Positions 1 through 64,000 of a stretch of DNA of 64,000 nucleotides are shown here, one piece after another. The DNA is taken from assembly GCF_008838325.1 (NCBI RefSeq), contig NZ_CP042829.1:1-64000 (forward strand). Reading direction: 5' to 3'. Numbering within the stretch: the stretch's first letter is position 1; every line of letters starts with the position of its first letter. The translations under genes were made by a program, and so were the position numbers. The notes under the pieces are model-generated. The model was not told where the DNA came from, did not search any database, and saw only the letters and a list, made by a program, of their open reading frames with translations. This stretch comes from Tepidiforma bonchosmolovskayae (GTDB lineage Bacteria; Chloroflexota; Dehalococcoidia; Tepidiformales; Tepidiformaceae).

Positions 1-389
1 GATACAGTTCCCGCCAGTTGGAGGCGGGGTGGTCGGGAGCCGCCGCGCCAGCGCCCGCGGGGCTGACGCCCCGGAGGGCGACAACAGCCCGGCTGTGAGT
101 CACGGATCCGGTACGGGCGGCCAGCCAGGTCGGGTCGGCGGTGCGCCTCCGGGCTGCACTGCCGGAAGAACCCGCCGTATGGCTGGCGAATTGGCGCGAA
201 CGTGCGCGCTGGGGGTCCGCCCGCAGCCCGCACCGGCCCCGATAGACGTCCTCCAACTTCAGCCAGGGGCCGCTTCCGCCTTCAGGGGCCGGGAGCGGCC
301 CCTGCGCCATTCCTTCGCCTGCGCCCGGTCGCGCGGTTCGGACGCGCACAGTAGGATGCCCGCGCAAGCCCCGCGGAGGAATTCACCAG
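1..389. other. Gene-free GC-rich left edge with strong hairpins
   Basis: I see no convincing protein gene in either strand. The stretch can fold into several perfect stems: CCCGCC/GGCGGG at 10-28, a nested hairpin at 52-80 (CGCCC outside CGGGGC, loop TGAC, then the complements), and GGGGCCGCT/AGCGGCCCC at 266-302. A -10-like TAGGAT sits at 352-357, 33 bases before the GTG at 390. It may be the 3' end of a structured RNA or of a transcript whose gene lies outside the window; no known RNA family was recognised. Confidence 0.4.
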
Positions 390-605
390 GTGCCGAACGA
401 GCTGCCGTCTCCCATGACCGGAACGATTAAGGAGGTGCTCACCCAGCCCGGCGAACACATCGAACCGGGACGTGAGCTGTTCATCGTCGAATCGATGAAG
501 ATGGAGCTCCCGGTCGAGGCCGAGGTCAGCGGCACCGTTACGGAGGTGCTCGTCCGGGTGGGCGAGCGGGTCGAACAGGGCCAGCCGCTGCTCAGGCTCG
601 CATAG
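390..605 (+). CDS. Biotin/lipoyl-attachment (BCCP-like) protein
   Basis: A 71-residue stand-alone biotinyl-lipoyl domain. The biotin-acceptor signature ESMKMEL lies at residues 34-40, so Lys37 is the expected biotinylated residue, framed by the usual PSPMTGTI start and a GERVEQGQPLLRL ending hairpin. Such single-domain carriers shuttle carboxyl groups between a biotin carboxylase and a carboxyltransferase (acetyl-CoA, propionyl-CoA or pyruvate carboxylases). The start is the GTG at 390, ten bases after GGAGGA at 375-380. No carboxylase subunit follows, so its partner must be encoded upstream of the window or elsewhere; a lipoyl role is less likely because the motif is MKM. Confidence 0.88.
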   Translation: MPNELPSPMTGTIKEVLTQPGEHIEPGRELFIVESMKMELPVEAEVSGTVTEVLVRVGERVEQGQPLLRLA

Positions 606-612
606 CGCCACA

Positions 613-641
613 TTCCCCCTTTCCGGGCCCGGGCGTAGCAT
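613..641 (+). promoter_or_regulatory. Predicted promoter of the small membrane protein
   Basis: TTCCCC (613-618) and TAGCAT (636-641) are 17 bases apart, the same layout as the tatA promoter (TTCGCC-N17-TAGCAT). Transcription would begin near 648, which excludes an ATG at 640 as the start of the next gene and supports the ATG at 670. Confidence 0.45.
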
Positions 642-669
642 GGGCGGAGAGGCTGCCCCGTCACGAGCC

Positions 670-837
670 ATGCGCACAGCGAATCTCATCTTCTCGGTCA
701 TCTCCATTGTTCTCGGCGTTGTGCTGATCCTCTTCCTCCTCACGCAGGCGGTAGAGTGGAATATCGGGATGGCCATCGGGGTCGTCCTCATCCTCAACGG
801 CGCGGTGCGGTTATGGTTCGCACAGGACGACCGCTGA
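670..837 (+). CDS. Small two-helix membrane protein, unknown function
   Basis: A 55-residue hydrophobic protein with two probable transmembrane helices at about residues 5-25 and 30-48 and a short charged C-terminal end (AQDDR). I do not recognise a family. The ATG at 670 is preferred over one at 640, because the predicted -10 element covers 636-641; GGAGAGG at 645-651 is rather far (18 bases) to serve as a ribosome site, so translation may start on a short leader. It lies 65 bases after the biotin carrier gene and 28 bases before the UspA gene, with no functional link visible. Confidence 0.6.
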   Translation: MRTANLIFSVISIVLGVVLILFLLTQAVEWNIGMAIGVVLILNGAVRLWFAQDDR

Positions 838-865
838 CATCCGCAGCGCAACAGGAGTGACGCCG

Positions 866-1330
866 GTGGACACCTGGCGGCGGTTCCTCGTGCCCGTCAA
901 CTTCGACCGTGTCAGCCTCGAGGCTGTTCACGTGGCCGGCGCGGTCGCGAAAACGCGGCGGGGAACACTCCACCTCGTTCACGTGATTGAGGTGGGGAGG
1001 TCGCTGCCGCTCAATGCCGAACTCGAACAGGAGAGCCGCCGAGCCCAGCAGGTTATCGAACGGGCACGCATCGCGGCCGCCGATGCCGGCTGCAGCAACG
1101 TCCGGACCTCGATCGTCCAGGCGCGTGAAGCTGGCCCGGCGCTGCTCGAAGAGGCACGTACACAGCAGGTCGACGTGATCGTCCTGGGGCTCCCGCCATT
1201 CCAGGGCGAAGACCGGCCGTTTGCTATCGGCCCCACCGCCGAGTACCTGCTCCGGCACGCGCCGTGCGAAGTCTGGCTCATCCGCAGGCCAATGCGAGAC
1301 ATCTCCCCAGGGGGTCACGAGGGGCCATGA
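866..1330 (+). CDS. Universal stress protein (UspA family)
   Basis: A 154-residue single UspA domain with the Rossmann-like start RRFLVPVNFD and a C-terminal strand ending LLRHAPCEVWLIRRP. The usual ATP-binding motif G-2x-G-9x-G-S is degenerate: the region reads GLPPFQGEDRPFAIGPTAEY, so nucleotide binding is uncertain. A GTG at 866 is chosen because AGGAG (853-857) is eight bases upstream; a GTG at 857 would overlap that site. The stop overlaps the next start in ATGA, so it is co-translated with the RCK proteins; UspA domains often accompany potassium and other ion transport regulators. Confidence 0.85.
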   Translation: MDTWRRFLVPVNFDRVSLEAVHVAGAVAKTRRGTLHLVHVIEVGRSLPLNAELEQESRRAQQVIERARIAAADAGCSNVRTSIVQAREAGPALLEEARTQQVDVIVLGLPPFQGEDRPFAIGPTAEYLLRHAPCEVWLIRRPMRDISPGGHEGP

Positions 1331-1740
1331 ACGTGGTTATCATGGGCTGCGGCCGGCTTGGCTCGCGCATCGCCACGATGCTCGAGCGGCAGGGGCACGC
1401 CGTCACCGTCATCGATATCACTGAAACGGCGTTCCGCCGACTACCGGAAGGATTTGGCGGGCGGCGCATTGTCGGGAACGGGATGGACCAGAAAACGCTG
1501 GAGCGGGCGGGCATCCAGGAGGCCGACGCCTTCTTCGCCGTAACCCAGGGCGACAACCGCAACTACTTCGCCAGCCAGGTTGCCCGGGAGATCTACGGCG
1601 TCCGGCGCGTGCTCTGCAGGGTCTACGACCCCGTTCGGGAGGGCATCTTCCGCGACCTCGGGATTGAGACGTTCAGCCCGACAAGCTACGGGGCGCAGAT
1701 TATGGTCGACATGCTCCTCAACGAGCCAACCCGGAGGTAG
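1327..1740 (+). CDS. RCK N-terminal (TrkA-N) NAD-binding protein
   Basis: A 137-residue protein consisting only of the RCK N-domain: dinucleotide-binding GCGRLG at residues 7-12, acidic residue after the second strand (VIDIT), and the conserved ending around RDLGIETFSP. RCK domains gate Trk/Ktr potassium channels by binding NAD(H) or adenine nucleotides. The regulatory RCK-C half is absent, but the adjacent gene supplies a full RCK-N/RCK-C protein, so the two may pair. It starts in the ATGA shared with the UspA gene. No TrkH/KtrB membrane subunit is in the window. Confidence 0.85.
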   Translation: MNVVIMGCGRLGSRIATMLERQGHAVTVIDITETAFRRLPEGFGGRRIVGNGMDQKTLERAGIQEADAFFAVTQGDNRNYFASQVAREIYGVRRVLCRVYDPVREGIFRDLGIETFSPTSYGAQIMVDMLLNEPTRR

Positions 1741-1743
1741 CCC

Positions 1744-2418
1744 GTGTACATCATCGTCGGCGGCGGCGGTAAAGTCGGATTTCACCTCGCCCTGGAACTG
1801 ATCCAGCAGGGGCACGAGGTGCTGGTCATCGAACGCGACCCGGCGCGGGTTTCCAACATCCGCGAGGAGCTGGCCGGCAACGTCATTCTCGGCGACTCGT
1901 GCGAAGCCACGACCCTGGACACGGCGGGGATCGCCCGCGCCGACCTCGTTGCGGCCGTCACCGGGGACGACGAGGATAACCTCGTTATGTGCGATATCGC
2001 CCGCTACCGGGGCGTCAAACGCACCATCGCCCGGATTAACAACCCCCGCAACGAGCTGATTTTCCGGAAGCGCGGCATCGAAACCACAATCTCCGCCACG
2101 CAGGCCGTGCTCGCCCAGATCGAGCAGGAGCTGCCGACCCAGTCAATGATTCCGCTGCTCCAGCTCCACTCTGGCCTCGAACTGATTGAGGTCAAGCTGC
2201 CCGAGACCTCGCCGGTCGTCGGCCGCTCGGTCCGCGAAATCCTTCTGCCGGCCGAGTCGCTCATTTCGCTGGTCGTGGACCCCGGCGGCGTGCCGCGGAT
2301 GCCCAGCGGCGACACGCGGCTGCATGCCGGCGATGCCCTCGTCGTCGTCGCGCCGAAGGAGAGCCTCGACATGCTCCGGGAGCAGCTCGTCGGCTCGACG
2401 CACGGGCTCGATACCTGA
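1744..2418 (+). CDS. trkA: Potassium uptake regulator TrkA/KtrA
   Basis: A 224-residue cytoplasmic RCK protein. Residues 1-125 form the RCK-N domain with GGGGKVG at the dinucleotide site and ERD at the end of strand two; residues about 140-218 form the RCK-C (TrkA-C) ligand domain, with the typical VGRSVREI and HAGDALVVVAP segments. It starts at GTG 1744, three bases after the stop of the shorter RCK protein, so the pair is one translational unit. It would regulate a Trk/Ktr potassium channel or a related cation/proton transporter not encoded nearby. Confidence 0.9.
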   Translation: MYIIVGGGGKVGFHLALELIQQGHEVLVIERDPARVSNIREELAGNVILGDSCEATTLDTAGIARADLVAAVTGDDEDNLVMCDIARYRGVKRTIARINNPRNELIFRKRGIETTISATQAVLAQIEQELPTQSMIPLLQLHSGLELIEVKLPETSPVVGRSVREILLPAESLISLVVDPGGVPRMPSGDTRLHAGDALVVVAPKESLDMLREQLVGSTHGLDT

Positions 2419-2429
2419 GGACCACGAAG

Positions 2430-3251
2430 ATGACGCGCATCGCCTACCTCGGGCCGCCGGGCACCTTCGGCGAGCTGGCGGCCATGCAGTACGACCCGGC
2501 CGCTGAACTCATGCCGTTCCCATCGCATGCCGCCGTGGCCGCCGCCGTCGAATCGGGCATGGCCGACCTCGGGGTCGTCGCCATCGAGAACCTGATCAAC
2601 GGCTCCGTCCAGGAGACGCTCGACATCCTCATTCACGAGACCGACCTGCAAATCCAGGCCGAACTCGTGGTGCCGGTGCGGCACAACCTCGTTGCGAAGC
2701 CGGGCACGCGGCCGGCAGACGTCCGGGTGATCTATTCCCACCCCCAGGCGCTCGGCCAGTGCCGGAAGTTCCTCGAGCGGTGCTTCCCCCACGCCCAGGC
2801 CGAGGCCGCCCTCTCGACCACTGAGGCGGTCGAGCTCGCCCTGCGGCGAAACGGCGACGCCGCCGCCATCGCGACCGAGCGCGCCGCTCAGCTCCTCGGC
2901 GCGGAGGTGCTGGCCCGCGACATCCAGGACTCCGAGAACAACGTGACGCGGTTCCTCGTCCTGGGAAGGGGCCTGCCTGCCCCAACCGGCCGGGACCGCA
3001 CGTCGATCGCGTTCACCTTCGCCGAAGATCGGCCCGGTGCTCTTGCGAGCGTCCTGAACGCGTTTGCCGCAGCAAATATCAACTGCACGAAGATCGAGAG
3101 CCGCCCGACGAAGGCCACCTTCGGCGAGTACGTGTTCCTGATCGATTTCGAAGGTCACCAGCAGGACCCCGCGGTCCGCGACGTCCTGGAGCGCATCCGT
3201 CCGCTGTGCGCCGAGCTGAAGGTCTTCGGAAGCTACCCCCGGGCGCTGTAG
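2430..3251 (+). CDS. pheA: Prephenate dehydratase
   Basis: A 273-residue monofunctional prephenate dehydratase: converts prephenate to phenylpyruvate in phenylalanine synthesis. Residues 1-180 are the catalytic PDT domain with the active-site TRF in ENNVTRFLVL; residues about 190-270 are an ACT domain with GALASVLNAF and the phenylalanine-binding ESRP motif, so feedback inhibition by phenylalanine is expected. It begins 11 bases after trkA with an in-phase ATG, and is probably read on the same transcript although the functions are unrelated. Confidence 0.95.
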   Translation: MTRIAYLGPPGTFGELAAMQYDPAAELMPFPSHAAVAAAVESGMADLGVVAIENLINGSVQETLDILIHETDLQIQAELVVPVRHNLVAKPGTRPADVRVIYSHPQALGQCRKFLERCFPHAQAEAALSTTEAVELALRRNGDAAAIATERAAQLLGAEVLARDIQDSENNVTRFLVLGRGLPAPTGRDRTSIAFTFAEDRPGALASVLNAFAAANINCTKIESRPTKATFGEYVFLIDFEGHQQDPAVRDVLERIRPLCAELKVFGSYPRAL

Positions 3252-3260
3252 CGGGCGTGG

Positions 3261-3707
3261 CTACGGGACGTAGGTCTCGCAGCCCGTCGGGAATGCAGTC
3301 GTCGCAAGGCCGCGGTAACAGGTGTCGTTACCTGGACCGCCCTGGAGGTTGACCGACGGGCGGGGCCCGCCGATGAGCACGTCATTTCCGCCCTGCCCGC
3401 GGAGCGTGGCATTGTTGGCGCCGCCGACGATACAGTCGTCTCCGCCTCCCCCGGACAGTGTGGACGGGGTACTCCCGCCGCCCAGGACCAGCTGGTTTCC
3501 GGCCCCTCCGGTCCCGGAATAGTCGATCGACGTGAGGGTCAGACCGGCGCACTCGGGTGGGGCCAGCTGCGCAATCGTCAGCGGGACATCTGTCACGCCG
3601 ATGTTCGTCGGCGGGACCGTATTCGTCGCCGCAGACGCAGTGAACGCTGCCGCCAGGGTCACCGCGCCGGCCGCGGCGGCACCGATGCGGACGCCCCAGC
3701 CCTTCAT
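3261..3707 (-). CDS. Exported RTX-like repeat protein of the signal-peptidase cassette
   Basis: A 148-residue exported protein. A basic start (MKGWGVR) and hydrophobic stretch to about residue 25 are followed by SAATNTVPPT, the same A-[ST]-N-T-V-P motif seen in the two other exported proteins of this cassette. Residues 70-140 carry glycine/aspartate turns of the RTX (GGxGxDxx) kind: GGGGDDCIVGG, GQGGNDVLIGG, QGGPGNDTCY; these normally bind calcium in a beta-roll. Three cysteines (two in the repeat region and one near the C-terminus) could form a disulfide. Its start overlaps the stop of the signal-peptidase gene by four bases, so the peptidase probably processes it. No type I secretion genes are nearby, so Sec export is likely. 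Confidence 0.82.
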   Translation of the reverse strand: MKGWGVRIGAAAAGAVTLAAAFTASAATNTVPPTNIGVTDVPLTIAQLAPPECAGLTLTSIDYSGTGGAGNQLVLGGGSTPSTLSGGGGDDCIVGGANNATLRGQGGNDVLIGGPRPSVNLQGGPGNDTCYRGLATTAFPTGCETYVP

Positions 3708-5305
3708 GCTGCACGCTCCGTGCCGTATTCCCCGGGGTCGAAGGCGAACCGGTAGACCACCGCACCATCGCGCACATAGCAGACGTGCTGCCCGGGCCGG
3801 GCCTCCTGCAGGATGATGCCGCCCGTCCTGGCAGCGAGCCGTTCGAGGTCCTCCATCGAGGCAACATCCACCACCGGGACGTCGTCCGGCGCCACCGGGC
3901 CGGTCACCCGCACCGGAACGGCACCGGCGGCGCGCACGTCCGACACTTCGGACCAGCCCCTGCGGGCGACCGCAATGAGAAGCGCACCGGCGCAGGCCAC
4001 CATCACCGCAGCTCCGGCTACGCCGACGATACGCGCAGCGACCACCGGGAGGCTGACGAAGAGGATGCGAACGACATTCCCGATACGCTGCCGGTCCACC
4101 ACGGTGCCCGTTGCAGCCGGGGCGATGGCAGCATCAGGCTTCGCGGCGTCGAGGCGCAGCTGCGTACGGTCGAGCGCCATCGGGAGCGCAGCTTCCGGGA
4201 AGTCTGCCGAGAGGCGCGCCCCGCCGAGCTCGCCGTCCACGCGGACCCGCGGCCGGATCGTGACGGTGTAACGGTCGTTGCGGACGCCGGTTTGCGCTTC
4301 AAGCGTCGCAATCTGTTCCTGCAGGTCGGCCAGGCGGAGGACACCGTCCGTCCGGAATGCGGTGCCTGCGAACGAACCGGGTTCTCCGATGGGGAGGGTG
4401 CGCTTCCAGCCGCTAATGTCTCCCAGTTCGGCTACCAGCTGATAGGTTCCGGTGAGCTGCGCCGGCGACGGGGAGGTGAACTCGTATACGAAGGTGAAGG
4501 CGACCGTATCGCTCAGGCGGAGGTAGACCGGCTCACCGGTCGTGGCCTTGCCGGCGTCGTACAGCCTGGCATCAGCCGCGGCGGCTTCATACGAAAACTG
4601 GCCGCGCTGGCTGTAGGAAAACTCGGTTGTCACTTCGCGGTGCGTTGGCCGTGCGAAGGCTACCCACGCCAGCGCTGCGAACCCGATGGCGAGTGCGAGG
4701 AGCAGGGCAAGCGTGTCCTGCCAGTTCCGGAAGATCGGGGGCATTGGAGAACCTCCGTTGGAGCGTTGCCGGCCGGGCCCGACAGGAGCTGCAGCGCGCG
4801 ACGCGCCGGCGCCTGCAAACATGCCGGCGAAGGCGATGAAGAGCACCAGACCTGCCCACAGCGGCGACCTGAGGCGCCAGAGGACACGCCCGGCACCGGG
4901 AATGTGCAGCCAGAGCTTCCCCACGATGTCGTTGCTGGTTGGCCGGTAGGAATCCTCGAAATCGTTGTGGTCGCCCTTCAGGGTGAACCGCCCATCCTTC
5001 TCGTCGACGATGCGGTGGATGACGTGACCCACACCAGGATGGCGGTAGGTCACCACATCACCGGGGACGTACCTGTCGGCCGGGCGCACGATGGCAAGGT
5101 CGCCGCGGTGCATGCCGGGCTCCATCGAGTTCCCGTTCACAATGACGTACGACGCCTGGCCGCCAAGCTGGGGCGGGGCAAACAGGATCCACGCGCAGGC
5201 GACCGCTACCACCAGGAGCGCGGCTGCCACTGCTGCGGTAACGCGCCGGCTCCGCTCACCGTCGCGACGGGGCACCGCCAGGTGGCCGACATTTCCCCGT
5301 ATCAT
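3704..5305 (-). CDS. Ser-His signal peptidase I fused to a DUF5305-like region
   Basis: A 533-residue membrane protein. Residues 22-43 are a membrane anchor; residues 55-135 are an S26B (SipW/archaeal-ER type) signal peptidase with Ser60 in NGNSMEPGM, His97 in GHVIHRIV replacing the bacterial lysine general base, and Asp112 in KGDHND. A second membrane segment (about 146-166) ends the peptidase. The remaining part has a helix near residues 197-218, an extracytoplasmic beta-rich section and another helix near 405-435, resembling the DUF5305 proteins often coupled to SipW-type peptidases. The ATG at 5305 follows AGAGG by eight bases. It sits between its likely substrates, overlapping the RTX-like gene by ATGA. 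Confidence 0.87.
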   Translation of the reverse strand: MIRGNVGHLAVPRRDGERSRRVTAAVAAALLVVAVACAWILFAPPQLGGQASYVIVNGNSMEPGMHRGDLAIVRPADRYVPGDVVTYRHPGVGHVIHRIVDEKDGRFTLKGDHNDFEDSYRPTSNDIVGKLWLHIPGAGRVLWRLRSPLWAGLVLFIAFAGMFAGAGASRAAAPVGPGRQRSNGGSPMPPIFRNWQDTLALLLALAIGFAALAWVAFARPTHREVTTEFSYSQRGQFSYEAAAADARLYDAGKATTGEPVYLRLSDTVAFTFVYEFTSPSPAQLTGTYQLVAELGDISGWKRTLPIGEPGSFAGTAFRTDGVLRLADLQEQIATLEAQTGVRNDRYTVTIRPRVRVDGELGGARLSADFPEAALPMALDRTQLRLDAAKPDAAIAPAATGTVVDRQRIGNVVRILFVSLPVVAARIVGVAGAAVMVACAGALLIAVARRGWSEVSDVRAAGAVPVRVTGPVAPDDVPVVDVASMEDLERLAARTGGIILQEARPGQHVCYVRDGAVVYRFAFDPGEYGTERAA

Positions 5306-5324
5306 CGCGGCGCCCTCTCCCACC

Positions 5325-5696
5325 CTACTGCGCCGCCACGACGCGCAGGCCGGTGACAGACGCCACCGTGGCCGACGTAGTGCAGGTGATGCTGGAGCCC
5401 GTGGAGCAGGCGGCGCCCCAGGTCGCGCCCCCGTCGGTCGAAACGCGGACCGTACCCGTCGGCGGTACCGCTGGCGAAATCGTGAAGGTGACGGACGCGA
5501 GCTGCTGCGGGTTCGCAGCGTTCAGGTTGTAGTGGACGTTGGTCACCGTGTAGCCGCTCACGCCTGCAGCGCCGTCACCGGCACGGGTTGCCGGGACCGT
5601 GTTTGACGCGGCAAAGCCGTATGACGCGGCTGCCACCGCTGCCAGTGCTGCCGCCAGGGCCAGGCGCCGCGGTACGGAGAAAAGCAGGCGTACCAT
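5325..5696 (-). CDS. Short exported protein with Asp-box motif, paralogue B
   Basis: A 123-residue exported protein with a basic start (MVRLLFSVPRR), a hydrophobic helix to about residue 28 and then AASNTVPATRAG. The mature part has the line VSGYTVTNVHYNLN, an Asp-box (S-x-D-x-G-x-T-W: STDGGATW), two cysteines nine residues apart (CSTGSSITC), and ends LRVVAAQ. It is a clear paralogue of the protein at 5789-6169, with the same segments in the same order. The downstream neighbour is the Ser-His signal peptidase, 19 bases away, so it is probably its substrate and possibly a surface or fibre subunit. Function otherwise unknown. Confidence 0.85.
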   Translation of the reverse strand: MVRLLFSVPRRLALAAALAAVAAASYGFAASNTVPATRAGDGAAGVSGYTVTNVHYNLNAANPQQLASVTFTISPAVPPTGTVRVSTDGGATWGAACSTGSSITCTTSATVASVTGLRVVAAQ

Positions 5697-5788
5697 GTGT
5701 CCTCCCGGGACCCGAGGGCCCGGGGGCGTTTGCCCCCGGGCTCACCCCATCGTCTTCCCGGCGTGACCGCGCCGGGGTACGCGCATCG

Positions 5789-6169
5789 CTACTGCGCAGC
5801 GACCACCCGAAGGCTGGTGAAGGCGGCGCCGATCGGCTGCGCCGTCGAGAACGTGCAGGTGATGGTCGAGCCGGTCGTGCAGCTCGAGGACCAGGTGGTG
5901 CCGCCGTCGAAGGAGACGGCCGCGGTGCCGGTCGCCGGGACGGCAGGCGAGATGTCGAAGGTGACCGAGTTGGCGGTGGCCGGGTTGGCCGGGTTCAGGT
6001 TGTAATGGACGTTGCTGATGGTGTACCCGGAAACCGTGTTCGAACCGTCGCCGGCATTGGTTGCGGGGACGGTGTTCGTCGCCGCAAAGCCGAGGGCCGA
6101 AACGGCCACGATGGAGAAGACCGCCGCGGCAATCAGCCGGCGCGGGCTCCTCAAACTGCGAACAATCAT
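5789..6169 (-). CDS. Short exported protein with Asp-box motif, paralogue A
   Basis: A 126-residue exported protein, first gene of the minus-strand cassette. It has a basic start, a hydrophobic segment to about residue 30, then AATNTVPATNAG; the mature region repeats the features of paralogue B: VSGYTISNVHYNLN, an Asp-box SFDGGTTW, two cysteines (CTTGSTITC) and the end LRVVAAQ. The ATG at 6169 is preferred over upstream starts because GGAGGAGAACC lies directly before it. The 92-base gap to paralogue B contains inverted GC-rich sequence that might reduce read-through and make this the most abundant product. No enzymatic function is evident. Confidence 0.85.
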   Translation of the reverse strand: MIVRSLRSPRRLIAAAVFSIVAVSALGFAATNTVPATNAGDGSNTVSGYTISNVHYNLNPANPATANSVTFDISPAVPATGTAAVSFDGGTTWSSSCTTGSTITCTFSTAQPIGAAFTSLRVVAAQ

Positions 6170-6281
6170 GGGTTCTCCTCCAGGTTGCTGGCGGGGTGTC
6201 CGCCGCGAATTCAGGCGCGAACGCCTTTCGCTGGAGGAATTCGTCGGGGTGGACAGGGGGTGAAAGGGCGCCTTTCGCATC

Positions 6282-6308
6282 TATACGAACTTGTCTTAGA
6301 CAGGTTCC
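6282..6308 (-). promoter_or_regulatory. ECF-type promoter and inverted repeat before the export cassette
   Basis: Read on the minus strand there is GGAACC (6308-6303) followed, 15 bases on, by CGTATA (6287-6282), which resembles the -35/-10 pair of extracytoplasmic-function sigma factors (GGAAC...CGT). Between them lies the small inverted repeat TGTCT-T-AGACA (6292-6302), a possible operator. The leader to the ATG at 6169 would be about 105 bases. Confidence 0.35.
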
Positions 6309-6438
6309 GTAAATCGCGATTCAGGTCCGGCCGCGGCTGCCGATATGGCCTCGCCATGGCGTCTCGGGGTTTACCCGCACGATACCGTGATGCCGGTGCC
6401 ACTTGCGGCGCACCCCGCCAGGGGCGCACGATCACGTC

Positions 6439-6750
6439 ATGGACGCAGCCATCTACCGGGAGCTCCAGCGCGCCCTTTCGGCCGGCGAGCCGGTAGCCCT
6501 GGCGACCGTCACGCGAACGCGCGGCTCAACGCCCCGAAAACCGGGGGCCAAGATGCTGATTCGTGCCGACGGCAGCTTCTTCGGCACAATCGGCGGCGGC
6601 TGCGGCGAGGCCGAGGTATGGCAGGAGGCGATGGCCGCCCTCGAGGATGGGCGCCCGCGGACGGTCGTGGTCGACCTGACCGAACCGACTAACGGCGAGG
6701 ACAAGATCTGCGGCGGAGTGATGGACGTATTCGTTGAGCGCCTGGGGTAA
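6439..6750 (+). CDS. XdhC/CoxI N-domain-only protein
   Basis: A 103-residue protein matching only the N-terminal XdhC/CoxI domain: GEPVALATVTRTRGSTPRKPG is the classic start, then KMLIRADGSFFGTIGGGCGEAEV. Full XdhC proteins (about 250-350 residues) have an additional Rossmann half and deliver or sulfurate molybdenum cofactor for xanthine dehydrogenase and CO dehydrogenase type enzymes. The short form is common next to a separate Rossmann protein, but none is present here and no molybdenum hydroxylase is in the window. Start at ATG 6439, with AGGGG about 15 bases upstream, is a fair but not strong choice. Confidence 0.82.
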   Translation: MDAAIYRELQRALSAGEPVALATVTRTRGSTPRKPGAKMLIRADGSFFGTIGGGCGEAEVWQEAMAALEDGRPRTVVVDLTEPTNGEDKICGGVMDVFVERLG

Positions 6751-6761
6751 TCACCGGCGCA

Positions 6762-6790
6762 TTCGCCAGACCCCGGCGGCGTGGTAGCAT
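6762..6790 (+). promoter_or_regulatory. Predicted tatA promoter
   Basis: TTCGCC (6762-6767) and TAGCAT (6785-6790) are separated by 17 bases; transcription from about 6797 gives a leader of about 39 bases containing the ribosome site before ATG 6836. Confidence 0.5.
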
Positions 6791-6835
6791 CATCGCAGCG
6801 GGCAGGGGGATCCGGCCCGCAGGAAGAAGGCAGGT

Positions 6836-7129
6836 ATGTTCGGTTCCCTTGGAGCCCTGGAGCTCATCATCATCGCCCTCGTCATCGTCCTGATCTTCGG
6901 TGTCGGGAAGATCTCCGGACTCGGCCGTGAACTCGGCACTTCGATCAAGGAGTTCCGCCGTGCCGTCAAGGACGAAGACGCCGAGGCGCAGAAGCAGCCG
7001 CAGCAGCCGACCTACCAGCAGGTCACGCAGGCGCCCCCTCCGCCCCCGCCCGTTGCAGTCCAGCCGCCGGCCTCGAACCAGCAACAGGCCGGCGACTCCA
7101 CCAACCGCAACACGCCCAACCTGTTCTAG
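6836..7129 (+). CDS. tatA: Twin-arginine translocase subunit TatA
   Basis: A 97-residue TatA/E protein that forms the pore-like part of the twin-arginine export system for folded proteins. Residues 6-21 are the single membrane helix, followed by the hinge FGVGKISGLGRELGTSIKEFRRAVKDED, the conserved amphipathic helix. The tail (residues 48-97) is rich in Gln and Pro, unusual in length and composition but unstructured tails are normal in this family. No tatB or tatC is adjacent, so the rest of the translocase is encoded elsewhere. The stop overlaps the 3' end of the converging DNA glycosylase gene by four bases. Confidence 0.93.
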   Translation: MFGSLGALELIIIALVIVLIFGVGKISGLGRELGTSIKEFRRAVKDEDAEAQKQPQQPTYQQVTQAPPPPPPVAVQPPASNQQQAGDSTNRNTPNLF

Positions 7130-7848
7130 ACCGTCTGTTCCGTTCGAGACACCCGGCCCCCGGTTTCCAACCGGGGGCCGGGTGCGTCGGGGACCGTGCA
7201 GGCACCCCACAGCAGGCATGCGCCGCACCGGGGGTTCCGCTTCCGGCAGAGGTGCTTGGCGTGGAGAACGACCAGTGCGTGCACCCTGGCGTACCGTTCG
7301 GCCGCTCGCTCGTCTGTGACCGCCGGCAGTGAGGAAACAAGCCACTCCTGCCAGGCGCTATACCCTTCGGCGGCCGGCCCCATGCCGAGCCGTCGAAAGA
7401 GCCGGGCCGTGTACGTATCAACGACGAGCGCTGGCTGCCGGCCGGCGTAGCACACGATGCAGTCGGCCGTCTCAGGCCCGATGCCCCATGTCTGCAGCAG
7501 GCGCGAGCGGAGCTCGGCGGCGGGCAGGGCGAGCAGCCGGTCAAGCCCGCCTGCCCCGGCACAGGTCGCGAGGAAGGCGCGGAGCTTCCGGGCTTTCTGC
7601 CGGTACTGGCCGCTGGGCCGAACGAGTGATTCCAGTTCGGCATCGCTGAGGGCCGCCATGCGTGCCGGGTCAAGGGCGCGCGCGTCCCGCAGCCGCTCGA
7701 GCGCCCGTTCAACATTGGTCCAGGCCGTGTTCTGGACCAGGATGGCGCCCACGCAGACCTCGAAGGGCGGTTTCTCCGGCCACCAGTGCCATTCCCGGTG
7801 GCCGTGCATCGCTTCGAGCGCGGCGATGACGCCTGGCACCGTCAGCAT
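7126..7848 (-). CDS. HhH-GPD DNA glycosylase (EndoIII/MagIII-like)
   Basis: A 240-residue base-excision repair glycosylase. The helix-hairpin-helix reads LLQTWGIGPETADCIVCY and the catalytic aspartate is in VVDTYTARLF; at the position where endonuclease III has its lyase lysine the protein has Glu (PETAD), as in MagIII-like 3-methyladenine glycosylases, so a monofunctional glycosylase acting on alkylated bases is likely. A [4Fe-4S] motif C-x6-C-x2-C-x5-C (CRKRNPRCGACLLWGAC) is present near residues 204-220. The ATG at 7848 gives the natural N-terminus; it overlaps the upstream DMT transporter gene by seven bases. The last 20 residues are encoded by a perfect hairpin (7150-7184). Confidence 0.88.
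   Translation of the reverse strand: MLTVPGVIAALEAMHGHREWHWWPEKPPFEVCVGAILVQNTAWTNVERALERLRDARALDPARMAALSDAELESLVRPSGQYRQKARKLRAFLATCAGAGGLDRLLALPAAELRSRLLQTWGIGPETADCIVCYAGRQPALVVDTYTARLFRRLGMGPAAEGYSAWQEWLVSSLPAVTDERAAERYARVHALVVLHAKHLCRKRNPRCGACLLWGACTVPDAPGPRLETGGRVSRTEQTV
7150..7184. terminator. 16-bp perfect hairpin, probable tatA terminator inside the glycosylase gene
   Basis: CACCCGGCCCCCGGTT (7150-7165) and its exact complement (7169-7184) enclose a three-base loop. It lies 21 bases after the tatA stop and inside the last codons of the converging glycosylase gene. There is no T-run on the plus side, so termination may be intrinsic without a U-tract, or the hairpin may simply stabilise the tatA 3' end. 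Confidence 0.5.
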
Positions 7849-8786
7849 GGCCCAAGAGGCACCCTGGGGGGTTCGGGGTCCGGCAGGCGAGCAGCGCGCT
7901 CGGTGACCCAGGTGCGGAACGTCACTGCCCCGATGATGATCGCGCCGCCGAGCACCGCCCACCATCCGGGGGTTTCGCCAAGGACGAGAAACACCCAGAC
8001 GGGGTTGAGGACCGGCTCGAGCATCCCGATGAGCGACGCCTCGAGGGCGGGCACGGTCCGCATGGCGTACCCGAACAGCAGGTAGGCGAAGCCGATCTGG
8101 ACCACGCCGAGGAAGACCAGCCCGGCCAGGTCACCCGGCGTCGGGGCGAACAATGCGGTCTCGCCGCGGGCCAGGTTAACCGGCACCAGGGCCGCGACCA
8201 GCAGGAGGTTGCCCAGCAGCATCGCGAGAGGGCGCGTCTCCTGCGTGCACCCCGGCGCGCGGAGGAGCAGGAACATCGCCGCCAGCGTGACCCCGGAGGC
8301 TGCAGCAAGGAGATTGCCGCCGAGGGCATTGCCTTCGAACCTTCCGACGAAAAAGAGGCTCATCCCTCCGAACGCCACGACGACCGTCGCGACGTCGAGC
8401 CGGGTGACCTGCTCGCGGAGCAAGAGCGGGCCGGCGAAAAGCAGGTACACCGGAGCCGTGTACTGGAGGAAGATGGCATTTGCGGCTGTTGTGAGCTTCG
8501 TCGCAGCCACGAACATGACCAGGGTGAGCGCGTACGTCACGGCGATCGCCCACGTGAGACGGCTCACCTGCCGCGGCCATACCGGCCGCGGACGGACAAC
8601 CATCAGGATGGTCAGGGCGGCGAATCCGGACCGCCACATGGTGACCCCGAGTGCATCGAGCGACACCCACTTGATGAAGAGCCCTCCGGTGCTCCACAGG
8701 ACGGCCGCGCCGAGCACGGCGAGGAGGCCGCGGTGGCGCGGGCTCAACCCCAGTTCGCCCAAAGCACGCGCAACAGCGGCGTCCAC
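7842..8786 (-). CDS. EamA/DMT-family transporter
   Basis: A 314-residue integral membrane protein with ten hydrophobic helices arranged as two EamA repeats: the first starts LLAVLGAAVLWSTGGLFIKW, the second includes LAAASGVTLAAMFLLLR, and each ends in the typical TAPVYLLFAGPLLLREQ or LEPVLNPVWVFLVLGE line. Members export amino acids or other metabolites; the substrate cannot be read from sequence. A GTG at 8786 (VDAAVARALGELG) gives the usual length, although no strong ribosome site precedes it. It is divergent from the Fe-S carrier gene and overlaps the downstream glycosylase gene. Confidence 0.88.
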   Translation of the reverse strand: MDAAVARALGELGLSPRHRGLLAVLGAAVLWSTGGLFIKWVSLDALGVTMWRSGFAALTILMVVRPRPVWPRQVSRLTWAIAVTYALTLVMFVAATKLTTAANAIFLQYTAPVYLLFAGPLLLREQVTRLDVATVVVAFGGMSLFFVGRFEGNALGGNLLAAASGVTLAAMFLLLRAPGCTQETRPLAMLLGNLLLVAALVPVNLARGETALFAPTPGDLAGLVFLGVVQIGFAYLLFGYAMRTVPALEASLIGMLEPVLNPVWVFLVLGETPGWWAVLGGAIIIGAVTFRTWVTERAARLPDPEPPRVPLGPC

Positions 8787-8834
8787 GCGTGCAGTGTGGG
8801 GCGGGCGGCGTCGTGGCGCAAAAAGCGAACTGCA

Positions 8835-8863
8835 TGGACGCGCCCCTGTGAAATGGCTATGAT
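8835..8863 (+). promoter_or_regulatory. Predicted promoter of the A-type Fe-S carrier
   Basis: TGGACG (8835-8840) and TATGAT (8858-8863) are 17 bases apart. Transcription from about 8870 gives a 55-base leader ending in AGGAGG (8912-8917). Confidence 0.5.
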
Positions 8864-8924
8864 CTTGATAGTGCAGCGGGTGGGACCAGAGCCCCGCGTC
8901 TGCCACCACGCAGGAGGATGTGCG

Positions 8925-9311
8925 ATGTCTGTGGAACCCGGCGCGTCGGTCGCGCTCGTCAACATCACGGAGCGGGCAGCTGAGAAGGCCCGCGCGCTCC
9001 TCGAGGCCCGGGAGCTGCCGAATGGGGCGCTGCGCGTCTTTGTCGCCGGCGGCGGCTGCTCCGGCTACCAGTACGGCATGGCGCTTGCGCGGTCGTCCGA
9101 GGAGGATGACATCGTCATCGAGCAGTACGGCGTCCGTATCCTGGTGGACCCGGAGAGCGCCCGCTACCTCGAGGGCGCCGAAATCGACTATGTCGACGAC
9201 ATCATGAAGAGCGGCTTCAGCATCTACAATCCGAACGCGGTCAAGAGCTGCGCCTGCGGCTCGAGCTTCCAGACGGCTGACGGCAGCGGCCAGCCGCGCG
9301 CCTGCTGCTAG
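8925..9311 (+). CDS. A-type iron-sulfur carrier (IscA/ErpA/SufA family)
   Basis: A 128-residue A-type Fe-S cluster assembly protein that receives clusters from the SUF or ISC scaffold and passes them to apo-enzymes. The three conserved cysteines are visible: GGGCSGYQYG in the middle and CACGSSF near the C-terminus. A ten-residue extension ending PRACC adds a further cysteine pair after the usual CxC, which is slightly unusual. The ATG at 8925 follows AGGAGG by seven bases. It is single, between a divergent transporter gene and a strong terminator at 9338-9368. Confidence 0.93.
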   Translation: MSVEPGASVALVNITERAAEKARALLEARELPNGALRVFVAGGGCSGYQYGMALARSSEEDDIVIEQYGVRILVDPESARYLEGAEIDYVDDIMKSGFSIYNPNAVKSCACGSSFQTADGSGQPRACC

Positions 9312-9337
9312 GACACCCATCCCGGAACGGACCACAA

Positions 9338-9368
9338 GGGAGGGGGAGAGCGAAAGCCTCCCCCTTTC
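9338..9368 (+). terminator. Terminator after the Fe-S carrier gene
   Basis: GGGAGGGGGAG (9338-9348) pairs with CTCCCCCTTTC (9358-9368), with two G-T pairs, an inner GC/GC step and a GAAA tetraloop, followed by TCGTT. A second stem, GAGGGC/GCCCTC at 9394-9410, abuts the end of the converging gene at 9411. Confidence 0.75.
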
Positions 9369-9410
9369 TCGTTGCCAGGCTCCCTATGGGCCTGAGGGCG
9401 AAAGGCCCTC

Positions 9411-10064
9411 CTACATCAGCCGCCGCATCAGGTGGGTTTCGGTAGTCAGGAACACCATCGAGGCTCGAGTGGCCGCCCGGAGGCGGGCAAACTCCGCGTC
9501 GGTCACCGCCATCTCATCGAATTTTTCCAGTTCGGCGAGCGAATCGAATTCCGCCACGATGGCAACGCCGCTCGTGTGGCCGGTCATCGCGCTCCAGACA
9601 CTCGTGGTCGCGTCTATCCCGCGCTGCTTCTGGTAGTCGAGCGCATGGGAGACCGACAGAACGAAGTCCCGGTGCTGCCCAGGCTTGACTTCACCCGTGA
9701 GGACCCGCATGAACTTCCGCGGGGCAGTCGCCTCCTCGGAGGTCATCAGCCCCTCTGAGTGGTACGCCAGGCGGTGGATCGAGACCTTCACGTCGTCGTA
9801 GACCATGTGCGTGCGAACAGCACGCCGCACCTCCGCAAACCGGGCATCCTCCGTGGCCATGTCAGTCCAGCGCTCAAGGTCCTCGAGCGTGTTGAAATCG
9901 GCCGCGATGAGCACTCCGTTGTTGCGGCCGGTCATCGAACCCCAGACAGCGGTCCGCGCCCGGATGCCCCGCTCGACCTGGAAGTCGGTCGCGACCCGCA
10001 TCGCGTCGAGAAACTCCCGCGTCTTTCCCTGGGCGACAATGCCCGAGAGGATGCGTCGATACAT
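9411..10064 (-). CDS. Unknown protein with two repeated ferredoxin-fold-like domains
   Basis: A 217-residue soluble protein made of two copies of one unit of about 105 residues. The first copy has RGIRARTAVWGSMTGRNNG and the second RGIDATTSVWSAMTGHTSG, and both continue with a strand, FxxLxxLExx and a helix ending RxAxRxxMV. The pattern fits a dimeric alpha/beta-barrel (NIPSNAP/EthD-like) fold fused in tandem, but I cannot name a family or substrate. A -10-like TAGACT lies at 10113-10108 and GGAG shortly before the ATG at 10064. No partner gene is evident. Confidence 0.8.
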   Translation of the reverse strand: MYRRILSGIVAQGKTREFLDAMRVATDFQVERGIRARTAVWGSMTGRNNGVLIAADFNTLEDLERWTDMATEDARFAEVRRAVRTHMVYDDVKVSIHRLAYHSEGLMTSEEATAPRKFMRVLTGEVKPGQHRDFVLSVSHALDYQKQRGIDATTSVWSAMTGHTSGVAIVAEFDSLAELEKFDEMAVTDAEFARLRAATRASMVFLTTETHLMRRLM

Positions 10065-10145
10065 GCTTCACTCCGGTTCGCGCCGCTTCTGCGGCCGGCG
10101 CGCGCCAAGTCTACCAGAGGGGCCGGATTCGGGCCGCCGGGCGGC

Positions 10146-10151
10146 TATAAT
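10146..10151 (+). promoter_or_regulatory. TATAAT box, probable leaderless start
   Basis: A perfect TATAAT ends eight bases before the ATG at 10160. The expected transcription start (6-8 bases after the box) coincides with the start codon, and there is no ribosome site between. No good -35 is visible. Confidence 0.5.
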
Positions 10152-10159
10152 CGCGGTCG

Positions 10160-10468
10160 ATGGCGCTGTACGTTGCGTTCTTCCGATTCAAGCCGGGCAC
10201 GAACGTCCTCCAGGGGCTCGAAGCGTTCGAGCGGCGCAAAACGTTCCAGCATCCGCGGCAGGCGAAGGTGCTTGCCGAGCTGTGGGTGAACGCTCCTGAA
10301 GGGCTGCCGCAGGTCGTCCTTGCCTGGGAGGCCGACGATGAAGGCCCCGGAGACTACTACGAGGCCGCCTGGGGTGACATCTTCGACATCACCATCGCCC
10401 CGGCGACCCTGCCCGTGAGCGAACTGCCGGCTGACCTGCCGGAATCGCTGCGGCAGCACCTTACGTGA
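10160..10468 (+). CDS. Unknown 102-residue protein
   Basis: A small soluble protein beginning MALYVAFFRFKPG and containing ELWVNAPEGLPQVVLAWEADDEG. The beta-alpha-beta layout, the FFRFKPG strand and the sentence-like ending in SELPADLPESLRQHL suggest a small ferredoxin-like monooxygenase or DUF3303-type fold, but this is only an impression. It is translated from a probable leaderless mRNA and its stop overlaps the start of the next gene (GTGA), so it is in an operon with the P-loop kinase. Confidence 0.75.
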   Translation: MALYVAFFRFKPGTNVLQGLEAFERRKTFQHPRQAKVLAELWVNAPEGLPQVVLAWEADDEGPGDYYEAAWGDIFDITIAPATLPVSELPADLPESLRQHLT

Positions 10469-11067
10469 CGGACGGGCCTCCGGCGGACGGCTGGCTCGGC
10501 AGCCGGATTGTCGTCGTTGGTCCGAGCTGCTCCGGGAAATCGACGCTCGGGGCTCTCCTGGCCGACCGGCTCGGTCTACCCTTCATCGAACTGGACGCGC
10601 TCTTCTGGCGGGAGAACTGGACGCGGCCGGCCGACGAAGAGTTCTGTGCCCTCCTTCGCGGCGCCCATAGCGGCGACGGCTGGGTGAGCGCAGGCAACTA
10701 CCTCCGACAGACCGGTCACATCACCTGGCCGCTGGCCGACACGATCATCTGGCTGGATGTTGGGCTGGCAACGACCTCGTGGCGGGTACTGCGCCGCTCC
10801 TGGCGCCGATGGCGCTCGGGCGAGCTTCTCTGGGGCGTCTGCCGGGAGAACTTTTGGCGGCAGCTTGCCCTGTGGGACCCAAACCAGTCGCTCATCCGCT
10901 ACAACATCTCGCGCCGCGCCCGGAATCGGGAGCTGTTCGAACGCGCAGCACGAGAAGCAGAAGCCGCAGGAAAACGCTTCCTGCGGCTTCGTTCCCGCGA
11001 CGATATCGCGCGGCTGCTTGCCTCAGTGGGCGGACCGGGCCGGGCCGAGGCCCCTACCGGCCCTTGA
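10465..11067 (+). CDS. Adenylate-kinase-like P-loop NTPase (FlaR/topology-modulation type)
   Basis: A 200-residue P-loop protein. Walker A is GPSCSGKST near residue 20, followed by ADRLGLPFIELDALFW and NWTRP, the pattern of the adenylate/shikimate-kinase-like proteins once named topology-modulation protein FlaR. Substrate and role are not known for this branch. The GTG start at 10465 overlaps the stop of the unknown 102-residue gene. The C-terminal coding region contains a perfect 13-bp inverted repeat (10960-10990) and its last 14 bases overlap the converging crotonase gene. Confidence 0.85.
   Translation: MTDGPPADGWLGSRIVVVGPSCSGKSTLGALLADRLGLPFIELDALFWRENWTRPADEEFCALLRGAHSGDGWVSAGNYLRQTGHITWPLADTIIWLDVGLATTSWRVLRRSWRRWRSGELLWGVCRENFWRQLALWDPNQSLIRYNISRRARNRELFERAAREAEAAGKRFLRLRSRDDIARLLASVGGPGRAEAPTGP
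10960..10990. terminator. 13-bp perfect hairpin inside the kinase gene, 64 bases past the crotonase stop
   Basis: GAAGCCGCAGGAA (10960-10972) and its exact complement (10978-10990) flank a five-base loop. It is within the kinase coding sequence but positioned like a terminator for the converging crotonase gene; on that side it is followed by mixed T-rich sequence rather than a clean T-run. Confidence 0.4.
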
Positions 11068-11866
11068 AGACCGGCTCGCGACGCTCGGCAAAGGCAGCCA
11101 GGCCCTCCTTGAAGTCCTCGCTCTGGAAGAGCGGCAGCAGCTGGAGATAGATGTGGTCGACAGCCGCTTCAAACGTCTCTTCCATTCCGAGCCGCATCAT
11201 GCGCTTGGTGGCCTGGACGCTCAGCGGCGCGTTGTTCGCAATCTTGGTCGCCCATGCCCGGGCTTCGGTCATGAGCTGGTCATGGGGCACGACCTTGTTG
11301 ACCAGCCCAAGCTCGAGCGAACGCTGGGCATCGAGCACATCGCCGAGGAAGGCGACCTCCGCGGCGCGGGCCCAGCCGAGCAGGCGCGGCAGGTACCAGC
11401 ACCCGCCGCTCTCCGGCAGCACGCCGCGCTTTGCGAAGACTGCGCCCATCTTGGCGTGCTCGCTGGCGATGCGGATGTCGCAGCCAAGGGCGAGGTCCAT
11501 ACCGTAGCCGGCGGCAGCGCCGTTGAGGGCGCAGATCATCGGCTTATCCATGCGGTTGATGACGATGGGCGGCGAATTATGGAGGTCGAACAGCTGGTAT
11601 CCGCCGCGGCCGGGCTGGAGCGAGCCGTCGCCGCCGCCCGACATCTGGTCCTTCAGGTCGAGACCTGCGCAGAAGCCGCGTCCGGCACCGGTCAGGATGA
11701 CACAGCGGACGTCGCGGTCGATGTTGGCTTCCTGGAGCGTCTTCGAAAGCGCGCTGAGCATCGGGCCGCTGATGGCGTTCAGGCGGTCCGGCCGGTTCAG
11801 GGTGATCGTCAGGATGTAGTCCGAGTGTTCGACAAGCAGCTCGGGCGTCGGGGAAGGCGAAACCAC
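11054..11866 (-). CDS. Enoyl-CoA hydratase/isomerase (crotonase family)
   Basis: A 270-residue crotonase-fold protein. The CoA/oxyanion-hole motifs are visible: FCAGLDLKDQ near residue 67 and ALNGAAAGYGMDLALGCDIRIAS around residues 110-135, followed by GVLPESGGCWYLPRLLG. It probably hydrates or isomerises an unsaturated acyl-CoA in fatty or aromatic acid breakdown; the exact substrate cannot be given. It is alone in its orientation between a converging kinase gene (14-base overlap) and the VanY-like gene downstream of its start. Confidence 0.92.
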   Translation of the reverse strand: MVSPSPTPELLVEHSDYILTITLNRPDRLNAISGPMLSALSKTLQEANIDRDVRCVILTGAGRGFCAGLDLKDQMSGGGDGSLQPGRGGYQLFDLHNSPPIVINRMDKPMICALNGAAAGYGMDLALGCDIRIASEHAKMGAVFAKRGVLPESGGCWYLPRLLGWARAAEVAFLGDVLDAQRSLELGLVNKVVPHDQLMTEARAWATKIANNAPLSVQATKRMMRLGMEETFEAAVDHIYLQLLPLFQSEDFKEGLAAFAERREPVFKGR

Positions 11867-11944
11867 GATGAGACTCCTGCAGGGGCGTTATAGCGTTGCC
11901 ACGGGAGTGTTGCACCGGAGGCGCAGGCCGGCAAGCGGAGCGCT

Positions 11945-12814
11945 TCAGCGCTTGAGCAGGTACTCGCGGAGCGTCAGCCCGGAGCGGTGGACCTCCGCCG
12001 CGACGTCACGGCCGACATACCGGATGTGCCAGGGTTCGTAGGCATAGCCGGTCACCTGCTCCTTGCCTGCCTGGTAGCTGACGATGAACCCGAACTTCCA
12101 GGCGTTGGCCTCGAGCCAGGCGGCTTCAGGTGTCCCGGAAAAGTTCTCCAGGAAGAGCCCGCGCGCGCCGACGTCGACGGTCGTGCCCAGCTGGTGTTCG
12201 GAGTGGCCGGGCCGCGCGCTCGTGCGGTCGGCGTACTCCTGGCCGTACAGCTGCACCCACGAGCTGTAGGTTTGGGCCTGGGTGGCGTAGCTGCGGTAGC
12301 TGCTGTTCACCGCGAGGCTGTAGCCGTCCAGCCGCGCCGCGTCGAACAGTTCGAGCAGGGCATCGAGCGCCTCACGCCGGAGGTACTGGGCACCCCCGGC
12401 CGAAATCTCCGCCGGCAGCTGCACGAGGTCGGGCGGCTCACAGTCGGCGGGGAGACGGTGCTGCTTGTCGAGCGGGGCAAGGATGTCGCCGCAAGCAACG
12501 ACGATCGCCCCGTCGGCATTCGGCGTGGGCGAGGGTGTCGGCCTGGCAGGCGGCGCGGTCGGTGACGGCGAAGCCCCTGCGGCCGCCGGTGCAGTCGCGG
12601 GTTCTGTTGCCGGCCCGGCCGGTACCGCCGGCAGCGGATTGCCGCTTCCCCTGCTCGCACCATCGGCCGCAACCGTCACGAGGACGACGATGCTCAGGAT
12701 GACCGCGACCACCGAGGCGATGAAGACGGGCTGCCAGTTGAAGGCCTCGCGCCGCTCACCGACCGTCCGTGCGCTGCGCGCGCGGGTCCGTTTCCGTGCG
12801 CCGGTGTCTGCCAT
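11945..12814 (-). CDS. D-alanyl-D-alanine carboxypeptidase (VanY/DacB-like, M15B)
   Basis: A 289-residue exported zinc peptidase. A basic N-terminus and a membrane segment (about residues 27-48) are followed by a Pro/Ala/Thr-rich linker to about residue 105 and the catalytic domain. The VanY motifs are complete: SSYRSYATQ, the zinc ligands in SEHQLGTTVD (S-x-H-x(6)-D), and EPWHIRY. It trims the terminal D-alanine of peptidoglycan stem peptides. ATG 12814 follows AGGCAGG; a TAAGGT seven bases before that may instead indicate a leaderless transcript. It is not near resistance genes, so a housekeeping wall role is more likely than vancomycin resistance. Confidence 0.92.
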   Translation of the reverse strand: MADTGARKRTRARSARTVGERREAFNWQPVFIASVVAVILSIVVLVTVAADGASRGSGNPLPAVPAGPATEPATAPAAAGASPSPTAPPARPTPSPTPNADGAIVVACGDILAPLDKQHRLPADCEPPDLVQLPAEISAGGAQYLRREALDALLELFDAARLDGYSLAVNSSYRSYATQAQTYSSWVQLYGQEYADRTSARPGHSEHQLGTTVDVGARGLFLENFSGTPEAAWLEANAWKFGFIVSYQAGKEQVTGYAYEPWHIRYVGRDVAAEVHRSGLTLREYLLKR

Positions 12815-12870
12815 CCTGCCTACCTTATCGCCGCTCGCGGTAGCGGCCCAGTGCCGGGCATTCAGGCCGG

Positions 12871-13647
12871 CTACCGGATTCTCGGGTCGGACGCGACGTC
12901 GTCGAGGAATGCACGGAGCAGCGCGCTGGTTACCGCGGGCTGTTCGAGCTGGAAGAAGTGCCCGGCCCCGGCAATCGGCTCCTGCCGTGCAAACTTTGTG
13001 ACCGAACGGAGCCAGGCCGGGTCACCAAGCGGCCGTTCGGCCCAGATGGCCATGAGCGGCTTCTCGTCCGCTTTCCGGACCAGGTCAGGCAGCGACGCCA
13101 GGACGTCCGGCGCATCCTCCAGCATCCCGGCCGCGACATCCGGCGGACAGGTGTACATCACGCTCTCCGCGTAGGCGCGAGCTCCAGGGGGCGAATCCGG
13201 GGTGAAAAAGGTTTCGACCAGCGGCCGGAGCCCCTCTTTCGTGCCGAGGTCGCGAATGCGCTGGACCAGGGGATTTGCGCCGGAGCCGCCCGCGCGCGGG
13301 GCGGAAATCGGCGAGTCGCCGGTCACGATGCCGATGACGCGGTCCGGCCGGAGGTCATTGACGACCAGCGCCGTGATTCCGCCGAGGCTGTGCCCGATGA
13401 GGACGGCCGGGCCGAGTTCGAGGTCTTCGAGCAACTCGGCGATGTCAGCGGCAGCCCGCCGGATGCCGAATGGCGGGACAGCCGGCGTCGCTCCCCGCCC
13501 GCGGAGGTCGACCGCGATGCAGCGGTGGTCACGCGAAAGGTCGGTTATCTGCGGCTCCCACGCGTGGCGATCGCAGCAGAGGCCGTGGATGAACACCAGC
13601 GGCGGGGTGCCGCTGCCGGTCTCGAGGTACGCCAGGATGCTCGCCAT
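12871..13647 (-). CDS. Alpha/beta hydrolase
   Basis: A 258-residue cytoplasmic alpha/beta-hydrolase. The oxyanion region is IHGLCCDRHAW, the nucleophile elbow GHSLGG (Ser near residue 88) and the catalytic histidine GAGHFFQLEQP near the C-terminus. The family includes esterases, haloperoxidase-like enzymes and C-C hydrolases; the substrate is not evident. The gene lies three bases downstream of another hydrolase (13651-15057), so the two are expressed together. Confidence 0.9.
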   Translation of the reverse strand: MASILAYLETGSGTPPLVFIHGLCCDRHAWEPQITDLSRDHRCIAVDLRGRGATPAVPPFGIRRAAADIAELLEDLELGPAVLIGHSLGGITALVVNDLRPDRVIGIVTGDSPISAPRAGGSGANPLVQRIRDLGTKEGLRPLVETFFTPDSPPGARAYAESVMYTCPPDVAAGMLEDAPDVLASLPDLVRKADEKPLMAIWAERPLGDPAWLRSVTKFARQEPIAGAGHFFQLEQPAVTSALLRAFLDDVASDPRIR

Positions 13648-13650
13648 GGC

Positions 13651-15057
13651 CTAGCGGAACCACCCTCGGCGGCTGCGGCTGGAGCGGCCTGGCAGGAGCT
13701 GGAGGAGCCGCTGTGCGCGATGCGTCTTGCGGCGCCGGCGGGCGGCGGACTCGACCCGGTGCGCTGCCTCCCGGACAAGTTCGGGTGCGTGGCGCCCGGT
13801 CTCTCCCAGGGCAGCGAGCGCCTCTGCGGCCGCGGCACGGGCCCGCGAGAGGTCGGCTTCGTCGATGCTGCGGCGGGCGCGCCGGGCGCCGCGGGCACTG
13901 ATCTCCGCGAGCCGAGCGACCGTCTCGGCCGCGCGGGCACGCGCCAGTTCCAGGTCCACGGCCGGGATGGGCGGCGCGGCCTGGCGAACCGTCCTCAACG
14001 CCCGCTTCGGGGCCGGACTGTGCCGTTCCCGGCGGGCCTCAGCGCCTTTCCGGATGAGGAACCCGAGACCGGCCAGGGCGATCACGGCGCCCGCGCCGGC
14101 AAGCACCAGTGTCATCGTGCCGGGACCGCGCCGCCGGACCGTGGCCTGTTCTTCGACAAGCTGTTCCAGCGCTGGCGGCTCGGGCGGGGCCTTCGGCGGG
14201 AACTCGCCCCGCTGGACCTCGGCAAGGAAGCTGGCAACTGCTTCGGTAAACGCATCGGGGTTATCGCCCGGGACACTGTGGCCGGCGCCGGGAATGGTGA
14301 CGAGCCGGGCGGCCGGCATCTCCTGCACGCACCGTTCCGCAACCTCAGCGGAGAGCACGTCGCTCTCGGCCCCGCGAACCAGCAAGGTGGGGATCGTGAT
14401 GTTCCGGAACAGCTGCCACATCTCGTCGTTACTGAGCCGCCAGCCGACGGTGATTCCGCTGTCCGGCTGGCGGAATCGCCGGTCGAACTTCCACGTCCAT
14501 TTGCCCCCCTCGGTCGGCTTCAGCCGGTGGCGCATCCGTTCGCGGATGTTCTCGAGGGTGCGCCGCGGATTGAAACGGTGCGCCATCTGGACGAACTCTT
14601 CAAACTCGAGCTCGTCCGGCCCCCGGGTGAAGCGGACGATGTTGTCGACGCCTTCTTTCGAGGCCTCGGGGCCCACATCGACGAGCACCAGTGCCGTCAC
14701 GTGCCCGGGGTAGGTGTTTACGTACGAAACGGCATTCAGGCCGCCCATCGAGTGCCCGATGAGGATGAACCTGTCGAGGCCCACCGCCTTACGAAAACCT
14801 TCGAGGTCTTCAACAAACGCCTCACGGGAGTAGTCGCCGCTCTCCGACCAGTCGCTGTCGCCGTGGCCGCGCTGGTCGAGCGCGAGAAGCCAGTAGCGGT
14901 CCTGCATGCGCTCGGCGAACTCGTCGAACATGTGCCCGGAGACGCCGAACCCGTGCAGCATGACGATAGGCGGCGAGGAAGGGTTCCCCCACTCCTGGTA
15001 GGCCAGTTTCAGACCGTTGACGGTCACGGAGCGTTCGATGTACCCGGCCGTTACCAC
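13651..15057 (-). CDS. Alpha/beta hydrolase with membrane-anchored, Arg/Ala-rich tail
   Basis: A 468-residue protein. Residues 1-290 form an alpha/beta hydrolase with LHGFGVSGHMFDEF, GHSMGG (nucleophile Ser near residue 107), and GAGHSVPGDN (His). A membrane helix follows at about residues 326-348 (MTLVLAGAGAVIALAGLGF), then a 120-residue strongly basic, alanine-rich helical tail (many RRAR and AAEA segments). The tail on the cytoplasmic side is unusual for the family and might bind nucleic acid or the membrane surface. The GTG at 15057 follows GGAGGT by five bases. Upstream, an eight-bp inverted repeat at 15114-15137 separates it from the transglycosylase gene. Confidence 0.87.
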   Translation of the reverse strand: MVTAGYIERSVTVNGLKLAYQEWGNPSSPPIVMLHGFGVSGHMFDEFAERMQDRYWLLALDQRGHGDSDWSESGDYSREAFVEDLEGFRKAVGLDRFILIGHSMGGLNAVSYVNTYPGHVTALVLVDVGPEASKEGVDNIVRFTRGPDELEFEEFVQMAHRFNPRRTLENIRERMRHRLKPTEGGKWTWKFDRRFRQPDSGITVGWRLSNDEMWQLFRNITIPTLLVRGAESDVLSAEVAERCVQEMPAARLVTIPGAGHSVPGDNPDAFTEAVASFLAEVQRGEFPPKAPPEPPALEQLVEEQATVRRRGPGTMTLVLAGAGAVIALAGLGFLIRKGAEARRERHSPAPKRALRTVRQAAPPIPAVDLELARARAAETVARLAEISARGARRARRSIDEADLSRARAAAAEALAALGETGRHAPELVREAAHRVESAARRRRKTHRAQRLLQLLPGRSSRSRRGWFR

Positions 15058-15132
15058 AGCTCACCTCCGGTGTGGGCGCGCGGGGACACGCCTGCATCGA
15101 TGATACCACCGGGGTTGACGGGCTGGACGCCG

Positions 15133-15771
15133 TCAACTGAGGGGCGGGAGCCCCTGCCGGGCAAGCAGGGTGTTGTAGGTCCGGACGAGGGCGTCGCCCT
15201 GGTAGGCGAAGCCTCCGCCGGGGTTAAAGCTGTCGTCATATGCGGCCCGGACGAGGTACTCGCCCGAGTAGCCAGCCTGCTCGAGCTTCTGCCACGAGGC
15301 TGCCAGTCCGCGGGCCGCGCGGTCAGCGTTCGCCTCGGGGTCGAAGCGGAGGTCGCCCATCCCGTGGCCGTACCCCTGGTCGTGGAGCTGGAAGAGGCCG
15401 ACCGAATGGCCGCCGTCTCCGACCGCGTCGGGCCGGCCGCCGCTTTCGATGAGCATCACCGCCTTCAGGAAGAGCGGGGGCACCCCGTATTTCTGCCCCA
15501 GCCGGTTCAGCAGGCCGTCCCAGCGGTCGGGGTCGCCTGCGGGCTCGCGCGAGACAACCGGGGTGTGCGGCTCGGGAGCTGCCCGGCCCGCGGCCGGGGA
15601 CCTTCCGCCGGCGCGGGCAGCCTGCAGGCCGGGAGTGCCTGCCGGCGCCGAGGCCTGGCGGAGCGCGGCGGCGAATCCTCCTTCGCGGAGCGAGCGCGCG
15701 TGGAGTCCCGCTTCAGCGAGCGATACATGGAGGGGTGACGGAGCGCCGGCCGCCAGCGGGTCGATCGCCAT
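15133..15771 (-). CDS. Lytic transglycosylase (SLT domain)
   Basis: A 212-residue protein with a C-terminal transglycosylase SLT domain: LKAVMLIESGG with the catalytic Glu, SVGLFQLHDQGYGHGMGD in place of the usual GLMQ line, and AYDDSFNPGG. It cleaves the glycan strand of peptidoglycan. The 85-residue N-terminal part is Ala/Gly/Pro-rich and lacks an obvious signal peptide, as in flagellum-associated or hook-secreted hydrolases; because the window holds flagellar genes, a role in flagellar assembly is conceivable but not shown. Start at ATG 15771. Confidence 0.85.
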   Translation of the reverse strand: MAIDPLAAGAPSPLHVSLAEAGLHARSLREGGFAAALRQASAPAGTPGLQAARAGGRSPAAGRAAPEPHTPVVSREPAGDPDRWDGLLNRLGQKYGVPPLFLKAVMLIESGGRPDAVGDGGHSVGLFQLHDQGYGHGMGDLRFDPEANADRAARGLAASWQKLEQAGYSGEYLVRAAYDDSFNPGGGFAYQGDALVRTYNTLLARQGLPPLS

Positions 15772-15862
15772 ATCCCGATGGTAGTACCCTCGACATGCCC
15801 GGCGGCCGCGGGGGCTTCCCCGATTCGCCCCGTGCGAATTCCCTGAATTCGAAGGTGCTCCC

Positions 15863-16372
15863 GTGGAACGACGCATCCCCGACCCGACCCTGATGGCCCG
15901 GCTCCAGCTCAGCGTGAAGGGCGTCGACTGGGCGGCCGGGCTGGTGCGCCGGTGGCAGCATGACACCCCGCCCGGCGGCGGATGGACACCCCACCAGCAC
16001 GTGGCCCACCTCCTGGCCGCCGAGCAGAACGTTTTCCACGTGCGGATCCCGCGCATCCTTGCCGAGGACTTGCCGATGTTCGAAAGCTGGGACGAGACCG
16101 CCCACATGACGCACCAGTACCGCCCCGAGGGGGATATCGAAGAGCTCGCCGAGGCCTTCATGCGGGCCCGGGAGCAGACCGTCGGCTACTTCAAGGACCT
16201 CACTCCCGAGCAGTGGAGCCGGACTGCGGTCTGGCCGGGCGGAGTCGGCGAGGTCGACCTCGCATGGGTGGCCGAACGGGCGCTCGCACACGCGCTCGAG
16301 CACTTCGTCGCCCTCCTCAACCTTCACCAGGAGTTCGACCGCCGCCACGCCCGGACGTGGCTGAGCGGCTAA
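15863..16372 (+). CDS. DinB/YfiT-family protein
   Basis: A 169-residue four-helix protein of the DinB superfamily. Possible metal-binding histidines are in HQHVAHLL (helix 2) and AHALEHFVALL (helix 4). Known members are metal-dependent S-transferases using mycothiol, bacillithiol or glutathione; which thiol is used here is unknown. It is read from the GTG at 15863; AAGGTG is the only ribosome-site-like sequence. Its stop overlaps the end of the converging PHP gene by four bases. Confidence 0.82.
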   Translation: MERRIPDPTLMARLQLSVKGVDWAAGLVRRWQHDTPPGGGWTPHQHVAHLLAAEQNVFHVRIPRILAEDLPMFESWDETAHMTHQYRPEGDIEELAEAFMRAREQTVGYFKDLTPEQWSRTAVWPGGVGEVDLAWVAERALAHALEHFVALLNLHQEFDRRHARTWLSG

Positions 16373-16956
16373 TCAAGCAGCAGGGCTTCGTACGCGCCGG
16401 AGCGGAGCGCCTCGAGCAGGTCGGCGTCGGAGGTGGGCCGGCCAGCAAAGCGCGTCGCGGCCCGCCCGACCTCTGCGGCCGTATGGGCATCGGAGCCGCC
16501 GATTCCGGGCAGCCGGAACCCCTTCGCGAGGCCGGCAGCGGCGATATTCTGCAGCCGCGAATCCGAGCCGTTCGCCGCCTCCACCGAGACGAAGAATTCG
16601 ACGGTCTCCCGGGTCACCCGCAGCAGGCCGTCACGTGCCGGGTGAGCGAGAAAGAGCAGTGCGCCGGCCTCCACGGCGGCTGCGGCAACTTCGCGCGCCG
16701 AGGCAGAGAAGGCCGCAGCCGGGAGCCCGAACGCCAGGATGTGGCCGAGGTCAGTCGTCAGCTCGACCGCATGGAAGATTGCAATCGGCGCCGCAGCCCG
16801 GAGGGCTTCCAGCTCGTCGGGGGCCCAGGCGCGGTCATGTTCGGTCAGGCAGATGCCATCGAGCCCGCGCTCCGCCGCGAGGCGCGCGAGCTCCAGCGGC
16901 TCGAGGGCGCTGCACGCAGAGCGCGGCCACGTGTGACAGTGAAGGTCGATGAGCAT
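16369..16956 (-). CDS. PHP-domain metal-dependent phosphoesterase
   Basis: A 195-residue stand-alone PHP domain. The metal-binding motifs are DLHCHTWPRS near the N-terminus, CLTEHDRAW near residue 37, FHAVELTT, and GSDAHT near residue 155. Such proteins hydrolyse nucleotide 3'-phosphates or nucleoside bisphosphates (YciV/RnaAM-like). It is two bases downstream of the LysR regulator gene in the same orientation. Confidence 0.87.
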   Translation of the reverse strand: MLIDLHCHTWPRSACSALEPLELARLAAERGLDGICLTEHDRAWAPDELEALRAAAPIAIFHAVELTTDLGHILAFGLPAAAFSASAREVAAAAVEAGALLFLAHPARDGLLRVTRETVEFFVSVEAANGSDSRLQNIAAAGLAKGFRLPGIGGSDAHTAAEVGRAATRFAGRPTSDADLLEALRSGAYEALLLD

Positions 16957-16958
16957 CG

Positions 16959-17858
16959 TCAGCGCGGCAGGCGCACGCCGTAGATTTCGCCCAGCAGGTC
17001 AAGGAAGCCGGCCATCGGCCCGGACTGGGGCTTGTTTCGGCGGTACATGACAGCGATATCGCGCTGCACCGGCTCCGCGGATTCGATGTGCACCTTGTGG
17101 AGCGTCCCGAGGCGAATCTCGCGCTCGACGGAGACCTCAGGGAGGAGGGCGATGCCAAGGTTGGCTTCAACCATCTTCTTCGTCGCTTCGATGGAGTCGA
17201 GCTGCATCTGCTGATGCGGGACGACGCCGAGGTCACGGAAGAGGCCCATGATCATGCCGTAGTAACCGGAATCCCGGTCGAACAGGATCAGGGAGTCCTC
17301 CGCGAGGTCTTCCACCCGCACGGAGCCTTTCTTCGCGTACCGGTGCTGTGCCGAAACGACGAGGACCAGCTCGTCCCGGTAGAGCACCACGGTGCGGACG
17401 TCAGGGTGGTTAATCGGCCGGCCGAGCCCGACCTGGACGTCGTCGTCCAGGACCATCTGGAGGACCTCGTCGCTGTGGCCGGTGCGCACGAGGACATCGA
17501 CGCCGGGATGCGTGTCACAGAAGACCTTGAGGAGCCGCGGGAGGACGTAGGTACCGACGGCGGGCGCCGTGCCGATGAGCAGGCGGCCCGCGGTCCCGTC
17601 GCGGGTGCCCTCGAGCATCATGAGACCATCATTCAGGGTCCGCATCACCCGCTGAGCGTACGGGAGGAACGCCCGGCCGGCGTCGGTGAGCTTGACGCCG
17701 CGGCCCATCCGTTCGAAGAGGGGCTGACCAACCTCCCGCTCGAGCGCCTGGATCCGGTTGCTGAGCGACGGCTGCGCGACATTCAACAGCTCAGCGGCCC
17801 GGCTGAAGCTGCCGCAATCTGCCGCCGTAATGAAGGCTTCGAGCTGGGCGAGTTCCAT
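16959..17858 (-). CDS. LysR-family transcriptional regulator
   Basis: A 299-residue LysR regulator. Residues 1-60 are the winged helix-turn-helix (ELAQLEAFITAADCGSFSRAAELLNVAQPSLSNRIQALE) and residues 90-290 the substrate-binding domain (TAPAVGTYVLPRLLKVF...). The inducer is unknown. ATG 17858 is chosen over a start 75 bases upstream, since it gives the canonical MELAQLEAF beginning. The PHP gene follows two bases downstream. A possible operator with two CCATAA direct repeats and one inverted TATGG lies at 17889-17935 and may serve autoregulation. Confidence 0.93.
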   Translation of the reverse strand: MELAQLEAFITAADCGSFSRAAELLNVAQPSLSNRIQALEREVGQPLFERMGRGVKLTDAGRAFLPYAQRVMRTLNDGLMMLEGTRDGTAGRLLIGTAPAVGTYVLPRLLKVFCDTHPGVDVLVRTGHSDEVLQMVLDDDVQVGLGRPINHPDVRTVVLYRDELVLVVSAQHRYAKKGSVRVEDLAEDSLILFDRDSGYYGMIMGLFRDLGVVPHQQMQLDSIEATKKMVEANLGIALLPEVSVEREIRLGTLHKVHIESAEPVQRDIAVMYRRNKPQSGPMAGFLDLLGEIYGVRLPR

Positions 17859-17888
17859 ATGACTCAGTCCCCATCGATAGGGTGAGAC

Positions 17889-17935
17889 TATGGTTCGAGC
17901 ATACGCCCCGGCTGAGCCATAAGCCAGCCCCATAA
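17889..17935. promoter_or_regulatory. Possible LysR operator region
   Basis: CCATAA occurs twice in direct repeat (17917-17922 and 17930-17935), and TATGG, the inverse of the same core, at 17889-17893, just before the LysR start. This arrangement suits an autoregulated LysR promoter, but the motif is not confirmed elsewhere. Confidence 0.3.
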
Positions 17936-17963
17936 TTCCATCGACCGCCCGGAACGCTACGAG

Positions 17964-18494
17964 TCAGTCAAAGTAGCGGCCCATCACCCAGTTCAGAACG
18001 TCCCGGCCCGTGAGCATGCCGACCACCGCGTCGCCGCGCACGATGGGAATGTGGCGAAAGCCGCCGACGCCCATTTTGTTGAGCGCGTAGGCCATCATGT
18101 CATCCTCGCGGAGCACGACCGGGTCGGGCGTCATCACGTCGGAGACCGGGCGGTCGAGCATCGCCGGGTCTGGTGCAACTTTCCGGAGCACGTCGCGGTC
18201 AGTGAAGATGCCGGCAATGGCAAGGCCATCCATGACGACCACGGCGCCGGCGCGATCGCGCTGCATGAGCTGCACCGCCTCGCGCACCGTTGCGGTCTGC
18301 TGGATGAGCAAGGCTTTGCTCCAGCGGGCCGCCGCGATTGGCAGCGTCAGGTCGGATTCCTTCAGCACCTGGGCGGCCTCGGGCACGTCGATGCTGCTCA
18401 GGTCGCTCAGGCACCGCTCGCAGATGTCGGTCCCTTCGATGTTTTCAGCGCCGCAGCTTGGGCAGACGATGACGTTGGACGGGTCTCCGGACAT
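17964..18494 (-). CDS. Zinc-ribbon plus tandem CBS-domain protein
   Basis: A 176-residue protein with an N-terminal zinc ribbon (CPSCGAENIEGTDICERC at about residues 11-28), then two CBS motifs (about residues 60-115 and 122-175), as shown by VVMDGLAIAGIFTDRDVLRKV and GDAVVGMLTGRDVLNWV. CBS pairs bind adenine nucleotides (AMP, ATP, SAM, NAD) and act as energy sensors. ATG 18494 is chosen because AGGAGG lies nine bases upstream. It is downstream of korAB but separated by a strong terminator (18522-18553). Confidence 0.85.
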   Translation of the reverse strand: MSGDPSNVIVCPSCGAENIEGTDICERCLSDLSSIDVPEAAQVLKESDLTLPIAAARWSKALLIQQTATVREAVQLMQRDRAGAVVVMDGLAIAGIFTDRDVLRKVAPDPAMLDRPVSDVMTPDPVVLREDDMMAYALNKMGVGGFRHIPIVRGDAVVGMLTGRDVLNWVMGRYFD

Positions 18495-18521
18495 GAATCC
18501 AGCCTCCTCCACCTGCCCCAG

Positions 18522-18553
18522 AAAACAACGTCGGGGCCAGGCTCGGCCCCGAC
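18522..18553 (-). terminator. korB terminator
   Basis: On the minus strand GTCGGGGCC (18553-18545) and GGCCCCGAC (18538-18530) form a nine-bp stem with a six-base loop, followed by GTTGTTTTC, a classical T-rich trailer. It is 37 bases past the korB stop. Confidence 0.8.
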
Positions 18554-18589
18554 AATAGCAGATAGATGTAGGCGGCGTTGCCCGCTGGC

Positions 18590-19630
18590 TTATTCCACGA
18601 CCCAGGTCTCCCCGGTCCGGAGTGCAGCCTCCAGCGAACCCTTGCCCCTGGCCATGGCTTCCTCTACCTGCTGCTGAACGAGCTGGTCGAAGGTGGGGGC
18701 ATCGACGTCGCGGAAGACACCAATCGGCACCGGGAAGTCCGGGTAGTCCATGCCGACCAGGATATTTGCGAGGGTGATGTTCTCCGCATGGGCATCGTGG
18801 ACCAGCAGCCCATCGTCGGTCGCGGCGTTCTCGACAATCTCCGGCGTAAAGCCGTTCAGCCGGATGCCGTGCTGGTTCTCCTTGCCGAAGCGCAGCGGCT
18901 TGCCGTGCTCGAGGTAGATCATCCGGTCAGCCCGCACTTCCTTTTCGGCGAAGGCGGCGAACGCCCCGTCGTTGAAGATGTTGCAGTTCTGGTAGACCTC
19001 GACGAACGAGACGCCGCGGTGCTTTGCCGCGAGGTAGAGCATCTCTTCGAGGTGCTTCGTGTCGCGGTCAACGGAGCGGGCCACGAAGGTAGCGCCTGCC
19101 GCGAGAGCGATGCGAATCGGGTTGAGCGGCCGCTCGGTGGTGCCGTACGGCGACGACTTCGTGATCTTGCCGAATTCGGAGGTCGGGGAATACTGCCCCT
19201 TCGTCAGCCCGTAGATGCGGTTGTTGAAGAGGACGATCGTCAGGTCGATGTTCCGCCGCATCGCATGGAGCAGGTGGTTGCCCCCAATGCTCAGACCATC
19301 GCCGTCGCCGGTGATGACGAAGACCTTCAGCTCGGGCCGGGCGGTCTTCAGGCCCGTCGCAATCGTGGGGGCGCGGCCATGGATGCTGTGAAAACCGTAG
19401 GTGTTGACGTAGTAGGGGAAACGGCTGGAGCAGCCGATGCCGCTGATGAAGACGATCTGCTCCCGCGGGACGCCGAGGTCAGGGAGCATCTTCTGCATCT
19501 GGGCGAGGATGGAGTAGTCCCCGCAGCCTGGGCACCACCGGACCTCCTGGTCGGTGACGAAATCCTTCCGCGTGAGGACCGGCAGGTCGGGCGAGATGAG
19601 GCCGTCGTTGGGCGTCGTCGGTGCAGTCAT
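18590..19630 (-). CDS. korB: 2-oxoacid:ferredoxin oxidoreductase beta subunit
   Basis: A 346-residue subunit that binds thiamine diphosphate and the [4Fe-4S] cluster. WCPGCGDY is the canonical N-terminal motif, GIGCSSRFPYY and the TPP/Mg region GDGDGLSIGGNHLLHAMRRN follow, and NNRIYGLTKGQYSPTS closes the TPP site. Together with KorA it oxidatively decarboxylates a 2-oxoacid (2-oxoglutarate in the TCA cycle or a related acid) to acyl-CoA and reduces ferredoxin. ATG 19630 is used: GGAGG lies just before it and it is one base after the korA stop. Confidence 0.93.
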   Translation of the reverse strand: MTAPTTPNDGLISPDLPVLTRKDFVTDQEVRWCPGCGDYSILAQMQKMLPDLGVPREQIVFISGIGCSSRFPYYVNTYGFHSIHGRAPTIATGLKTARPELKVFVITGDGDGLSIGGNHLLHAMRRNIDLTIVLFNNRIYGLTKGQYSPTSEFGKITKSSPYGTTERPLNPIRIALAAGATFVARSVDRDTKHLEEMLYLAAKHRGVSFVEVYQNCNIFNDGAFAAFAEKEVRADRMIYLEHGKPLRFGKENQHGIRLNGFTPEIVENAATDDGLLVHDAHAENITLANILVGMDYPDFPVPIGVFRDVDAPTFDQLVQQQVEEAMARGKGSLEAALRTGETWVVE

Positions 19631-19631
19631 G

Positions 19632-21542
19632 TCAGCCTCCACTAACCCCGGCGCTGCGGGTGAACTCAAGGACGTATTCGTCGCGCAGGCCGAGCACTTC
19701 GTCGATCTTGCCTTCGATTTCGGCGATCTTGAACGGCTGGCCCGAGATCTTGTTGAACGGAATGGCGTCGATAAGGAAGCGGCCGCGGATGAGCAGTGCC
19801 AGCTGCCCTGTGTTGAGCTCGGGAATGAGCACCTTCCGGTACCTCTTCAGCACATCGCCGAGGTTGGCCGGGAAGGGGTTCAGATAGCGGAGGTGGGCCG
19901 AGGCAACGCTGAGCCCCCGCTTGCGCGCATTGTCGCAGGCGCTGGTGATTGAGCCATACGTGCCGCCCCAGCCAAGCACGAGGAGGTCGCCCTCTTCGGG
20001 ACCGGTCACCTCGAGCGGCGGGATGTCCTGGACGATCCGCTCGACCTTGCCCTTGCGGGCGAGGGTCATTTCATGGTGGTTGCGCGGGTCGTAGCTGATA
20101 TCGCCCGTTTCACCGGATTTTTCGAGGCCGCCGATGCGGTGTTCCAGGCCGCGCTGGCCGGGGACGGCCCAAGGCCGGGCGAGAGTCTTCGGGTCACGCC
20201 GGTACGGATTGAACTTTCCTTCCTGCGGCTCCGCGTAATGCCACTCGATCTTCGGCAGCTCAGAGATATCGGGGATGCGCCACGGCTCGGAGCCGTTGCC
20301 GAGGTAGCCGTCGCTCAGGAAAACGACCGGCACCATGTACTTCAGCGCGATCCGGAAGGCCTCGATCGCCATGTAGAAGCAGTCCGAGGGAGTGCAGGGC
20401 GCGACGATGGCCACGTAGCTGTCGCCGTTGCGGCCGAACATCGCCTGGAGCAGGTCAGCCTGCTCGGTCTTGGTCGGCATACCCGTGGACGGACCGGCCC
20501 GCTGGACGTCGATGACGACAATCGGGAGCTCGGTCATGACGGCGAGATTGAGCGCTTCGCTCTTGAGGGCGAGGCCGGGGCCGCTCGTCCCCGTGAGCCC
20601 GAGGTGCCCGCCGTAGGCCGCGCCGATGGCCGCGCCGATAGCGGCAATCTCGTCTTCGGCCTGGAACGTCTTGATGCCGAAGTTCTTCAGCTTGGAGAGC
20701 TCGTGGAGGATGTCGCTCGCGGGGGTAATCGGGTAGCTCGCGTAGAAGAGCGGCAAACCGCTGAGCACGGAGGCGGCAACGAACCCGAGGGCCGTCGCTT
20801 CGTTTCCGCTGATGTGGCGGTAGACGCCGGGCGGCACCTTGGCCGGGGGAACCCGGTACTGCACCCGGAACAGCTCGGTCGTCTCACCGAAGTTGTAGCC
20901 GGCCCGCAGCGCGCGCAGGTTCGCCTCGAGGATGTCAGGGCGCCGCTTGAACTGCTCGGTCGCCCACTTGATGGTCGTGTCGAGGGTGCGGCCGTACAGC
21001 CAGAGCACGAGCCCGAGGGCATAGAAGTTACGGCAGCGGAATTTGTCCTTGGCGCTGAGCGGCAATCCCTCGAGCGCCAGCTCGTTCTGCCGGGTGATGG
21101 AGATCGGGACGACCTGGTAGCCGTTGAGGGAGCCGTCCTCAAGCGGGTTCGTTTCGTAGGCCGCCTTCTTGAGGTTGGTCGGCTCGAACTCATCCTTATC
21201 GACGATAAGAAGGCCGCCGGGCTTCAGATCCCCGAGGTTCGTTTTCAGGGCGGCCGGGTTCATTGCGACGAGAACGTCGGGGCGGTCACCCGGGGTATAG
21301 ATTTCGGTGCTTGCGAAGGAGATCTGGAAGCCGGAGACGCCGGGGAGCGAGCCGGCGGGGGCCCGGATCTCCGCCGGGAAGTCGGGCAGGGTTGCGAGGT
21401 CGTTTCCGAAGACTGCCGCGGTCCGGGTGAACTGGGTGCCGGTCAGTTGCATGCCGTCGCCGGAGTCGCCGGCGAAGCGGATAGTGACACGTTCGAGCTC
21501 TTCAATCTGGTGTTCGGGCTTGAGCTGCGCTTCAGTAGTCAT
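19632..21542 (-). CDS. korA: 2-oxoacid:ferredoxin oxidoreductase alpha subunit (gamma-alpha fusion)
   Basis: A 636-residue protein in which the gamma domain (residues 15-190, with VTIRFAGDSGDGMQLTG) is fused to the alpha domain (from about residue 220, with SGNEATALGFVAASVLSGL and GTSGPGLALKSEALN). This layout is typical of the two-subunit KorAB enzymes of thermophiles and Mycobacterium-like bacteria. Here it is the first of two catalytic genes and follows a CBS-domain gene by 13 bases, so an adenylate-sensing control of the complex is possible. ATG 21542 is preferred; a GTG at 21563 is also open but overlaps the CBS stop. Confidence 0.94.
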   Translation of the reverse strand: MTTEAQLKPEHQIEELERVTIRFAGDSGDGMQLTGTQFTRTAAVFGNDLATLPDFPAEIRAPAGSLPGVSGFQISFASTEIYTPGDRPDVLVAMNPAALKTNLGDLKPGGLLIVDKDEFEPTNLKKAAYETNPLEDGSLNGYQVVPISITRQNELALEGLPLSAKDKFRCRNFYALGLVLWLYGRTLDTTIKWATEQFKRRPDILEANLRALRAGYNFGETTELFRVQYRVPPAKVPPGVYRHISGNEATALGFVAASVLSGLPLFYASYPITPASDILHELSKLKNFGIKTFQAEDEIAAIGAAIGAAYGGHLGLTGTSGPGLALKSEALNLAVMTELPIVVIDVQRAGPSTGMPTKTEQADLLQAMFGRNGDSYVAIVAPCTPSDCFYMAIEAFRIALKYMVPVVFLSDGYLGNGSEPWRIPDISELPKIEWHYAEPQEGKFNPYRRDPKTLARPWAVPGQRGLEHRIGGLEKSGETGDISYDPRNHHEMTLARKGKVERIVQDIPPLEVTGPEEGDLLVLGWGGTYGSITSACDNARKRGLSVASAHLRYLNPFPANLGDVLKRYRKVLIPELNTGQLALLIRGRFLIDAIPFNKISGQPFKIAEIEGKIDEVLGLRDEYVLEFTRSAGVSGG

Positions 21543-21555
21543 GGGTCTCTGCTTC

Positions 21556-22029
21556 TTATCCACCCTCTGGTTGCTCCATCACCTGGTGAGGGCGCGGAGG
21601 CAGGTTTAGGACGTCTTCCGGGTACGCCTCTGCGAGGTCACGCAGGAGGTCGCCCAGCCGCAGGACCCCCACAACCCGGCCGCCCTCCACCACGGGCAGA
21701 TTCCGGTAGTGGTGCTGCTGCATCAGGGCAATTGCTTCGGCCACCGTCCCTGTGGAGGCAATCACCCGGGGTTGCTTCGTGAGCACCGAAGCGCGAAGCG
21801 GCTGGTCCCAATCGAACCCATCCACCATGCATTTCGTAAGGACATCGCGTTCCGTGAAGATCCCCTGCAGCTCGCCGTTCTCAACAGCGAGGACGCACGA
21901 AGTCCCGAGACGGTTCATCGTTGCGACGGCCTGGCGAACGGGGATCAATGGCGAAACGGTGGCTGGCTCGCTCAGGGTCAGCTCGGAGAGGCGTTGGTTG
22001 ACGAACCGGCTGAGCCGGGTGCGATCCAT
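21556..22029 (-). CDS. Tandem CBS-domain protein
   Basis: A 157-residue protein made of two CBS motifs (about residues 20-80 and 86-140): VENGELQGIFTERDVLTK and VEGGRVVGVLRLGDLLRDL. It has no other domain. It is immediately upstream of korAB in the same orientation, which suggests a nucleotide-sensing partner of the oxidoreductase. The start is uncertain: ATG 22029 gives the usual length but has only a weak AGGCGA upstream; an ATG at 22083 would add 18 unrelated residues. Confidence 0.85.
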   Translation of the reverse strand: MDRTRLSRFVNQRLSELTLSEPATVSPLIPVRQAVATMNRLGTSCVLAVENGELQGIFTERDVLTKCMVDGFDWDQPLRASVLTKQPRVIASTGTVAEAIALMQQHHYRNLPVVEGGRVVGVLRLGDLLRDLAEAYPEDVLNLPPRPHQVMEQPEGG

Positions 22030-22132
22030 CTGCGCTGTCGTTCGCCTGGATGGGATGATGCGGACCGGCGGGCGCAAAGGCACACCGTGCGCGTTACCTC
22101 AAGTCTACGCTCTTTCGCAACGTTGTGCAGAA

Positions 22133-22149
22133 GCCGCCGCGCGGGCGGC
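22133..22149. repeat. Hairpin GCCGCC/GGCGGC between the CBS and HD-GYP genes
   Basis: A perfect six-bp stem with loop GCGCG in the 261-base gap between two divergent genes. The rest of the gap holds the promoter regions; a GCCGATAT at 22245-22252 lies 38 bases before the HD-GYP start but lacks a -35 partner. Confidence 0.35.
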
Positions 22150-22290
22150 TGCGGGCTCCGCGCGACTCCCCTGATAGTCCATACGACTCTTCCCTATTTC
22201 TCCCGGCCGTCACCGGCCCGTCCCTGCAGTGCCGCTTTTCCGGGGCCGATATTCCGAATACGCCCTGCTACCTGCGGGACACGGGGAAAC

Positions 22291-23637
22291 ATGGCTTCCA
22301 AAGCGCAGATCCAGACGGTCAAGGCGGACTTTCTCGATCCGTCGCTCTACGAAGACACCGGCCTTTCCGGCGTACCCCGGCTAAGCCGGGGAACCATTCT
22401 CGGGGCGCTCAGCCGTGCGTTCGACCTGGCCGAGGGGAGAAAGCCGGGGCATGCCCAGCGGGTCGCCTACATCGGCGTTTACCTTGCCAGCGACCTTGGG
22501 CTCGAGCCGCCGCGCATCGAAGAGGTTTACTTCGGCTGCCTGCTCCACGACGTCGGCATGTCGGTACTCGACCCGGTCGGGGTCCAGGCGGCGCCGCCCG
22601 CGGCTCTGTGGAGCCGGATCGGCCGGCCCGGCGCAGAGGCCCTCGTGCGGCCGTCGGCCGGCGTCTGGTCCGACGTCATCGAGACGATCGCCCGGCATTG
22701 CGAGGCAGGCGCCGGGGTGGCGCGCCGGATGGGCTTCTCGGAGGCCGTCGCCGCGGCCGTGCTCGGTCACCACGATTGCTGGGACGGTTCGGGCCGCCCT
22801 GGCGCCGTGCCCGGCAACGAGGCGCCGCTGGTCAGCCGGATCGTCGCCCTGGCCGACCGCTTCGAGACCCTGCTCGACGGCGATGCGCCGCCGCTGGCGC
22901 TCCGCAGGAGCGGCCCCGCGCTCGTCCGTGACATGGCCGGGCGAGAACTCGACCCGGAGCTGGCCCACCACATGGCGAAGCTGGCCGCCCGCGACGACTT
23001 CTGGCTCGGCCTGTACGACAACGACCTCGGCGCCGGGCTGATGGCGCTCAACTACGGCGGCGTGCTCGGCCGCGACGAACTGTTCGAGTTCCTCGGCGTG
23101 CTCAGCGATGTCGTGGACGTTCGGAACGGCCGGGAAGAAGGTTCCGGGCGGCGAATTGCCGACATGGCCCGGCGGGTCGCGCTTCACTGCGACATGACGG
23201 AGCGTCGCGCCGACCTTGTGAAGGTGGCCACCCTGCTTCACGACATCGGGACGCTCGGGGTACCGGCGCGGTATCTGCGGAAGCCGGACATCCTGAGCAT
23301 CGATGAGATGTCGGCGGTCCAGATGCACCCCATCTATGCCCGGGACATCCTCGGCGAGATCCCCGGGCTCGGCGCCGCTGCCTGGTGGGTCGGCTGCCAC
23401 CATGAGCGGGTCGATGGCAAGGGCTACCCGGGCATGCTGGAGGGAAGCGAGGTGCCGGTCGAAGCCCAGATTATTGGCATGTGCGAAACCTTCGACGCCC
23501 TGACCAATGACCGCCCCTACCGGCGGGCGCTGCCCCGCTCCGAGGCCTTCGAGATTATGCGCGGGCTCGCCGGCAACCGCTTCGACTCCTACCTCCTCGC
23601 CCGCTTCGAAAGCGTGGCGGGGCCGTTCGACGCCTGA
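22291..23637 (+). CDS. Tandem HD-GYP domain protein
   Basis: A 448-residue protein with two HD-GYP-like phosphohydrolase domains and no receiver or GAF domain. The first (residues about 40-200) has GHAQRVAYIG, LLHDVGMS and HHDCWDGSGRPG, so the GYP is replaced by GRP. The second (about 255-430) has ATLLHDIGTLG, MHPIYARDIL and HHERVDGKGYPG, with all metal ligands and the GYP intact. It probably degrades cyclic-di-GMP, with only the second domain fully equipped. The ATG at 22291 has no strong ribosome site (ACGGGGAAAC). A terminator-like hairpin follows at 23676-23707. Confidence 0.85.
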   Translation: MASKAQIQTVKADFLDPSLYEDTGLSGVPRLSRGTILGALSRAFDLAEGRKPGHAQRVAYIGVYLASDLGLEPPRIEEVYFGCLLHDVGMSVLDPVGVQAAPPAALWSRIGRPGAEALVRPSAGVWSDVIETIARHCEAGAGVARRMGFSEAVAAAVLGHHDCWDGSGRPGAVPGNEAPLVSRIVALADRFETLLDGDAPPLALRRSGPALVRDMAGRELDPELAHHMAKLAARDDFWLGLYDNDLGAGLMALNYGGVLGRDELFEFLGVLSDVVDVRNGREEGSGRRIADMARRVALHCDMTERRADLVKVATLLHDIGTLGVPARYLRKPDILSIDEMSAVQMHPIYARDILGEIPGLGAAAWWVGCHHERVDGKGYPGMLEGSEVPVEAQIIGMCETFDALTNDRPYRRALPRSEAFEIMRGLAGNRFDSYLLARFESVAGPFDA

Positions 23638-23675
23638 GACGGGCGCCATCCCGTCCGCACGGGCATCTCCCGCGA

Positions 23676-23707
23676 CCGAGGGGGTCGGCGTACGCCGGCC
23701 CCCTCGG
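23676..23707 (+). terminator. Strong hairpin after the HD-GYP gene
   Basis: CCGAGGGGG, a mismatched T, then CGGCG, a two-base TA loop and the exact complements (CGCCG, G, CCCCCTCGG) make a 14-bp stem. No T-run follows, so it may be a terminator without U-tract or an mRNA 3'-end stabiliser. Confidence 0.5.
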
Positions 23708-23772
23708 CACGTGCGCAACAACACTGCCGCGCTACAATGGCCGGCCACGACCACCTCGCGGGGACTTGCTCT

Positions 23773-24423
23773 ATGACGACGCGCGTCATTTCCATCTCGC
23801 GGCAGGTTGGGACGGCCGGCGAAGCGGTCGCCCAGGCGGTCGCGAACCGTCTCGGCTTCCGGTACGTTGACTACCAGGTCATCCAGGAGGCGGCAGCTGA
23901 GGCCGGCGTCTCGCCAGAGACCGTCTCTGAGGCGGAGCACAGCCCCTCCCTCCTGACGCGCATCCTCGAGGCGCTCGCCCGCAACCCGGCGATGCCCGCT
24001 GCCGGGTGGGCGGACCCCGTCCCGCTTTCGACGAGCCCCCTCTACACCTCGGCCGACTACCGGCGCTTCCTGGAGGACGTCATCCGCGACCTTGCCGATC
24101 GCGGCAACTGCGTGATCGTCGGCCACGCTGCGCAGGTCATCCTTCGCGACCGCCCGGATACCGTCAGGGTCCTGGTGACGGGCTCGCCCAAATACCGCGC
24201 ACGGCGCATCATGGCCGGCATGGGCGTCGACGAAAAGGAGGCGCTCAAAATTATCGAAAGGACTGATACCGAGCGGCTCGACTATTTCCGCCGCTTCTAC
24301 GACACGGGATGGCTGACTCCGAGCACCTACGACCTCTGCATCAGCACCGACCGCATCTCGCCGGGGCAGGCAGCCGACGTCATCGTGCAGTTCGCCTCGC
24401 TGCCGCGGCTGTCATCCTCCTGA
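23773..24423 (+). CDS. Cytidylate-kinase-like P-loop protein
   Basis: A 216-residue protein of the cytidylate-kinase-like family (AAK_26). It opens RVISISRQVGTAGEAVAQAVANRLG, which is the P-loop of that family (in place of GxxxxGKS), and carries GNCVIVGHAAQVIL and the lid-like MGVDEKEALKIIERTDTERLDYFRRFY. The nucleotide substrate is unknown. A -10-like TACAAT is at 23733-23738. The C-terminal 115 bases are shared with the start of the lipoprotein gene in another frame. Confidence 0.85.
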   Translation: MTTRVISISRQVGTAGEAVAQAVANRLGFRYVDYQVIQEAAAEAGVSPETVSEAEHSPSLLTRILEALARNPAMPAAGWADPVPLSTSPLYTSADYRRFLEDVIRDLADRGNCVIVGHAAQVILRDRPDTVRVLVTGSPKYRARRIMAGMGVDEKEALKIIERTDTERLDYFRRFYDTGWLTPSTYDLCISTDRISPGQAADVIVQFASLPRLSSS

Positions 24424-24944
24424 GTCTCGGGCTCGTCGCTGCGTGCGGCGGCGGCAAGGAGGATCCGCCTTCGCCGCCGGTCACCTCCGCTGCTGAGCTT
24501 GTCCCCGACCTTACCGATGCTGGCTTCCGGGTAGATACCCAAGGGAAGCTGCCCTCGCTCACGCCCGGGCAGGACGCGTACCTCGCGATCTTCGCCGGCA
24601 GCAAGCCGAGCGTTTCGAGCGTGCGGGTCGAGCTGAATCTGCTGCAGAGCGCCGACGCTGCTTCGACGCAGTTCGCGGCCATCGCCGATGCGCTCCGCAA
24701 TCCCCCTCCCGACCTCTTCGGGCCGGGCACCACGCAGGCTGATGGCACGCCGGTCTACGACACCGACGGCGAACGCAGTTATGTAACTTCCCGACCTGAC
24801 GCACAGGGCAACCTCGTCTACACCGACGCGTACCGAATGGGCCGGGTGATTGCCATCGTGTACACACTCGGCAGCGACGCCGAGGCGGCGAAGGCGGTGC
24901 GGCGGCTGGTGGCCGAGCGCATCGACGCCCGCGCTCCCCGCTGA
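24309..24944 (+). CDS. Lipoprotein whose signal peptide is encoded inside the upstream kinase gene
   Basis: A 211-residue exported lipoprotein. The signal peptide has a long arginine/histidine-rich N-region, then a hydrophobic stretch LAAAAVILLSLGL and a lipobox with C at residue 46 (VAACGGG). The mature part (residues 47-211) is soluble, with repeated SxxFAAIADAL-type helices; I do not recognise the family. No ATG, GTG or TTG in this frame occurs between 24309 and the lipobox, so the start must be the ATG at 24309, giving a 115-base overlap with the kinase gene in another frame. A frameshift in the assembly would be the alternative. Confidence 0.72.
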   Translation: MADSEHLRPLHQHRPHLAGAGSRRHRAVRLAAAAVILLSLGLVAACGGGKEDPPSPPVTSAAELVPDLTDAGFRVDTQGKLPSLTPGQDAYLAIFAGSKPSVSSVRVELNLLQSADAASTQFAAIADALRNPPPDLFGPGTTQADGTPVYDTDGERSYVTSRPDAQGNLVYTDAYRMGRVIAIVYTLGSDAEAAKAVRRLVAERIDARAPR

Positions 24945-24984
24945 GGGTGGCTGCCCCGCGTGCCGCTCCGGTAGGATGCCGCGC

Positions 24985-26271
24985 ATGAGCCAGCCCCTTT
25001 AAGAACGCGGACGCCGCCTTCCCTTCGCCTTCGCCTCGCTCGACCCGCGGGTCCGGCGCGACGTCGTTTACCTCGAAGCGTCGGATACCGCCCAAACCTT
25101 CGGCATCCTCTACCGCCCGCCCGACCGTGAACCGCGCACTGTTGTCTACCTGATGCACCCGCGCGGCGAGTTCACCCGGCACTACGTGGTCCCGGGGCTT
25201 ACCGCACGGGGGTACGCCGTCTTCGGCCAGAACAGCCGCTACCTGAACAACGACACCGACATGGTTCACGAGCGAATCCTGCTCGACATCGCGGCGGGGA
25301 TGCGCTGGCTGCGCGGACAGGGCTTTGAGCGGGTCGTGCTGCTCGGGAACTCCGGGGGCGGCTCGCTCCTCGCCTTCTACCAGTCACAGGCATCACGCCT
25401 GCCCGGCGAACGGCTGGCTTCGACTCCTTCCGGTGAGCCGATCGACCTCGCCTCGGAGCAGATGCCGCCCGGCGACCTGTACATCGCGGTCGCCGCGCAC
25501 CTCGGCGAAGGCCGGTTCATGCTCAACGTGCTGGACCCCAGCGTCACCAACGAATCCGACCCAGCGAGCTACGACCCCCGCTGGGACATGTACAACCCCG
25601 ACAACGGCTACCGGCCCTTTCCCGACGCGAGCAGCTACGACCCGGCCTGGCTGGCGGAGTACCGGCAGCGGCAGCGCGAGCGCAGCCTTCGGCTCGACGC
25701 AATCGCACGCGAGTACCTTGCCGAGCATGCCTACTTCCGCGGTGAACTCCGCTCCGACCGCTACGCGGCACTTCCCGCGGCCACGCGCAGCCTGGTTGCG
25801 CGGCGTGCCCGCCTCGGCCGCTACATGGTGATCTACCGGACGCTGGCGAACCCTGCATACCTCGACCCATCCATCGACCCCAGCCGGCGGCCCCTCGGGA
25901 GCATCTTCTCGCCCGGCGACCCGATCATCGGCAACTACGGGTACGGCGGGCTTGCGCGCGTGATGACGCCCCGGGGCTGGCTCAGCACCTGGAGCGGCAC
26001 CAGCTCGCAGGCCGACCTGCCCGAGACTATCGCCCACGTGAAGGTCCCGACTCTCATTGTGTTCGCGGACGGCGACTGCGACATCTTCCCGGCGGAGCAG
26101 CAGGAAATCCTCGAGAAGTCGGGGGCGGCCGACAAGTCGCTCGTGACGCTCGAATGGGCTGACCACTACCTGAACCCGGTCGGGGAGGAAGGCCGCCGGC
26201 TGCCTGATCCGCGGGAGCGGCTTCTCGACCTCATCGTGCCGTGGATCGAGGAGCGCATCGGGCCTCCGTGA
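24985..26271 (+). CDS. Alpha/beta-hydrolase-like protein with an in-frame TAA at codon 6
   Basis: The reading frame from the ATG at 24985 has MSQPL, then TAA at 25000-25002, then continues open to 26271 in the same frame. The continuation (FASLDPRVRRDVVYLEAS, TFGILYRPP, VVYLMHPRGEFTRHY) is clearly coding and precedes the nucleophile motif LLGNSGGGSL and a terminal WADHYLNP histidine. No in-frame ATG, GTG or TTG exists between the TAA and 25153. Either the true start uses a rare codon, or read-through occurs, or the gene is an early-stage pseudogene with an intact body. The product resembles large esterase/lipase-like hydrolases. A TAGGAT is seven bases before the ATG at 24985. Confidence 0.7.
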
Positions 26272-26274
26272 CCT

Positions 26275-26895
26275 TCAATCGCCGAGCAACCCCAGCTCCC
26301 GCATTGCTTTTACCGTGGCCAGGTCCACCGAGCTGCCGCGCTCGGCGATGCGGTCTGCCACCTCCCGGCGCTTGTGCGCCGGCAGGTTCTGGCCAAGCTT
26401 GAACTTGGCCGTGGCGACCCCGACCGGCAATGCGAACACCTCCGTGGCCTCGAGGCTCTTGCGATAGAGGTCGTCATCTCGAACCGGCGCGTATCCGCCT
26501 TCGGGCTGGAGCTTCTGCATGAATGCGGCAAGCGCGATCGCCTTCTCCGCACGGTCCCGAACAATTCGGACTTCTCCCCGGATGACGACAGAGCGAAAGA
26601 ACTGCGTGGCCGGGCAGGCAAGTTCCGGATGGAGAAAATGCGAAGGGATGAGCGCGAGTGGGTCGGCAGCAAGAAATGCAACTGAGGGGTTGACACGAAG
26701 GCTCGCAGCCCGCTCGCCGTGAGGCGAGCCGTGGAAGTAGATCAGGTCTTCGATCCGTACGAAGTTCAGGACGGACACGCCTGGCGTTCCATCGACTCGC
26801 AGGTAGGCCAGCGAGCCGAATCGGACACTATCGAGTAGCTCACGAATCGTAGTCGCATCTGTTACGGCGAATTCGGAACGGCGCAGTTCAGACAT
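26275..26895 (-). CDS. Pyridoxamine 5'-phosphate oxidase-like FMN-binding protein
   Basis: A 206-residue split-barrel flavin-binding protein of the PNPOx-like group, with TIRELLDSVRFGSLAYLRVDGTPGV at the start of the barrel and VLNFVRIEDLIYFHGS, as in proteins that reduce or sense small molecules. It faces a MocR-type regulator gene that begins 401 bases away, a classic arrangement for vitamin B6-responsive regulation, so a link to pyridoxal phosphate is likely but not shown. ATG 26895 follows GGAGAAG. Confidence 0.85.
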   Translation of the reverse strand: MSELRRSEFAVTDATTIRELLDSVRFGSLAYLRVDGTPGVSVLNFVRIEDLIYFHGSPHGERAASLRVNPSVAFLAADPLALIPSHFLHPELACPATQFFRSVVIRGEVRIVRDRAEKAIALAAFMQKLQPEGGYAPVRDDDLYRKSLEATEVFALPVGVATAKFKLGQNLPAHKRREVADRIAERGSSVDLATVKAMRELGLLGD

Positions 26896-27295
26896 GTGGT
26901 CTTCTCCAGTCGGGCATGATGGCTCGGGCAGCTTCCCTTCGCGGCGGGTGAACAGCAATGCTCACGTCGTTCTGGTCGTCGAATGCACAACCGTGGCGGG
27001 CGACACCCGCCACGGGGACATCCGGCTGGCCCCGATCCCCATTCGCAGCGAGCCCCCAAGCGTGAGCCCCTGGTGCCCCAAATCTGCTATCTCCCGGATC
27101 ACGTGCGCTGCCTTTGCCTAACGAATCCGCGTTGGGTCAGCGTCAGTTCGGTCAGCCAGGGCCGGGCAGCCGCGGCACCCGGTGCGCCTCGGACAATGAC
27201 AGGCAGAGGTGATGTACAACGGTCCCGCATGGCCCCAGAATATTCCCGGGGCGAAGGCGTCCGGAAGGGCCACTTCCGCCCCGCGAGGAGGGGCC
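26896..27295. other. 400-base divergent control region with perfect 25-bp inverted repeat
   Basis: The region holds the promoters of the PNPOx-like gene and the MocR-like regulator. Its main feature is the perfect inverted repeat CCGTGGCGGG-cgaca-CCCGCCACGG at 26991-27015, ten bp each side. Close to the regulator start there is GAGGAGGGG at 27285-27293 as ribosome site. No tRNA or gene is evident, and no -35/-10 pair can be assigned with confidence. Confidence 0.5.
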
Positions 27296-28777
27296 ATGGA
27301 TGTGGTCGTCCACCTGCCGGACCTGCCGGGCCAGCCCGTATATGTACGTCTTGCCGAGGGTCTACGGAGAGCGATCCTCGAGGGCAGGTTTCGACCGGGA
27401 GAGCGACTCCCGGCGACCCGTACGCTCGCCCAGACTATCGGCCTTGCCCGCAACACGGTTCTCGAGGCCTACGAACAGCTCACAATCGAGGGGTATCTCA
27501 TTGCACGACGCGGCTCAGGCACTTATGTAGCTCCCGAGCTGCCCGACCAGTCGTTCCGACCGAAGGAGCGGGAAGGCGCGGCGCCGGCTACCGCGCAGCC
27601 CGGGCCGAAGCTGTCCGAGTTCGCGCGGCGCCTCGAAGGCATCGATGTGTCGCTGTCATGGGGAGCGCCGCGGCTGCCCTTCGATTTTCGCTACGGCACG
27701 CCATCGTTCGACGAGTTCCCAATGGCCGAATGGCGGGCGCTGACCCGGCGCATCCTCGATTACCCGCCCCCGGAACTCCTCGGCTACGGACCGCCGGAGG
27801 GGCTCCCGGACCTCCGCACGGCACTTGCGCGCTACCTTCAGCGGAGCCGCGGGGTGCGATGCGGCGAGGACGGTGTCGTTATCGTGAACGGTTCGCAACA
27901 GGCGCTCGACCTGGCGGCCCGCACGCTGCTCGACCCCGGCGACGTCGTCGCGATGGAGGAACCTGGCTACAACGGCGCACGCGCTGCCTTTCAGGCAGCC
28001 GGCGCCCGGGTCGTACCGGTTCGCGTCGACGGCGAGGGCATCGTCGTCAGCGAACTGCCGAGGGGCACACGGGTCGTTTACGTCACGCCGTCGCACCAGT
28101 TCCCGACAGGCTCAGTTCTCTCCGCAACCCGGCGGATGGAGCTTCTCGCCTGGGCGTGGGAGTCGGGGGCGACCATCATCGAGGACGACTACGACAGTGA
28201 GTTCCGCTACGCAGGGCGGCCACTGGCTGCGCTCCAGGGACTCGATGAGTCGGGCCGAGTGGTTTACTCGGGGACTATGTCCAAGGTGCTGCTTCCCTCG
28301 CTGCGCCTCGGATATATCGTGCCGCCGCCACAGCTTCGCAGCGCTATTTCGCGTGCAAAGTGGCTCACGGACCGCCACGTTGCTCTGCTCTACCAGGCAG
28401 TTCTGGCAGCGTTTATCGACGAGGGGCACTTTGAACGCCACCTGCGGCGAATGCGGCGCGTCTACGCTCGGCGACTCGAACGGCTGCTCGACGCAATCCA
28501 CCGGCACCTCGGCAGCCGGGCCACCGTTTCCGGCGCCGAGAGCGGTATCCACATCATGCTCACCCTCGATGGCGTCACCGATGGTCGCGCGATCGTCGAA
28601 GGTGCCCGCGCCGTGGGTGTGGGGATTCATTCGGCTGCCGCATACTACGCAGGCGAGAGGCCACCCGCAGCGGCGTTCGTGGTTGGCTACTCAAGCATTG
28701 CTGAAGAAGCCATAGAGGAGGGCATCGCCAGGCTCGGGCGCGTCCTTGCTGCCTATGACCGGCTCCGCGGGGGTTGA
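27296..28777 (+). CDS. MocR/PdxR-family regulator (GntR-aminotransferase)
   Basis: A 493-residue fusion of an N-terminal GntR winged-helix (about residues 14-80: VYVRLAEGLRRAILEGRF, RLPATRTLAQTIGLARNTVLEAYEQL) with a PLP aminotransferase domain (from about 100), including the lysine region YSGTMSKVLLPSLRLGY. MocR/PdxR proteins typically activate or repress pyridoxal-phosphate synthesis and bind PLP. The divergent neighbour is a PNPOx-like protein, fitting that scheme. ATG 27296 follows GAGGAGG; an earlier ATG at 27209 would add 29 low-complexity residues. Confidence 0.92.
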   Translation: MDVVVHLPDLPGQPVYVRLAEGLRRAILEGRFRPGERLPATRTLAQTIGLARNTVLEAYEQLTIEGYLIARRGSGTYVAPELPDQSFRPKEREGAAPATAQPGPKLSEFARRLEGIDVSLSWGAPRLPFDFRYGTPSFDEFPMAEWRALTRRILDYPPPELLGYGPPEGLPDLRTALARYLQRSRGVRCGEDGVVIVNGSQQALDLAARTLLDPGDVVAMEEPGYNGARAAFQAAGARVVPVRVDGEGIVVSELPRGTRVVYVTPSHQFPTGSVLSATRRMELLAWAWESGATIIEDDYDSEFRYAGRPLAALQGLDESGRVVYSGTMSKVLLPSLRLGYIVPPPQLRSAISRAKWLTDRHVALLYQAVLAAFIDEGHFERHLRRMRRVYARRLERLLDAIHRHLGSRATVSGAESGIHIMLTLDGVTDGRAIVEGARAVGVGIHSAAAYYAGERPPAAAFVVGYSSIAEEAIEEGIARLGRVLAAYDRLRGG

Positions 28778-28804
28778 CCGCACGATGAACGGGATGGCTA
28801 CAAT
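28774..28804 (+). promoter_or_regulatory. Predicted leaderless promoter of comM
   Basis: TTGACC (28774-28779) and TACAAT (28799-28804) are 19 bases apart, and the ATG at 28811 is only six bases further, so transcription should begin at or next to the start codon. No ribosome site precedes it. Confidence 0.5.
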
Positions 28805-28810
28805 CCGCCG

Positions 28811-30340
28811 ATGCTCGCCCGCGTCCTGAGCTGTGCGGTCGTCGGGCTCGAAGGCGAGCTCGTCCAGGTCGAGATTGACATTACGCGCGCCCAGCTCCCG
28901 GCAGTGACCGTCGTCGGGCTGCCGGACACCGCGGTCCAGGAGTCGCGCGAACGGGTCCGCGCCGCAATTCGCAACAGCGGACTCGCGTGGCCGGCAAACA
29001 ACCGGGTTACCGTCAACCTTGCCCCAGCCGACCTCCGCAAGGAGGGCCCTGCATACGACCTCCCAATCGCCATCGGCATCCTCGTCGCCTCCGGGCAGGT
29101 TGAGGCGTCCATCGCCGATGCGGTCTTCATCGGCGAGCTCGCGCTGACGGGCGACGTCCGGCCGGTGCGCGGGGTGCTGCCGATGGCCATGACTGCGGCG
29201 GCGCACGGGGTGCGCAGGGCGTTCGTGCCGGCCGCCAATGCCGCCGAAGCCGCGCTCGTCGACGACCTCACGGTCTACCCGGTTGAATCGCTCGCGAGCG
29301 TCGTCGCCCATCTCAACGGCGCGTCCCGCCTCGCGGCCTGCACGGCCCCGCCCCCGGGCGGCGGCCACGACCCGGCCTGGGTCGCCACCGATTTCGCCGA
29401 CATCGTCGGGCAGGAGCACGTGAAGCGCGCGCTTGAAGTGGCCGCTGCCGGCGGACACAACGTCGTCATGAAGGGACCGCCCGGCAGCGGGAAGACGCTG
29501 CTCGCCCGGGCTGTTCCCGGCATTCTGCCGCCGCTCACCACCAGCGAGGCGATGGAGGTCACCCGCATTTACAGCGTCGCCGGGCTCCTGAGCCCGGGAA
29601 CGGGGCTCGTGACGGCCCGGCCGTTCCGGGCACCGCACCACACCATCTCGAACGCCGGGCTCATCGGCGGAGGGTCGGTCCCCCGGCCCGGCGAAATCAC
29701 GCTCGCCCACCGCGGCGTGCTCTTCCTCGATGAGCTGCTCGAGTTCGACCCGCACGTCCTCGAGATGCTCCGGCAGCCGCTTGAGGACAAGATGGTCACC
29801 ATCAGCCGGGCGAAACAGGCGGTGACCTTTCCCGCAAGTTTCATGCTTTGTGCAGCGCTCAACCCGTGCCCATGCGGGTACCTTGGCGACCCCGAGCGCG
29901 CGTGTACGTGCCCGCCGACGGTAGTCGGGCGGTACCAGCGCCGGCTAAGCGGCCCGTTGATGGACCGGATCGACCTGTTCGTCGATGTCCCGCGGGTGCC
30001 GTTCGACCGGCTGAGCAGCGCAATGCGTGGCGAACCGTCCGCCGCCGTCCGCGAACGGGTGACGGCAGCCCGCGAAATCCAGGCGCGGCGTTTCGCCGGG
30101 ACCCGTACGTCGACCAACGGTGAGATGACCCCGGCCCAGGTGCGGGATTTCGCGCAGCTGCAGATGGAGCCGGCGGCGGCCGAGCTGGTCAAGCGAGCGG
30201 TGGAGCGGCTGAACCTCTCTGCGCGGGCGTTCCACCGGGTTTTGAAAGTTGCGAGGACGATTGCCGACCTTGCCGGCTCCCCGACAATTGCCGCCGCCCA
30301 CATGGCCGAAAGCATCCAGTACCGCGCCAGGCTGGACTGA
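28811..30340 (+). CDS. comM: YifB/ComM-family Mg-chelatase-like AAA ATPase
   Basis: A 509-residue protein of the ComM/YifB family: an N-terminal Lon-like/subunit ChlI domain (residues 1-170), an AAA+ core with Walker A GPPGSGKTLLA near residue 222 and a C-terminal Mg-chelatase domain ending with a basic-helix bundle. ComM is the branch-migration helicase that extends recombination in natural transformation. The ATG at 28811 has no ribosome site; TACAAT lies six bases before. Competence genes are not in the window. Confidence 0.93.
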   Translation: MLARVLSCAVVGLEGELVQVEIDITRAQLPAVTVVGLPDTAVQESRERVRAAIRNSGLAWPANNRVTVNLAPADLRKEGPAYDLPIAIGILVASGQVEASIADAVFIGELALTGDVRPVRGVLPMAMTAAAHGVRRAFVPAANAAEAALVDDLTVYPVESLASVVAHLNGASRLAACTAPPPGGGHDPAWVATDFADIVGQEHVKRALEVAAAGGHNVVMKGPPGSGKTLLARAVPGILPPLTTSEAMEVTRIYSVAGLLSPGTGLVTARPFRAPHHTISNAGLIGGGSVPRPGEITLAHRGVLFLDELLEFDPHVLEMLRQPLEDKMVTISRAKQAVTFPASFMLCAALNPCPCGYLGDPERACTCPPTVVGRYQRRLSGPLMDRIDLFVDVPRVPFDRLSSAMRGEPSAAVRERVTAAREIQARRFAGTRTSTNGEMTPAQVRDFAQLQMEPAAAELVKRAVERLNLSARAFHRVLKVARTIADLAGSPTIAAAHMAESIQYRARLD

Positions 30341-30412
30341 GGGGGGATGGGCCAGGCTCGTGTCACCGGCCGCACCTGGACGGAGTCGGCCCGGCCTGCA
30401 CCGGGCATACTC

Positions 30413-30435
30413 CCCCGGACGGCCCGCGTCCGGGG
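30413..30435. terminator. Eight-bp hairpin after comM
   Basis: CCCCGGAC (30413-30420) and GTCCGGGG (30428-30435) form a perfect stem with a seven-base loop, 73 bases after the comM stop, without a T-run. It probably ends or buffers comM transcription. Confidence 0.4.
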
Positions 30436-30484
30436 CTGGACCCTGCCTCGCCCGGGCCGGCCGGCGACAGCCGTCGACGTTTTT

Positions 30485-30552
30485 CGAACATTTGTGTTGA
30501 CAGTCGCACATCCGTTCGCATAGGCTCTCCCCAGCTTTCGAACGGATGTGCG
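30485..30552 (+). promoter_or_regulatory. Promoter with three LexA-like boxes
   Basis: The -35 TTGACA is at 30497-30502 and the -10 TAGGCT at 30521-30526. Three boxes of the CGAAC-N4-GTTCG (Gram-positive LexA) type cover it: CGAACATTTGTGTT (30485-30498), CGCACATCCGTTCG (30505-30518) and CGAACGGATGTGCG (30539-30552). The second and third are exact reverse complements of each other. Centre spacing is 20 and 34 bases. LexA binding would block the -35, the spacer and the start region. Confidence 0.6.
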
Positions 30553-30556
30553 CATC

Positions 30557-30769
30557 ATGGTCAATCCGCTCCTCACCGTCCTCGTCGACCTCGCCCTGGT
30601 CGGCGGCGCGCTCTTCATCGCAGCGGCAATGGTCGCTGAAGCGTGGACCGACCGTCGCCCCAGTGTGGGGTCACGCCGGCCCGGCCGAGCGACTCAATCA
30701 GGTCGCCCTGAAAGCGCCGGAAGGCGTCTCCAGCTGCGGTACGCCGTCGGAAGCCGCCGTGTGGCCTGA
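30557..30769 (+). CDS. Small LexA-boxed membrane protein, candidate SOS division inhibitor
   Basis: A 70-residue protein with one hydrophobic helix at about residues 5-28 (LLTVLVDLALVGGALFIAAAM) and a 40-residue arginine-rich cytoplasmic tail. No family is recognised. It is the only gene behind the LexA-like promoter at 30485-30552, and small membrane proteins in that position are often SOS-induced cell-division inhibitors (SulA, YneA, SidA are unrelated examples of the same idea). A GTG at 30548 lies inside the third box, so ATG 30557 is the chosen start. The stop is one base before the end of the converging rel gene. Confidence 0.7.
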   Translation: MVNPLLTVLVDLALVGGALFIAAAMVAEAWTDRRPSVGSRRPGRATQSGRPESAGRRLQLRYAVGSRRVA

Positions 30770-30770
30770 A

Positions 30771-33035
30771 TCAGGGCGCAGTTCGCCGCAGGGGGACGGT
30801 CTGACCGTCGGGAAGCGGCTTGCGCCGCCGTTCCTGCACCCGCTCAACGGACCGAACACCGCGGACAATTTCGATGCGCGAAAGGAGCCGCGACAACTGC
30901 TCAATGCCCGTCGTCTCGAGGGTGGTGGTGATAGTGACCGAGCCGTCGCCGTTTTCGATAGTTCGAACACCGACCATGTTGACTTTCTCGTCGGTGACGA
31001 CCGTGGTGATGTCCCGGAGGAGACCGACCCGGTCCCAGGCCTCAATCCGCACCGAGACCGGATACGTGCGGGTGACCGTCCCCCACTCGACCTCGACGAT
31101 CCGCTCGCGTTCAGCCTCATTCAACACGTTGAGACAGTCGGCCCGGTGGACGCTGACGCCTCGAGAGCGGGTCACATAGCCGATGATCTGGTCGCCCGGG
31201 ACGGGGTTGCAGCAGCGGGCCATGGTGGTGAGCAGGTTCCCGACCCCAAGGACGCGCATCCCCGGGCCGCCCAGCTTTGCCGGTTCCTGCTTCTGCGGGA
31301 GCTCGGGCGGGGCCTCGGCCTCCGCCTCTTCCCGTTCGATGACGGCTGCGACCTTACGGGCGATGCTGTTGGTGCTGATGCCCCCGTAGCCGATGGCTGC
31401 GAGGAAGTCTTCCCAGCTGGTGTAATTGAAGAGGGAAAGGAGCTGCTCCTGCCGCTCCGAGACGTCCCATCCAAGCCGTTTGAGCTCTTTTTCGAGCATC
31501 TCGCGGCCGCGCTCGATATTTTCGGCCCGCTCCTGCTTGCGGAACCATTGCCGGATCTTCTCCCGCGAGTGAGCCGTGCGGATGTAGCCGAGGTTCTGGT
31601 TGAGCCAGTCGCGGGAGGGCCCCTTGCTCGTCCGGCTCCGCAGAATCTCGACGACATCGCCGGTCTTCAGCGGTGAGTTGAGCGGCACCATCCGGCCGTT
31701 CACCTTCGCGCCCACGGTCTGGTGCCCGAGGTCGGTGTGGATGCGATAGGCAAAGTCCAGCGGGGTTGCCCCGGCCGGGAGGTCCAGCACATCGCCCTTC
31801 GGCGTGTAGACGAACACCTGGTCGTGGAAGATGTCCGTTTTGACCGATTCCACGAATTCGTCGGCGCCGGCGAGGTCGCGCTGCCACTCGATGAGCTGGC
31901 GCAGCCAGGCGATACGCTCCTCATCGCGGCCGGCCTGCCTGCCGCCCTCCTTGTACCGCCAGTGGGCGGCGACGCCGTACTCGGCAACCCGGTGCATCTC
32001 CCAGGTCCGAATCTGGATTTCGAGCGGCCGGCCTCCCGGCCCAACCACGGTGGTGTGGAGCGACTGGTACATCGAGTCCTTCGGGTTCCCGATGTAGTCG
32101 TCGAACTGCCCGGGGATGGGCCGCCAGAGGGCATGGATCACACCCAGGGCGTGATAGCACTCAGAGACCGTATCGACGAAGACCCGCATGGCCAGGAGGT
32201 CGTAGATTTGGTCGAAGCTCTTCGACTGGGCCGAGTAGCGGCGCATCTTCTGGTAAATGCTGTAGATATGCTTCGCCCGCCCGGTGACCTCCGCCGTAAT
32301 GCCGGCCGCTTCAAGGTGCTCCTTGAGAATGGCTGAGGCCTCCGCGATGACCCGCTCGCGCGTGACGCGCTTCGAAGCGAGCAGCTCCGCAATCTCCCGG
32401 TACTTCTCGGGCTCCAGGTAGCGGAAGGCGAGGTCTTCGAGCTCCCACTTGATCTGCCAGACGCCGAGCCGGCTCGCGAGCGGCGCGAAGATCTCCTGCG
32501 TTTCGAGGGCGATGCGCCGCTGCTTTTCGGGCGGGAACGCCCAGAGCGTCCGCATGTTGTGCAGTCGGTCGCACAGCTTGATGAGGACGACGCTCAGGTC
32601 CTCGGCCATAGCGAGGAACATCTTGCGCAGGTTCTGGGCCTGCGTTGTTCCCCGCATCGGGTCCAGTTCCGCGACGTTCATCGGGAGCTTGTCGAGCTTC
32701 GTCAACGCATCGACGAGCTTCGCGACGCGCGGCCCAAACCGTTCCGCGATCTCTTCGTTCCGAACGCCGCAGTCCTCCTGGACATCGTGCAGGAGGGCAG
32801 CAGCGATGGCGAGGTGGTCGAGTTCGAGGTTGGCGACAAGTTCGGCGACCGCGACCGGGTGCGTGATGTAGGGGTCGCCGGTCTTCCGGAACTGCCCTTC
32901 GTGATGGCGGGCCGCAAATTCGAACGCGTCGCGGATGATGTCGAGGCGCTCCGCCGGGAGGTACTTGCCTGCGCGCTCCAGCAGGGCGTCAATGGTGACG
33001 CTGGCTACAGCGGGCTCTCCTTGGCTGACGGACAT
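30771..33035 (-). CDS. rel: Bifunctional (p)ppGpp synthetase/hydrolase Rel
   Basis: A 754-residue Rel/SpoT protein controlling (p)ppGpp, the stringent-response alarmone. In order: HD hydrolase (HHEGQFRKTGDPYITHP and LLHDVQED intact, about residues 35-190), synthetase domain (SMYQSLHTTVVG and LEIQIRTWEMHRVAEYGVAAHW), TGS (QVFVYTPKGDVLDLPAGATP), helical and zinc-finger regions (ARCCNPVPGDQI), and a C-terminal ACT (VGLLRDITTVVTDE). HDVQED is a slight variant of the usual HDVVED. ATG 33035 follows AAGAGG; the promoter's -10 TAGGAT lies at 33078-33073 and overlaps that of hisS. Confidence 0.95.
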   Translation of the reverse strand: MSVSQGEPAVASVTIDALLERAGKYLPAERLDIIRDAFEFAARHHEGQFRKTGDPYITHPVAVAELVANLELDHLAIAAALLHDVQEDCGVRNEEIAERFGPRVAKLVDALTKLDKLPMNVAELDPMRGTTQAQNLRKMFLAMAEDLSVVLIKLCDRLHNMRTLWAFPPEKQRRIALETQEIFAPLASRLGVWQIKWELEDLAFRYLEPEKYREIAELLASKRVTRERVIAEASAILKEHLEAAGITAEVTGRAKHIYSIYQKMRRYSAQSKSFDQIYDLLAMRVFVDTVSECYHALGVIHALWRPIPGQFDDYIGNPKDSMYQSLHTTVVGPGGRPLEIQIRTWEMHRVAEYGVAAHWRYKEGGRQAGRDEERIAWLRQLIEWQRDLAGADEFVESVKTDIFHDQVFVYTPKGDVLDLPAGATPLDFAYRIHTDLGHQTVGAKVNGRMVPLNSPLKTGDVVEILRSRTSKGPSRDWLNQNLGYIRTAHSREKIRQWFRKQERAENIERGREMLEKELKRLGWDVSERQEQLLSLFNYTSWEDFLAAIGYGGISTNSIARKVAAVIEREEAEAEAPPELPQKQEPAKLGGPGMRVLGVGNLLTTMARCCNPVPGDQIIGYVTRSRGVSVHRADCLNVLNEAERERIVEVEWGTVTRTYPVSVRIEAWDRVGLLRDITTVVTDEKVNMVGVRTIENGDGSVTITTTLETTGIEQLSRLLSRIEIVRGVRSVERVQERRRKPLPDGQTVPLRRTAP

Positions 33036-33072
33036 TGGCAGCGGCCTCTTTGCCGGGGGAAACCTTCTTCTT

Positions 33073-33082
33073 ATCCTAGCAT
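33073..33082. promoter_or_regulatory. Overlapping divergent -10 elements of rel and hisS
   Basis: In ATCCTAGCAT the minus-strand -10 of rel (TAGGAT, 33078-33073) and the plus-strand -10 of hisS (TAGCAT, 33077-33082) share the central TA. The rel leader is about 30 bases and the hisS leader about 23, with AGGA (33102-33105) before ATG 33112. Polymerase can hardly bind both at once. A -35 for hisS is not clear; for rel CTGACG at 33103-33098 is possible with a long spacer. Confidence 0.5.
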
Positions 33083-33111
33083 GCATTCAGCCCCCCACGT
33101 CAGGACATCCG

Positions 33112-34386
33112 ATGACCCGATTCCAGGCTCCCCGCGGCACGCAGGACGTGCTTCCTGCGATGCAGCCGTACTGGCAGGCCGTGCTCGATGCGGTCCGCGA
33201 AGTCACCCGGCTTTTCGGCTTCCAGCGCATCGACACTCCCGTATTCGAAGATGCGGGCGTGTTCGAGAAAGGCAGCGGCGACTCGACCGATATCGTCGAG
33301 AAGGAGATGTACGTCTTCGAAGACCGTGGCGGCGACCGACTGGCGCTGACGCCGGAGGGAACTCCGGCCATCGTCCGCGCCTACCTGGAGCACGGGATGG
33401 CGAGCTGGCCGCAGCCGGTGCGCCTCTACACAACCCACCCGATGTTCCGGTACGACCGGCCCCAGAAGGGCCGCTACCGCCAGCACACCCAGTTCGACAG
33501 CGAAGTCTTGGGTTCGGCCGACCCCCTCGTCGATGCCGAGGTCATCACCATGCTGTGGCGGCTGTACGGCATGCTCGGCATCCGGAACATCACCGTGCGA
33601 CTCGGCTCGCTCGATGACCTCGAGCCGCGGCGGGCCTATATCCGCGAACTTAAGGAGTACTATCGCCCGCACCTGTCGAAGCTCTCCGAAGACAGCCAGC
33701 GCCGGTTCGAGCGCAATCCGCTACGCCTGCTCGACAGCAAGGACGAGCGCGACCTCCCGTTCAAAGAGGGCGCGCCGAAGCTGGTTGACCGGCTCAGCCC
33801 GCCGGCCCGGGAGCACCACGAGGCGGTGATGGCAGCGCTGAGGGCGGCAAACGTGAAGTTCGTGGTCGACCCGCTGCTGGTCCGCGGCCTCGACTACTAC
33901 AACCGCACCGTCTTCGAGGTGGTGCCCGACGACGACGAGCGGGCACAGGGGACTATCGGCGGCGGCGGCCGATACGATGGGCTCGTCGAATTGCTCGGCG
34001 GCCCGCCCACGCCGGGCATCGGCTTTGGGACAGGCATCGAGCGCATCATCCTCGAGATGCAGAAGAATGGGGTCACGTTCGAGCCCTCCCCGGCAGCGGA
34101 GGCGTTCATCGTGCACAGGGGCGAGGGCACCGCGACCGCGGCAATTCAGCTGGCGACGGCGCTGCGCGACCTTGGGGTAGCGACGGTGGTCGGCGAGGGC
34201 GAACGGTCGTTCAAAGCGCAATTGCGGTCGGCGAACGCGGCCGGCGCCCGGATTGCCCTCATCCTCGGTGAAGACGAGCTTGCGAAAGGCATCGTGCTGC
34301 TGAAGCCGCTCGCGGGCGAGGGCGAGCAGGAGCCGCAGCCGCTCGCAGCCGCGCCCGCAGAGGTTGCCCGCCGCCTGCGCGGGTAG
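33112..34386 (+). CDS. hisS: Histidyl-tRNA synthetase
   Basis: A 424-residue class II aminoacyl-tRNA synthetase. The start MTRFQAPRGTQDVLP, motif 2 (RYDRPQKGRYRQHTQFDSEVLG), the histidine-binding LVRGLDYYNRTVFEV and motif 3 region GGGGRYDGLVELLGGPPTPGIGFGTGIERI are all present; the C-terminal anticodon domain (AFIVHRGEGTATAAIQLA) ends at about residue 405. It charges tRNA-His. It is divergent from rel with an overlapping promoter core, which links charging capacity to the stringent response. Confidence 0.97.
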   Translation: MTRFQAPRGTQDVLPAMQPYWQAVLDAVREVTRLFGFQRIDTPVFEDAGVFEKGSGDSTDIVEKEMYVFEDRGGDRLALTPEGTPAIVRAYLEHGMASWPQPVRLYTTHPMFRYDRPQKGRYRQHTQFDSEVLGSADPLVDAEVITMLWRLYGMLGIRNITVRLGSLDDLEPRRAYIRELKEYYRPHLSKLSEDSQRRFERNPLRLLDSKDERDLPFKEGAPKLVDRLSPPAREHHEAVMAALRAANVKFVVDPLLVRGLDYYNRTVFEVVPDDDERAQGTIGGGGRYDGLVELLGGPPTPGIGFGTGIERIILEMQKNGVTFEPSPAAEAFIVHRGEGTATAAIQLATALRDLGVATVVGEGERSFKAQLRSANAAGARIALILGEDELAKGIVLLKPLAGEGEQEPQPLAAAPAEVARRLRG

Positions 34387-34420
34387 CCCTCGGTTCCGTT
34401 CCCCTTTACGTTCCAGCAGC

Positions 34421-34426
34421 TACGAT
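34421..34426 (+). promoter_or_regulatory. -10 element before the J-like gene, probable leaderless start
   Basis: TACGAT ends six bases before ATG 34433 with no ribosome site in between, as in the comM promoter. Confidence 0.4.
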
Positions 34427-34432
34427 CATTGA

Positions 34433-35173
34433 ATGCCGGCACAGGACTCTCCGCCCGAGCGCGACCTCTACGAGGTGCTCGAGGTTTCGCCGAACGCCAG
34501 CCATGAGGTCATCGAGGCGGCCTATCGGAGCCTCTCGGCGCGATACGGCGCCGACCCCGACCCAGCCGTCCGGGAGCGGCGCCGCGAACTCGATGCAGCC
34601 TGGGCCGTCCTCGGCGACCCCCGGCGGCGCGCCGAGTATGACGCCGGCCGCCGCGGCAGCAGCGCGGGAACCGCGGTGGCAGACGCGCCGCCGCCGGGCA
34701 CCGTTGTGACGTGCCCGCGCGACCCGGCGGTCGAAACCGCTCTTCGCTGCAGCCGCTGCGGGACGCCCATCTGCCCGCGCTGCCTCGTCCAGACGCCGGT
34801 CGGCGCACGCTGCCGGGATTGCGCCCGGATTGCGCGGAACCCGATCTATACCCTCACGGCCGGGGGCATGGCCCGTGCGGCGGCAGCCTCCCTCATCGGC
34901 GGAGTCGTGATGGGGCTCGCCTGGGGCCTCATCCTGCTGCCGTTTACGTTTGGGTTCTTTGCCATCTTCGTCGGCGCCGGGCTGGGATATGCCTTTACGC
35001 GGGTGCTCGAGGTTGCAACCGGAAGGAAGCGGGGGCCGGCCGTCGTTGCGTTCGCAATCGGCGGGATTCTCGTGGCGTGGGCCGTGATGGCGGCGCTGGT
35101 TCCCCAGGTATGGCTGTACGGGGCGCTCCCTGCGGGGATTGGCGCCTACCTGGCCTACATGAACCTGCGCTGA
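34433..35173 (+). CDS. J-domain-like, zinc-ribbon membrane protein
   Basis: A 246-residue protein. Residues 8-72 look like a DnaJ domain (RDLYEVLEVSPNASHEVIEAAYRSL, AWAVLGDPRRRAEYDAG), but the HPD that activates Hsp70 is replaced by GAD (SARYGADPDP), so it probably does not stimulate DnaK. Residues 98-134 have four CxxC-type pairs (CPRDPAVETALRCSRC, CPRC, CRDC), a B-box/zinc-ribbon-like module. Three or four membrane helices follow. It may recruit other proteins to the membrane. It follows hisS by 46 bases and has its own -10. Confidence 0.78.
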   Translation: MPAQDSPPERDLYEVLEVSPNASHEVIEAAYRSLSARYGADPDPAVRERRRELDAAWAVLGDPRRRAEYDAGRRGSSAGTAVADAPPPGTVVTCPRDPAVETALRCSRCGTPICPRCLVQTPVGARCRDCARIARNPIYTLTAGGMARAAAASLIGGVVMGLAWGLILLPFTFGFFAIFVGAGLGYAFTRVLEVATGRKRGPAVVAFAIGGILVAWAVMAALVPQVWLYGALPAGIGAYLAYMNLR

Positions 35174-35184
35174 ATGGTGGTCCG

Positions 35185-35424
35185 TTACCGGACGACGAAG
35201 CTCATCACGCCGATGAAGCCGAAGCTGATGAGACCGACAACGAGGATACCGAGCAGGTCCCGCCGCACGTAGCTGTAGTCGCGATTGACGTGGTGCAGCG
35301 GCCGGGCCGTGGGCGCTGGGCGACCCGGCGCGGACCGGGGCACGGCAGCGCCTGCGGTGGGGCGGGGCAGCGAGGCGGCAGGGAGATCAATCCGGCGTCG
35401 GCGGCGCGGGCGTTCGCTGGTCAC
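35185..35424 (-). CDS. Small membrane protein with basic N-terminus
   Basis: A 79-residue protein with an arginine/proline-rich N-terminal half, the line DYSYVRRDL, and one C-terminal membrane helix (LLGILVVGLISFGFIGVMSFVV). I do not recognise a function; the layout of a basic tail, a conserved YVRRDL and a single helix is typical of small anchors. It is convergent with the J-like gene, 11 bases from its end, and ends the minus-strand motility region. Confidence 0.7.
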   Translation of the reverse strand: MTSERPRRRRRIDLPAASLPRPTAGAAVPRSAPGRPAPTARPLHHVNRDYSYVRRDLLGILVVGLISFGFIGVMSFVVR

Positions 35425-35466
35425 AGGGCGATGCTACCGCCCGGGCATCCAACGCTCCAGCCGGGC

Positions 35467-35988
35467 TCAGACTTCCTTAATGGCGATGTCGATGGTGAAC
35501 TCGCCGAACGAAACGACGAGCGGAACGACCAGCCGCGTCAGGTTCAGGGTGGCGATGCTGCTCCCCTTGCCGAGCAGCAGCACCGGCGGCGACATGTCGC
35601 TTGGGAATCCGTTGCGCTCGAGGGCGATGCTCGCCTGGCCGGTGATCATGTTCGCCAGCTCGGCAATTGCGCTCTGCGGGAGGGCGTCGAACTGCTGAAT
35701 CGGCTCGCCGATCATCCGCGAAGCGAACTGCATCGCCGTCGCTTCGGTCATCGAGTAAATCACGAGACCGGCCACCCCGCCCGTAATTGCGATGAGCACC
35801 GAGACGTCGTTGGTGGTCTGAGGGGAGCGCACCCGGTGGAGCTGTCCACGGGTGACCTTTTCGCCGCACTCCTGCTGGATGACACGGGCTGCTGCCTCGA
35901 CGAAGGGGGCGACGAGTTCGATGCGCGCTTTGTCGCCGGCTTCGGCGGCGGCCTGCGCGGCTTCGGCAACGGTGATGCGGGCGTGCAT
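35467..35988 (-). CDS. cheX: Chemotaxis phosphatase CheX
   Basis: A 173-residue CheX/CheC-family protein that dephosphorylates CheY-P. The active-site motif S-x3-E-x2-N is visible in SAIAELANMI, followed by GKGSSIATLNLTRLVVPL. ATG 35988 is selected since AGGAGG lies six bases upstream; an ATG at 36006 would add six residues. It is the last gene of a minus-strand run with the unknown 116-residue gene and fliM, and separated from the cheW-cheR operon by the fliM/cheW divergent region. Confidence 0.85.
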   Translation of the reverse strand: MHARITVAEAAQAAAEAGDKARIELVAPFVEAAARVIQQECGEKVTRGQLHRVRSPQTTNDVSVLIAITGGVAGLVIYSMTEATAMQFASRMIGEPIQQFDALPQSAIAELANMITGQASIALERNGFPSDMSPPVLLLGKGSSIATLNLTRLVVPLVVSFGEFTIDIAIKEV

Positions 35989-36028
35989 GGGGTCCTCCTG
36001 GCTCAAAACGAATGGGCGGCAGCAGCGC

Positions 36029-36379
36029 TCAACCGACCTGCAGGGTGCGGCCGAGGTCGCAGGCGTAGGCGCCGAAGTCGTCGATGTCGCGGGACGTGAT
36101 GGTCACAGTTGCCGGCAGGATGCCGTACTCTTCGAGGCGCATGGCCAGCTCCCAGCGGGCCCAGGTCTTGAGGAGCGTGGCCTTCTCCACCGGGGCGAAC
36201 CGGGCGCGCGCCATCTGCTGGACCAGCTTGCGGTGGGCGTCCTGGGAGATCAGCACGGTCACAGTCGACATCCCGGCCCGGCCGCCATCGACCTTGAAAA
36301 CGAGCCGGTGGAACCCCGACCCGCCGTTCATGATCTCCGAGGACATGAGCACCGCACGGATGGGAATCGTGCTAGCCAT
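36029..36379 (-). CDS. Unknown protein encoded between fliM and cheX
   Basis: A 116-residue protein with no family I recognise, rich in basic and hydrophobic residues, with strands SGFHRLVFKVDG and VTVLISQDAHRKL, and a helix ARARFAPVEKATLLKTWARWELAMRLEEYG. It looks like a mixed alpha/beta single domain without membrane segments. It overlaps the end of fliM by eight bases and precedes cheX by 40 bases, which makes a role in flagellar motor switching or its regulation likely. Confidence 0.7.
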   Translation of the reverse strand: MASTIPIRAVLMSSEIMNGGSGFHRLVFKVDGGRAGMSTVTVLISQDAHRKLVQQMARARFAPVEKATLLKTWARWELAMRLEEYGILPATVTITSRDIDDFGAYACDLGRTLQVG

Positions 36380-37421
36380 GTGCATCATCCCTAAAGGGTC
36401 TCACCCAACCATCATCGTCAACGAGGCCCGTCACCTGTAGCGCAAGTTTTCGCCCGTGGGTGCCGGGGACCCCGGCGAAGCGTTCGCAGTTGCCGACCAT
36501 GACGCGCAGCGGCTCGTCGACCTCCCGGTCGAGCACGAGAATGTCGCCCGGTTCCAGCCGAGCGAGGTCGACGGCAGGCACGCGCGCCGTCCCAAGGATG
36601 GCCCGGACAAGGACGTTCATCGGGAGGACCTGCTCCTCGCGGACTCGCTCCTCTTCCTTCGCGCGCCGGGATGGCCGGTTGTCGAACAGGCTCTGTCCGG
36701 TCAGCTTCGGCAGGATCTGCTCGAGGATGGTGAGCGGGAAGCAGAGGGAGATGCCTCCGGTTTGTTCTGCCAGCCGGATCTCATACCAGGCGGTGATAAC
36801 GAATTCCGAGGGCGGGATGGCATGCATGACCTGCGGCCCGAGGGCGAGCTCGGAGACGTCGGGCGTCAGCTCCACGATGCGGGCCCAGGGCTCGATCAGC
36901 GAGCGGGCCACGTCCATGCCGATATGGCGGATGAGCGCGATCTCAATGTCCGTGAGGTCGCGGTTCAGGACCCGCGGTGCGCCCTTCCCTTTGCCGCCGA
37001 GGAGGCGGTCGATGATGCCGAAGGCCACATCGAGACCGAACGCAGTGACCGCATACCCCTGGAGCGGCGACATATCGATGATGATGACGACGGACTGGGT
37101 CCCGAGCTGGCTGACGTACTCCTCGTAGATTCCGCGTTCGAGCGCGCTGAGCCGCGATTCAACGGGTGCGCGAAGCCTGGCCGAGAAGTTGGCGGCCATC
37201 GAGCTGGCGACGCCCTGCTGAATGATCTGCAGCCCGCGCAGCTGTTCCTTGGAGAGCTTCTCGGGGTGGCGGAAATCGTAGGGCTTGACGCGGCGCCCGC
37301 CCGAGTCCTTCCGGGCAGGCGGAGGAATGGCGACGATGGTGTCCGCGTCGAGCTGACTCACATCGGCGCTGAGGAGCGCATCGATTTCGCGCTGCGTGAG
37401 GACGGCGTTATCGGATGCCAT
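36372..37421 (-). CDS. fliM: Flagellar motor switch protein FliM
   Basis: A 349-residue FliM. The N-terminal CheY-P binding peptide is LTQREIDALLSADV, followed by the middle domain (HIGMDVARSLIEPWARIVEL and GISLCFPLTILEQILPKL) and a C-terminal SPOA/FliN-like domain (PAVDLARLEPGDILVLDREVDEPL). It is the rotor component that sets direction of flagellar rotation. FliN is not adjacent. The start is ATG 37421, and a GCCGATA on the minus strand is 38 bases upstream. Confidence 0.95.
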   Translation of the reverse strand: MASDNAVLTQREIDALLSADVSQLDADTIVAIPPPARKDSGGRRVKPYDFRHPEKLSKEQLRGLQIIQQGVASSMAANFSARLRAPVESRLSALERGIYEEYVSQLGTQSVVIIIDMSPLQGYAVTAFGLDVAFGIIDRLLGGKGKGAPRVLNRDLTDIEIALIRHIGMDVARSLIEPWARIVELTPDVSELALGPQVMHAIPPSEFVITAWYEIRLAEQTGGISLCFPLTILEQILPKLTGQSLFDNRPSRRAKEEERVREEQVLPMNVLVRAILGTARVPAVDLARLEPGDILVLDREVDEPLRVMVGNCERFAGVPGTHGRKLALQVTGLVDDDGWVRPFRDDAHG

Positions 37422-37604
37422 CGGCGGCCTGCCTCCTCCAGCAGTGTCCCTGTATCGACTATCGGCACGAAATCCGCGGATTCCCTACCCCGCAGGTGAA
37501 GAATCCCCCACGGCCGCGGGACGGGTTAGGGGAGATCCGGAGTCGCATTGGGGGAAGGTTCGGATGCCCGGGATGCGCCCGGCGTTCGTAGCTTTCTGTA
37601 GCGC

Positions 37605-37621
37605 CCCGGCAGCGAGCCGGG
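37605..37621 (+). promoter_or_regulatory. Hairpin flush with the cheW ribosome site
   Basis: CCCGGC-agcga-GCCGGG is a perfect six-bp hairpin ending seven bases before GAGGAGG (37626-37632). The same layout occurs before the genes at 57131 and 58380. Confidence 0.4.
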
Positions 37622-37640
37622 ACCCCGAGGAGGTTTTGCC

Positions 37641-38141
37641 ATGGCCAGGCCTGAACATGCGGCCGATACGGCGGGGCTGCCCGCCAGCGAAGAGCACGTC
37701 GTGATCTTCAAGCTCGCCGATGAGTACTACGCCCTCGACATCCAGGCGGTCCAGGAAATTGTCCGTATGCAGACGATTACGGCGATTCCCGGCGCCGATT
37801 ACTGGGTCGAAGGCATCACCAATCTGCGCGGCCGCGTCGTCCCGGTGGTCGACCTCCGGAAACGGTGCGGCGTCCCGTCCGGCGAGTACACCCCCGAAAC
37901 CCGCATTGTGGTGGTAAACAGCGCCAACGGGATGGTCGGCCTCATCGTCGATGCGGTGAGCGAGGTGATGCGGATCCCCGGCGAGCAGATGGAACCCCCG
38001 AGCGCCATCGTCGCCGGCGTCGACAACGTCTACCTGCGCGGCATCGCCAAGCTGGAGGACCGCCTGGTCTCCCTCATCGACCTTGAGGGCGTGCTCCCGG
38101 CCGCAGTGGAAGAGTACGCGGACGTCTCTCGCGCTGCCTGA
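37641..38141 (+). CDS. cheW: Chemotaxis coupling protein CheW
   Basis: A 166-residue CheW linking chemoreceptors with CheA. It has the standard two-lobed fold: FKLADEYYALDIQAVQEIVRM, GADYWVEGITNLRGRVVPVVDLRKRCG, TRIVVVNSANGMVGLIVDAVSEVMRI and RLVSLIDLEGVLP. It starts the che operon at ATG 37641, after GAGGAGG; a small hairpin at 37605-37621 precedes that site. No chemoreceptor gene is in the window. Confidence 0.95.
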   Translation: MARPEHAADTAGLPASEEHVVIFKLADEYYALDIQAVQEIVRMQTITAIPGADYWVEGITNLRGRVVPVVDLRKRCGVPSGEYTPETRIVVVNSANGMVGLIVDAVSEVMRIPGEQMEPPSAIVAGVDNVYLRGIAKLEDRLVSLIDLEGVLPAAVEEYADVSRAA

Positions 38142-38200
38142 CAGCCCGGCGCCGGCCGCCCGTATTCCCGTGAACCTTCGACTGCAAGGAGCGCTGCCGC

Positions 38201-40309
38201 ATGGCCAGCACGAAAGGTAGACCCCTCCAGTTCGACCTGGATGACGACGACCTGAAGCTCTTCCTCGAGGAGGCAGAAGAGCAGATCGAGCTGCTCGACC
38301 AGTCCCTCGTCCAGCTCGAGGGAGAACCCGACCCTGCGCTCGTGCAGCGCATCTTCCGCGCCGCCCACACGCTCAAGGGGTCGAGCGCCACCATCGGCCA
38401 CAAGAAGATGGCTTCACTGACCCACGCGATGGAAACGGTCCTCGACGCGGTCCGGCAGGGCCGACGCGCCCCAACCTCAGATGTGGTCGACGCGCTGCTC
38501 GCCGGGCTCGACGCGCTCCGCGTGCTGGCCAACGAGGTCGTCACCCGCGTCGACTCCGGCGTCGAAACCGAGCGACTTGAAGCCGACCTGATGGCCGTCC
38601 TCGATGGCGAGGCGCCGGCCGCCCCGCCGCCGGAGGCATCGGCCGCGCCTGTCTACCAGGTCCCGGCCGGCGCGCTCGACCCCTACCGGGAGGACATCGA
38701 GCAGGGCCACGGCACCTACTTCGTCGACGTCACCATCGCCGACGACTGCCAGCTTCCGTCCATCCGCTGCTACCAGGTGCTGCAGGAGATGGAGAGCATC
38801 AGCAAGGCTGCCGTGTGCTGGCCCGACCGGGAGGTCATCGAATCCGGCGGCGGAGAGTACCGGATGGCCGCGCTCCTCGTCACGCACCACACCGAGGAGC
38901 AGATTACGTCCGCCCTCAAAGCGGTCAGCGACGTCGCCGACGTGCGCTGCCGGCAGGTGCCGGCTGCCGAGGCCACGGGGAGCATCGAAGGGTTCCGCGA
39001 CGCGCCGCGGCCGGCGTTCGAGCAGCGGAGCGACGCCGCGGCCACGCAGCGTGACGACGCCGTCCTCGACGGACCGCGGCCGGCGGCCGGGCGCAAGGCT
39101 TCGCAATCGGTGCGGATTGATGTCGAGCGACTGGACGGTCTGATGAACCTCGTCGGCGAGCTGGTCATCGATCGCACCCGGCTCCAGCAGGTGCGGGAGC
39201 AGCTCAACAGCGTCCTCCGCGATTCGAATCTCAGCGAGCTCCTGGACAACTTCGAGGAAACCACCGCCCACCTGGCCCGCGTTACCGACGAGCTGCAGGA
39301 CCAGATTATGCGGAGCCGGATGCTCCCGGTGCGGTCAGTGCTGTCGCGGCTCCCCCGGCTCGTGCGGGACGTCGCCGTCAAGTGCGGGAAGAAGGTCGAG
39401 CTGATTACCGCCGGGGAGGAAACCGAACTCGACCGCTCGGTGATCGAAGAGATATCGGACCCGCTGGTGCACATCCTCCGCAACGCGGTCGACCACGGCA
39501 TCGAGTCGCCGGAGGAGCGGCGCGCCGCCGGCAAGCCGGAAACAGGGACCATCTCGGTGACGGCCTGGAACCAGGAGACCTACATCTACCTCTCCGTCCG
39601 CGACGACGGGCGCGGCATCGACACCGCCGCGCTGCGGCGGAAGGCGGTCGAGAAGGGACTCATGACGCGGGAGGCCGCCGAAGCTGCACCCGAAGACCAG
39701 GTTGTGCAGTGGATTTTCATGCCGGGGCTCTCGACCGCGCAGCAGATTACGGACGTTTCGGGCCGGGGCGTGGGCATGGACATCGTCCGCACGAATATCG
39801 AGCGCCTGAACGGCCAGATTACGGTCAGCAGCACGCCCGGCAAGGGCACCGAGGTCATCATCCAGCTGCCCCTGACGCTGGCGACGACCAAGGCGCTGAT
39901 GGTGTCGGCCAACGGGACCGTGTACGCGATTCCGCTGGTCTCCGTCACCGAGGCGCTCGCCGACCGTGGCGCCGACGTCCACACCGTTGGGGGGCGGAAG
40001 ATGCTCCGCCTGCGCCAGCGCCTCCTCCCGATGATCGACCTGGCCGCCGCGCTGGGCGACCACCGGCCGCGGGTGCTCCCGACCGACGGCTACTTCGTCG
40101 TCGCCGCCCGCCACGGCGACCGCCAGGCGGCGTTCATTGTCGACCGGCTGCTCGGCGAGCAGGACGTCGTCGTGAAGTCGCTGGGCGACATGCTCGGCGC
40201 CAGAAGAGGACTGACCGGCGCCACGATCCTCGGCGACGGAACGCTCGGCCTCATCGTCGATATCGCCAGCCTGGTGAACGAGCAGGCTGCCATGGCCGTC
40301 CCGGCATGA
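38201..40309 (+). CDS. cheA: Chemotaxis histidine kinase CheA
   Basis: A 702-residue CheA. P1 HPt domain with phospho-acceptor His56 in FRAAHTLKGSSATIGH; P2-like CheY/CheB-binding region about residues 160-260; dimerisation domain 300-370; HATPase domain with N box ILRNAVDHGIES, G1 DDGRGID and G2 GRGVGMDIV; and a CheW-like P5 from about 560 (VLPTDGYFVVAARHG). It autophosphorylates in response to receptor state and passes phosphate to CheY and CheB. The P2 contains unusual internal repetition of VADVR-type segments. Confidence 0.96.
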   Translation: MASTKGRPLQFDLDDDDLKLFLEEAEEQIELLDQSLVQLEGEPDPALVQRIFRAAHTLKGSSATIGHKKMASLTHAMETVLDAVRQGRRAPTSDVVDALLAGLDALRVLANEVVTRVDSGVETERLEADLMAVLDGEAPAAPPPEASAAPVYQVPAGALDPYREDIEQGHGTYFVDVTIADDCQLPSIRCYQVLQEMESISKAAVCWPDREVIESGGGEYRMAALLVTHHTEEQITSALKAVSDVADVRCRQVPAAEATGSIEGFRDAPRPAFEQRSDAAATQRDDAVLDGPRPAAGRKASQSVRIDVERLDGLMNLVGELVIDRTRLQQVREQLNSVLRDSNLSELLDNFEETTAHLARVTDELQDQIMRSRMLPVRSVLSRLPRLVRDVAVKCGKKVELITAGEETELDRSVIEEISDPLVHILRNAVDHGIESPEERRAAGKPETGTISVTAWNQETYIYLSVRDDGRGIDTAALRRKAVEKGLMTREAAEAAPEDQVVQWIFMPGLSTAQQITDVSGRGVGMDIVRTNIERLNGQITVSSTPGKGTEVIIQLPLTLATTKALMVSANGTVYAIPLVSVTEALADRGADVHTVGGRKMLRLRQRLLPMIDLAAALGDHRPRVLPTDGYFVVAARHGDRQAAFIVDRLLGEQDVVVKSLGDMLGARRGLTGATILGDGTLGLIVDIASLVNEQAAMAVPA

Positions 40310-40349
40310 CCTTCGCCCCTGCCGACACCATCACCAGAGGGAGGAACCC

Positions 40350-40943
40350 GTGGCCGTCGATGACCTCATTCCAACGTTGACGCTAGTCGCAGCAGACGGC
40401 GCGACCCGTGCAGGGCGCGGACTGAGCGGCCTCATGGGCCAGGAGATTGCCATCCATGTACCGAACATCCGGGTGGGGACGAAGGATGACGCCTGTGATG
40501 CCGTGGGAGGCGAAGAGACCGTCGTCCTCGGGTCGTACCTTTCGATCTCGGGCGACATCACCGGCCACGTCATGCTCCTGTTTCCGGAGCCGCGGGCGCT
40601 CGAGTGCGTTGACCTGATGGTCGGGAACCCGCCCGGCACGACCAGCGAGCCGGACGAGATGGCCTGTTCGGCCGTCGCGGAGCTTGGCAACATCGTCGGT
40701 TCGGCGTTCGTCAACGCCCTGGCCGACCGGCTGAACCTGATCCTGCACCCGAGCCCGCCCCAGGTCATCCATGACATGGCCATCGCCCTCGTCGAGACGG
40801 TCTACGCGGAAGTGCTCTCGCAGGGCGGCGAAGTCGTCATGATGGACGCCGTCTTCGAGGACCAGAAAGGTCAAACGGCAGGGCTCCTGATCGTCGCTCC
40901 GGACCCTGCCTCCCTGGGCGCGCTCGAGAGGGTAGCGGCATGA
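40350..40943 (+). CDS. cheC: CheC-family CheY-P phosphatase
   Basis: A 197-residue CheC-like protein. The active-site pattern S-x3-E-x2-N is found once (CSAVAELGNIVGSA, Glu111 and Asn114) in the second half; the first half (LSISGDITGHVMLLFPE) shows the fold but not a second motif, as in single-site CheC or CheX forms. It starts at GTG 40350 after GGAGG and overlaps cheD by ATGA. CheC and CheD form a complex in many bacteria, so this adjacency suits adaptation control. Confidence 0.88.
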   Translation: MAVDDLIPTLTLVAADGATRAGRGLSGLMGQEIAIHVPNIRVGTKDDACDAVGGEETVVLGSYLSISGDITGHVMLLFPEPRALECVDLMVGNPPGTTSEPDEMACSAVAELGNIVGSAFVNALADRLNLILHPSPPQVIHDMAIALVETVYAEVLSQGGEVVMMDAVFEDQKGQTAGLLIVAPDPASLGALERVAA

Positions 40944-41446
40944 CCACCGTCACCGCCGAGGCCCGCAGGGTCTCAGTCGGCATTGGGCAGCTCGCCATCA
41001 GCCGGGACCCAAACGAGATCCTCGTCGCCTACGGGCTGGGCTCCTGCGTCGGCATCAGCTGCTACGACCCGGAGGCAAAAGTCGCGGCGCTGGCGCACAT
41101 CCTGCTCCCTTCCTCCGAAGGGAAGCGGGTGGATGACCGGGAGCCAGCCCGGTTTGCCGATACCGGCGTTGACCTCCTGCTCCAGCGCCTGGTGGAAGCC
41201 GGGGCCGTGAAGCGCCGGATCGTGGTCAAGGTCGCGGGCGGGGCTGCGGTGCTCGGTGCCGCGAATGCTGAGAAATTCAAGATCGGCGTCCGGAATGCCG
41301 AAGCCATTACCGAACGGCTGAAGCACCACGGCGTCCGCGTGGTTGCGGCGGACCTCGGCGGCACGAAGGGCCGCACGATGGAAGTCCACGTCGCCACCGG
41401 GAAAACCTTTGTCCGAACGGCCGCTTCGCCGGCCAGCGAACTGTAG
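40940..41446 (+). CDS. cheD: Receptor deamidase CheD
   Basis: A 168-residue CheD. The catalytic cysteine is in GLGSCVGI and the histidine in LAHILLPSS; it deamidates glutamines on chemoreceptors and is regulated by CheC. The start overlaps the cheC stop (ATGA), so CheC-CheD are translationally coupled. Confidence 0.94.
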   Translation: MTTVTAEARRVSVGIGQLAISRDPNEILVAYGLGSCVGISCYDPEAKVAALAHILLPSSEGKRVDDREPARFADTGVDLLLQRLVEAGAVKRRIVVKVAGGAAVLGAANAEKFKIGVRNAEAITERLKHHGVRVVAADLGGTKGRTMEVHVATGKTFVRTAASPASEL

Positions 41447-41456
41447 GAGACAAGCG

Positions 41457-41813
41457 ATGGCAACCATTCTCGTTGTCGACGATGCCGCCTTCATGCGCAT
41501 GAGGATGTCGAAGATCCTCACGGAGGCCGGGTACGAGGTGATCCAGGCGGAGAACGGCCTCGAGGCGCTTGAGAAATACCAGGCCGCGAGGCCCGACGCC
41601 GTCCTGATGGACATCACGATGCCGGAGATGGACGGCCTGACAGCGCTCAAGGAGATCCGGAAGGTCGACCCGAACGCGAAGGTGGCGATGGTCACGGCCC
41701 TCGGCCAGCAGCAGATCGTCCTGGAGGCGGTGAAGAACGGGGCGAAGGATTTCCTCGTGAAGCCGGCCGAGCCTGACCGCGTCCTGGCCGCCGTCTCCAA
41801 GCTCTGCAACTAG
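41457..41813 (+). CDS. cheY: Chemotaxis response regulator CheY
   Basis: A 118-residue single receiver domain. Acidic pocket VVDDAAF, phosphorylated aspartate in LMDITMPEMDG, Thr in MVTAL and Lys in VKPAEP are all visible. It binds FliM and is the output of CheA. It lies 10 bases after cheD, with AGGAG upstream of ATG 41457. Confidence 0.95.
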   Translation: MATILVVDDAAFMRMRMSKILTEAGYEVIQAENGLEALEKYQAARPDAVLMDITMPEMDGLTALKEIRKVDPNAKVAMVTALGQQQIVLEAVKNGAKDFLVKPAEPDRVLAAVSKLCN

Positions 41814-41828
41814 CGGGGAGGACCGGCT

Positions 41829-42914
41829 GTGGCATTTCCCGCTCCATCCCCTGCGCGGCCCATCCGCGTCCTTATCGTGGACGACTCGGCGTTCATGCGC
41901 CGGGCCATCGAACGGCTGCTCACCGCGCATCCCGGCGTCCAGGTCGTGGGGCAGGCCACGGACGGCCTGGATGCCGTGAAGAAGGCCCTGGAGCTCCGGC
42001 CCGACGTCATCACCATGGACGTCGAGATGCCGCGGATGGATGGCGTGTCGGCGGTCCGCGAGATCATGCAGGCCGTCCCGACGCCCATCGTCATGGTCTC
42101 CACGCTGACCCACGAAGGAACCGAGACTGCTATCCGCGCGCTCGAAGCCGGCGCCGTCGAGTGCGTCGGCAAGCCGTCCGGCCTGAGCGCCGACCTCGTG
42201 AACGTCGGGGAGAAGCTGTTCGAGGCCGTCGAGCGGGCGAGCCATGCGCGTCTCCTCCGGCGCCGGGTCGCGCCGCCGGCCCCCACCCCGGCGCCGCTGC
42301 GTCCGCCGACCCGGCTCCCGGCGGCAGCAGGGCAGGCGCCTGCGAAGTACGCCGTCGTCATTGGATCGTCGACCGGGGGCCCGCCGGCGCTCACCCAGGT
42401 CATCCCGAATCTGCCGGCCGGCCTCAACGCCGCAGTCATCGTGGTGCAGCACATGCCGCCCGGCTTTACCGCCGCGCTCGCGCGGCGGCTGGACGGGATG
42501 TCGCCGCTGCCCGTCGCTGAGGCGCAGGAGGGCGACCTGCTCGTCCCCGGCAGAGTGTTCGTCGCGCCGGGCGACTACCACCTCCTGGTCGGCCGCGACC
42601 GCCGTGTCCGGCTCGACCGGGGCCCGACCGTCCACGGGGTGCGGCCGAGCGTCGATGTCACGCTCTTCTCTGTGGCGGAGGTCTTCGGCGGCGCGGTGAG
42701 CGTGGCCATCCTCACCGGGATGGGCAGGGACGGCGCCGACGGTGCAGCGCGGGTGGAGGCGGCCGGCGGGCACGTCTTCGCCCAGGATGAGGCGACCAGC
42801 GTGGTCTACGGCATGCCCCGCGTGGCGTTCGAACGGACCCGCCACGCACGCCAGCTGCCGATCGACCGCATCGCGCAGGCGCTGGCGGCCAGCGTCCCCG
42901 GGAGGCAGGCATGA
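41829..42914 (+). CDS. cheB: Receptor methylesterase CheB
   Basis: A 361-residue CheB: receiver domain (residues 10-130, acceptor Asp in TMDVEMP) joined to the methylesterase domain (from about 170), with Ser in GSSTGGPPALT, His in QHMPPGF, and Asp in GMGRDGADG. It removes methyl groups from receptors and can also deamidate them. It starts at GTG 41829, overlaps cheR by ATGA, and completes the adaptation set with CheD and CheR. Confidence 0.95.
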   Translation: MAFPAPSPARPIRVLIVDDSAFMRRAIERLLTAHPGVQVVGQATDGLDAVKKALELRPDVITMDVEMPRMDGVSAVREIMQAVPTPIVMVSTLTHEGTETAIRALEAGAVECVGKPSGLSADLVNVGEKLFEAVERASHARLLRRRVAPPAPTPAPLRPPTRLPAAAGQAPAKYAVVIGSSTGGPPALTQVIPNLPAGLNAAVIVVQHMPPGFTAALARRLDGMSPLPVAEAQEGDLLVPGRVFVAPGDYHLLVGRDRRVRLDRGPTVHGVRPSVDVTLFSVAEVFGGAVSVAILTGMGRDGADGAARVEAAGGHVFAQDEATSVVYGMPRVAFERTRHARQLPIDRIAQALAASVPGRQA

Positions 42915-43708
42915 CGCACGACCCCGAACACGACCCCCAGTGGCTCTCCTTCCGACGGGCGCTCGAGGCAGCCATCGGCGTCCCCCTGGGACAGTACAAG
43001 GAGCCCCAGATGAAGCGGCGGCTGGCCTCGCTCATGACCCGGCGCGGCATCGCGTCGTGGAGCGCGTTCACGCGCGCCATTGCGTCCGACCCGAAGCTGC
43101 TCGACGAAGTCCGGGACACGCTCACTATCAACGTCAGCGAGTTCTTCCGCCAGCCCGAACGGTTCCGCGAGCTCGAGACGAAATGGTTCCCCCAGCTCCT
43201 CCGCGAACGGCGCACCCTCAAGATCTGGAGCGCAGGGTGCTCGATCGGCTGCGAACCGTATACGGTTGCGATGATCCTTGACCGGATCGACCCCACCGGG
43301 CGGCACAGCATCCTCGCGACCGACGTCGACATGCCCATTCTTTCCCGCGCAAAGGACGGCTCCGGCTACCTCCCATCGGAGGTGCGTTCGGTGCCCCCCG
43401 AATACCTCAAGAAGTACTTCATCCAGGAGGACGGCACCTACCGGGTGGTGGACGCCATCCGGAGAAAGGTGACCTTCCGTCGCCATGACCTGCTGAAAGA
43501 CCCGTACCCGTCCGACCTCGACCTCATCCTCTGCCGGAACGTGGTCATCTATTTCACCGACGAGGCAAAGCAGCACATCTATGCGGGGTTCAGCAGGGCG
43601 CTGCGGCCGGGCGGGGTGCTGTTTGTCGGCGGGAGCGAGATGATTATGCGGTCAGGCGATATCGGGCTCAGGACTGCAGGCGTGAACCTGTATCAGCGGG
43701 CTGCATAG
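42911..43708 (+). CDS. cheR: Receptor methyltransferase CheR
   Basis: A 265-residue CheR. N-terminal helical domain (QYKEPQMKRRLASLMTRRG) and the SAM-binding C-terminal domain with IWSAGCSIGCEPYTVAM, TDVDMPIL, and FTDEAKQHIYAGFSRALRPGGVLFVGGSE. It methylates receptor glutamates. The motif CSIGCEPYT has a Cys in place of the usual Glu (CSSGEEPY), a small deviation. Its last 41 bases overlap the end of the converging PAP2 gene. Confidence 0.94.
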   Translation: MTHDPEHDPQWLSFRRALEAAIGVPLGQYKEPQMKRRLASLMTRRGIASWSAFTRAIASDPKLLDEVRDTLTINVSEFFRQPERFRELETKWFPQLLRERRTLKIWSAGCSIGCEPYTVAMILDRIDPTGRHSILATDVDMPILSRAKDGSGYLPSEVRSVPPEYLKKYFIQEDGTYRVVDAIRRKVTFRRHDLLKDPYPSDLDLILCRNVVIYFTDEAKQHIYAGFSRALRPGGVLFVGGSEMIMRSGDIGLRTAGVNLYQRAA

Positions 43709-44702
43709 CCGGCTCCGAGAGTTCTGGCGCAAGCCGGTCCGCAACAAGCCAGGCTCCAGACGCGCAGGCGATCCCGGCCAGCAGGTCGGCCACATAGTGC
43801 TCGCCGAGGTAGACCAGCGAGACCGCCATCACACCGCAGTAGGCGAGGAGCACCGGTGCGAGGCGCGGCAGATGGCGGCGGCCCCAGAGGTACATGGCAA
43901 AGGTCACGGCCATGTGGATCGACGGCATGGCGGCCACCGAGTTCGGTTCGCCAAGGGCTGCGTAGAGCGAGGAGTAGGCGCTTCCGTGAATCGAACCCCC
44001 GACGTAGTCCATAATCCGCCGGACGCCGGCCAGCTGGCCGATTTCGCCGGCGAACCACGGGGGCGCCGTCGGCACGAGGAAGAAGAGCGCGAGCCCGAGC
44101 CACATGGTGCCAACCATGAGCACCGCGAAGCGCGGGAACTGCCGCCGCTGGAGGAGGAAGACGCCGACGGCGAGGGCATGGGGCGCGATAAAGAATGACC
44201 AGTGTGTTGCGACGGCGAGGTAATCGAGCAGCCCGATATCGCGCGGGTCGAAGAAGCGGCGCTGCAGCCAGAGCGTCGGGTCCGTGCCGAAGAACAGCCA
44301 GCGGTCGAACGAAATGGGATACGTGATGCGGATCGGTGCCCCCGCCTCATCTGCGTAGGCACGGAGCAGGGTGTACACAAAGATGCCGGCCACGTAGACG
44401 AACCACCAGCGCCGAATCCGCCGCTGCCGGGCTTCAGGCACCCAGAGGGCCAACGCAAGGCCCATGAGCAAAAAGCCGAACCAGGTATGGTCCTGCCAGG
44501 TTCGCGTGGCCACGGTCCCGGTCATCGCCAGCAGCACCGCAGCCTGCGCGGCGAGCAGAACCCGGCCCGACCGGGTTGCGGGCGGCTCGGGAAGCGGCGG
44601 GAGCTTCAGACGGCCCCAGCGGGGTGTCCCGCGCGATTCGGCGACGACCGACACGCCTACCAGCGTAGCCCCCGGTTTCCCCGTGCGGAAGGGTTGTGGC
44701 AC
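43668..44702 (-). CDS. PAP2-family membrane phosphatase
   Basis: A 344-residue protein of the PAP2/inositol-phosphorylceramide-synthase-like group with about six membrane helices. The active-site motifs AMPSIHMA (C2, with His) and YLGEHYVADLLAG (C3, His and Asp) are close to the C-terminus. It would dephosphorylate a lipid phosphate or transfer a phospho-head group. The start is uncertain: ATG 44702 or GTG codons a few residues further. The last 41 bases overlap the 3' end of cheR. Confidence 0.85.
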   Translation of the reverse strand: MPQPFRTGKPGATLVGVSVVAESRGTPRWGRLKLPPLPEPPATRSGRVLLAAQAAVLLAMTGTVATRTWQDHTWFGFLLMGLALALWVPEARQRRIRRWWFVYVAGIFVYTLLRAYADEAGAPIRITYPISFDRWLFFGTDPTLWLQRRFFDPRDIGLLDYLAVATHWSFFIAPHALAVGVFLLQRRQFPRFAVLMVGTMWLGLALFFLVPTAPPWFAGEIGQLAGVRRIMDYVGGSIHGSAYSSLYAALGEPNSVAAMPSIHMAVTFAMYLWGRRHLPRLAPVLLAYCGVMAVSLVYLGEHYVADLLAGIACASGAWLVADRLAPELSEPAMQPADTGSRLQS

Positions 44703-44725
44703 CCTGTAGGTGAAGGGACAGGGCA

Positions 44726-45739
44726 GTGATCCGTTCGCTCGCCAGCTCAGCGCCCGGCTTCGCCATCACCGCAGTTTCGGTGGTGCTGCTGTGGCAGGTC
44801 ATCCCCTGGACGCCGACCCTCACCTCGCTCAGGACCGCTGACCCGCTGCTCGTCGCAATGGCCATTCTCTGCCTTGTTGCATCGCTCGTCGCAAAGACGG
44901 TGCGATGGCGCCTCCTCCTGCCCGAAACGTCGCCGGTGACGACGAGGCGCCTGTACCGCATCCTCCACATCAGCTTCCTGCTGAATAACGTGCTGCCGGC
45001 GCGGCTGGGCGACGTTGCACGCGTCGCCATGACCTCGCGTCAGCCCGGGGTCCGGCTTGGGCACGTCCTCTCGTCGATGCTCACGGAGCGCGTGACCGAC
45101 ACAATCACGCTCATGCTGTGCTTCCTCGCAGTCAGTCCATTTCTCCCCGTCCCGGCCCGGTACGAGGGTCTCAAGACCGCGGCGTGGGTCGTCATTGCGG
45201 GGCTTGCGGTTTCCATCGCAGTCGCGGGGGTTTTCCGTGCCCGTCTCAACGCGGTGGCGCATTCCGAACGGCTGCGGCGGCGCCTCCCGGCCAACCGGCG
45301 CATCCGCGCCGAGGCGGCCTCGTTCGCCGATGGCCTCGGACGGCTTTTCGCGCGCGACCGTGTCGTCCACATCTGGGGCTGGTCGTGGACCGCCTGGGTT
45401 GGGGCGTTCGCCATCAACTACCTGTTGATGCGTGCACTCAACATCGATGCACCGTTCGCCGTCGCGGTCCTCCTGACCTGCACGACCAACCTGGCAATGC
45501 TGCTGCCGAGTTCGCCGGGCGCGGTCGGGGTCTTCCACGTCGCGGCCACGGCCTCGCTGCTCCCGTTCGGCGTTCCCGAAACCAGGGCGCTCAGCTTCGC
45601 CATCCTCGCCCACCTGGTCAATGTGGTGCCCGTCAGCCTGATCGGCGCAGCGCTGCTCCTCGCAGGGCACGAGCGGCTGTCGCCGTGGGCGCTGCGCCGC
45701 GAGGCCGAGCTCGCGACGCAGCGGGCAAGCGACGGCTGA
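44726..45739 (+). CDS. LPG-synthase TM domain-like protein (UPF0104)
   Basis: A 337-residue integral membrane protein of the lysylphosphatidylglycerol synthase TM-region family (UPF0104), with about eight helices and the typical LNNVLPARLGDVARV and TCTTNLAMLLPSSPGAVGVFHVAA segments. Members lacking the transferase domain probably act as lipid flippases. It is divergent from the PAP2 gene, only 23 bases away, which hints at a related lipid role, and converges with the CoA-transferase gene (3 bases apart). Confidence 0.9.
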   Translation: MIRSLASSAPGFAITAVSVVLLWQVIPWTPTLTSLRTADPLLVAMAILCLVASLVAKTVRWRLLLPETSPVTTRRLYRILHISFLLNNVLPARLGDVARVAMTSRQPGVRLGHVLSSMLTERVTDTITLMLCFLAVSPFLPVPARYEGLKTAAWVVIAGLAVSIAVAGVFRARLNAVAHSERLRRRLPANRRIRAEAASFADGLGRLFARDRVVHIWGWSWTAWVGAFAINYLLMRALNIDAPFAVAVLLTCTTNLAMLLPSSPGAVGVFHVAATASLLPFGVPETRALSFAILAHLVNVVPVSLIGAALLLAGHERLSPWALRREAELATQRASDG

Positions 45740-45742
45740 CGC

Positions 45743-47212
45743 TTACCCCCAGAGCTCCTGGGCTTCCCTTCGGAGCTCCGCCCGGAAATCCGGGTGGGCG
45801 ATCGAAATCAGCTCCTCGGCACGCTGCCGGTGGTTCTTATCCAGCAGGCGAGCCACCCCGTACTCCGTGATGATGGTGTCCGCGAGATACCGGGGGATGG
45901 TCACGAGCGTCCCGGCCTCGTGCTTCGCGACAACCTTCGAGATGGTCCCGTCCATCGCGGTCGAGCGCATGACGGTGATGGCGCGGCCGTTCTTGCACAT
46001 GGCGGCGGCCATGTGCGTATCGGGCTGGCCGCCCGTGCCGTTCACCATGTGCCCGCCGAACCGGTCCTCGCTCGCGATCTGGCCGAGCAGGTCGACCGCA
46101 ATGGCGCTGTTGATGGAGGTCATCTGGTGGTTCTGCGACATGAACGCAGGATTGAGGATGATGTCGTGCTGGTGCAGCTCGAAGGCCGGGTTCCCCGCGA
46201 TGATCTTGAGGTCCTCGCCGTCGCAGCCGGTCCAGGCCACCGCCACGGACTTCCCCGGGAAGAGCGTCTTCTTCGAGCCGTCGACGATGCCCCGCGCCCA
46301 GAGCTTTGCGAGCCCCGGCGAGCCGAGTTCGGTGTGGATGCCAAGGTGCTTCGCATCGTCGAAGGCGCCCGCCAGGAACATCAGCTGGCTCGGCTGGCCG
46401 ACCCCGACCTGGATGGTGTCGCCGTCGCGGATGATCTGCCGCAAGTTGTCGGCGATGGCCTGGGCCGCCGGGTCAACCTCCGCGATGCCGAGCGCGGCCC
46501 CGAGGAGCGACGGCGGGAATGTGTGGAACGTGTGCTCCACCAGCGCGAGCTGGTCGGGCGTGGCCCGCTTCATGATGTCGAGCAGCGCCTGCCGGTCCTC
46601 CTCCTTCGCGAGGGTGCGGACGCGCTCCTCCATCGCCGGGATATCGACCGGCTTCATCACCCCCTCGACGAACGTCTCAATCTCGGACACGTGCATCCAG
46701 ACGTCGCCGTACACCGGCGTAATGTTCGGGTCGACGATGGCGATGGTGTGCTTGCAGCGCTTCGCATAGCTCTTGCGCTGCCACATGTGCGGCCCGAAGT
46801 GGACGTAGCCGTGCTCGTTCGGGGGGCTGCACGGGGTGAGGAAGACGTCCGGAATGCGGGCCTCAGGCCGGCCGTTGTCGAAGGCCTTCATGCCGAGCAT
46901 GAAGGTGTTCGGCAGGTAGGTGGCGATCTTCGCATCGTGGGCCGGCCGCATGGCATCGCCGATGAAGAGCTCGATCTCGCGCTCACCCTTGAAGAGCTCC
47001 GGGTTGAAGAGGTCCGGGTAGTTGGGCGCAAGGGTGCGGATGTTGACGTTGCCGAGCTGCCTGGCGCGCTCGATGAACGCCTGCACCAGCGGGCCAGGGC
47101 ACAGGATGGTGATGCCGACGAGGTCGCCTTCCTTGATGACCTGCATTGCCTCGTCGAGAGACTTCTGCCGCGACTTGTACTCGTCGCGCCAGTTCTGGTA
47201 GCGGACAGCCAT
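45743..47212 (-). CDS. Acetyl-CoA hydrolase/CoA-transferase (class I)
   Basis: A 489-residue class I CoA-transferase of the acetyl-CoA hydrolase/4-hydroxybutyrate-CoA-transferase family. The region VGVGQPSQLMFLAGAFDDAK and the catalytic-glutamate neighbourhood HTELGSPGLAKLWARGIVDG are present, as well as GTGGQPDTHMAAAM. It would exchange CoA between acetyl-CoA and another carboxylic acid. It is divergent from the CaiB genes, with predicted -10 TAGAAT at 47272-47267, and ATG 47212 is preceded by GGAGG. Confidence 0.9.
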   Translation of the reverse strand: MAVRYQNWRDEYKSRQKSLDEAMQVIKEGDLVGITILCPGPLVQAFIERARQLGNVNIRTLAPNYPDLFNPELFKGEREIELFIGDAMRPAHDAKIATYLPNTFMLGMKAFDNGRPEARIPDVFLTPCSPPNEHGYVHFGPHMWQRKSYAKRCKHTIAIVDPNITPVYGDVWMHVSEIETFVEGVMKPVDIPAMEERVRTLAKEEDRQALLDIMKRATPDQLALVEHTFHTFPPSLLGAALGIAEVDPAAQAIADNLRQIIRDGDTIQVGVGQPSQLMFLAGAFDDAKHLGIHTELGSPGLAKLWARGIVDGSKKTLFPGKSVAVAWTGCDGEDLKIIAGNPAFELHQHDIILNPAFMSQNHQMTSINSAIAVDLLGQIASEDRFGGHMVNGTGGQPDTHMAAAMCKNGRAITVMRSTAMDGTISKVVAKHEAGTLVTIPRYLADTIITEYGVARLLDKNHRQRAEELISIAHPDFRAELRREAQELWG

Positions 47213-47266
47213 AGGGCGCTCCTCCGTGAAATGTGCGGGCGGAAGGACCGCCCGGGCTGACGGGGG

Positions 47267-47272
47267 ATTCTA
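47267..47272 (-). promoter_or_regulatory. -10 element of the class I CoA-transferase gene
   Basis: TAGAAT on the minus strand, 54 bases upstream of ATG 47212; no clear -35 at 17 bases. Confidence 0.4.
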
Positions 47273-47295
47273 CCTGCCCGCATCGCAAGAGGCAG

Positions 47296-47324
47296 TTCAC
47301 CCGGCCCTGTCACTCTGGTAGATT
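47296..47324 (+). promoter_or_regulatory. Predicted promoter of the CaiB/BaiF pair
   Basis: TTCACC (47296-47301) and TAGATT (47319-47324), 17 bases apart; leader to ATG 47367 about 36 bases, with AGGAGGTG just before. The same TTCACC-N17 form occurs at 60446-60474. Confidence 0.55.
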
Positions 47325-47366
47325 CCGCGTGCCGCCGGGCAGGCGGCAGAGCAGGAGGTGAAGCCG

Positions 47367-48572
47367 ATGCAGGCGCTGGATGACGTGCGCGTCCTCGACC
47401 TGACGCACCATATCGCCGGCCCCTACGCGACGCGGCTGCTGGCCGACCTCGGCGCCGACGTCATCAAGGTCGAAAAGCCGGGAGGCGACGTCGCCCGCAT
47501 GCTGCCGCCGTTCAAAGGAGGCGAGCCCCATCCGGAGCGGAGCGGACTCTTCTTTTACTTAAATTGCAACAAACGGTCCGTAGTCCTCGATCTCCGTGAG
47601 CCGGCCGGCAAGGCAGCCCTCGAAGCGCTCGCAAAGCGTTCGCACATCGTGGTCGAGAGCTTCGCCCCTGGCACGCTCGACCGGCTCGGGGTCGGCCTCG
47701 ACTTCGTCCGCCGGATTAACCCCTCGCTCCCGGTGGTGTCCATCTCGAACTTCGGCCAGACGGGCCCCTACCGGGATTACCGCCTGAGCGAGCTCACCCT
47801 GTACGGTTTCGCCGGCGAGATGTACTCCATGGGCCTGACCGAGCGGGAACCGGTCAAGATGGCGGGCACCGCTGCGCTGTTCGAATCGGGCGCGGCGGCG
47901 TCCGTTGCGATTATGGCCGCACTCTGGGCAGCGAAGCGGTTCGGCATCGGCCAGCACGTCGACATCTCGCTCGCCGAAACCCATTTCGGGGGAGTCGACC
48001 GGCGCCACGCGACCGCCATCGCCTACCAGTTCAGCGGACGAAAGACGATCCGGGCGGCCGGCGGCGGGGCCGGCATGCCCCAGGGCATCTACCCGTGTGC
48101 CGACGGCTATGTGGAGTTCACCAACGCATCGCTCCGGCCGGACCGGGTCGATGATATGCTCGGTCACCCCGACTGGAACCAGCAGCCGCAGTTCCAGGAC
48201 CCGGTCAAGCGGCTGGACCCCTACGTTATCGAGGAGTGGAACACTTACTTCCTCACCTGGTGCCTGGAGCGCACCAAGCGCGAGATCTGGGCCGAGGCAC
48301 GGAGGGCGAAGGTTCTCTGCGGACCGCTCTTCAGTATGGAGGACCTCTTCGAGGACGAGCATTTCCGTGGGCGCGGTTTCTGGGCACGCGCGACCCACCC
48401 GGAACTCGGCGACGTCGAGTTCCCCGGCCGCCCGTTCATCATGGGGAAGGGCGGCTGGGAGCTCCGCAGGCCCGCGCCGCTGCTGGGCCAGCACACCGAA
48501 GAGGTCCTCCGGGAAGCTGGAGTGGATGACACGACCATTGCGCAGGTTTGTGCTGCGGGAGGTGCACGATGA
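47367..48572 (+). CDS. CaiB/BaiF family III CoA-transferase, first copy
   Basis: A 401-residue family III CoA-transferase. Its start LDDVRVLDLTHHIAGPYATRLLADLGADVIKVEKP is canonical, and GQHVDISLAETHF lies before the hinge. Such enzymes move CoA between carboxylic acids such as succinyl-CoA, malate, carnitine or oxalate. ATG 47367 is chosen because AGGAGGTGAAGCCG places the site seven bases ahead, rather than the GTG at 47358. Its stop overlaps the next CaiB gene (ATGA), suggesting a heteromer. Confidence 0.92.
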   Translation: MQALDDVRVLDLTHHIAGPYATRLLADLGADVIKVEKPGGDVARMLPPFKGGEPHPERSGLFFYLNCNKRSVVLDLREPAGKAALEALAKRSHIVVESFAPGTLDRLGVGLDFVRRINPSLPVVSISNFGQTGPYRDYRLSELTLYGFAGEMYSMGLTEREPVKMAGTAALFESGAAASVAIMAALWAAKRFGIGQHVDISLAETHFGGVDRRHATAIAYQFSGRKTIRAAGGGAGMPQGIYPCADGYVEFTNASLRPDRVDDMLGHPDWNQQPQFQDPVKRLDPYVIEEWNTYFLTWCLERTKREIWAEARRAKVLCGPLFSMEDLFEDEHFRGRGFWARATHPELGDVEFPGRPFIMGKGGWELRRPAPLLGQHTEEVLREAGVDDTTIAQVCAAGGAR

Positions 48573-49894
48573 GTCCGAAGCCGCTGGAGGGCATCCGGGT
48601 CATTGACCTGTGCGTGGTGTGGGCCGGCCCATTCGCGACGATGCTGCTCGGCGACCTCGGCGCAGAGGTGATTAAGCCCGAGAACCCGTTCGTATTCCAG
48701 CCGATGACCCGTGGAGCGATGGCCCGGCCGCCGCAGATCCTGCTTGAGCGGTCGATCGCCTGGAGCGGCGGCCTCCCCCGCAACGAGGTGGGACCGCGGC
48801 CGTGGAACTATAACCCGACGTTCGTCAGCCTCTACCGGAACAAGAAGAGTTTCACCGTCGACCTGCGGCGGCCCGAGGGAAAGGACATCCTCCGCCGGCT
48901 GGTGGCCATTTCCGACGTCGTGTACGAGAACAATGCCGTCGGGACGCTGGAGAAACTCGGCATCACGGAGGAGTGGCTCCGGGATGCGAACCCGCGACTC
49001 ATCATCGTGCGGGTGCCGGCCTACGGGCTCACCGGTCCGTACAGGGAGGCGCGTGCTCTCGGCGTCCACCTGGAGGCGGTGATGGGGCACACCCTCCTGC
49101 GCGGGTATGACGACGCCGACCCCTCGGCGAACACGGCGATCTACTCCGGCGACTACATGGCTGGCGCACAGGGGGCGTTCGCGGTGATGGCAGCCCTCTG
49201 GTACCGCGACCGGACGGGCGAGGGTCAAACGATCGAAATCGCCCAGGCCGAGAACGCCGCCGCGATGTTCACCCATGCCATCATGGACTACTCGATGAAC
49301 CGGAACGTGCAGTCGGCCATCGGCAACCGCGATGTGCACGGCCGGTATCCCTGCGGTGTCTACCCTGCCAAGTCCCCCGGCGACGCCACCACGATGGACG
49401 ACCACTGGATTGCCATCCATATCGAGAACGACGCCCAGTGGCAGCAGCTTGTCGAGGCCATGGGGTCACCGGCGTGGGCGCTCGACCCGCGCTTTGCGAC
49501 GAACGAGGGGCGGGCCGCGCACTTCCGCGAGATCGATGCCGGCATCGCCGAGTGGACCCGCGAACGGGACGACTACGAGATGATGCACCTGCTCCAGGCT
49601 CGCGGGATCGCCGCGACGCCGGTGCTCGAAGCGTCGCGGATGTTCGACGACCCCCATCTGCGGGCGCGCGACTTCTTCAAGAAGCAGACCGTCCGCGACG
49701 CCGGGACGCACGAGTACGTCGGTCCGCTTTGGAAGTTCGAGAAGACGCCGGTGGAGTTCTATCAGCCGCCGGTCTGCTTCGGCGAACACAACGAGTATGT
49801 CTATCGCGAGCTGCTGAAGGTGAGCGATTCCGAATACGAGGCGCTCAAAGCGGGCGGCCACATCGCCGAGGAGTACGACCCGAGCGTGCCCTGA
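48569..49894 (+). CDS. CaiB/BaiF family III CoA-transferase, second copy
   Basis: A 441-residue paralogue of the preceding gene, with LEGIRVIDLCVVWAGPFATMLLGDLGAEVIKPENP. It carries an insert around residues 45-85 (GAMARPPQILLERS...) and a C-terminal domain with the line GLTGPYREARALGVHLEAV. The adjacent translation start at ATG 48569 has GGAGGTGCACG upstream. The pair could be a two-subunit transferase such as succinyl-CoA:malate transferases of other Chloroflexota; the substrate is not shown by sequence. Confidence 0.9.
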   Translation: MSPKPLEGIRVIDLCVVWAGPFATMLLGDLGAEVIKPENPFVFQPMTRGAMARPPQILLERSIAWSGGLPRNEVGPRPWNYNPTFVSLYRNKKSFTVDLRRPEGKDILRRLVAISDVVYENNAVGTLEKLGITEEWLRDANPRLIIVRVPAYGLTGPYREARALGVHLEAVMGHTLLRGYDDADPSANTAIYSGDYMAGAQGAFAVMAALWYRDRTGEGQTIEIAQAENAAAMFTHAIMDYSMNRNVQSAIGNRDVHGRYPCGVYPAKSPGDATTMDDHWIAIHIENDAQWQQLVEAMGSPAWALDPRFATNEGRAAHFREIDAGIAEWTRERDDYEMMHLLQARGIAATPVLEASRMFDDPHLRARDFFKKQTVRDAGTHEYVGPLWKFEKTPVEFYQPPVCFGEHNEYVYRELLKVSDSEYEALKAGGHIAEEYDPSVP

Positions 49895-49918
49895 CGCCGC
49901 CGCCGCACCGCCGTTCAG

Positions 49919-49924
49919 TAGAAT
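49919..49924 (+). promoter_or_regulatory. -10-like element before the acetyl-CoA synthetase gene
   Basis: TAGAAT lies 47 bases before ATG 49971, followed by an A/C-rich leader that ends in AGGAGG. No -35 of the usual form is seen, so transcription may also come from the CaiB promoter. Confidence 0.3.
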
Positions 49925-49970
49925 GCACCGCTAACACCCCACCCCTGCACGCAGCACCAGGAGGATACCC

Positions 49971-51935
49971 ATGGCCGACGTTGGACTCCCCGTCGACGAG
50001 GTGTACGAGCCGCCGGCCCGCGTCCGCGAAGGAGCGCTGGTGGCCGACATGGAGACCTACCGCGAGATGTACCGCCGCAGCGTCGAGGACCGGGACGCGT
50101 TTTGGCGGGAGATGGCCGAGCGCTTCCTCACGTTCTCCAAGCCGTTCGACCGTGTCGTGGAGGAGGACCTCTACACGGGGAAAATCGCCTGGTTCATCGG
50201 CGGCAAGCTGAATGCCTCGGTGCAGTGCCTCGACCGGCACCTTGCTGCCCGCGGCGACAAGACCGCCATCCTCTGGGAGGGCGACGAACCGGGAACGAAC
50301 CGACGGGTGACCTACCGCGAACTGTCGGAGATGGTGAACCGGCTGGCCAATGCCCTCCGCCGCAGGGGCGTCCGCAAGGGTGACCGGGTCGCCATCTACA
50401 TGGGCATGGTTCCCGAGCTTGCGGCGGCGATGCTCGCGTGCGCCCGGATCGGCGCCATCCACTCCGTCATCTTTGGAGGGTTCTCCCCTCGATCGATCCG
50501 CGACCGCATCGACGACTCGACCTGCAAGGCAGTCATTACGCAGGACGAAGGCCGGCGTGGCGGGCGTGCCGTGCCCCTCAAGGCGAACGTCGACGAGGCG
50601 CTCGCCGAGCCCGGCCACTCGGTCGAGTTCTGCATCGTGTACCGGCACACGGGAACGCCGGTGAACATGGTGGCCGGCCGCGACGAGTGGTGGCATGACG
50701 CGGTGGCCAACGAGCCGGCTGAGTGCCCGCCGGAGCAGATGGACAGTGAAGACCCGCTGTTCATCCTCTACACGTCGGGGTCGACCGGGAAGCCAAAAGG
50801 CGTCCTCCACACGCACGCCGGCTACCTCCTGCACGTGATGTGCAGCCATAAGTACGTCTTCGATATCCGCGAGGACGACATTTACTGCTGCGCTGCCGAC
50901 GTCGGCTGGATCACCGGACACAGCTACATCGTCTACGGACCGCTCGGGAACGGGTCCACGACGGTGATGTTTGAATCGATCCCGACCTACCCCGACGCGG
51001 GGCGGTACTGGGATATGGTCGACCGCCTCGGCATCACGGTGTTCTACACCGCGCCGACGGCTATCCGCGCCATCGCCCGCGAAGGCAACGAGCATGTCAC
51101 GAAGTACCGGCGCACCTCCCTCCGCGTTCTCGGAACCGTCGGCGAGCCGATCAACCCCGAGGCGTGGCGCTGGTACTTCAACGTGGTGGGCGAAGGCCGA
51201 TGCTCCATCGTCGACACCTACTGGCAGACGGAGACGGGCGGCCACATGATTTCCGGGCTCGCCGGGGCGACGCCGATGAAGCCGGGCTCCGGCTCGCTGC
51301 CCTTCTTCGGCGTTCAGCCATGTGTGGTCGACGAGGAAGGGCGCGAACTCGAGGGCAACGGAGTGACGGGCCGGCTCTGCATGAAAGCGTCGTGGCCGGG
51401 GATGATGCGCACCGTGTACGGCGACCACGACCGGTTCGTCCAAACCTACCTGACAACCTACCCCGGGAAGTACTTCACGGGCGACGGCTGCCACCGCGAC
51501 AAGGATGGGTATTACTGGATTACGGGGCGCGTCGACGACGTCCTGAACGTCTCGGGGCATCGCCTCGGCACGGCCGAAATCGAGGGCGCCCTCGTCGGTC
51601 ACCCGGCCGTCGCGGAAGCAGCCGTCGTGGGCTACCCGCACGACATCAAGGGCACCGGCATCTACGCTTACGTCATGCTGAAGGCCGGGTACACGGCTTC
51701 GGACGAACTGGCGAAAGAGCTGCGCGACGCCGTCCGCCGGGAGATCAGCGCCATCGCCACTCCCGACAGGATCCAGTTCGTTGAAGGGCTGCCGAAGACA
51801 CGCTCGGGCAAGATCATGCGCCGCATCCTGCGCAAGATTGCCGAAGGCGAGCCGGAGAACGTCGGCGACGTCACGACGCTTGCGGACCCGGCGGTCGTGC
51901 GGGACATCATCGAAGGCGTCGGGCGGGCGAGGTAG
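49971..51935 (+). CDS. acs: Acetyl-CoA synthetase-like AMP-forming ligase
   Basis: A 654-residue AMP-forming acyl-CoA ligase of the acetyl-CoA synthetase type. The P-loop signature is [12 protein letters not shown], the mid motif is TYWQTETGG, and the hinge/lysine end is [17 protein letters not shown] (the lysine that is acetylated in regulated Acs). It activates acetate (or propionate) for use as acetyl-CoA. It is 76 bases downstream of the CaiB pair, with AGGAGG near ATG 49971. Substrate length preference is not clear from sequence. Confidence 0.94.
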
Positions 51936-51937
51936 GC

Positions 51938-51969
51938 CGTTCGCGCGGGGCGAACGTTCCTGTTACAAT
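51938..51969 (+). promoter_or_regulatory. Inverted repeat and -10 element before the acyl-CoA dehydrogenase gene
   Basis: CGTTCGC (51938-51944) and GCGAACG (51950-51956) form a perfect inverted repeat with a five-base loop, right after the acs stop and covering the likely -35. TACAAT at 51964-51969 fits the -10. It could be both a terminator for acs and an operator. Confidence 0.45.
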
Positions 51970-52056
51970 CCGGCCGCAACAAGGACACCGGGCCGAACCG
52001 GGTTCGGCGGGCCGCGCGGGGCGCGGTCACGACACATCGAAAGGGACGCAGAACGA

Positions 52057-53166
<1,110 letters not shown>

Positions 53167-53191
53167 GTCACCGCTTCGGCGCAGCATGCGC

Positions 53192-53228
53192 GTGCGGGGA
53201 CCCGTCAACGGGTCCCCGCACTGTTTGT
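53192..53228 (+). terminator. Terminator after the acyl-CoA dehydrogenase gene
   Basis: GTGCGGGGACCC (53192-53203) and its exact complement (53210-53221) with loop GTCAAC, followed by TGTTTGT. Confidence 0.85.
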
Positions 53229-53281
53229 CCGGAATCCGGCGCTCCTGCTGCAATCCGACCTTCAGCCCGCGCAGATACGGC

Positions 53282-53295
53282 CGAACATTTGCTCG
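53282..53295. promoter_or_regulatory. LexA-like box upstream of the TTG-start lipoprotein gene
   Basis: CGAACATTTGCTCG matches CGAAC-N4-GTTCG at nine of ten defined positions. One such site per window is expected by chance, so the call is weak. Confidence 0.3.
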
Positions 53296-53354
53296 TAGCC
53301 ACCTGGGGGACCAGCATGGCCCGGGGCATGGCCTCATCGAAAGGAGACACCAGT

Positions 53355-53837
53355 TTGAAGGACGTTATTCACCTCCGGGCCGGGTTCATCCTCGTGCCCG
53401 CCCTCCTCGGGGCACTGCTGCTCGGCGCCTGCGGGGGCGGCGGCAGCGGCGGCACCGGCACCGGCTCCGACGAAAAGTTCGTTGCGGATATCTGCAAGGC
53501 CGGCGCACAGTTCCAGGATGACCTTACGAAGCTCTTCGCGAATCTCGCGAACATCCAGAGTGAGGAAGAGGCGGCGAAGAAGATTGCGGAGCCCTTCGAG
53601 ACCTTCGCGAAGTCGTTTAAGGCCGCCAAACCGCCGGCTGACCTGAAGCAGTGGCATAGCGACTCGAGCAAATCGCTCGACGAAGCCGTCGCAGCGTTGA
53701 AGAAGGGCAACACGAATGCTGCCATCTTTCAGCAGGACTCGCCCTTCCCCGAGCCACCGAAGGGCGCCGAGGAGCGGCTGAGCAAGATCGCCGCCAACAA
53801 CGCGGACTGCCAGAAGTCAGAGCTCTTCACGAACTGA
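53355..53837 (+). CDS. Small helical lipoprotein, TTG start
   Basis: A 160-residue lipoprotein with signal peptide DVIHLRAGFILVPALLGALLLGAC and the lipobox cysteine before GGGGSGG. The mature part is helical: LFANLANIQSEEEAAKKIAEPFETFAKSFKAAK, likely a coiled coil, with a cysteine pair (ICKAG near the start, NADCQKS near the end). The TTG at 53355 is used because AAAGGAG (53340-53346) lies eight bases before it; ATGs at 53316 and 53328 lack such sites. Function unknown. It lies between two strong terminators, so it is a single-gene unit. Confidence 0.8.
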   Translation: MKDVIHLRAGFILVPALLGALLLGACGGGGSGGTGTGSDEKFVADICKAGAQFQDDLTKLFANLANIQSEEEAAKKIAEPFETFAKSFKAAKPPADLKQWHSDSSKSLDEAVAALKKGNTNAAIFQQDSPFPEPPKGAEERLSKIAANNADCQKSELFTN

Positions 53838-53861
53838 GGCCGACGGCGCAATCCGGGCAAT

Positions 53862-53900
53862 GACGCGGGACCGGCCTGAGCCGGTCCCGCGTCCTTTTCC
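53862..53900 (+). terminator. Terminator after the lipoprotein gene
   Basis: GACGCGGGACCGGC (53862-53875) and its exact complement (53880-53893) form a 14-bp stem with loop CTGA, followed by CTTTTCC. Confidence 0.88.
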
Positions 53901-53955
53901 TCGAGTTGACGCTTCCGGTAGCGCGCCCGGGGCGGGTGGCGCATAGTTCCTGACG

Positions 53956-54831
53956 ATGAGGCTCACGACTCCGCCCCGCGAGACCCCGGCACCTCCCCGG
54001 CGGCTGCGCTCAGCGGCGCTCATGGTTGGGCTTGTGGCGGCCTTCACGCTTGCCGTCGTCCTTGCCGCCGGCCAGGTCCGCGAAGGGACGACGGGGGCGG
54101 CGCCTGCCGCCGCCGGCCTCTCCACGACGGTGCACGTGCTCACGTGGGCCGGCGACGACGACCTTCCGCAACCTCTGCCGGACAGCTCAGCAGCATTCAG
54201 GCTCAACCCGAACCGCTGGGCTGCGTCCGACCTGCCGGTGACGGTGTGGTACAACCCTGCAGGCGCACCGCCCGGCATTGCCGTGGAGGACCTGGTTCGG
54301 AACGCGCTCGAGCAGTGGTCGAAGGTCCCCGGGTCTGCATTCGCGTTCGCCTACGCGGGCACAACCGCGGCAGGCCCCGGCGCATGCGATCTCCCAGGCC
54401 GCCAGCTCGACGGGCGAAACACGGTCACGTTCGTGACCACGCTCCCAGCGGGAACGCTCGGTATCACCTGCACAGTCTGGTCCGGCGGGTCAAACGGCGA
54501 CCTCGTCGAATTCGACATCCAGCTCAACGCAAACGTCAACTGGGGGCGGAGCGACAGCCTGGGGCCTGGGCAATTTGACCTCGCGTCGACGATCCTGCAC
54601 GAGCTGGGACACGGCGCAGGCCTTGGCCACCCCTGCACGGGGAGCAACAGCTGCACCGACGCGGAACGCCAGGCAGTGATGTACCCCTCGCTGAGAGCGC
54701 GCGAGCAGCGGAATGTGCTGAAAGAGGACGACAAGGCAGCGATGGCTGCGGCCTACCCCGGTCCGCCGCCCGGCGGGAGTGGAGCAGTCGGACCGTTCCG
54801 GGCCGTGCTCCCGGGTGTGGGCCGCGACTGA
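53956..54831 (+). CDS. Matrixin-like zinc metalloprotease
   Basis: A 291-residue exported protein. Residues 18-42 are a signal peptide or anchor, after a Pro/Arg-rich start, then a linker of about 30 residues and the catalytic domain. The matrixin-type motif HELGHGAGLGH (H-E-x2-H-x2-G-x2-H) lies near residues 215-225 with the Met-turn VMYPSL downstream. It probably cleaves extracellular proteins. A pair of cysteines (CTGSNSC) may be disulfide-linked. No partner gene is evident. Confidence 0.87.
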   Translation: MRLTTPPRETPAPPRRLRSAALMVGLVAAFTLAVVLAAGQVREGTTGAAPAAAGLSTTVHVLTWAGDDDLPQPLPDSSAAFRLNPNRWAASDLPVTVWYNPAGAPPGIAVEDLVRNALEQWSKVPGSAFAFAYAGTTAAGPGACDLPGRQLDGRNTVTFVTTLPAGTLGITCTVWSGGSNGDLVEFDIQLNANVNWGRSDSLGPGQFDLASTILHELGHGAGLGHPCTGSNSCTDAERQAVMYPSLRAREQRNVLKEDDKAAMAAAYPGPPPGGSGAVGPFRAVLPGVGRD

Positions 54832-54845
54832 CCGGAACCCTCCGG

Positions 54846-55175
54846 TCAATCCAGGTCGACGTCGTCCCAGCTGTGCGAATGTGTATGGCCGCCCGGCCCA
54901 TGGCTGTGGCCATGGCTGTGCCCGTGCGAGTGGCTGTGGCCGCCCCACTCGTGGGTGTGCCCTTCGGCGCCCTCGCCGTTCCCGCCGTCTTCCCATGGGG
55001 CCGGGCCATCCTCGACGCCCGGCTGTGCAAGGCCTACGAGGACGAAACGCCCGAACGCCTTCTCCGCCTGCTTACCGCACTTCGGGCAGGGGATGAACTG
55101 GAGAACGTCAGACATCGGCATCCGCTTTTCGGTCCGGGTGCCGCAGGAGGCGCAGACGTATTCGTAGAGTGCCAT
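54846..55175 (-). CDS. FmdB-type zinc ribbon with histidine-rich tail
   Basis: A 109-residue protein. Residues 1-45 are an FmdB-type zinc ribbon (YEYVCASCGTRTEKRMPMSDVLQFIPCPKCGKQ) with two CxxC pairs, followed by residues 65-109 rich in His, Gly, Asp and Glu (alternating HSHGHSHG units), a typical metal-binding tail for Zn, Ni or Co. The role of FmdB proteins is unclear; a tail like this suggests metal storage or sensing. ATG 55175 follows GGAGG. The matrixin gene converges from the left. Confidence 0.83.
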   Translation of the reverse strand: MALYEYVCASCGTRTEKRMPMSDVLQFIPCPKCGKQAEKAFGRFVLVGLAQPGVEDGPAPWEDGGNGEGAEGHTHEWGGHSHSHGHSHGHSHGPGGHTHSHSWDDVDLD

Positions 55176-55206
55176 GGCCCGATCCTCCGCGCCGGCAGCG
55201 GGTCCG

Positions 55207-55851
55207 TCAACGGGCAAGGTCCGGCCGGTAGGCCCACCGCCGGAGGTCCCATGGCACCGGCGGCACGGTATCCCACCCGGCGGGAAGTGCGGGAACAGTC
55301 CACTCCGCGGGCGGCTGCCAGTCGACCCAGCTGCCGTCGAACGGGGCTGCCCGCTGCTCAATCGCCGCGAGGACCCCGCCCGCCTCGGCGCGAACCGCCC
55401 GGGCAAAGTCGGGCGCAAAGACACCCGATGCGGCGAGCGCCTCGAACTCATCGAGGTCCTTCCACTCCCAGCGGAAATCCGGCCAGACCACGATGTCGAG
55501 CGCGTGGTCATTGGTGTCGAACCCGATCTGCGTCCGACGGAACGGCTCTTCGAAGTTGACGTAGTACATCCGAAACCGGCGGCCGGGGCCTTCCCAGGAG
55601 CACCAGACGGAGTGGGCAGCCCCGGGGAACATCAGCCGGACCGTTTCTCTGCGCCAGTGCGCGGGGACGAGCCGGCGCGGCTCGCCAGGGGGCCGGTGCC
55701 AGGCGCGGTACTCGGCGCCCTCGGGAATCCAGAGGGCGACCAGGCTGTCGCCGTCAGCCACAACCCGTGCGGGCCAGGTCATGCCCACGGTGCTGTCGGC
55801 ACGGGTGATATACCGGAGTGCGACGATGGCGCCCGGCTCGAAGCGGTTCAC
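55207..55851 (-). CDS. DUF402-family protein
   Basis: A 214-residue protein of the DUF402 family (nucleoside-phosphate phosphohydrolase-like), with the typical WCSWEGPGRRFRMYYVNFEEPFRR, FDTNDHALDIVVWPD and WEWKDLDEFEAL lines. Related proteins hydrolyse nucleotides. The GTG at 55851 is the nearest start; an alternative start upstream would overlap the M23-like gene. It is separated from that gene's stop (55893) by 41 bases, so it is likely in the same transcript. Confidence 0.85.
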   Translation of the reverse strand: MNRFEPGAIVALRYITRADSTVGMTWPARVVADGDSLVALWIPEGAEYRAWHRPPGEPRRLVPAHWRRETVRLMFPGAAHSVWCSWEGPGRRFRMYYVNFEEPFRRTQIGFDTNDHALDIVVWPDFRWEWKDLDEFEALAASGVFAPDFARAVRAEAGGVLAAIEQRAAPFDGSWVDWQPPAEWTVPALPAGWDTVPPVPWDLRRWAYRPDLAR

Positions 55852-55892
55852 GTGCAGGGATCGTGCCAGCTCCGGGCCGCAGCGAACAGGGC

Positions 55893-56909
55893 TCAGTAGG
55901 CCCGCGGCAGGGGCGTCGGCGTGGCCTTTGGCGGCACCGGGGTCCGCGTAGGCGTGGGCGTCCGGGTCGGGGTCGGGGTGATCGTGGGCGTCGGCGTTGG
56001 CGGCTCCGGCGTTGGGGTTGCCGTCGGCGGACCGGGCTCCGTGGCCGGTGGCGCAGGCGAACCGCCGTCGTCCGTGGCGCCGCCCGGGCCGCCCGCACCG
56101 CTCCGCGGAGTGCTCGTGGCCGTCGGCTCCGGGGTCGGGGTTTCGCCGGGCTTCGGCGTGGGGGTCGGCGTCGGTGTCCACGGGATGACCTCCCGGCCGG
56201 GGACCTGCACGAAGTCAGCCGGGTCGACGGGATGGCCCTGGTAGCGGATTTCGAAGTGGAGGAATCCGCCCGGCTCGCCGATGCCGATGACGGTCGACTT
56301 GCTCACCAGGTTCCCCTTCGCCACCCGCAGGCCCTGCAGCCATCCATAGACTGTTGTGAACCCGCCGCCGCAATCGACCACGACGTGGGTCCCGTACCGC
56401 TCATCGCTCCCTGTAACGACCACCTCGCCATCGCACGCCGACTGGACCGTGATGTTCTTCAGGCCGACGAGGGAAAAGTCGACGCCGGCGTGGCGGAGGC
56501 CGTTGCCCCGGTCGGTGCCAAAGTAGTCCTCCACGCCCGCGTGGGCGGTCAGCGGAAGCGCGAACCGCTTCCCGCCGGCGATCAGGTACTCCCGGATGTC
56601 GGGCTTCGGCGGGTTGGCGGCGGGCCGGTAGGTGCCTTCTTCCATGCCGCCGACGCGCGACGACGGGTGGCGGGTCGGCGCCGGGGTGTTGGTTGGACTG
56701 GACCCGGCGGACGGGCTGCCGCCGGCGGTCGGGCTCCCTCCGCCCGGGGCCGCGGCGGGCGGGGCATCGTCACCGCCGGTGAGCTGCATGCCAAAGAACG
56801 CGAAAAGCGCGAGCACTGGGACAGCCGCGAGGAGGTAGAAGGGCGCGAGCCGCCGCTCGTTGCGGCGGGAGCGGTAGTCGCTGCCGTAAAACCCGCGCCC
56901 TGGTGGCAT
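55893..56909 (-). CDS. Degenerate M23 (LytM) protein with Thr-Pro tail
   Basis: A 338-residue exported protein. A basic start and a membrane segment at residues 22-42 are followed by a Pro/Ser/Thr-rich linker and an M23/LytM domain (about 115-235). One zinc pair is kept, H-x3-D in GLRHAGVDF and the last histidine in LHFEIR, but the catalytic YxHL is YGWL and the H of HxH is Phe (GGFLHF), so it is probably not an active endopeptidase. Residues 245-338 form a Thr-Pro repeat (TPTPTPKPGETPTPEP...). Such degenerate LytM proteins can activate amidases, as EnvC or NlpD do. Confidence 0.83.
   Translation of the reverse strand: MPPGRGFYGSDYRSRRNERRLAPFYLLAAVPVLALFAFFGMQLTGGDDAPPAAAPGGGSPTAGGSPSAGSSPTNTPAPTRHPSSRVGGMEEGTYRPAANPPKPDIREYLIAGGKRFALPLTAHAGVEDYFGTDRGNGLRHAGVDFSLVGLKNITVQSACDGEVVVTGSDERYGTHVVVDCGGGFTTVYGWLQGLRVAKGNLVSKSTVIGIGEPGGFLHFEIRYQGHPVDPADFVQVPGREVIPWTPTPTPTPKPGETPTPEPTATSTPRSGAGGPGGATDDGGSPAPPATEPGPPTATPTPEPPTPTPTITPTPTRTPTPTRTPVPPKATPTPLPRAY
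55905..56175 (-). repeat. Low-complexity Thr-Pro coding repeat
   Basis: The GGCGTTGGC/GGGGTCGGC-like plus-strand runs, coding on the minus strand for Thr-Pro, Pro-Thr and Gly-Pro units, make this the most repetitive part of the window. They form the C-terminal tail of the M23-like protein. Confidence 0.7.
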
Positions 56910-57073
56910 GGCACGCCTCGCTGCAGCGGGCGCTCTCCGGACCGGGGCCGGGGCGTCCCGCGAAATTCTTTCACTTCAGGTATCGGCCGGCAGACTGGCC
57001 GTCGACAGTGCGGCGCGGACTCGCCGGCGAAGCCGCGCGATGCGCCTCGCGCGCATTCCGGTGCAGGTTCGGG

Positions 57074-57079
57074 TACTAT
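57074..57079 (+). promoter_or_regulatory. -10 element of the LLM oxidoreductase gene
   Basis: TACTAT, 51 bases before ATG 57131; no good -35 is seen. The leader would include the hairpin at 57098-57114. Confidence 0.35.
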
Positions 57080-57097
57080 TTCGGCCGACGCTAAAGA

Positions 57098-57114
57098 CCC
57101 CGGCGCCGCCGGGG
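57098..57114 (+). promoter_or_regulatory. Hairpin flush with the ribosome site
   Basis: CCCCGG-cgccg-CCGGGG is a perfect six-bp hairpin whose right arm ends within GGGGAGGGAG, the ribosome site for ATG 57131. Confidence 0.45.
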
Positions 57115-57130
57115 AGGGAGAGACAGCACC

Positions 57131-58324
57131 ATGACCTACCGCCCCGCGCGCATGCGCTTTGGCATCTTCCTGGCCCCGTTTCACCGGCTGGGCGAAAACC
57201 CGACCGTCGCGCTCCAGCGCGACCTCGAGCTGATCGACCACCTCGACCGGCTCGACTACGACGAGGCCTGGTTCGGTGAGCACCACAGTGCCGGCTGGGA
57301 GCTGATCGCCTCGCCTGAGCTGATGATTGCGGCATCGGCGCAGCGCACGAAGCACATCAAGCTCGGGACCGGCGTGAGCTCCCTGCCGTACCACCACCCC
57401 TTCATGCTGGCCGACCGCATGGTCCAGCTCGACCACATGACGCGGGGCCGGGCGATGTTCGGCGTTGGCCCGGGCGCGCTGACCTCCGACGCGTACATGC
57501 TCGGCATCGATCCCATGACGCAGCGGGCACGGATGGACGAGGCGCTCGGCGTCATTCTCCGGCTCTTCCGCGGCGAAGTGGTCACGATGGAGACGGAGTG
57601 GTTTACGCTCCGCGAGGCCCGGCTGCAGCTGGCGCCGTACACGCACCCGCATATGCCGGTAGCGGTTGCGAGCACGTTCTCGCCCGCGGGCCCGGTAACC
57701 GCCGGAAAGCACGGCGTCGGCATCCTCAGCGTGGCGGTGTCCCAGCCGGGCGGCCTCATCTCCCTCTCCAGGACGTGGGAGATGGCCGAAGAGGCGGCGG
57801 CGAACGCCGGGAAGACCATCAACCGGGACGACTGGCGGCTCGTGATGCCGATCCACCTCGCCGAGACGCGCGAGCAGGCATTCGCCGACGTCGCCGAAGG
57901 CATGATGCGCTGGAACAAGGAGTACTTCGAGAACACCCTCGGGCGGCCGGCCGACCCCTCGAACCCCGGCGACGTCGAATCGACGGTCGCGCGAGGTGGC
58001 GCCATCATCGGCACCCCGGACGATGCGATCGAGGCGGTTGAGCGGCTCCTTGAGCTCTCCGGCGGGTTCGGCTGCCTGCTGGGGCTAGCCCACGAATGGA
58101 CCACCTGGGAGAAGACGCTGCACAGCTACGAACTCTGGGCGCGGTACGTGGCTCCCCGGTTCCAGGGCCAGTACGATCGGATCGCCGCGAGCCAGAAGTT
58201 CGTCGCCGACAACCGGGCGACCATCTTCGGGCCGAACGCCGCAGCCATCGGCAAGGCGTTCATCGATGCCGGCGTGCAGCTGCCGGCCGAGATGCTGAAC
58301 CGGATGCAGCGCGGCAACGTGTAG
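57131..58324 (+). CDS. LLM-class flavin/F420-dependent oxidoreductase, first copy
   Basis: A 397-residue luciferase-like monooxygenase-family protein with a TIM barrel. The signature FGIFLAPFHRLG, DYDEAWFGEHHSAG, LGTGVSSLPYHHPFMLADRM, and the terminal IGKAFIDAGVQL are visible. It probably uses FMN or coenzyme F420; the family oxidises diverse substrates such as limonene or alkanals. It has a hairpin near its ribosome site and begins 221 bases from the divergent M23-like gene. Confidence 0.9.
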   Translation: MTYRPARMRFGIFLAPFHRLGENPTVALQRDLELIDHLDRLDYDEAWFGEHHSAGWELIASPELMIAASAQRTKHIKLGTGVSSLPYHHPFMLADRMVQLDHMTRGRAMFGVGPGALTSDAYMLGIDPMTQRARMDEALGVILRLFRGEVVTMETEWFTLREARLQLAPYTHPHMPVAVASTFSPAGPVTAGKHGVGILSVAVSQPGGLISLSRTWEMAEEAAANAGKTINRDDWRLVMPIHLAETREQAFADVAEGMMRWNKEYFENTLGRPADPSNPGDVESTVARGGAIIGTPDDAIEAVERLLELSGGFGCLLGLAHEWTTWEKTLHSYELWARYVAPRFQGQYDRIAASQKFVADNRATIFGPNAAAIGKAFIDAGVQLPAEMLNRMQRGNV

Positions 58325-58347
58325 CAGCGCTGGTTGCCCGCCTGCGG

Positions 58348-58371
58348 CCCCGCCGACATGATTGGGCGGGG
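58348..58371 (+). promoter_or_regulatory. Hairpin covering the ribosome site of the TIGR01906 gene
   Basis: CCCCGCC (58348-58354) pairs with GGCGGGG (58365-58371) across a ten-base loop. The right arm includes the GGGGAG ribosome site for ATG 58380. It can end the LLM transcript or control translation. Confidence 0.45.
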
Positions 58372-58379
58372 AGAGCTTG

Positions 58380-59129
58380 ATGGTGCACACGTTCCGGCTC
58401 CTTGCAGCGGCGGCGTACGCTCTGGCGCTCCCGCTGCTCATCGTGACAGCGCCCGTGCGGTGGCTCGCGAGCGACATCGCCGTCTACGAGCGCGGGTTCC
58501 GCACCTACGACGCAGAAACGCGCACCGGACTTCCGCTTGCGGAGCTCGACCGCGCCGGCCGCGACATCATCGACTACTTCGAGAACGACGCGCGCGACTT
58601 GCGCATCGTGGTGACGGTCAACGGCGTCGAGGAGCCGCTCTACAACGACCGCGAAACCGCCCACATGCGTGACGTGAAGCGGCTCATGTGGGCGCTCTAC
58701 CGGGTTAACGAAATCGCGCTCGTGGTGGTGCTGGGGTACATCGCGCTGGCCGTCCTCTGGTCGCGGGAACGGTCGGTCCGCGGACTGGCCACGCTGTCGC
58801 TCGCCGGGCTGGCTGCCGGCGGGCTGGTCGTCGGTCTCATCGCAGCGTTCGCGCTCACCGGGTTCGACCAGGCGTGGACAGCGTTCCACGAGGTCGCATT
58901 CAGGAACGATCTCTGGCGGCTCGACCCGGATACCGACCGGCTCATCCAGATGTTCCCGGAACCGTTCTGGCAGGACGTCACGTACCTCGCGGGCGGCATC
59001 ATGGCCGCGGAGGCGCTGGCCGTCGCGACGCTGTGCGCCGGCTACCTGCTCAGAACCCGGAGCGAAAGCGGGTCAGTTCGCGGACGCGCAGGCACACCCG
59101 CCGCCACCACAGCACCCCGCGGCGGGTGA
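58380..59129 (+). CDS. TIGR01906/DUF1461 integral membrane protein
   Basis: A 249-residue membrane protein with four helices (about 5-25, 105-125, 140-160, 210-230), with the family lines FHEVAFRNDLWRLDPDTDRLIQMFPEPFW and YERGFRTYD. Function unknown. ATG 58380 follows GGGGAG by six bases. Its last 57 bases overlap the end of the converging small FmdB-type gene. Confidence 0.85.
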   Translation: MVHTFRLLAAAAYALALPLLIVTAPVRWLASDIAVYERGFRTYDAETRTGLPLAELDRAGRDIIDYFENDARDLRIVVTVNGVEEPLYNDRETAHMRDVKRLMWALYRVNEIALVVVLGYIALAVLWSRERSVRGLATLSLAGLAAGGLVVGLIAAFALTGFDQAWTAFHEVAFRNDLWRLDPDTDRLIQMFPEPFWQDVTYLAGGIMAAEALAVATLCAGYLLRTRSESGSVRGRAGTPAATTAPRGG

Positions 59130-59291
59130 ATCGGCCGTTGCGATGGCGCCGCGCGGTGCGGCGAACATCGAGAGCATCCGCTCCGCGCGATGGCCCCGGG
59201 CACAGGTGGCGGGCTCGTTCGCCGCCGACATCGGGCGGCGCTGCTCGAACTTTTCGCGGCAGGTCGGGCAGTAGAACTCGTAGATGGCCAT
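59073..59291 (-). CDS. FmdB-type zinc ribbon with cysteine-rich tail
   Basis: A 72-residue protein with an FmdB-type zinc ribbon at the start (YEFYCPTCREKFEQRRPMS), but the second pair is C-x(n)-C lacking one of the two expected CxxC cysteines (PATCARGH). It ends GCCGGGGCACASAN, a cysteine-rich tail that could bind metal. It is the second zinc ribbon of this kind in 5 kb. The coding overlap with the converging membrane protein gene is 57 bases. Confidence 0.78.
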   Translation of the reverse strand: MAIYEFYCPTCREKFEQRRPMSAANEPATCARGHRAERMLSMFAAPRGAIATADSPAAGCCGGGGCACASAN

Positions 59292-59320
59292 AGGCAGAGT
59301 ATACCGCCGGACGGCATCGT

Positions 59321-59581
59321 TCAGGCGGCGCGGTTGGCGCGCCGGCGGCGTGCGCGCTGCGCCGTACGTGTGACGGGCTGCTGGCGCGCATTGAGCGCGA
59401 TGATGCTGGCGGTCCGCCGCTGCCGGCGTACTGGCGGCTCGATGGGCGGCAGCGCAATCGACGAGGGCGCCGCAAGCACGACCCGCGTGATGGCGTTCGA
59501 AGGCTCGACCCAGCCATCATCGCGCTGACGGCGCAGCAGGGCGTCGACGATCGCCCGGTAGAACCGCATCAGCCATGCCAT
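59321..59581 (-). CDS. Small basic unknown protein (weak call)
   Basis: An 86-residue basic protein (MAWLMRFYRAIVDALLRRQRDDGWVEP to a C-terminal Arg-rich end). It fills the gap between two minus-strand genes, and there is only a weak ribosome site. No recognised domain; it may be spurious. Confidence 0.35.
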   Translation of the reverse strand: MAWLMRFYRAIVDALLRRQRDDGWVEPSNAITRVVLAAPSSIALPPIEPPVRRQRRTASIIALNARQQPVTRTAQRARRRRANRAA

Positions 59582-59632
59582 GGGGAGTAGACGATAACCG
59601 GGGGATTCCCCTAATGGCAACCACTCAGCAAC

Positions 59633-60418
59633 TCACCAGTTTCCCCGCTCGACGGCCTCGAGGAACGCGCCGACGACGGCATTCCACTCGGCGGCGCGTT
59701 CGAAGTAGCACGAATGCCCGGCGCCAGCGATGACGTGCACCCGGGCCCCGCTGACGAGCGAGGCCGCCTCGCGGATCATCTCCGGCGGCGTGATGGCGTC
59801 GTACTCGCCGACGACATAGAGGATCGGCACACCCAGTGAGGAGAGGAGTTCGTGCATGGAGCCGCGATAGCCGGGCGGGGGCGGACCCAGCAGTCCACGG
59901 GGCCTCGGCGGATTGAGCGCATTAATCTGCCGGTAGAGCAGGGCCAGGGCTGGCTCTTCCGCTTCGAACCCGGGCGCGAGCGCCTGCTCCCGGAGGCTTG
60001 CGCCGCCGCGGTCCTCGCGCAGCTCCTGCTGCATCGCCCTGATGCGGTCGTTCGTCGCGCCGGCCGTCGTCCCGCACAGCACAAGCGACGCGATGCGCTC
60101 CGGAGCGAGGCGCGCGAGCCCTGCTACCGCCCGACCGCCCATCGACTGGGCGACGATGTGGGCGCGCTCGATGCCGAGATGCTGCAGGAGTGCAAGGAGG
60201 TCGGTCCCGAGGGTCGTGCGGCCCACAGCCATGTCGCCTCGCGACAGGCCCCAGCCCCGCGCATCGTACGTCGTGACCCGGTAGCGGGGAGCGAAGGCCG
60301 CGACCTGCTGCCACCAGGCGAGGTGGTTGCCGCCAGCGCCGTGGATGAGTACCAGGTCCGGCCCCGAGCCTTGCTGCCGGTAGTAGATGTGGGCGCCGTT
60401 CACCCGGGCGTATGGCAC
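59633..60418 (-). CDS. Alpha/beta hydrolase
   Basis: A 261-residue alpha/beta-hydrolase: IHGAGGNHLAWW oxyanion region, nucleophile elbow AQSMGG (Ser near residue 94), catalytic Asp in VVGEYDAITPP and His in GAGHSCYFE. Possible roles are lactonase, esterase or C-C hydrolase. A GTG at 60418 is the start; TAGACT is seven bases upstream, indicating a leaderless transcript. It is divergent from the second LLM gene. Confidence 0.87.
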   Translation of the reverse strand: MPYARVNGAHIYYRQQGSGPDLVLIHGAGGNHLAWWQQVAAFAPRYRVTTYDARGWGLSRGDMAVGRTTLGTDLLALLQHLGIERAHIVAQSMGGRAVAGLARLAPERIASLVLCGTTAGATNDRIRAMQQELREDRGGASLREQALAPGFEAEEPALALLYRQINALNPPRPRGLLGPPPPGYRGSMHELLSSLGVPILYVVGEYDAITPPEMIREAASLVSGARVHVIAGAGHSCYFERAAEWNAVVGAFLEAVERGNW

Positions 60419-60425
60419 GCAACGG

Positions 60426-60431
60426 AGTCTA
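60426..60431 (-). promoter_or_regulatory. -10 element with probable leaderless GTG start
   Basis: TAGACT on the minus strand lies seven bases before GTG 60418 and there is no ribosome site between. Confidence 0.4.
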
Positions 60432-60445
60432 CCGCGCGGCCGCGC

Positions 60446-60474
60446 TTCACCGGAGCGCGGCAGCTGCGTAGGCT
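60446..60474 (+). promoter_or_regulatory. Predicted promoter of the second LLM gene
   Basis: TTCACC (60446-60451) and TAGGCT (60469-60474) are 17 bases apart. TAGGCT is also the -10 of the LexA-boxed promoter at 30521. Leader about 18 bases with AGGAGGT before ATG 60500. Confidence 0.55.
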
Positions 60475-60499
60475 CAGCCCCACACCCAGGAGGTACGCA

Positions 60500-61426
60500 A
60501 TGAAGATCGGGCTCGGCATCGGCATTACTGGCAGCGAGGGCATCGACGACGTCATTCGACAGATCCAGCGGGCCGAAGAGGCAGGATTCGATTCCGCCTG
60601 GCTTCCGAACATCTTCGGACTGGACGCCATCACCACCATTGCTGTGGCAGGCAGGGAGACCTCGCGGATCGAACTCGGAACATTCGTGGTCCCGACCTAC
60701 CCGAGGCACCCGGTCGCGATGGCGCAGCAGGCGCTCACCGCGGCTGCGGCCGCTGGCGGCCGCTTCACCCTCGGGATCGGTCTCAGTCATCGCATTGTCA
60801 TCGAAGGGATGTTCGGCCTGGACTATTCGAAGCCGGTCCGCCACATGCGGGAATACCTGTCGGTCCTCATCCCGCTGCTCGAGGGGAAGCAGGTCCAGTT
60901 CCGGGGCGAGGAGTACCGCGTCCAGGCCCAGCTTACCGTGCCCGGGGTGTCCCGGCCGTCGGTGGTCGTCGCGGCGCTCGGGCCGCAAATGTTGAAGCTT
61001 GCAGGGCGGCTCGCGGACGGCACGGCGACCTGGATGGGCGGCGCCAGCTATCTCCGCAACACCGCGATCCCGGCGATCCGCGCGGCCGCAGCCGAGGCCG
61101 GCCGGCCGGCGCCCCGGGTGGTCTCGGGCTTCCCGGTCGCGGTGACGGACTACCCGGACCGGGCGCGTGAGTCGGCGGCCCGCATCTTTGCGGTCTACGG
61201 GCAGCTGCCGTCCTACCGCGCCGTGCTGGATGTCGAGGGAGCAGCCGGGCCCGCGGACGTGGCCATTGTCGGCTCCGAAGCGGAGGTCGAGGCCCGTCTC
61301 CGCGAGCTGGCCGCTGCCGGAGTCACCGACTTCAACGCCTCGCCGTTCCCGGTCGATGGGGACCCGGGCGCCGTTCGCCGGACGGTCGAGTTCCTCGCTG
61401 CCGCCCGGCGCGAGGGGCGCATCTGA
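60500..61426 (+). CDS. LLM-class flavin/F420-dependent oxidoreductase, second copy
   Basis: A 308-residue LLM-class protein, shorter than the one at 57131 and not a close paralogue: KIGLGIGITGSEGIDDVIRQIQRAEEAGFDSAWLPNIFGLDAITTIAVAG and LGTFVVPTYPRHPVAMAQQALT are typical for F420-dependent reductases (MER-like). Substrate unknown. It has a good promoter and ribosome site and is divergent from a hydrolase gene. Confidence 0.9.
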   Translation: MKIGLGIGITGSEGIDDVIRQIQRAEEAGFDSAWLPNIFGLDAITTIAVAGRETSRIELGTFVVPTYPRHPVAMAQQALTAAAAAGGRFTLGIGLSHRIVIEGMFGLDYSKPVRHMREYLSVLIPLLEGKQVQFRGEEYRVQAQLTVPGVSRPSVVVAALGPQMLKLAGRLADGTATWMGGASYLRNTAIPAIRAAAAEAGRPAPRVVSGFPVAVTDYPDRARESAARIFAVYGQLPSYRAVLDVEGAAGPADVAIVGSEAEVEARLRELAAAGVTDFNASPFPVDGDPGAVRRTVEFLAAARREGRI

Positions 61427-61435
61427 GGCAGGGAG

Positions 61436-61464
61436 TTTCGCGCCGCAGCAGCGTTCGATACGCT
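61436..61464 (+). promoter_or_regulatory. Predicted mutS2 promoter, probable leaderless start
   Basis: TTTCGC (61436-61441) and TACGCT (61459-61464) are 17 bases apart; ATG 61473 follows the -10 by eight bases. The inverted repeat GTTCGA-tacgc-TCGAAC (61452-61468) covers the -10 and may bind a repressor. Confidence 0.5.
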
Positions 61465-61472
61465 CGAACTGC

Positions 61473-63830
61473 ATGAACGACCACACGCTGCGCGTTCTGG
61501 AGTTCGAACGCGTCCTCGACATGCTTGCCGGGGAGGCCTCCTTCAGCATGGGGGCCGAGAAGGCCCGGGCGCTCCGGCCAGCCACAACGTGGGAGGGCGC
61601 GCGTCAGCTCGCGCAGGAGACCGCCGAGATGCGCCTGCTCGACCAGCAGGGCATCGACATCCCGTTCTCCGGAGCCCGGGACATCAGGCCGCACCTCCGC
61701 GCGGCCGCCATCGGCCAGATGCTGGAACCGGGGGCCCTGCTCGAATGCGCACAGGTGCTCACGACCGCCCGCCGCGCCCGCCTCGTCCTGGAGAAGGTCC
61801 GCGATCGTGTTCCGACGCTTGCCGCGATCGGGGACCGCATCGGCGATTTCCGCAGCTTCGCCGACGAGGTCGAGAACGCTATCTCGCCGCGGGGCGAAGT
61901 GACCGACGCGGCAAGCGACCAGCTGGCGCTCGTCCGGCGCGAACTGCGCGCGGCGGAGGCCCGGCTTGAGCAGCGGGCCCAGGCTGCGCTCGCCGATGCG
62001 GTGCGCAAGGGTGCCGCGCAGGAGGGCCTACTCACCGAGCGAAACGGCCGGAAGGTGATCCCGGTGCGGTCCGACAGCCGGTCGGCTGTCCCCGGCATCG
62101 TCCACGACGTCTCGTCCAGCGGCGCCACGCTGTTCATTGAGCCGTTCGCCGTGGTGGAGGCGGGCAATGCCGTGCGGGAGCTCCGGCTGGCTGAGGAGCG
62201 GGAGGTCCGCAGGGTCCTGCAGCGGCTGACGGACCTGCTCGGCATTCGCGCCGAGGAAGCCCTTCGCTCGGTCGAGGCACTCGGCGACCTCGACCTGATC
62301 CATGCCAGGGCGCGCCTTGCGCGGAAGATGGGCGCCGCCCTCCCGCCGGCCGGCGAGGTCGAACGATGGTTCGGGCCGGGAGGGTCGACCCAGCTGCGCC
62401 GCGCCCGGCATCCGCTGCTGCGCGGCAACGTCGTCCCCATTGACGTGACCGTTGGGGAGTCGCCGCAGGGGATCCTCATCACCGGCCCCAACACAGGCGG
62501 CAAGACCGTCGCCCTCAAGACCATCGGCCTGCTCACGCTCATGGCACAGGCAGGTATGGGCGTGCCGTGCGACGACGGGAGCCGGGTCCGGTTCTTCCCG
62601 CGCATCTACGCAGACATCGGCGACGAACAGTCGATCGAGCAGAGCCTCTCTACCTTCTCGTCGCATCTGCGGAACATCATCAGCATCCTCGGGGAGGCCG
62701 ACCGCGATACCCTCGTGCTGCTCGACGAACTCGGCGCAGGGACTGACCCGGCCGAAGGAGCGGCCATCGCCCGGGCTGTCATTGAAGAGCTGCTCGACCG
62801 CGGGACCACCATCGTCGCAACAACCCACCACGGCGAGCTGAAGGTCTTCGCGCACAGCGACCCGCGGCTTGAGAACGCCTCGGTGGAATTCGACCTCGAA
62901 ACGCTCAGCCCTACGTATCACCTGGTCGTCGGTCTCCCCGGGCAGTCGAACGCGCTGGCGATCGCCCGGCGTCTCGGTCTCGACGAGCATGTGGTCGAGC
63001 GGGCTTCGGAACAGCTTTCACCGGGGCACTTTGAGCTGGAGGAGCTGCTTGCGGAGATTCGCAGCCAGCGGCGCGAAGCCGAAGCAGCCCGTGCTGCTGC
63101 AGAGGCTGCCCGCCAGGATGCCGAGCGGCTCCGCCGCGAACTCGCGCTGGAGCGGGAGGCGATTGAGCACGAGCGCGCCGCACTCCTCGCCGAAGCGAAA
63201 CGCGAGGCCGACGACACCCTCGCCCGGATGCGCCGGGAGCTCGAGCAGCTGCGGAGGCGCGCAGCGGAGCGCCAGTTCGACCCGGTGGCTGCCCAGGAGG
63301 CGCTCCGGCAGGCAGAGCGCGAACGGGAGCAGCTCGCGCGCGCGGCCGTGGCGCGGCGGGCCGCAACTGCCTCACCCGTCATCACCCGGGAGGTAGAGCC
63401 CGGCGACCTCGTTCACGTGCGGGATATCCCGCAGCTCGGCGAGGCGCTGACCGCGCCCGGGGAGGATGGCCGGCTCGAAGTGCAGTTCGGCAGCCTCCGG
63501 ATGAAGGTGAGCATCGACCGGATTGACCGGATCGAGAAGCCCAACCCGTCCGGCGGCCGGGTGGTTGTCCCCGCGGGTCCGCAGGTCAGCCACGAGCTCG
63601 ACCTGCGCGGGCAGCGCGCTGAAGCCGCGCTGGAGCGGTTCGAGAGCTACCTCGACGCGGCATACCGCGCGGGGTTGCCGTTCGTGCGGATCATCCACGG
63701 GAAAGGGACGGGGGCACTCCGGGCTGCGATCCGCGAGGCCCTGGCGAAGCACCCGCTCGTCCGGAGTTACGAATCGGCGCCGGCCGCGGAAGGCGGCGAT
63801 GGCGTCACCATCGCCCTGCTTGCGGGCTAG
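61473..63830 (+). CDS. mutS2: MutS2 endonuclease-family protein
   Basis: A 785-residue MutS2. Helical core region (residues 1-310), ATPase with Walker [16 protein letters not shown], Walker [17 protein letters not shown], and a coiled coil (about 515-640, many AxR/E repeats), then the Smr domain at the C-terminus ([29 protein letters not shown]...[11 protein letters not shown]). MutS2 acts in recombination control and ribosome rescue rather than mismatch repair. It probably begins without a leader; the rarA gene follows six bases after its stop. Confidence 0.95.
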
Positions 63831-63835
63831 CGGCC

Positions 63836-64000
63836 GTGGATCGCCCGCCGCTGCAATCCGGCTTCGATTTCGGCAACGACGAGCCGGCCGCCGCGGGAGG
63901 GGCCGATGCCCCGCTTGCCGCACGGATGCGGCCCCGGACGCTCGACGAGGTGTACGGGCAGGATGCTGCGGTCGGGCCGGGGTCGATGCTCCGCGAGCTG
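63836..64000 (+). CDS. rarA: Replication-associated recombination protein RarA/MgsA, 5' part
   Basis: The GTG at 63836 opens a frame that runs to the window edge (55 codons). The segment [30 protein letters not shown] matches the start of RarA/MgsA AAA+ proteins, here with an N-terminal extension of 25 residues ([17 protein letters not shown]). RarA acts at stalled forks. The Walker A is beyond the edge. Confidence 0.88.

Follow-up and report, generated by a model that had tools for sequence, protein, structure and literature searches.

Small membrane proteins that are induced in the SOS response and inhibit cell division appear to have arisen repeatedly in bacteria, possibly converging on FtsW, which several of the known analogues SidA, YneA, and SosA have been shown or modelled to contact (PMC13396833, PMC4211646, PMC6851548). 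SosA of Staphylococcus aureus is an SOS-induced protein of 77 aa with one N-terminal helix; it requires its extracellular C-terminal part for activity, and its C-terminus has been implicated in turnover (PMC6851548). The helix of YneA from Bacillus subtilis binds TM7 of FtsW, as modelled, and its extracellular C-terminal part is needed for activity as well (PMC13396833). SidA and DidA of Caulobacter crescentus act on the FtsW/FtsI/FtsN complex and are small proteins of the inner membrane with a single helix; sidA is LexA-controlled and its product comprises only 29 aa, whereas didA, encoding a 71-aa protein, is SOS-independent (PMC4211646). YneA and ChiZ of Mycobacterium tuberculosis, both SOS-induced single-pass membrane proteins, carry an extracellular LysM domain. 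In the papers searched, no SOS-controlled small membrane division inhibitor has been described in Chloroflexota.

Here we analysed a candidate for such a gene in Tepidiforma, a hot-spring bacterium (Chloroflexota, Dehalococcoidia) that, unusually for its class, possesses an S-layer and a peptidoglycan sacculus (PMC10284905). The window, i.e., the whole 64-kb stretch of DNA that was analysed, is the start of the 2.75-Mb single-contig genome. A preliminary description had reported three LexA-type boxes at a TTGACA/TAGGCT promoter of a 70-codon ORF, and the coordinates were confirmed as follows:

28811-30340: ComM-like Mg-chelatase ATPase gene (comM), upstream of the small gene
30485-30498, no strand assigned: LexA box 1, CGAACATTTGTGTT, overlapping the -35 hexamer; matrix score 16.5, rank 2 in the window
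30497-30502, plus strand: -35 hexamer TTGACA, with TTGAC invariant in 21 members
30505-30518, no strand assigned: LexA box 2, CGCACATCCGTTCG, in the promoter spacer; score 15.6, rank 3
30521-30526, plus strand: -10 hexamer TAGGCT after an 18-nt spacer, its position kept in the upstream alignment
30539-30552, no strand assigned: LexA box 3, CGAACGGATGTGCG, within the predicted leader and separated by 4 nt from the ATG; score 15.5, rank 4
30557-30769, plus strand: small membrane protein gene, 70 aa, ATG at 30557; helix at residues 4-31 and basic disordered tail
30771-33086, minus strand: rel (RelA/SpoT homologue, by Pfam), the convergent neighbour, context outside the unit

The product of the ORF is MVNPLLTVLVDLALVGGALFIAAAMVAEAWTDRRPSVGSRRPGRATQSGRPESAGRRLQLRYAVGSRRVA, predicted to have a single N-terminal transmembrane helix and a basic tail, as had been claimed and in agreement with its sequence and with AlphaFold, which predicts one helix at residues 4-31 with pLDDT >90 followed by a disordered tail. 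An alternative GTG start at 30548 would extend the protein to 73 aa, yet we prefer the ATG at 30557 because conservation begins there ('MVNP'). Within Tepidiforma, residues 2-38 are under purifying selection (mean pN 0.18, pS 0.47), while the tail evolves more loosely (pN 0.45, pS 0.66). The small ORF is a real gene. A 376-aa ORF at 30546-31676 was discarded as an unconserved antisense frame over rel in which several relatives encounter a stop within a few codons. Sequence searches against Pfam, NCBIfam, PHROG, and PDB returned nothing significant for the small protein and no similarity to any known inhibitor; SosA showed none in the searches run, and a LysM domain had no Pfam match in any of 15 members. 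With the small protein, a new protein family joins a functional kind that is already known.

The unit of promoter and ORF is present in 34 of 38 family genomes, in agreement with the earlier expectation that the short frame is conserved in relatives. By tblastn, the small protein was found in five same-genus genomes and across the family, the same-genus relatives including Tepidiforma flava (NZ_CP115149) and Tepidiforma MAGs. A strict promoter pattern occurs in 28 of the 38 genomes, compared with 0 for the reversed control; G014, G033, G017, and G011 were added by inspection, and G018 and G015 via rel, to arrive at 34. The four genomes without the unit are incomplete assemblies, and a query with the C-terminus of Rel found nothing in three of them and a partial match in the fourth. 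The strict pattern is found once per genome, except for one MAG (G021) with two copies, L021 and L092 on contigs JADZEI010000047 and JADZEI010000024, each beside rel, which perhaps reflects a strain mixture rather than true duplication. Among 294 genomes of the class and 400 of the phylum, we found no convincing member outside the family: weak matches carry stops or sit in long unrelated frames, and the sole short open frame (L175) encodes a generic membrane protein and lacks LexA boxes. Scanning IMG/VR with the small protein gave no relative either.

The boxes had been described as overlaying the promoter. This holds for box 1, whose imperfect right arm runs into the -35 hexamer, and for box 2 in the spacer, but not for box 3, which lies off the hexamers in the predicted 5' leader of about 23 nt. 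Box 2 is the exact reverse complement of box 3, as noted before, and each has one arm off consensus (CGCAC/GTGCG). When scanned with a matrix trained on nine further SOS promoters from this genome (training-site scores 18-23), the three boxes took ranks 2, 3, and 4 in the 64-kb window, with scores of 15.5-16.5 and clustered within 68 bp. In random sequence of the window's dinucleotide composition, one site of such a score per 64 kb arises in 5 to 6 of 20 trials. A single box is unremarkable; three clustered and conserved boxes exceed chance. The tandem-box pattern occurs at two places in the 2.75-Mb genome, the promoter of the small gene and that of uvrA. A simple consensus promoter scan did not list the small-gene promoter because TAGGCT shares only 3-4 of six positions with TATAAT and the spacer measures 18 nt. 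Elsewhere in the window, the top LexA-like site, CGAACATTTGCTCG at 53282-53295 (matrix score 17.3), lies about 70 nt upstream of a possible lipoprotein gene, whose TTG start is near 53354, and may mark a further SOS gene or be due to chance.

A single full LexA, with both the DNA-binding domain and the S24 peptidase, is encoded in the genome. Inspection of the lexA promoter, as had been suggested, revealed CGAACATCCGTTCG, which matches the boxes of the small gene and lies 25 nt ahead of the lexA ATG. Boxes 2 and 3 of the small gene differ at one position from CGAACATCCGTTCG or its reverse complement, and box 3 shares its core, AACGGATGT, with the opposite strand of the lexA operator. In the remaining five Tepidiforma loci, lexA is preceded by CGAACATCCGTTCG as well, and at the other lexA loci of the family that were read we found it or a close variant. 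Palindromes of the type NGAACAnnYGTTCN also precede dnaE2, imuB, uvrA, and the phosphoesterase, helicase, and ribonucleotide reductase genes listed below, with identities derived from Pfam, and GAACN4GTTC occurs 53 times in the genome versus 8 times for the reversed control. The boxed loci, collected from stretches around candidate boxes and hence a non-exhaustive list, are:

916.2-916.9 kb (genome G000, contig C1): lexA
2421.6 kb (G000, C1): recA, with the box AGAACAAATGTTTG
L050: mutS, with the box CGCACATCCGTTCG
L055: dnaE2
L070: imuB
L063: uvrA
L062: SbcD-like phosphoesterase gene
L043 and L035: the two helicase genes, one of them Lhr-like and one for another DEAD helicase
L064: ribonucleotide reductase gene

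Since lexA and repair genes bear similar boxes, sequence identifies the motif as the SOS (LexA) operator of Tepidiforma, and LexA control of the small gene is, by inference, nearly certain. The earlier view of a LexA-boxed promoter thus stands, with the same box at lexA and repair genes and the three-box promoter kept across the family; of the observations that had been named as speaking against it and that are open to computation, a differing LexA motif and an unconserved short frame, neither came out. The regulon, with NGAACAnnYGTTCN as operator and including the ImuB/DnaE2 mutasome and ribonucleotide reductase, provides an initial outline of the LexA box and the SOS genes in the Tepidiforma group, on which no paper was found in the literature searched. 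As a side observation, three features lie together in a mobile-element-like region at 419.9-423 kb (G000, C1; L002, L057, L177): the perfect LexA-type palindrome TAGAACATTAGTTCTA (at about 419920), a short ORF for a membrane protein (near 421237), and the gene of a second protein with a match to the LexA DNA-binding domain (422005).

Aligning 21 upstream regions showed no variation in TTGAC, in GAACA and GT within box 1, or in AACGGATGT within box 3. Box 1 is kept in most members, being lost or weak in the distant G018, G015, G033, and G017; box 2 is kept as GnACnnnnGTnC in nearly all members and is unrecognisable in L023 (G010), and box 3 persists in nearly all. The constancy of AACGGATGT can be explained by strong LexA binding, as it represents the core of the lexA operator; the notion that it mainly serves as a ribosome-binding site is weakened by the presence of the same core on the other strand in that operator. 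Box 3 nonetheless sits at the Shine-Dalgarno place, making a second role in translation possible. Taken at face value, these upstream sequences describe a DNA-damage switch that is unusually tight and strongly conserved. Farther upstream, relatives (loci L093-L097, L099, and L100) have an ORF of about 100 codons in divergent orientation, and a TATACT-like -10 element is conserved there; in the window, this ORF is absent from 30341-30484, with only the remnant CATACTCC left. An IstR-like divergent RNA was considered and rejected, as the conserved divergent promoter of the relatives precedes this ORF and Rfam found nothing.

Members of the family range from 66 to 99 aa. M1, P4, T7, D11, E28, G38, and the final Ala are invariant in a 15-member alignment; with 24 members, M1 and T7 are still invariant, while D11 is sometimes Gln. 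One face of the helix, T7-D11-L14-A18-M25, is conserved (permutation p 0.017), a pattern to be expected of helices engaged in partner recognition. In 32 of 32 distinct members, Lys/Arg residues are lacking before the helix and number 8-18 after it, so that, according to the positive-inside rule, the topology is probably N-out/C-in. The C-termini end in -AA (14/32), -VA or -IA (6/32), or -AS (7/32); it is tempting to speculate that the recurrent -AA/-VA/-AS end is a cytoplasmic C-terminal degron or protease tag. In size and plan, the 70-aa protein resembles DidA (71 aa) and SosA (77 aa), sharing with the latter also SOS control, the single N-terminal helix, conservation next to the helix, and restriction to one lineage; unlike didA, the small gene has LexA boxes. 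With SidA it has in common LexA control, small size, and a single helix, although SidA is much shorter, and with YneA and ChiZ the features, here predicted, of an SOS-induced single-pass membrane protein. It differs from YneA and ChiZ in lacking LysM, and from YneA and SosA in that its basic tail is predicted to be cytoplasmic.

We consider a candidate division inhibitor like SidA, YneA, and SosA the most likely among several readings, one that is consistent with size, single helix, SOS control, vertical inheritance, and a peptidoglycan-bearing host. LexA would occupy three adjacent operators, over the -35 hexamer, between -35 and -10, and in the leader before the start codon, and would, almost certainly, block binding and escape of RNA polymerase. 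Upon DNA damage, RecA would trigger LexA self-cleavage, and expression of the gene would rise along with that of lexA, recA, and the imuB/dnaE2 mutasome. The small protein would insert into the cytoplasmic membrane as one helix, probably N-out/C-in as its charges suggest, and the face formed by T7, D11, L14, A18, and M25 would most likely bind a membrane component of the septal peptidoglycan machinery, with FtsW/FtsI as obvious candidates; three FtsW/RodA-family (SEDS) proteins are encoded in the genome (loci L169-L171). Such binding would delay septation and pause division during DNA repair, after which LexA would re-accumulate and the small protein would be cleared. For the statement as a whole, namely an SOS checkpoint gene under LexA control whose product delays septation via a septal component, we see the chances as evenly balanced. 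A predicted topology opposite to that of YneA and SosA argues against a division role, and an SOS-induced small membrane protein may act on something other than division.

The main named rival is a membrane toxin of the TisB/DinQ type, whose helix would depolarise or disturb the membrane and thereby induce dormancy, with the three operators limiting leakiness. TisB, a peptide of 29 aa, and DinQ of Escherichia coli are LexA-controlled short membrane peptides with antisense RNA partners. LexA control, the single helix, the basic tail, and the (nearly) invariant acidic or polar residue inside the helix (D11 or Q) would fit such a toxin, but neither an antisense RNA partner nor a long structured leader was seen at the small gene, its leader of about 23 nt giving no Rfam match and the divergent promoter of the relatives preceding the ORF of about 100 codons. 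Antisense transcription from rel read-through is possible. A toxin would less typically show conservation at the C-terminus and near-universal vertical inheritance, and we regard this explanation as quite unlikely. Another SOS membrane effector with no direct division role, such as a small protein regulating a transporter, a protease, or an enzyme of the envelope, is unlikely as well, yet deserves to be taken seriously: small membrane proteins often modulate larger ones, and the conserved helix face would fit any partner. However, nothing specific indicates another partner, and the multi-operator promoter suggests a product that is costly when leaky, as would suit the proposed inhibitor.

The genomic neighbourhood bears on the further possibility that the unit partly acts as RNA, such that an SOS transcript antisense to the rel 3' end lowers Rel and so couples ppGpp with DNA damage, and the small gene is in turn silenced by read-through from rel. 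The stop codons of the small gene and rel lie 1 nt apart (window 30767-30773), and, in keeping with the earlier suggestion of a short membrane gene next to rel in relatives, 28 of 32 distinct members are arranged tail-to-tail with rel, the distance between the stop codons being -4 to +5 nt in most of them; the copies of G015 and G018 likewise reside in the rel locus. The convergent transcripts thus probably overlap, in a possible mutual antisense arrangement, and rel stays in place in some genera in which the upstream comM is inverted or absent. Against an RNA role, promoter and gene lie elsewhere, away from rel, in L014, L015, L020, and L022, a tight convergent pair is also retained for the simple reason that separating it disrupts a gene, and selection at the codon level shows that the protein matters; we consider it improbable. 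The four relocated members, with the same promoter, also led us to dismiss rel adjacency as essential: with both the rel and comM neighbours varying, promoter plus ORF is the invariant unit. That the boxes arose by chance and the ORF is spurious has a vanishingly small probability. A single site of such a score can indeed occur in 64 kb of the same composition, but three clustered boxes, gene and promoter in 34 of 38 family genomes, and codon-level selection speak otherwise, and this explanation is refuted by the conservation.

Returning to the division-inhibitor reading, the small protein could be a new division-checkpoint protein of Chloroflexota that arose independently of SulA, SidA, YneA, and SosA, works through its membrane helix, and is distinguished by an inverted topology, a cytoplasmic basic tail, a three-operator LexA promoter whose third operator shapes the leader, and a location that is usually tail-to-tail with rel; we advance this tentatively, at somewhat less than an even chance. 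Tepidiforma is a cultivable genus that has retained peptidoglycan, which its cultivated relatives have lost, and a lineage-specific inhibitor in Chloroflexota, if true, would provide an independent test of convergence on FtsW.
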